From NCBI GenBank assembly GCA_023129805.1, contig JAGMBK010000084.1, forward strand, positions 1-8,328: a stretch of DNA of 8,328 bases, read 5' to 3'. Below, piece by piece: positions 1 through 8,328 of the stretch. Origin of the DNA: Candidatus Zixiibacteriota bacterium (GTDB lineage Bacteria; Zixibacteria; MSB-5A5; SM1-73). A model generated the notes under the pieces. That model had not been told where the DNA came from, searched no databases, and worked only from the letters and a program-made list of their open reading frames with translations. Made by a program: the position numbers and the translations under genes. The stretch's first letter is position 1, and every line of letters begins with the position of its first letter.

Positions 1-78
1 ATGATTGAGCTGGGATTCTTGAATGGCAGGGATAAGCTAAAAGATTACGATCTTTTCACCCTTATCACGTATGAATAA
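1..78 (+). CDS. C-terminal end of an unidentified gene (5' end outside window)
   Basis: The frame is open from base 1 and stops with TAA at 76-78, giving 25 residues that end DYDLFTLITYE. An ATG sits at base 1, but nothing before it is visible, so this is more likely an internal codon than a start. The fragment is too short for a family call and I do not recognise it. It ends where the fold-back repeat element begins, which is common for intergenic repeats of this type. It could be a chance frame. Confidence 0.4.
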   Translation: MIELGFLNGRDKLKDYDLFTLITYE

Positions 79-250
79 ATCAGTTCATAGTTCATGGTAA
101 ATGGTTCATAGCAAAACCTTCCAAAATCCCTTTGGTTGGTTACGGACGCCCGGACGGGCCCGTCTGGGGGCGATCGTCTGACCGTGACGAACAAAAGGAC
201 AAAAGGGGTAGGGAGGGGAACCATGAACAGTGAACTATTAACTGAATTAA
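74..250. repeat. Fold-back (MITE/REP-like) element with GTTCAT heptamer arms
   Basis: The left arm (82-109) is four 7-bp units: AGTTCAT, AGTTCAT, GGTAAAT, GGTTCAT. The right arm (216-243), read on the minus strand, is four related units: AGTTAAT, AGTTCAC, TGTTCAT, GGTTCCC. The outer 27 bases of the two arms match at about 22 positions as an inverted repeat. Sequence between the arms also pairs imperfectly (CCTTCCAAAATCCC on the left against the A/G-rich 190-213 on the right). At the apex is a perfect 12-bp palindrome, GACGGGCCCGTC (153-164). The whole block can therefore fold into one long imperfect hairpin. It encodes no plausible protein. It may be a non-autonomous mobile or REP-like unit, and no target duplication is obvious. 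Confidence 0.6.
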
Positions 251-254
251 ACAC

Positions 255-329
255 GCCCCCGTAGCTCAGTTTGGATAGAGCAGTGGTTTCCTAAACCATT
301 GGTCGCCCGTTCGAGTCGGGCCGGGGGTA
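255..329 (+). tRNA. tRNA-Arg(CCU)
   Basis: The cloverleaf is complete. The acceptor stem 255-261/322-328 is seven pairs including one G-T. The D stem GCTC/GAGC is 264-267/278-281. The anticodon stem GTGGT/ACCAT (283-287/295-299) encloses loop TTCCTAA with anticodon CCT at 290-292. The variable loop is 5 nt. The T stem GCCCG/CGGGC (305-309/317-321) carries loop TTCGAGT. The discriminator base is A329 and the CCA end is not encoded. Anticodon CCU reads AGG arginine codons. The gene lies between two heptamer repeat clusters. Confidence 0.95.
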
Positions 330-337
330 TTTAAAGC

Positions 338-365
338 GGTTCATGGTTCGTGGTTCACAGTTCAT
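338..365 (+). repeat. Tandem heptamers GGTTCAT x4 downstream of the tRNA
   Basis: Four consecutive 7-bp units are visible: GGTTCAT, GGTTCGT, GGTTCAC, AGTTCAT. They have the same unit length, copy number and consensus as both arms of the fold-back element on the other side of the tRNA. This may be an unpaired half of the same repeat family. Confidence 0.7.
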
Positions 366-444
366 AGTCTAAAAGAGAAAAGGCCGATGGGTTTTGAAAC
401 TCATTGGCTTTGTTTTTTGGTGGACATCGTGATCCTATTCTGTT

Positions 445-465
445 GTTCAGGATACAATCCCGAAC
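445..465. repeat. Short palindromic repeat, GGATacaATCC type (copy 1)
   Basis: GTTCAGGAT and ATCCCGAAC form 9-nt arms with one mismatch around the loop ACA. The element is closely related to the copy at 626-646. It is one of several hairpins packed into a 300-bp non-coding stretch. Confidence 0.5.
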
Positions 466-481
466 ACCTCTTAGTGTTTTT

Positions 482-594
482 GGAGTGCGAAAGCTTGTCC
501 GAAGGATCCCGTTTCGCGGGGCTTTCGCGGTCTCATAAAATTCGGAGAAAACCGCATCCCGCCGATAGCGGGGTGCACTCCTTTTTATTTTTTT
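482..594. other. Compound hairpin structure closed by GGAGTGC/GCACTCC
   Basis: An outer 7-bp stem (482-488 with 575-581) encloses three nested or successive helices. They are GCGAAAGC/GCTTTCGC (487-494 with 521-528) with CCCG/CGGG inside (508-511/517-520), then GCGGT/ACCGC (527-531/551-555), then GCATCCCG/CGGGGTGC (554-561/569-576). Some helices share bases at their edges (the outer stem, for example, competes with two of them at 487-488 and 575-576), so alternative folds compete. Two T runs follow (582-586 and 588-594). It could be a structured RNA ending in a terminator, or a composite intergenic repeat. Open frames across it on either strand do not look like real proteins. Confidence 0.45.
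554..594 (+). terminator. Probable intrinsic terminator
   Basis: An 8-bp GC-rich stem, GCATCCCG/CGGGGTGC with one G-T pair, encloses a 7-nt loop. It is followed after ACTCC by TTTTTATTTTTTT. It would end plus-strand transcripts such as one from the upstream tRNA. The 5-base gap between stem and T run is slightly long, although the competing pairing of GCACTCC with 482-488 would bring the stem flush with the T run. Confidence 0.5.
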
Positions 595-600
595 GGAGGT

Positions 601-621
601 CACCGGGATTTTATCCCGGTG
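601..621. repeat. Perfect hairpin CACCGGGA/TCCCGGTG
   Basis: Eight perfectly paired bases flank TTTTA; one more T-A pair can form, leaving a 3-nt loop. There is no T run on the plus side, so this looks like an intergenic palindrome rather than a terminator. It lies between the T tract at 588-594 and the palindrome at 626-646. Confidence 0.5.
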
Positions 622-625
622 TTCT

Positions 626-646
626 GTTCGGGATGCAATCCCTCTC
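626..646. repeat. Short palindromic repeat, GGATgcaATCC type (copy 2)
   Basis: GTTCGGGAT, then GCA, then ATCCCTCTC. The inner arms GGGAT/ATCCC pair, and the left half is nearly identical to the copy at 445-465 (GTTCAGGAT). The outer right arm has diverged. Two copies 180 bp apart suggest a dispersed repeat family in this genome. Confidence 0.45.
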
Positions 647-653
647 AAGTCAT

Positions 654-670
654 CTCAACAAGCGGTTGAG
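654..670. repeat. 6-bp hairpin CTCAAC/GTTGAG
   Basis: Perfect 6-bp arms surround AAGCG, directly next to the larger inverted repeat at 672-724. Its role is unknown. Confidence 0.4.
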
Positions 671-671
671 A

Positions 672-724
672 AATGGGCTATTACAAAGACATATAAAAAC
701 TTAACAACTTTGTAATAGCCCATT
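672..724. repeat. Perfect 17-bp inverted repeat with 19-nt AT-rich spacer
   Basis: AATGGGCTATTACAAAG (672-688) is followed by its exact reverse complement (708-724). The spacer is almost entirely A and T. A perfect 17-bp match is unlikely by chance in a spacer of this size, so the hairpin is recent or maintained. No T run follows on the plus side, which argues against an ordinary terminator. It could be the ends of a tiny mobile remnant, a protein-binding dyad or an RNA processing hairpin. Confidence 0.75.
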
Positions 725-793
725 AAAACCCACGAAAACCTATAAAAATCGAAGTGGAATTGAAACAAAAGTGGAACAGTCGGTTGAGATGAT

Positions 794-1031
794 GTAGGTC
801 GCTTGTTTGGCGAGGCGTTAATTTATTTTGCAGCTGTAATCTAAGGCAAGCAACCGCCGGGTGAACCACACAAGGCCTACTTGAATGAGGGAAAGAAATC
901 CCTTAACGGTAACGTAGTCACCACCCGCCTCTCAGAGATAATAGATTACAGAGGTATACCGAAATTTCTTAAGGTTTGATTTTTTGAGTATTTCTTAATT
1001 AGGACACCCTTTTAAAAGGAGGCGTGTTTTT
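794..1031. ncRNA. Candidate structured RNA, family not recognised
   Basis: This block has several complementary segments and no convincing reading frame. A 10-bp perfect stem CTGTAATCTA/TAGATTACAG (834-843/942-951) encloses CGGGTG/CACCCG (858-863/922-927), CTAC/GTAG (877-880/914-917) and a 7-bp terminal hairpin TGAGGGA/TCCCTTA with loop AAGAAA (886-892/899-905). GTAGGTC (794-800) can alternatively pair with GGCCTAC (874-880). The terminator-like hairpin at 1004-1031 could end a plus-strand transcript. I compared it mentally with 6S, tmRNA, SRP RNA, RNase P and common riboswitches and saw no signature motifs. The boundaries and strand are guesses, and no promoter is evident. Confidence 0.3.
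1004..1031 (+). terminator. Possible intrinsic terminator before the sigma-70 promoter
   Basis: ACAC-CCT pairs with AGG-c-GTGT around a T/A-rich loop, and TTTTT follows at 1027-1031. CCTTTTAAAAGG within it is also a perfect palindrome, so two folds compete. It would insulate the promoter at 1046 from upstream transcription. Confidence 0.4.
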
Positions 1032-1045
1032 GTGCGAATAATGAG

Positions 1046-1074
1046 TTGACTCCAGAAGGAAAAATGGCTATAAT
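1046..1074 (+). promoter_or_regulatory. Near-consensus sigma-70 promoter
   Basis: The -35 box is TTGACT (1046-1051), the spacer is exactly 17 bp and the -10 box is a perfect TATAAT (1069-1074). Transcription is expected to start at about 1081, giving a leader of about 75 nt before the TTG start at 1156. This is the strongest housekeeping-type promoter in the window. Confidence 0.85.
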
Positions 1075-1075
1075 A

Positions 1076-1096
1076 GACTGTCAGCTTCTGTCAGTC
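1076..1096 (+). promoter_or_regulatory. Possible operator at the transcription start
   Basis: Two copies of CTGTCAG (1078-1084 and 1088-1094) begin exactly 10 bp apart, one helical turn. The outer GACTG/CAGTC (1076-1080/1092-1096) also forms an inverted pair. The site abuts the -10 box and covers the predicted start point, where a bound repressor would block transcription. The neighbouring WYL regulator is one candidate binder, but this is only inference. Confidence 0.4.
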
Positions 1097-1155
1097 AAAA
1101 CATCTAGGAATCAACCTGGAATTTGTGATAGCCCCGAGTAACAGGGAAGTCTGAG

Positions 1156-1791
1156 TTGAAGGCAAAACGAAAAACGAACTCAAAGTTGGCCCAGAGTAGC
1201 CTGATCACGTTTTCTTTTATGAGCCAAGGCACTTCGCACTCCATCAAATTTCACATAAGGAAGCGTAGACTTTGCACCTTCATCAGAAGCTTCGGAAATG
1301 ACGGAGAGGTTAATCTGACGATCAGAGGAGGGAAGATTTCCGCTAGAGTGGAGTATTTGGGAAGCTCACAGTCTTTTTTGGGGATTTTGGGTGCCGATGG
1401 GAAATGGAATGGTAGGCTTGCAAGGCAGCAAAGGAAAGAAAAAATCACCCTTTTCATAAGAAGGGGAAAAATCAGCCGCAGAAGGATGAGTCAGGTTTCA
1501 AAACTCCTTAAGGGTGATTCCAACATTCTGCTTGAGAGGGGAAAGAGAAGAAAATCAAAAACAGCAGATTCTCAATTCGAGGTAAAACTGACGCTGTCTC
1601 CGAAGCTTGAAGTTTCTGGATTCATCAAACACAAATCTGGCAGACATCATACCAGGATAGAATTAATTCCAGGCGGAAGATGGAACGTAAAAGGATGGAT
1701 CAAACTGACAGGCGGAAAGTTTTTGTTTTCAGCGGAAAGCGGTAAATGCCAAACCTGTTTTGAAGGAACGCCTCGCTTTGGTCCGAAATGA
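1156..1791 (+). CDS. Hypothetical very basic, internally duplicated beta-rich protein
   Basis: This encodes 211 residues of unknown family. TTG at 1156 is chosen because AGGGAAG lies 6 nt upstream, the frame is closed by TAG at 1129-1131, and a strong promoter precedes it. The next ATG (1219) has no ribosome binding site. Lysine and arginine are abundant throughout. Alternating hydrophobic and polar residues suggest beta strands. Residues about 51-105 and 142-197 look like two copies of one unit: EVNLT...GKIS...GKWNG and EVKLT...KLEV...GRWNVKG. A CxxC pair (CQTC, 198-201) lies near the C-terminus. No signal peptide or membrane segment is visible. The charge suggests binding to nucleic acid or another polyanion, but no function is assigned. 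The gene converges on the WYL regulator with only 7 bases between their stop codons. Confidence 0.7.
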   Translation: MKAKRKTNSKLAQSSLITFSFMSQGTSHSIKFHIRKRRLCTFIRSFGNDGEVNLTIRGGKISARVEYLGSSQSFLGILGADGKWNGRLARQQRKEKITLFIRRGKISRRRMSQVSKLLKGDSNILLERGKRRKSKTADSQFEVKLTLSPKLEVSGFIKHKSGRHHTRIELIPGGRWNVKGWIKLTGGKFLFSAESGKCQTCFEGTPRFGPK

Positions 1792-1801
1792 AGTGACTTC
1801 A
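1789..1801. other. Perfect dyad holding both convergent stop codons
   Basis: TGAAGT-G-ACTTCA is a 13-bp perfect palindrome. Its left end is the TGA of the plus-strand gene, and its right end, read on the minus strand, is the TGA of the WYL regulator. It is too short and lacks T runs for a clear terminator. No other hairpin separates the two converging transcripts. Confidence 0.6.
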
Positions 1802-2410
1802 GGAAAAGCTAATATTTTTTATCATCTCCAGTCGGAAGTATCTTATCTTCTGTTGAATGAGCCCTGCTAAATGCCAGTTTCCTTGTTTGTAGATCAAAGC
1901 CTTAGGAACAAGCTCGATGACATCGGAGAACAAGGCCGAAACAAAATGTAACCTGATTTTTTCCCCCGACGATATCGCTTTCCTGAGGAGTTCGAATATG
2001 AGGGATGTACTTTCACAGGAAGGTTTCTCTTTCGGCTGAACCGTGATTTGCTCTTTTGCCTTTTCATAATCGACTTTGATTTTTTCCGGCATCAAAGACT
2101 CAAGCTTTGCCAATGCCTGCTTGGCAGACTTCCTTAGGCAGTCGACTGATTGAACCGGGCTAGAGCTTAGTCCTATGTAGATGCTTTGAAGTTCATCAAA
2201 AGTAAAATTTAGAGGTGGCAAGAAGGCATGGGTGAGGAGTTTGTATCCTCGATCGAAGTAGATCGGGACCCCAACTTCAGATAAGGCTTGAATGTCTCTA
2301 TACATCGTCCTTTCAGAAACCTCACATTCATTAGCCAGATCAGAAGCCTTGAAATTTCTCCTGGACCTTAAAAGATTTAGAATTAAAAGCAATCGGTCTG
2401 ATTTAGCCAC
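1799..2410 (-). CDS. WYL-domain transcriptional regulator (HTH_11 plus WYL)
   Basis: A cytoplasmic DNA-binding regulator of the YafY/PafBC-like WYL superfamily, 203 residues. Residues 4-60 are a winged helix-turn-helix with the typical run SDRLLLIL, then VSERTMYRDIQALSEVGVPI and RGYKL. Residues about 137-203 are a WYL domain. The signature W-Y-L is W-H-L here (GNWHLAG, 177-183), and the basic IRYFRLEMI strand with R190 and R193 is kept. WYL domains in other proteins bind nucleic acid or ligand. The protein ends right after that strand, so the C-terminal extension found in many full-length members is absent. The GTG start lies 2 nt after the AAA+ gene's stop with no clear Shine-Dalgarno, which implies coupled translation. 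The N-terminal residues match the usual family start. It is the last gene of the sigma-54 operon. Its target is unknown and could include its own operon. Confidence 0.9.
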   Translation of the reverse strand: MAKSDRLLLILNLLRSRRNFKASDLANECEVSERTMYRDIQALSEVGVPIYFDRGYKLLTHAFLPPLNFTFDELQSIYIGLSSSPVQSVDCLRKSAKQALAKLESLMPEKIKVDYEKAKEQITVQPKEKPSCESTSLIFELLRKAISSGEKIRLHFVSALFSDVIELVPKALIYKQGNWHLAGLIQQKIRYFRLEMIKNISFS

Positions 2411-2412
2411 TT

Positions 2413-3180
2413 TTAGCCAAGTGAATGCATTTTTGATGCAAATTTAGTTAGGTTCTCCGATAGCACGGATGGTTTTATTGACTCATAGTCTTTGGTCAAA
2501 GTCGCAGCTCGTTCGATCTCCATTCTCAGTTCGCAGATATTATCGGGCCAATTATATTGTAGGAGAAGCTCGAGTGTATCAAGAGTGATTCCTAAGACAT
2601 TCCTCTTCTGTTCTTTATTAAAGTGAGATATAAATCTCTCAGCCAACTTAGGGATTTCTTTTTTCCTCTCTCTTAGAGGAAGAACCCTGATCTTCACGCA
2701 GAAAAGACTATTCAAGAATCTATGAAGTTGGATGTTGATTAGTGATTCTTTACGTCTGCTCGTTTGCAGCGACCCAATTATCCCTGAACTCAGAAGTCTG
2801 TTTCTGGGGAAAGCCCCCCTCTTACCCAACTCCCCGAGAGAATCGGAGAGTCGGGCAAGCAGGTGTGCCTGTAGGAAATCGATTCTTCTGATAAAAAAGG
2901 TGTCCTTCTGTGTTGGTCTTCGGAGTTTTTGAAAAAAGACTGGGGAGGTGAGCTGTTCGACTATCCTTGTTTGGTCTCGAACCGTCCGTTCGCAATCATA
3001 GACCGCTAACTCACCCCCCCAGTTTCTTCCCTGATGGATGAGTTTGGCGAAGTGCTCCTTGCCCACCCCAGCCTCTCCTTCCAGCACCACATTGACGGGA
3101 GATTGGATGGCTCGACTCAGCCCCCTGTGAGACTCATGTGTCTTCTTGGTCTTCTTTATGCTCTCCCTTGCCCTTCTCAA
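2413..3180 (-). CDS. Degenerate NtrC-family AAA+ domain protein (probable pseudo-ATPase)
   Basis: This protein of 255 residues is a stand-alone relative of the sigma-54 activator AAA+ domain. It lacks a receiver domain and a DNA-binding domain. The P-loop is intact (GEAGVGKE, 35-42). The lid is recognisable (LPLRERKKEIPKLAERFISHF at about 167-187, then NWPDNICELRMEIERAATL at about 210-228). The machinery is otherwise lost. No GAFTGA loop exists. Walker B reads TFFIRRID where FLDE is expected. The two arginine-finger positions of FRxDLYYRLN align with INIQLHRFLN. ATP binding is plausible, but hydrolysis and sigma-54 remodelling are not. TTG is taken as start because it overlaps the preceding stop as TTGA, implying coupled translation. 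No ribosome binding site is visible. It may act as an adaptor or inhibitor of an active paralogue such as the neighbouring giant regulator, or it may be decaying. The open frame and tidy operon spacing favour function. Confidence 0.85.
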   Translation of the reverse strand: MRRARESIKKTKKTHESHRGLSRAIQSPVNVVLEGEAGVGKEHFAKLIHQGRNWGGELAVYDCERTVRDQTRIVEQLTSPVFFQKLRRPTQKDTFFIRRIDFLQAHLLARLSDSLGELGKRGAFPRNRLLSSGIIGSLQTSRRKESLINIQLHRFLNSLFCVKIRVLPLRERKKEIPKLAERFISHFNKEQKRNVLGITLDTLELLLQYNWPDNICELRMEIERAATLTKDYESIKPSVLSENLTKFASKMHSLG

Positions 3181-3392
3181 AGAATCAGTTGCAAAATGGT
3201 CGTAAGTGCAATGATAATGGAACTTCCATCGCCGCCTTCCGATCCGCCGCTAGTGGGAGTTGGGGGTTGCTCATCGTCCCACTGACCTCCACCACCGCCG
3301 CCATAAACTGCGCTCCCCGTGAAGCAGCTGAACAGCAAAAAGGCCACGAGGATCAGGGTCAGGACCCCGAGTGAATTGAACTTGGAAAGCAT
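3177..3392 (-). CDS. Small glycine-rich exported or lipoprotein-like peptide
   Basis: This encodes 71 residues, first in the sigma-54 operon. The ATG at 3392 is preceded 5 nt upstream by GGAGG (3402-3398), the best ribosome binding site in the operon. A TTG at 3431 in the same frame coincides with the predicted transcription start and is rejected. Residues 1-7 are short and polar with one lysine. Residues 8-22 form a hydrophobic core ending LLFSC. This resembles a lipobox with Cys23, although Phe at -2 is atypical, so cleavage by signal peptidase I after GSA is an alternative. A Gly6 tract (31-36) follows, then an acidic and Pro/Gly/Ser-rich linker (37-57). The tail of about 14 residues (SSIIIALTTILQLIL) is hydrophobic and could be a second membrane segment. 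The stop overlaps the start of the AAA+ gene as TTGA. No family is recognised. A role as an envelope-side partner of the module is inference. Confidence 0.75.
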   Translation of the reverse strand: MLSKFNSLGVLTLILVAFLLFSCFTGSAVYGGGGGGQWDDEQPPTPTSGGSEGGDGSSIIIALTTILQLIL

Positions 3393-3397
3393 AGAAA

Positions 3398-3402
3398 CCT
3401 CC
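3398..3402 (-). promoter_or_regulatory. Ribosome binding site GGAGG that decides the start at 3392
   Basis: On the minus strand GGAGG stands 5 nt before ATG. It lies inside the approximately 39-nt leader predicted from the sigma-54 promoter, and it rules out the longer TTG form. Confidence 0.85.
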
Positions 3403-3441
3403 GTGTTTGAGGGTTTTTTGGGTCTTTCCAAGGTCAGTCAT

Positions 3442-3457
3442 TGCAAGCCCAGTGCCC
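3442..3457 (-). promoter_or_regulatory. Sigma-54 (-24/-12) promoter
   Basis: Read on the minus strand from 3457 the sequence is GGGCACTGGGCTTGCA, against consensus TGGCAC(G)N4TTGCA. The -24 GG (3456-3455) and -12 GC (3444-3443) are separated by the required 10 bp, and CAC and TTGCA match fully. Only the T before GG differs. Transcription would begin near 3431, about 39 nt before the ATG at 3392. No sigma-70 promoter of comparable quality is seen upstream. Two dyads at 3545-3566 and 3702-3715 sit at enhancer distance. This implies that the three-gene operon needs RpoN and an activator of the NtrC class. Confidence 0.8.
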
Positions 3458-3544
3458 AAAACATGAGCAGTGAGTTTACTCTATGTAGGCCAGAGGCTTA
3501 TAACAAAAACGGAAGGTCGGCTTTGTTTGGATAATGGGGGGATA

Positions 3545-3566
3545 GACTCGTCGATAATGACGAATC
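3545..3566. promoter_or_regulatory. Candidate enhancer dyad 1 for the sigma-54 promoter
   Basis: GACTCGTC-gataat-GACGAATC has 8-nt arms with a single mismatch. The core CGTCGATAATGACG (3549-3562) shares CGTCnnnnATGACG with the site at 3702-3715. Its centre lies about 125 bp upstream of the predicted sigma-54 start point, within the usual range for an activator binding site. The likely binder is the Fis-type helix-turn-helix protein encoded just upstream, by inference. Confidence 0.5.
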
Positions 3567-3614
3567 AGTGAAGGCGTGTTCGTAACTTTAATTTTCGGAA
3601 AAGGTTACAGAAGA

Positions 3615-3628
3615 CGGCGCTTTCGCCG
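3615..3628 (-). terminator. GC-rich hairpin after the giant regulator gene
   Basis: CGGCG-AAAG-CGCCG on the minus strand lies about 80 nt after the stop of the giant gene. The sequence after it is only moderately T-rich, without a proper T run. It may be a weak terminator or an mRNA 3' hairpin. Confidence 0.3.
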
Positions 3629-3701
3629 AAGTCCTTGCTAGGGGACATTTGGGGGGAGTATTGCCTAACTTATTTGTACTGAGATAATTAGAAGGAGGAA
3701 T

Positions 3702-3715
3702 CGTCATCTATGACG
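3702..3715. promoter_or_regulatory. Candidate enhancer dyad 2, overlapping the giant gene's stop codon
   Basis: CGTCAT-CT-ATGACG is a perfect palindrome with 6-bp arms, and it shares CGTCnnnnATGACG with dyad 1. The two centres are 153 bp apart. The TAG stop of the giant regulator (3710-3708) lies inside it. It is about 277 bp upstream of the predicted sigma-54 start. Confidence 0.45.
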
Positions 3716-6700
3716 GCTTAATTCGAGCTGCCTTTCTGATTTTGTGCTTCTTGATCCTCCTTCTCAATGAGGTTTCATTCAGACCCAATTCCTCAGCTGC
3801 CCTGACCTGATTCCATTTGTTTCTCTGTAAAGCCTGAGTGATCTTTTTCTTTTCCACCCAGTCAAGCACTTCTTGAAGCTTACCATATTTATCCAGATTG
3901 ACCAATCCCTTTCCTTTCTGAACCTCGTCTGGTAAAAGCTCCTTGGGGAACTTCCCATTTTCGCCTAGCAGCATCGCACTCTCAATAAGATGTTCTAACT
4001 CTCGTACATTGCCCGGCCAGCTATAATTCTGCAAGGCGGTTATTGTCTTCTTAGTCACCTTGATCTCTGGTTTATTGTTCTCTTTTGAGAATTGCTTCGC
4101 GAAGTGGTGCACAAGATAGGGAATGTCATCTTTCCTTTCGCGAAGAGGGGGAATGGTGATAACTATCGGATTTAACCTGTAATACAAATCCTTTCTGAAT
4201 GTACCTTCTTCGATCTTTTTTTGCAGATCCATGTTGGTCGCCGAGATTATCCTGATATCCACCTTGATCAGTCTTTGCCCACCTACTCTCTCAAACTCCT
4301 TTTCTTGCAAAACCCTTAACACCTTGGCTTGGACAGATAAGCTCATATCTCCTATTTCATCTAAAAAGATGCTTCCGCCGTCTGCCAGCTCAAACTTCCC
4401 CTTTCTGAAGCCGACTCCTGTGGCTATTTTTTCCTCAATCCCGAACAGCTCACTTTCTAATAAGGTTTCGGGCAAGGCAGCGCAGTTCACTCGTATAAAT
4501 GGTCCATCTCGTCTTTGACTTCTTGTATGGACGAGATGAGCAATTAGCTCCTTGCCGGTCCCATTCTCGCCAGAAATAAGAACGCTGGTTTTCGAATTGG
4601 CTACTTTCTCCGCCAGATTAAAAATTTCCTGCATTTTTGCGCTTTTTCCGATGGTCTGAGGATGTTGGTAGGATTTGTGCAGGACGCCTTTCAACTGAAA
4701 GATTTCCTCATTTGCTTTGACGTACAGTTCACTTTTTTCAATAGCGGTAGCGATCAGACTGGCAAAGGCCTTCAGGAAATCAACATCGTCTGAGGAAAAT
4801 ACTGCGGGAAGGCTTCGGTGATCCAAGTATACGGTTCCGATAAGCCTATTTTTGGTTCTTAGGGGAACACAAAGGATGGAAAGGATGTTATACATAATCA
4901 CACTTTTACTTCTGGCAAATTGTGGATCATTTGTCGCGTTCTCCACGATCAAAGGCGAATCACTTTCAATCACGTCTTTCAGAACTTGTCGGCTGATAGC
5001 GATGGCATCCTGGGAGGTCTCTGGCTCGAGTCCCTGGGAAACCTTTAGTTCAAAGGTCTTATCTGTTTCAGAATAGAGAATAACAGATCCTCTCTCTGCA
5101 TTTAAGAGCTCTATGACCAAGTCCAAGGCTTTTGATAACAATTCATCTGTATCCCAAATGCTATTCAATAATTCCGCCAGCTTGTAAAAAGTCTGGATTC
5201 TTTCTCTATCCAAGTGTCGCATTTCTTTCATTTGGCTTAACAAAACCTCCGCCTCCTTTCTTTTTCCCTCAACTTCTGACTTTTCGAAGATATTCACAGC
5301 CTCGCATAAAAAGGCTTTTCCTTCTTTGATCCTTCCCATTTCCAACTTGATCCTCCCAAGTTCAAGATATGTTCTGCCAAGCTCATATCTTGCTCCCAAT
5401 TGCTTAAAAATCCTGCCACTTTCCAGAAGGTATTCCAAACAAGCCCCCTTCTCTCCTTTAGTCTTCAGGAGATGGGCATAAACCTGCCTGAAGCTTCCGT
5501 CAAACCATTTGTTGTTTAGTGATTCTATAAACAGTCTAATTTGATTCAGATGTTCTTCGGCCCGTCGCAGGTTTCCCATCCGGAGAGCCAGCTCTCCTAC
5601 TGCAAGCTGAGCTTCAGCCTCTCCAAATCTATCCCGACTTTTTGAGAACAGTTCTGCCGCCTGATTCAAACTTTGCGTGGATAGATCAAAGTTGGACTGT
5701 TCCATGGCGATCTTCCCCAAAAGGAGCAAACAATCAGCGACCCTACCTTCTTCGCCCAGCTCTCTGGCTATTCTTAGACTTTTTTCTAAGTAATCCGAAG
5801 CTTTTTTCCATTTTTCCTTGCACCTATGCAGGTCTCCCAGGTTATAATAAACCAAAGCCACGCCACTTCTATCCCGAATTTCTTGAAACAATTGCAGAGC
5901 AGTAGCGAGATGCTCTACGGATTTGTCAAAGAGACCCTTCCTTAGATAAGCCAGTCCCATGTTATTATAGGACAGGGCTAGTCCCTTCAAATCAGAAATT
6001 CGCTTCTTGAGTTTCACGCTTTTTGAAAGGCACTCCAAAGCTTGATCCCAGCGGTTTAGGTCGATATAGATCAGGGCAAGATTGTTCTCCAATATGGACA
6101 GCCTATATGGGTCATGAAACGATTCTATAATTGCGTGCGCCTTCCGGGAATACTCAAGGGCTTGGTTTGGAAGCCCCCGACTTTTTAGAACCAAGCTCAG
6201 GTCAATATAGCACTTAGCGGTGCTCTGAATCTCTCCAAGTCTTTGGAAAAGATCAAGGCTTTTTGATAAATTCTCGAAAGCCAGGCGATAATTCCCCATT
6301 GACCAATGAACGCCCCCCATGCAGGTCAAAGCATTACCCATATCCTTTGTAAGTTGCTGACCCTTGAGTGCCGAAATTGCCTTCCGTAAATAGTGAATTG
6401 CCTTGTCATATTCACATTTGATCCTATGATCCCGAGCCAAGTCAATTAGCACTGAAGCATATTCTTGTGGTGAGTCTTCAAGATTTAACAGCTGTAATGC
6501 TTGATGAAGCGGTTCTATAGTCTTCTCATGCTGACTTGTTTTCCGGTAGATTCTGGCCATTTTTCTGTAAATCCAGGCAACGTGCCGGTTATCAAAATCC
6601 TTGCCCTTCAACAGTTCTAAGGCCTTTTGAAAATAATACAAGCTTTTCGTGTAATCACCGTCAGCCTCGTACTGCTCTGCTAAACTCTCCAAAATCTGTT

Positions 6701-8328
6701 CTTTATCTTTCGGTAGTGGGAAGGGACATTTATCACGGAGTTCCAGCACGCGCAGGTAATGGTTTATGGCTTGATTCCTTCTGCCTGAGCCCTCCGCCCT
6801 TTCAGCAGCCAACAGAGCGTATTTTAGCGCACGCTCATTATCTCCTGCTTGGTAGAAATGATCAGCTAATTGATCAAGGTGGGTTTCAATGTCAGTAGCA
6901 TATTTTTGTTCTAAATAGCGACCAACCGTTTCGTGAAAATTTCTCCTCTTTCGTCGATCAATCTGCTCATAGATGAAATCACGCGTGAAACCATTGAGGA
7001 AGCAAACTTTGTCTTTATCTGGCGACGTGGATGACCGCACCAAGATTTGTTCTGCCAGAATATTCTCCATGTGGTGTATGACAATTTCAGGATCAATGCC
7101 TGATACTTTACTTAGTAGATCAGCTTCAAACTCCAGACCTGAAACAGAAGCAATAGAGAGGAGATTTAACTCATCCTCACTCAGACGGCCAAGACGCCCT
7201 GCTATCTCTTTTGCAAATCCAAGTGGAACCGGGGTTGCATCAATCTGTTCCAATTGCACTACCCAACGACCTTTTTGCCTTTCGATCTGCTTATGGCTAA
7301 CCAACCACTCCATCAGTTGCTCAGTCAAAAGAGGATTGCCCCTTGTTCTTCTATGGACTGCTGCCGCGATCTCCTCTTCCTTCTCTTTCCATGCAAAAAT
7401 TGAGAAAAGAAGCTTTTTCTCTTCAGCTTCCGTCAACTTCTCCAGCCTAATTTGGATAATCGAATCTTTGTAGGCCGATCTGATTTCTTGCTCAATTTCA
7501 GATGCCCTTTTGTCCTTCTCGGAACAGGTGAAATCGTTTGTCAAAGTCATACAAACCAAAACCTTTTTGTTTCGCGTTTGAGAAATCAGATCAGAAAAGG
7601 ACTCAAGGGCTGAATCATCTGCTACCTCCAAATGCTCGAAAATTAGGACTGAGGGTTGGGAAATATTCTCTTGAAGATGAGAAATAACCTTTTGAAGCGC
7701 CTCCACAGATTCACTGTTAACCAAAGAAGCCTCGACCACCAACGCACCTTCAACTTGAGCCCAAGCTTCAAACTCTTGCAACAGTCTTGTTTTCCCCATT
7801 CCTAATTCGCCTGAAATAAGGACTACGGTGCCTTCGCCTGTCGAGGCTTGATTGAAAGCTTTTCTTAGAACAGAAAGCTCATTTTCTCTTCCGGCGAAAT
7901 CGCTAGACGCGATCAGACTTTTTGCCAGTGGCGCCTCGAGATCATCAATTCTCAGCCCTGAGATTCTTTCTATTTCACTCAAAACATCCTTTGCTGAAAA
8001 GTAGCGATCTATTGGATCTTTTTCTAGTAGCGTTAGGATTAGGTTTTTCAGGCCTGCGGGAAGCGAAGGTTCTTCAGGAATCACCACATCTTTTTCCAGG
8101 TGACTTTTGGCCAGATCCGTGATCTGTTCTTCATCAAAAGGTCTCTTTCCAAACAAGGTCTCATAAATTAGAACACCTAGCGAGTATAGATCTGCTTGAT
8201 GACTATATTTCTCGCCTCTAATGATCTCAGGGGCGAGATAAGAGAGAGTGCCTTTCCACCAGGTGAAATCCTTTACCTCTTCATATTCCGCAAAGCCAAA
8301 ATCGGTGAACTTCAGAGTCAGTCGACCC
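3708..8328 (-). CDS. Giant Ser/Thr kinase - AAA - TPR - GAF - sigma-54 activator - Fis HTH regulator (5' end outside window)
   Basis: The frame is open to the window edge; the TTG at 8156 is internal. Counting from the first full codon, 1539 residues are visible. Residues 1-127 are the kinase C-lobe: DFG 9-11, APE 32-34, DLYSLG 46-51, Arg108. Residues about 145-480 are a MalT/PknK-like ATPase with P-loop GELGMGKT (173-180). Residues about 487-1037 are a TPR array. Residues about 1042-1199 are GAF. Residues about 1223-1453 are a sigma-54 activator AAA+ with P-loop GENGTGKE (1253-1260), Walker B FLDE (1321-1324), FRKDLYYRLN fingers (R1378, R1384) and WPGNVREL. Residues about 1492-1530 are a Fis-type HTH. 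The loop that should read GAFTGA is EEKIATGV (1298-1305), lacking the phenylalanine that contacts sigma-54. Known parts suggest a cytoplasmic sensor and kinase that acts on transcription; signal and targets are unknown. It lies upstream of, and on the same strand as, the sigma-54 operon. Confidence 0.93.
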   Translation of the reverse strand, partial: GRLTLKFTDFGFAEYEEVKDFTWWKGTLSYLAPEIIRGEKYSHQADLYSLGVLIYETLFGKRPFDEEQITDLAKSHLEKDVVIPEEPSLPAGLKNLILTLLEKDPIDRYFSAKDVLSEIERISGLRIDDLEAPLAKSLIASSDFAGRENELSVLRKAFNQASTGEGTVVLISGELGMGKTRLLQEFEAWAQVEGALVVEASLVNSESVEALQKVISHLQENISQPSVLIFEHLEVADDSALESFSDLISQTRNKKVLVCMTLTNDFTCSEKDKRASEIEQEIRSAYKDSIIQIRLEKLTEAEEKKLLFSIFAWKEKEEEIAAAVHRRTRGNPLLTEQLMEWLVSHKQIERQKGRWVVQLEQIDATPVPLGFAKEIAGRLGRLSEDELNLLSIASVSGLEFEADLLSKVSGIDPEIVIHHMENILAEQILVRSSTSPDKDKVCFLNGFTRDFIYEQIDRRKRRNFHETVGRYLEQKYATDIETHLDQLADHFYQAGDNERALKYALLAAERAEGSGRRNQAINHYLRVLELRDKCPFPLPKDKEQILESLAEQYEADGDYTKSLYYFQKALELLKGKDFDNRHVAWIYRKMARIYRKTSQHEKTIEPLHQALQLLNLEDSPQEYASVLIDLARDHRIKCEYDKAIHYLRKAISALKGQQLTKDMGNALTCMGGVHWSMGNYRLAFENLSKSLDLFQRLGEIQSTAKCYIDLSLVLKSRGLPNQALEYSRKAHAIIESFHDPYRLSILENNLALIYIDLNRWDQALECLSKSVKLKKRISDLKGLALSYNNMGLAYLRKGLFDKSVEHLATALQLFQEIRDRSGVALVYYNLGDLHRCKEKWKKASDYLEKSLRIARELGEEGRVADCLLLLGKIAMEQSNFDLSTQSLNQAAELFSKSRDRFGEAEAQLAVGELALRMGNLRRAEEHLNQIRLFIESLNNKWFDGSFRQVYAHLLKTKGEKGACLEYLLESGRIFKQLGARYELGRTYLELGRIKLEMGRIKEGKAFLCEAVNIFEKSEVEGKRKEAEVLLSQMKEMRHLDRERIQTFYKLAELLNSIWDTDELLSKALDLVIELLNAERGSVILYSETDKTFELKVSQGLEPETSQDAIAISRQVLKDVIESDSPLIVENATNDPQFARSKSVIMYNILSILCVPLRTKNRLIGTVYLDHRSLPAVFSSDDVDFLKAFASLIATAIEKSELYVKANEEIFQLKGVLHKSYQHPQTIGKSAKMQEIFNLAEKVANSKTSVLISGENGTGKELIAHLVHTRSQRRDGPFIRVNCAALPETLLESELFGIEEKIATGVGFRKGKFELADGGSIFLDEIGDMSLSVQAKVLRVLQEKEFERVGGQRLIKVDIRIISATNMDLQKKIEEGTFRKDLYYRLNPIVITIPPLRERKDDIPYLVHHFAKQFSKENNKPEIKVTKKTITALQNYSWPGNVRELEHLIESAMLLGENGKFPKELLPDEVQKGKGLVNLDKYGKLQEVLDWVEKKKITQALQRNKWNQVRAAEELGLNETSLRRRIKKHKIRKAARIKPS

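Follow-up and report, generated by a model that had tools for sequence, protein, structure and literature searches.

A four-gene locus on the minus strand

We asked whether a fusion of a kinase with a sigma-54-type activator and the three shorter genes that follow it form one regulatory module, and what such a module would do. The window, which is the whole stretch of DNA analysed here, comprises 8,328 nucleotides of a Candidatus Zixiibacteriota contig. The four genes lie on its minus strand in the order first described, namely fusion, peptide, AAA+ and WYL, and the two tight junctions of the original prediction, a TTGA overlap between the peptide and AAA+ genes and a 2-nt gap between the AAA+ and WYL genes, are both seen in the sequence.

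3708..8328, minus strand: fusion of kinase, AAA_16, TPR array, GAF, sigma54-type AAA+ and Fis-type HTH (Pfam); the 5' end lies beyond the window
3398..3402, minus strand: GGAGG ribosome-binding site of the peptide gene, read from the sequence
3177..3392, minus strand: exported Gly-rich peptide of 71 aa that ends in a hydrophobic tail; ATG start, GGAGG ribosome-binding site
2413..3180, minus strand: apparently dead sigma54-activator-like AAA+ (pseudo-bEBP); its TTG start overlaps the peptide stop
1799..2410, minus strand: short HTH-WYL regulator of 203 aa; GTG start (Pfam)

The Pfam domains of the fusion are Pkinase, AAA_16, TPR, GAF, Sigma54_activat and HTH_8. Only the C-terminal part of the kinase falls within the window; full-length relatives of 1674 aa (L001) and 1685 aa (L002) carry the whole kinase. 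In L001 the Pkinase match (3.5e-50) spans the entire kinase, and the catalytic Asp and DFG can be read in the sequence; the kinase of L115 gives a weaker match (7.1e-15) with DLD at the expected DFG position. Like NtrC, NifA and PspF, the fusion has Walker A and B motifs, arginine fingers, a Fis-type HTH, upstream inverted repeats and a −24/−12 promoter. Unlike these proteins, it has an N-terminal kinase and TPR, and ATGV takes the place of GAFTGA. The reading we favour, and consider probable, is that the locus encodes a dedicated sigma-54 circuit that pairs a single activator with the operon next to it, with an envelope peptide, a WYL relay and a pseudo-activator that would modulate the activator ring.

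Fusion, peptide and WYL regulator are conserved in Zixibacteria

The fusion, the peptide and the WYL regulator together constitute a conserved and apparently unnamed Zixibacteria module. The lack of a name had been anticipated, and no account of the gene set was found in open-licence PMC full text under the spelling Zixibacteria. The condition set to refute the module, that its genes are neighbours in no related genome, does not hold: they are neighbours elsewhere. Relatives of the fusion occur in at least 47 of 132 genomes of the phylum (full-length fusion query, E ≤ 1e-100), a lower bound that says little of copy number since the best three candidates per genome were scored. RpoN was detected in 119 of the 132 genomes.

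We took 56 regions from genomes, some of them picked through a WYL search, and parsed 46 loci with a variant-loop fusion, counting that of the window; in one of them the downstream DNA is too short, which leaves 45 for the counts. A peptide gene follows the variant fusion in 41 of these 45. A WYL match (E ≤ 1e-10) also follows in 41, a count to which seven loci (L167–L172 and L175, among the 11 of 46 regions from later sampling) do not contribute independently because they were chosen by WYL; all seven have both fusion and peptide. Peptide and WYL occur together in 38 of 45. The peptide gene starts 228–366 nt past the fusion stop (41 loci), and gene order and spacing are nearly fixed over the loci read. 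The exceptions are L101 and L111, with no peptide and a cut-down WYL; L129, with neither gene after the fusion; L133, with a signal-bearing ORF without a tail at the peptide position; L050 and L097, with no WYL after the fusion; and L180, with a weak WYL match only.

Fusions with a canonical GAFTGA were followed by peptide or WYL in 0 of 8 cases, and in a tree of a subset of the fusions the variant-loop fusions (17 rows, 99/95) stand apart from the GAFTGA fusions (6 rows, 99/100). L105, L106, L117 and L118 were missed by the parsing pattern and read separately; L117 and L118, two further variant loci outside the 41-locus set used for promoter and peptide counts, both have peptide and WYL. Left out were L122 (226 nt downstream), L173 (contig end), L178 (fusion unparsed), L176 and L182 (no fusion) and G102:C190 (where the G102 fusion begins).

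The near-fixed order and spacing over the loci read are unexpected for patchy defence genes, and they make it improbable that the locus is an anti-phage or abortive system in which a STAND/TPR kinase sensor switches on a membrane-active peptide alongside a defence-type WYL regulator. PADLOC does give matches to WYL, PD-T4-6-type kinases and RtcR-like AAA, all of them generic domains, and WYL is tied to defence in part of the literature (PMC4012209), but the window peptide matched no PADLOC model. We return to the dedicated sigma-54 circuit below.

At L129 (G071), a second variant fusion precedes a sigma-54-like site and then an ORF resembling, by eye, an ImmA/IrrE-type metalloprotease gene and not the peptide.

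A sigma-54-type promoter and paired inverted repeats precede the peptide gene

The genes behind the fusion had been proposed as the likely sigma-54 target operon adjoining its activator, and the gap between fusion and peptide agrees with that proposal.

3701..3716, no strand assigned: inverted repeat 1, candidate enhancer; overlaps the fusion stop codon, with the same place in L001, L002 and L050
3548..3563, no strand assigned: inverted repeat 2, candidate enhancer, TCGTC-N6-GACGA; a matching site lies at +132 to +157 in L001, L050 and L097, and L002 has a half-site only
3442..3457, minus strand: sigma-54-type −24/−12 promoter, GGGCACTGGGCTTGCA, with 1 mismatch; position conserved in relatives

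The sigma-54 pattern of the window alone is not above chance (2 matches against 3.69 expected), so the promoter call draws its support from the conserved position in relatives, not from the window score. In 40 of 41 loci the best sigma-54-type site between fusion and peptide falls 54–80 nt upstream of the peptide start, a range that was set after the data were seen; the exception is L108, and the site of L104 is weak. When each region was shuffled 200 times, 30 of the 41 sites beat at least 95% of the shuffles and 11 did not. The reverse strand, used as a control, placed 5 of 41 best sites within the 54–80 range at a median score of 17 against 20.5, and the coding end of the fusion placed 14 of 41 there, with a median of 16.5 against 20.5. 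All 40 of these sites have GG, 38 to 39 of 40 have TTG and only 11 of 40 have the −12 C; the GG and TTG counts are not free of selection because the scoring favours those letters.

In the window clade the repeat TCGTCA-N4-TGACGA stands at the fusion stop codon and recurs about 130–157 nt further on, although L002 and L097 each have just a half-site at one of these two places. When up to two mismatches are allowed, the window has 2 sites against 0.20 expected (6 of 200 shuffles contain as many), L001 has 2 (12 of 200) and L050 has 2 (1 of 200). L002 has 1 site, which is not above chance, as 68 of 200 shuffles have as many, and no exact inverted repeat was found at the G002 locus. In the other clade the words TTTGCC/GGCAAA occur 31 times where 5.4 are expected, spread over 15 of 34 loci, and TTGCC/GGCAA words occur in 20 of 34 loci. 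The paired inverted repeats of the window clade look like enhancers, and the signal is weaker elsewhere. Exact repeat matches also occur elsewhere in G001 and G002, near genes unlike the module; two of these matches lie within 560 nt of each other on G002:C1.

The fusion carries a conserved alternative to GAFTGA

As a sigma-54 enhancer-binding protein (bEBP) the fusion has Walker A and B, a nearby promoter and nearby sites, and it lacks GAFTGA, a departure that the first description did not mention.

4413..4430, minus strand: L1 loop equivalent to GAFTGA, KIATGV, read from the window sequence
3744..3857, minus strand: HTH_8 DNA-binding domain of the fusion (Pfam, residues 1491–1528)

The GAFTGA phenylalanine is held to be essential for sigma-54 contact. 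In the 46 variant fusions its position is occupied by Ala (41), Val (3) or Phe (2). Elsewhere the loop shows no decay: all 46 have Thr or Ser at position 4, and 45 of 46 have Val at position 6. Walker A, which also served to collect the fusions, occurs in all 46; Walker B matches in 45 and arginine fingers in 42. Sensor I reads ATN in all nine segments read; asparagine patterns captured it poorly (0/46, 17/46 and 14/45). At the loop position, all five parsed free bEBPs from G001 and G002 carry F or Y. The top one or two matches in each of 15 genomes outside the set agree, with F or Y in 23 of 23 parsed loci; six further loci did not parse. The −24 element is kept beside the variant fusions although 44 of 46 are without the GAFTGA Phe. 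The module offers a natural test of whether this residue is dispensable, because the clade replaced it beside sigma-54-like promoters.

According to parts of a comparative paper, F or T changes in GAFTGA mostly abolish activity (PMC3162934), and a review states in a passage on the motif that it touches sigma-54 and −11/−12 DNA (PMC7175178). So either ATGV is a working alternative loop or the fusion acts otherwise. One way of acting otherwise would be that the variant fusion is no sigma-54 activator and instead binds the repeats to block or help another activator or sigma-70 at this promoter. The loss of F in 44 of 46 and the inactivating effect of most F/T changes speak for this, as do the TyrR-like non-functional homologues described in the same paper (PMC3162934). 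We nevertheless hold it to be rather unlikely, as the loop is not decaying at positions 4 and 6, Walker B and arginine fingers persist in 45 and 42 of 46, and the −24 and TTG elements of the promoter are kept. The fusion is like TyrR, DhaR and HupR, with their defective GAFTGA, in being without the key loop sequence (PMC3162934, in part); it is unlike them in that its loop is a conserved alternative and the adjoining promoter is still sigma-54-like.

The dedicated sigma-54 circuit remains our preferred reading. A bolder version of it, which we put forward tentatively, is that the fusions may form a new activator class whose ATGV loop engages sigma-54 at a drifted −12 element, serving a widespread Zixibacterial peptide-signalling or envelope response, with an ATPase-dead pseudo-activator from the same operon acting as a ring brake in one lineage.

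L121 and L134, the sole variant fusions to keep Phe, both lie beside a canonical TTGC −12, which most others have lost; that the two features go together in these loci is suggestive only.

The peptide is acidic, probably exported and possibly fast-evolving

The window peptide has no family match in Pfam, PADLOC or NCBIfam. Its family was built from synteny, because a protein search with the window peptide gave one relative. The picking rules required hydrophobic stretches at both the start and the tail and gave a point for a signal-like site, so start and tail are not independent evidence and the signal-like site is partly built in too. The 41 peptides are 68–90 aa long; 36 have at least two K/R within the first 14 residues and 39 have a signal-peptidase-like site. 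The exported Gly-rich peptide first described is supported. Past residue 36 they hold 275 D/E in total against 24 K/R. The hydrophobic tail ends exactly at the C-terminus, with L or I as the final residue in 29 of 41. Most tails (31 of 41) also have an acidic residue 8–12 from the end; those of the window, L001 and L002 do not. Two close pairs of peptide genes gave dN 0.18 with dS 0.29, and dN 0.26 with dS 0.49, consistent with weak constraint on a fast-evolving gene.

In the RRNPP quorum sensing of Gram-positive bacteria, a TPR protein is encoded beside a small exported precursor. The module shares this arrangement, and its tail ends exactly at the C-terminus in a form that may resemble SHP and iCF10-type peptides. 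The peptide might accordingly be a pheromone precursor, exported, cut to its hydrophobic tail, re-imported and read by the TPR of the fusion. The module differs from RRNPP in its kinase–bEBP receptor and its phylum; 10 of 41 tails, the window's included, have no acidic residue at −12 to −8; and the oligopeptide-binding protein PF00496, present in 11 of 14 control genomes, was not found in 17 of 18 module genomes, which are drafts. The missing PF00496, the one importer protein sought, weakens the pheromone reading, which we dropped as the main one and regard as having little chance of being right. Under the dedicated circuit the peptide would instead act in or on the cell envelope.

In L127 (G046), about 256–840 nt past the fusion stop, two near-identical peptide genes lie in tandem before WYL.

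The WYL regulator is short

Pfam finds HTH_11 and WYL domains in the window WYL protein, both above cut-offs, and its predicted structure (pLDDT 79) has N-terminal helices and a C-terminal five-strand part. YafY and PafBC are types of WYL regulator, and the module protein is like them in combining HTH_11 with a WYL domain. It is unlike them in its length of about 200 aa without PF25583, a domain that we take to be WCX: the window protein, at 203 aa, has no such C-terminal extension, whereas long relatives of 314–344 aa carry PF25583. The best-scoring WYL relatives outside the window clade gave no PF13280 match.

Away from the module, G086, G092, G085 and other genomes have a long and a short WYL gene in tandem, presumably resembling PafBC-type pairs.

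One branch has inserted an apparently dead AAA+

The short AAA+ matches Sigma54_activat and AAA_lid_14 in Pfam. It has the bEBP-type AAA+ fold and is without Walker B, GAFTGA, arginine fingers and a DNA-binding domain.

3058..3078, minus strand: retained Walker A of the pseudo-bEBP, GEAGVGK, from the alignment
2884..2889, minus strand: Arg-Arg at the position of the Walker B Asp-Glu; R98 and R99 are invariant in 41 rows

Over 41 aligned rows RR invariantly replaces the Walker B DE, and G35, E36, G40 and K41 of Walker A are invariant; GAFTGA-like or arginine-finger patterns occur in 0 of 41. On this alignment the protein looks catalytically dead. It had been counted as a core part of the module, which does not hold: only 3 of 132 genomes have it (E ≤ 1e-30), and the conserved core is fusion, peptide and WYL. 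The dead AAA+ is an insertion of one branch, between peptide and WYL. Its predicted adjacency to the fusion was found in all four decoy-bearing loci with readable context (window, L001, L002 and L050), with the peptide in between. A decaying, functionless remnant would account for the long branch, for the restriction to one lineage and for its not being found in G107; 26 invariant residues over the 41 rows, including RR and part of the lid, and 65 database relatives make this very improbable.

The pseudo-bEBP was not found in G107, though the G107 fusion groups with that of the window. L176 (G107:C1, around position 1267569) is a window-type WYL gene far from the G107 fusion, right after an N run, so that the missing decoy and WYL beside this fusion may be a matter of assembly. 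That the decoy arose recently from the fusion beside it is not supported, as a tree rooted only at its midpoint sets the decoy apart from the fusions, on a separate long branch.

FleT with FleQ offers the closest precedent for the dead AAA+. In the parts of the literature consulted, FleQ and sigma-54 of Rhodobacter sphaeroides drive an operon that includes FleT, with which FleQ forms complexes (PMC7277832); FleT has neither regulatory nor DNA-binding domain (PMC7175178); and FleQ and FleT jointly activate promoters (PMC9542535). The likeness is that FleT comes from a FleQ/sigma-54 operon and pairs with FleQ. Compared with FleT, the pseudo-bEBP is without Walker B, GAFTGA and arginine fingers, and it sits with peptide and WYL genes. 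A brake or adaptor is likelier than a helper because the catalytic residues are gone, unlike in FleT. The protein thus resembles a naturally occurring dead partner for an AAA+ activator.

A probable dedicated sigma-54 circuit

In the circuit we favour, the fusion would read a cytoplasmic cue through its kinase, TPR and GAF domains. In the gap that separates its 3' end from the following gene, it would then bind the paired inverted repeats and drive the −24/−12 promoter, two steps for which the sequence offers support. The predicted output, supported by annotation, comprises a small acidic peptide that is secreted, rich in Gly and Pro and hydrophobic at its C-terminal tail, together with the short HTH-WYL protein, which may relay or limit the response. 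In the window branch, the dead bEBP without DNA-binding domain most likely joins or caps the AAA+ ring of the fusion and tunes its activity, in the manner of FleT and FleQ without catalysis; the decoy may act as feedback, as first suggested.

This explanation is weakened by the loss of the GAFTGA Phe in 44 of 46 fusions and the retention of the −12 C in only 11 of 40 sites. It is further weakened by the 11 of 41 promoter sites that do not exceed their shuffles at the 5% level and by the 14 of 41 reached in the coding-end control. With its promoter, binding sites and outputs predicted, the locus defines a conserved regulatory module for an uncultured phylum.

Flanking genes

The window also contains a tRNA-Arg (CCT) at 255–329 on the plus strand. 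A convergent gene at 1156–1791 on the plus strand, of about 203–211 aa, has no family match in Pfam, PADLOC or NCBIfam. By eye, homologues occupy the same place after WYL in L001 (8688–9299, minus strand) and L002 (8998–9609, minus strand), and because of this equivalent position the convergent gene may belong to the locus.
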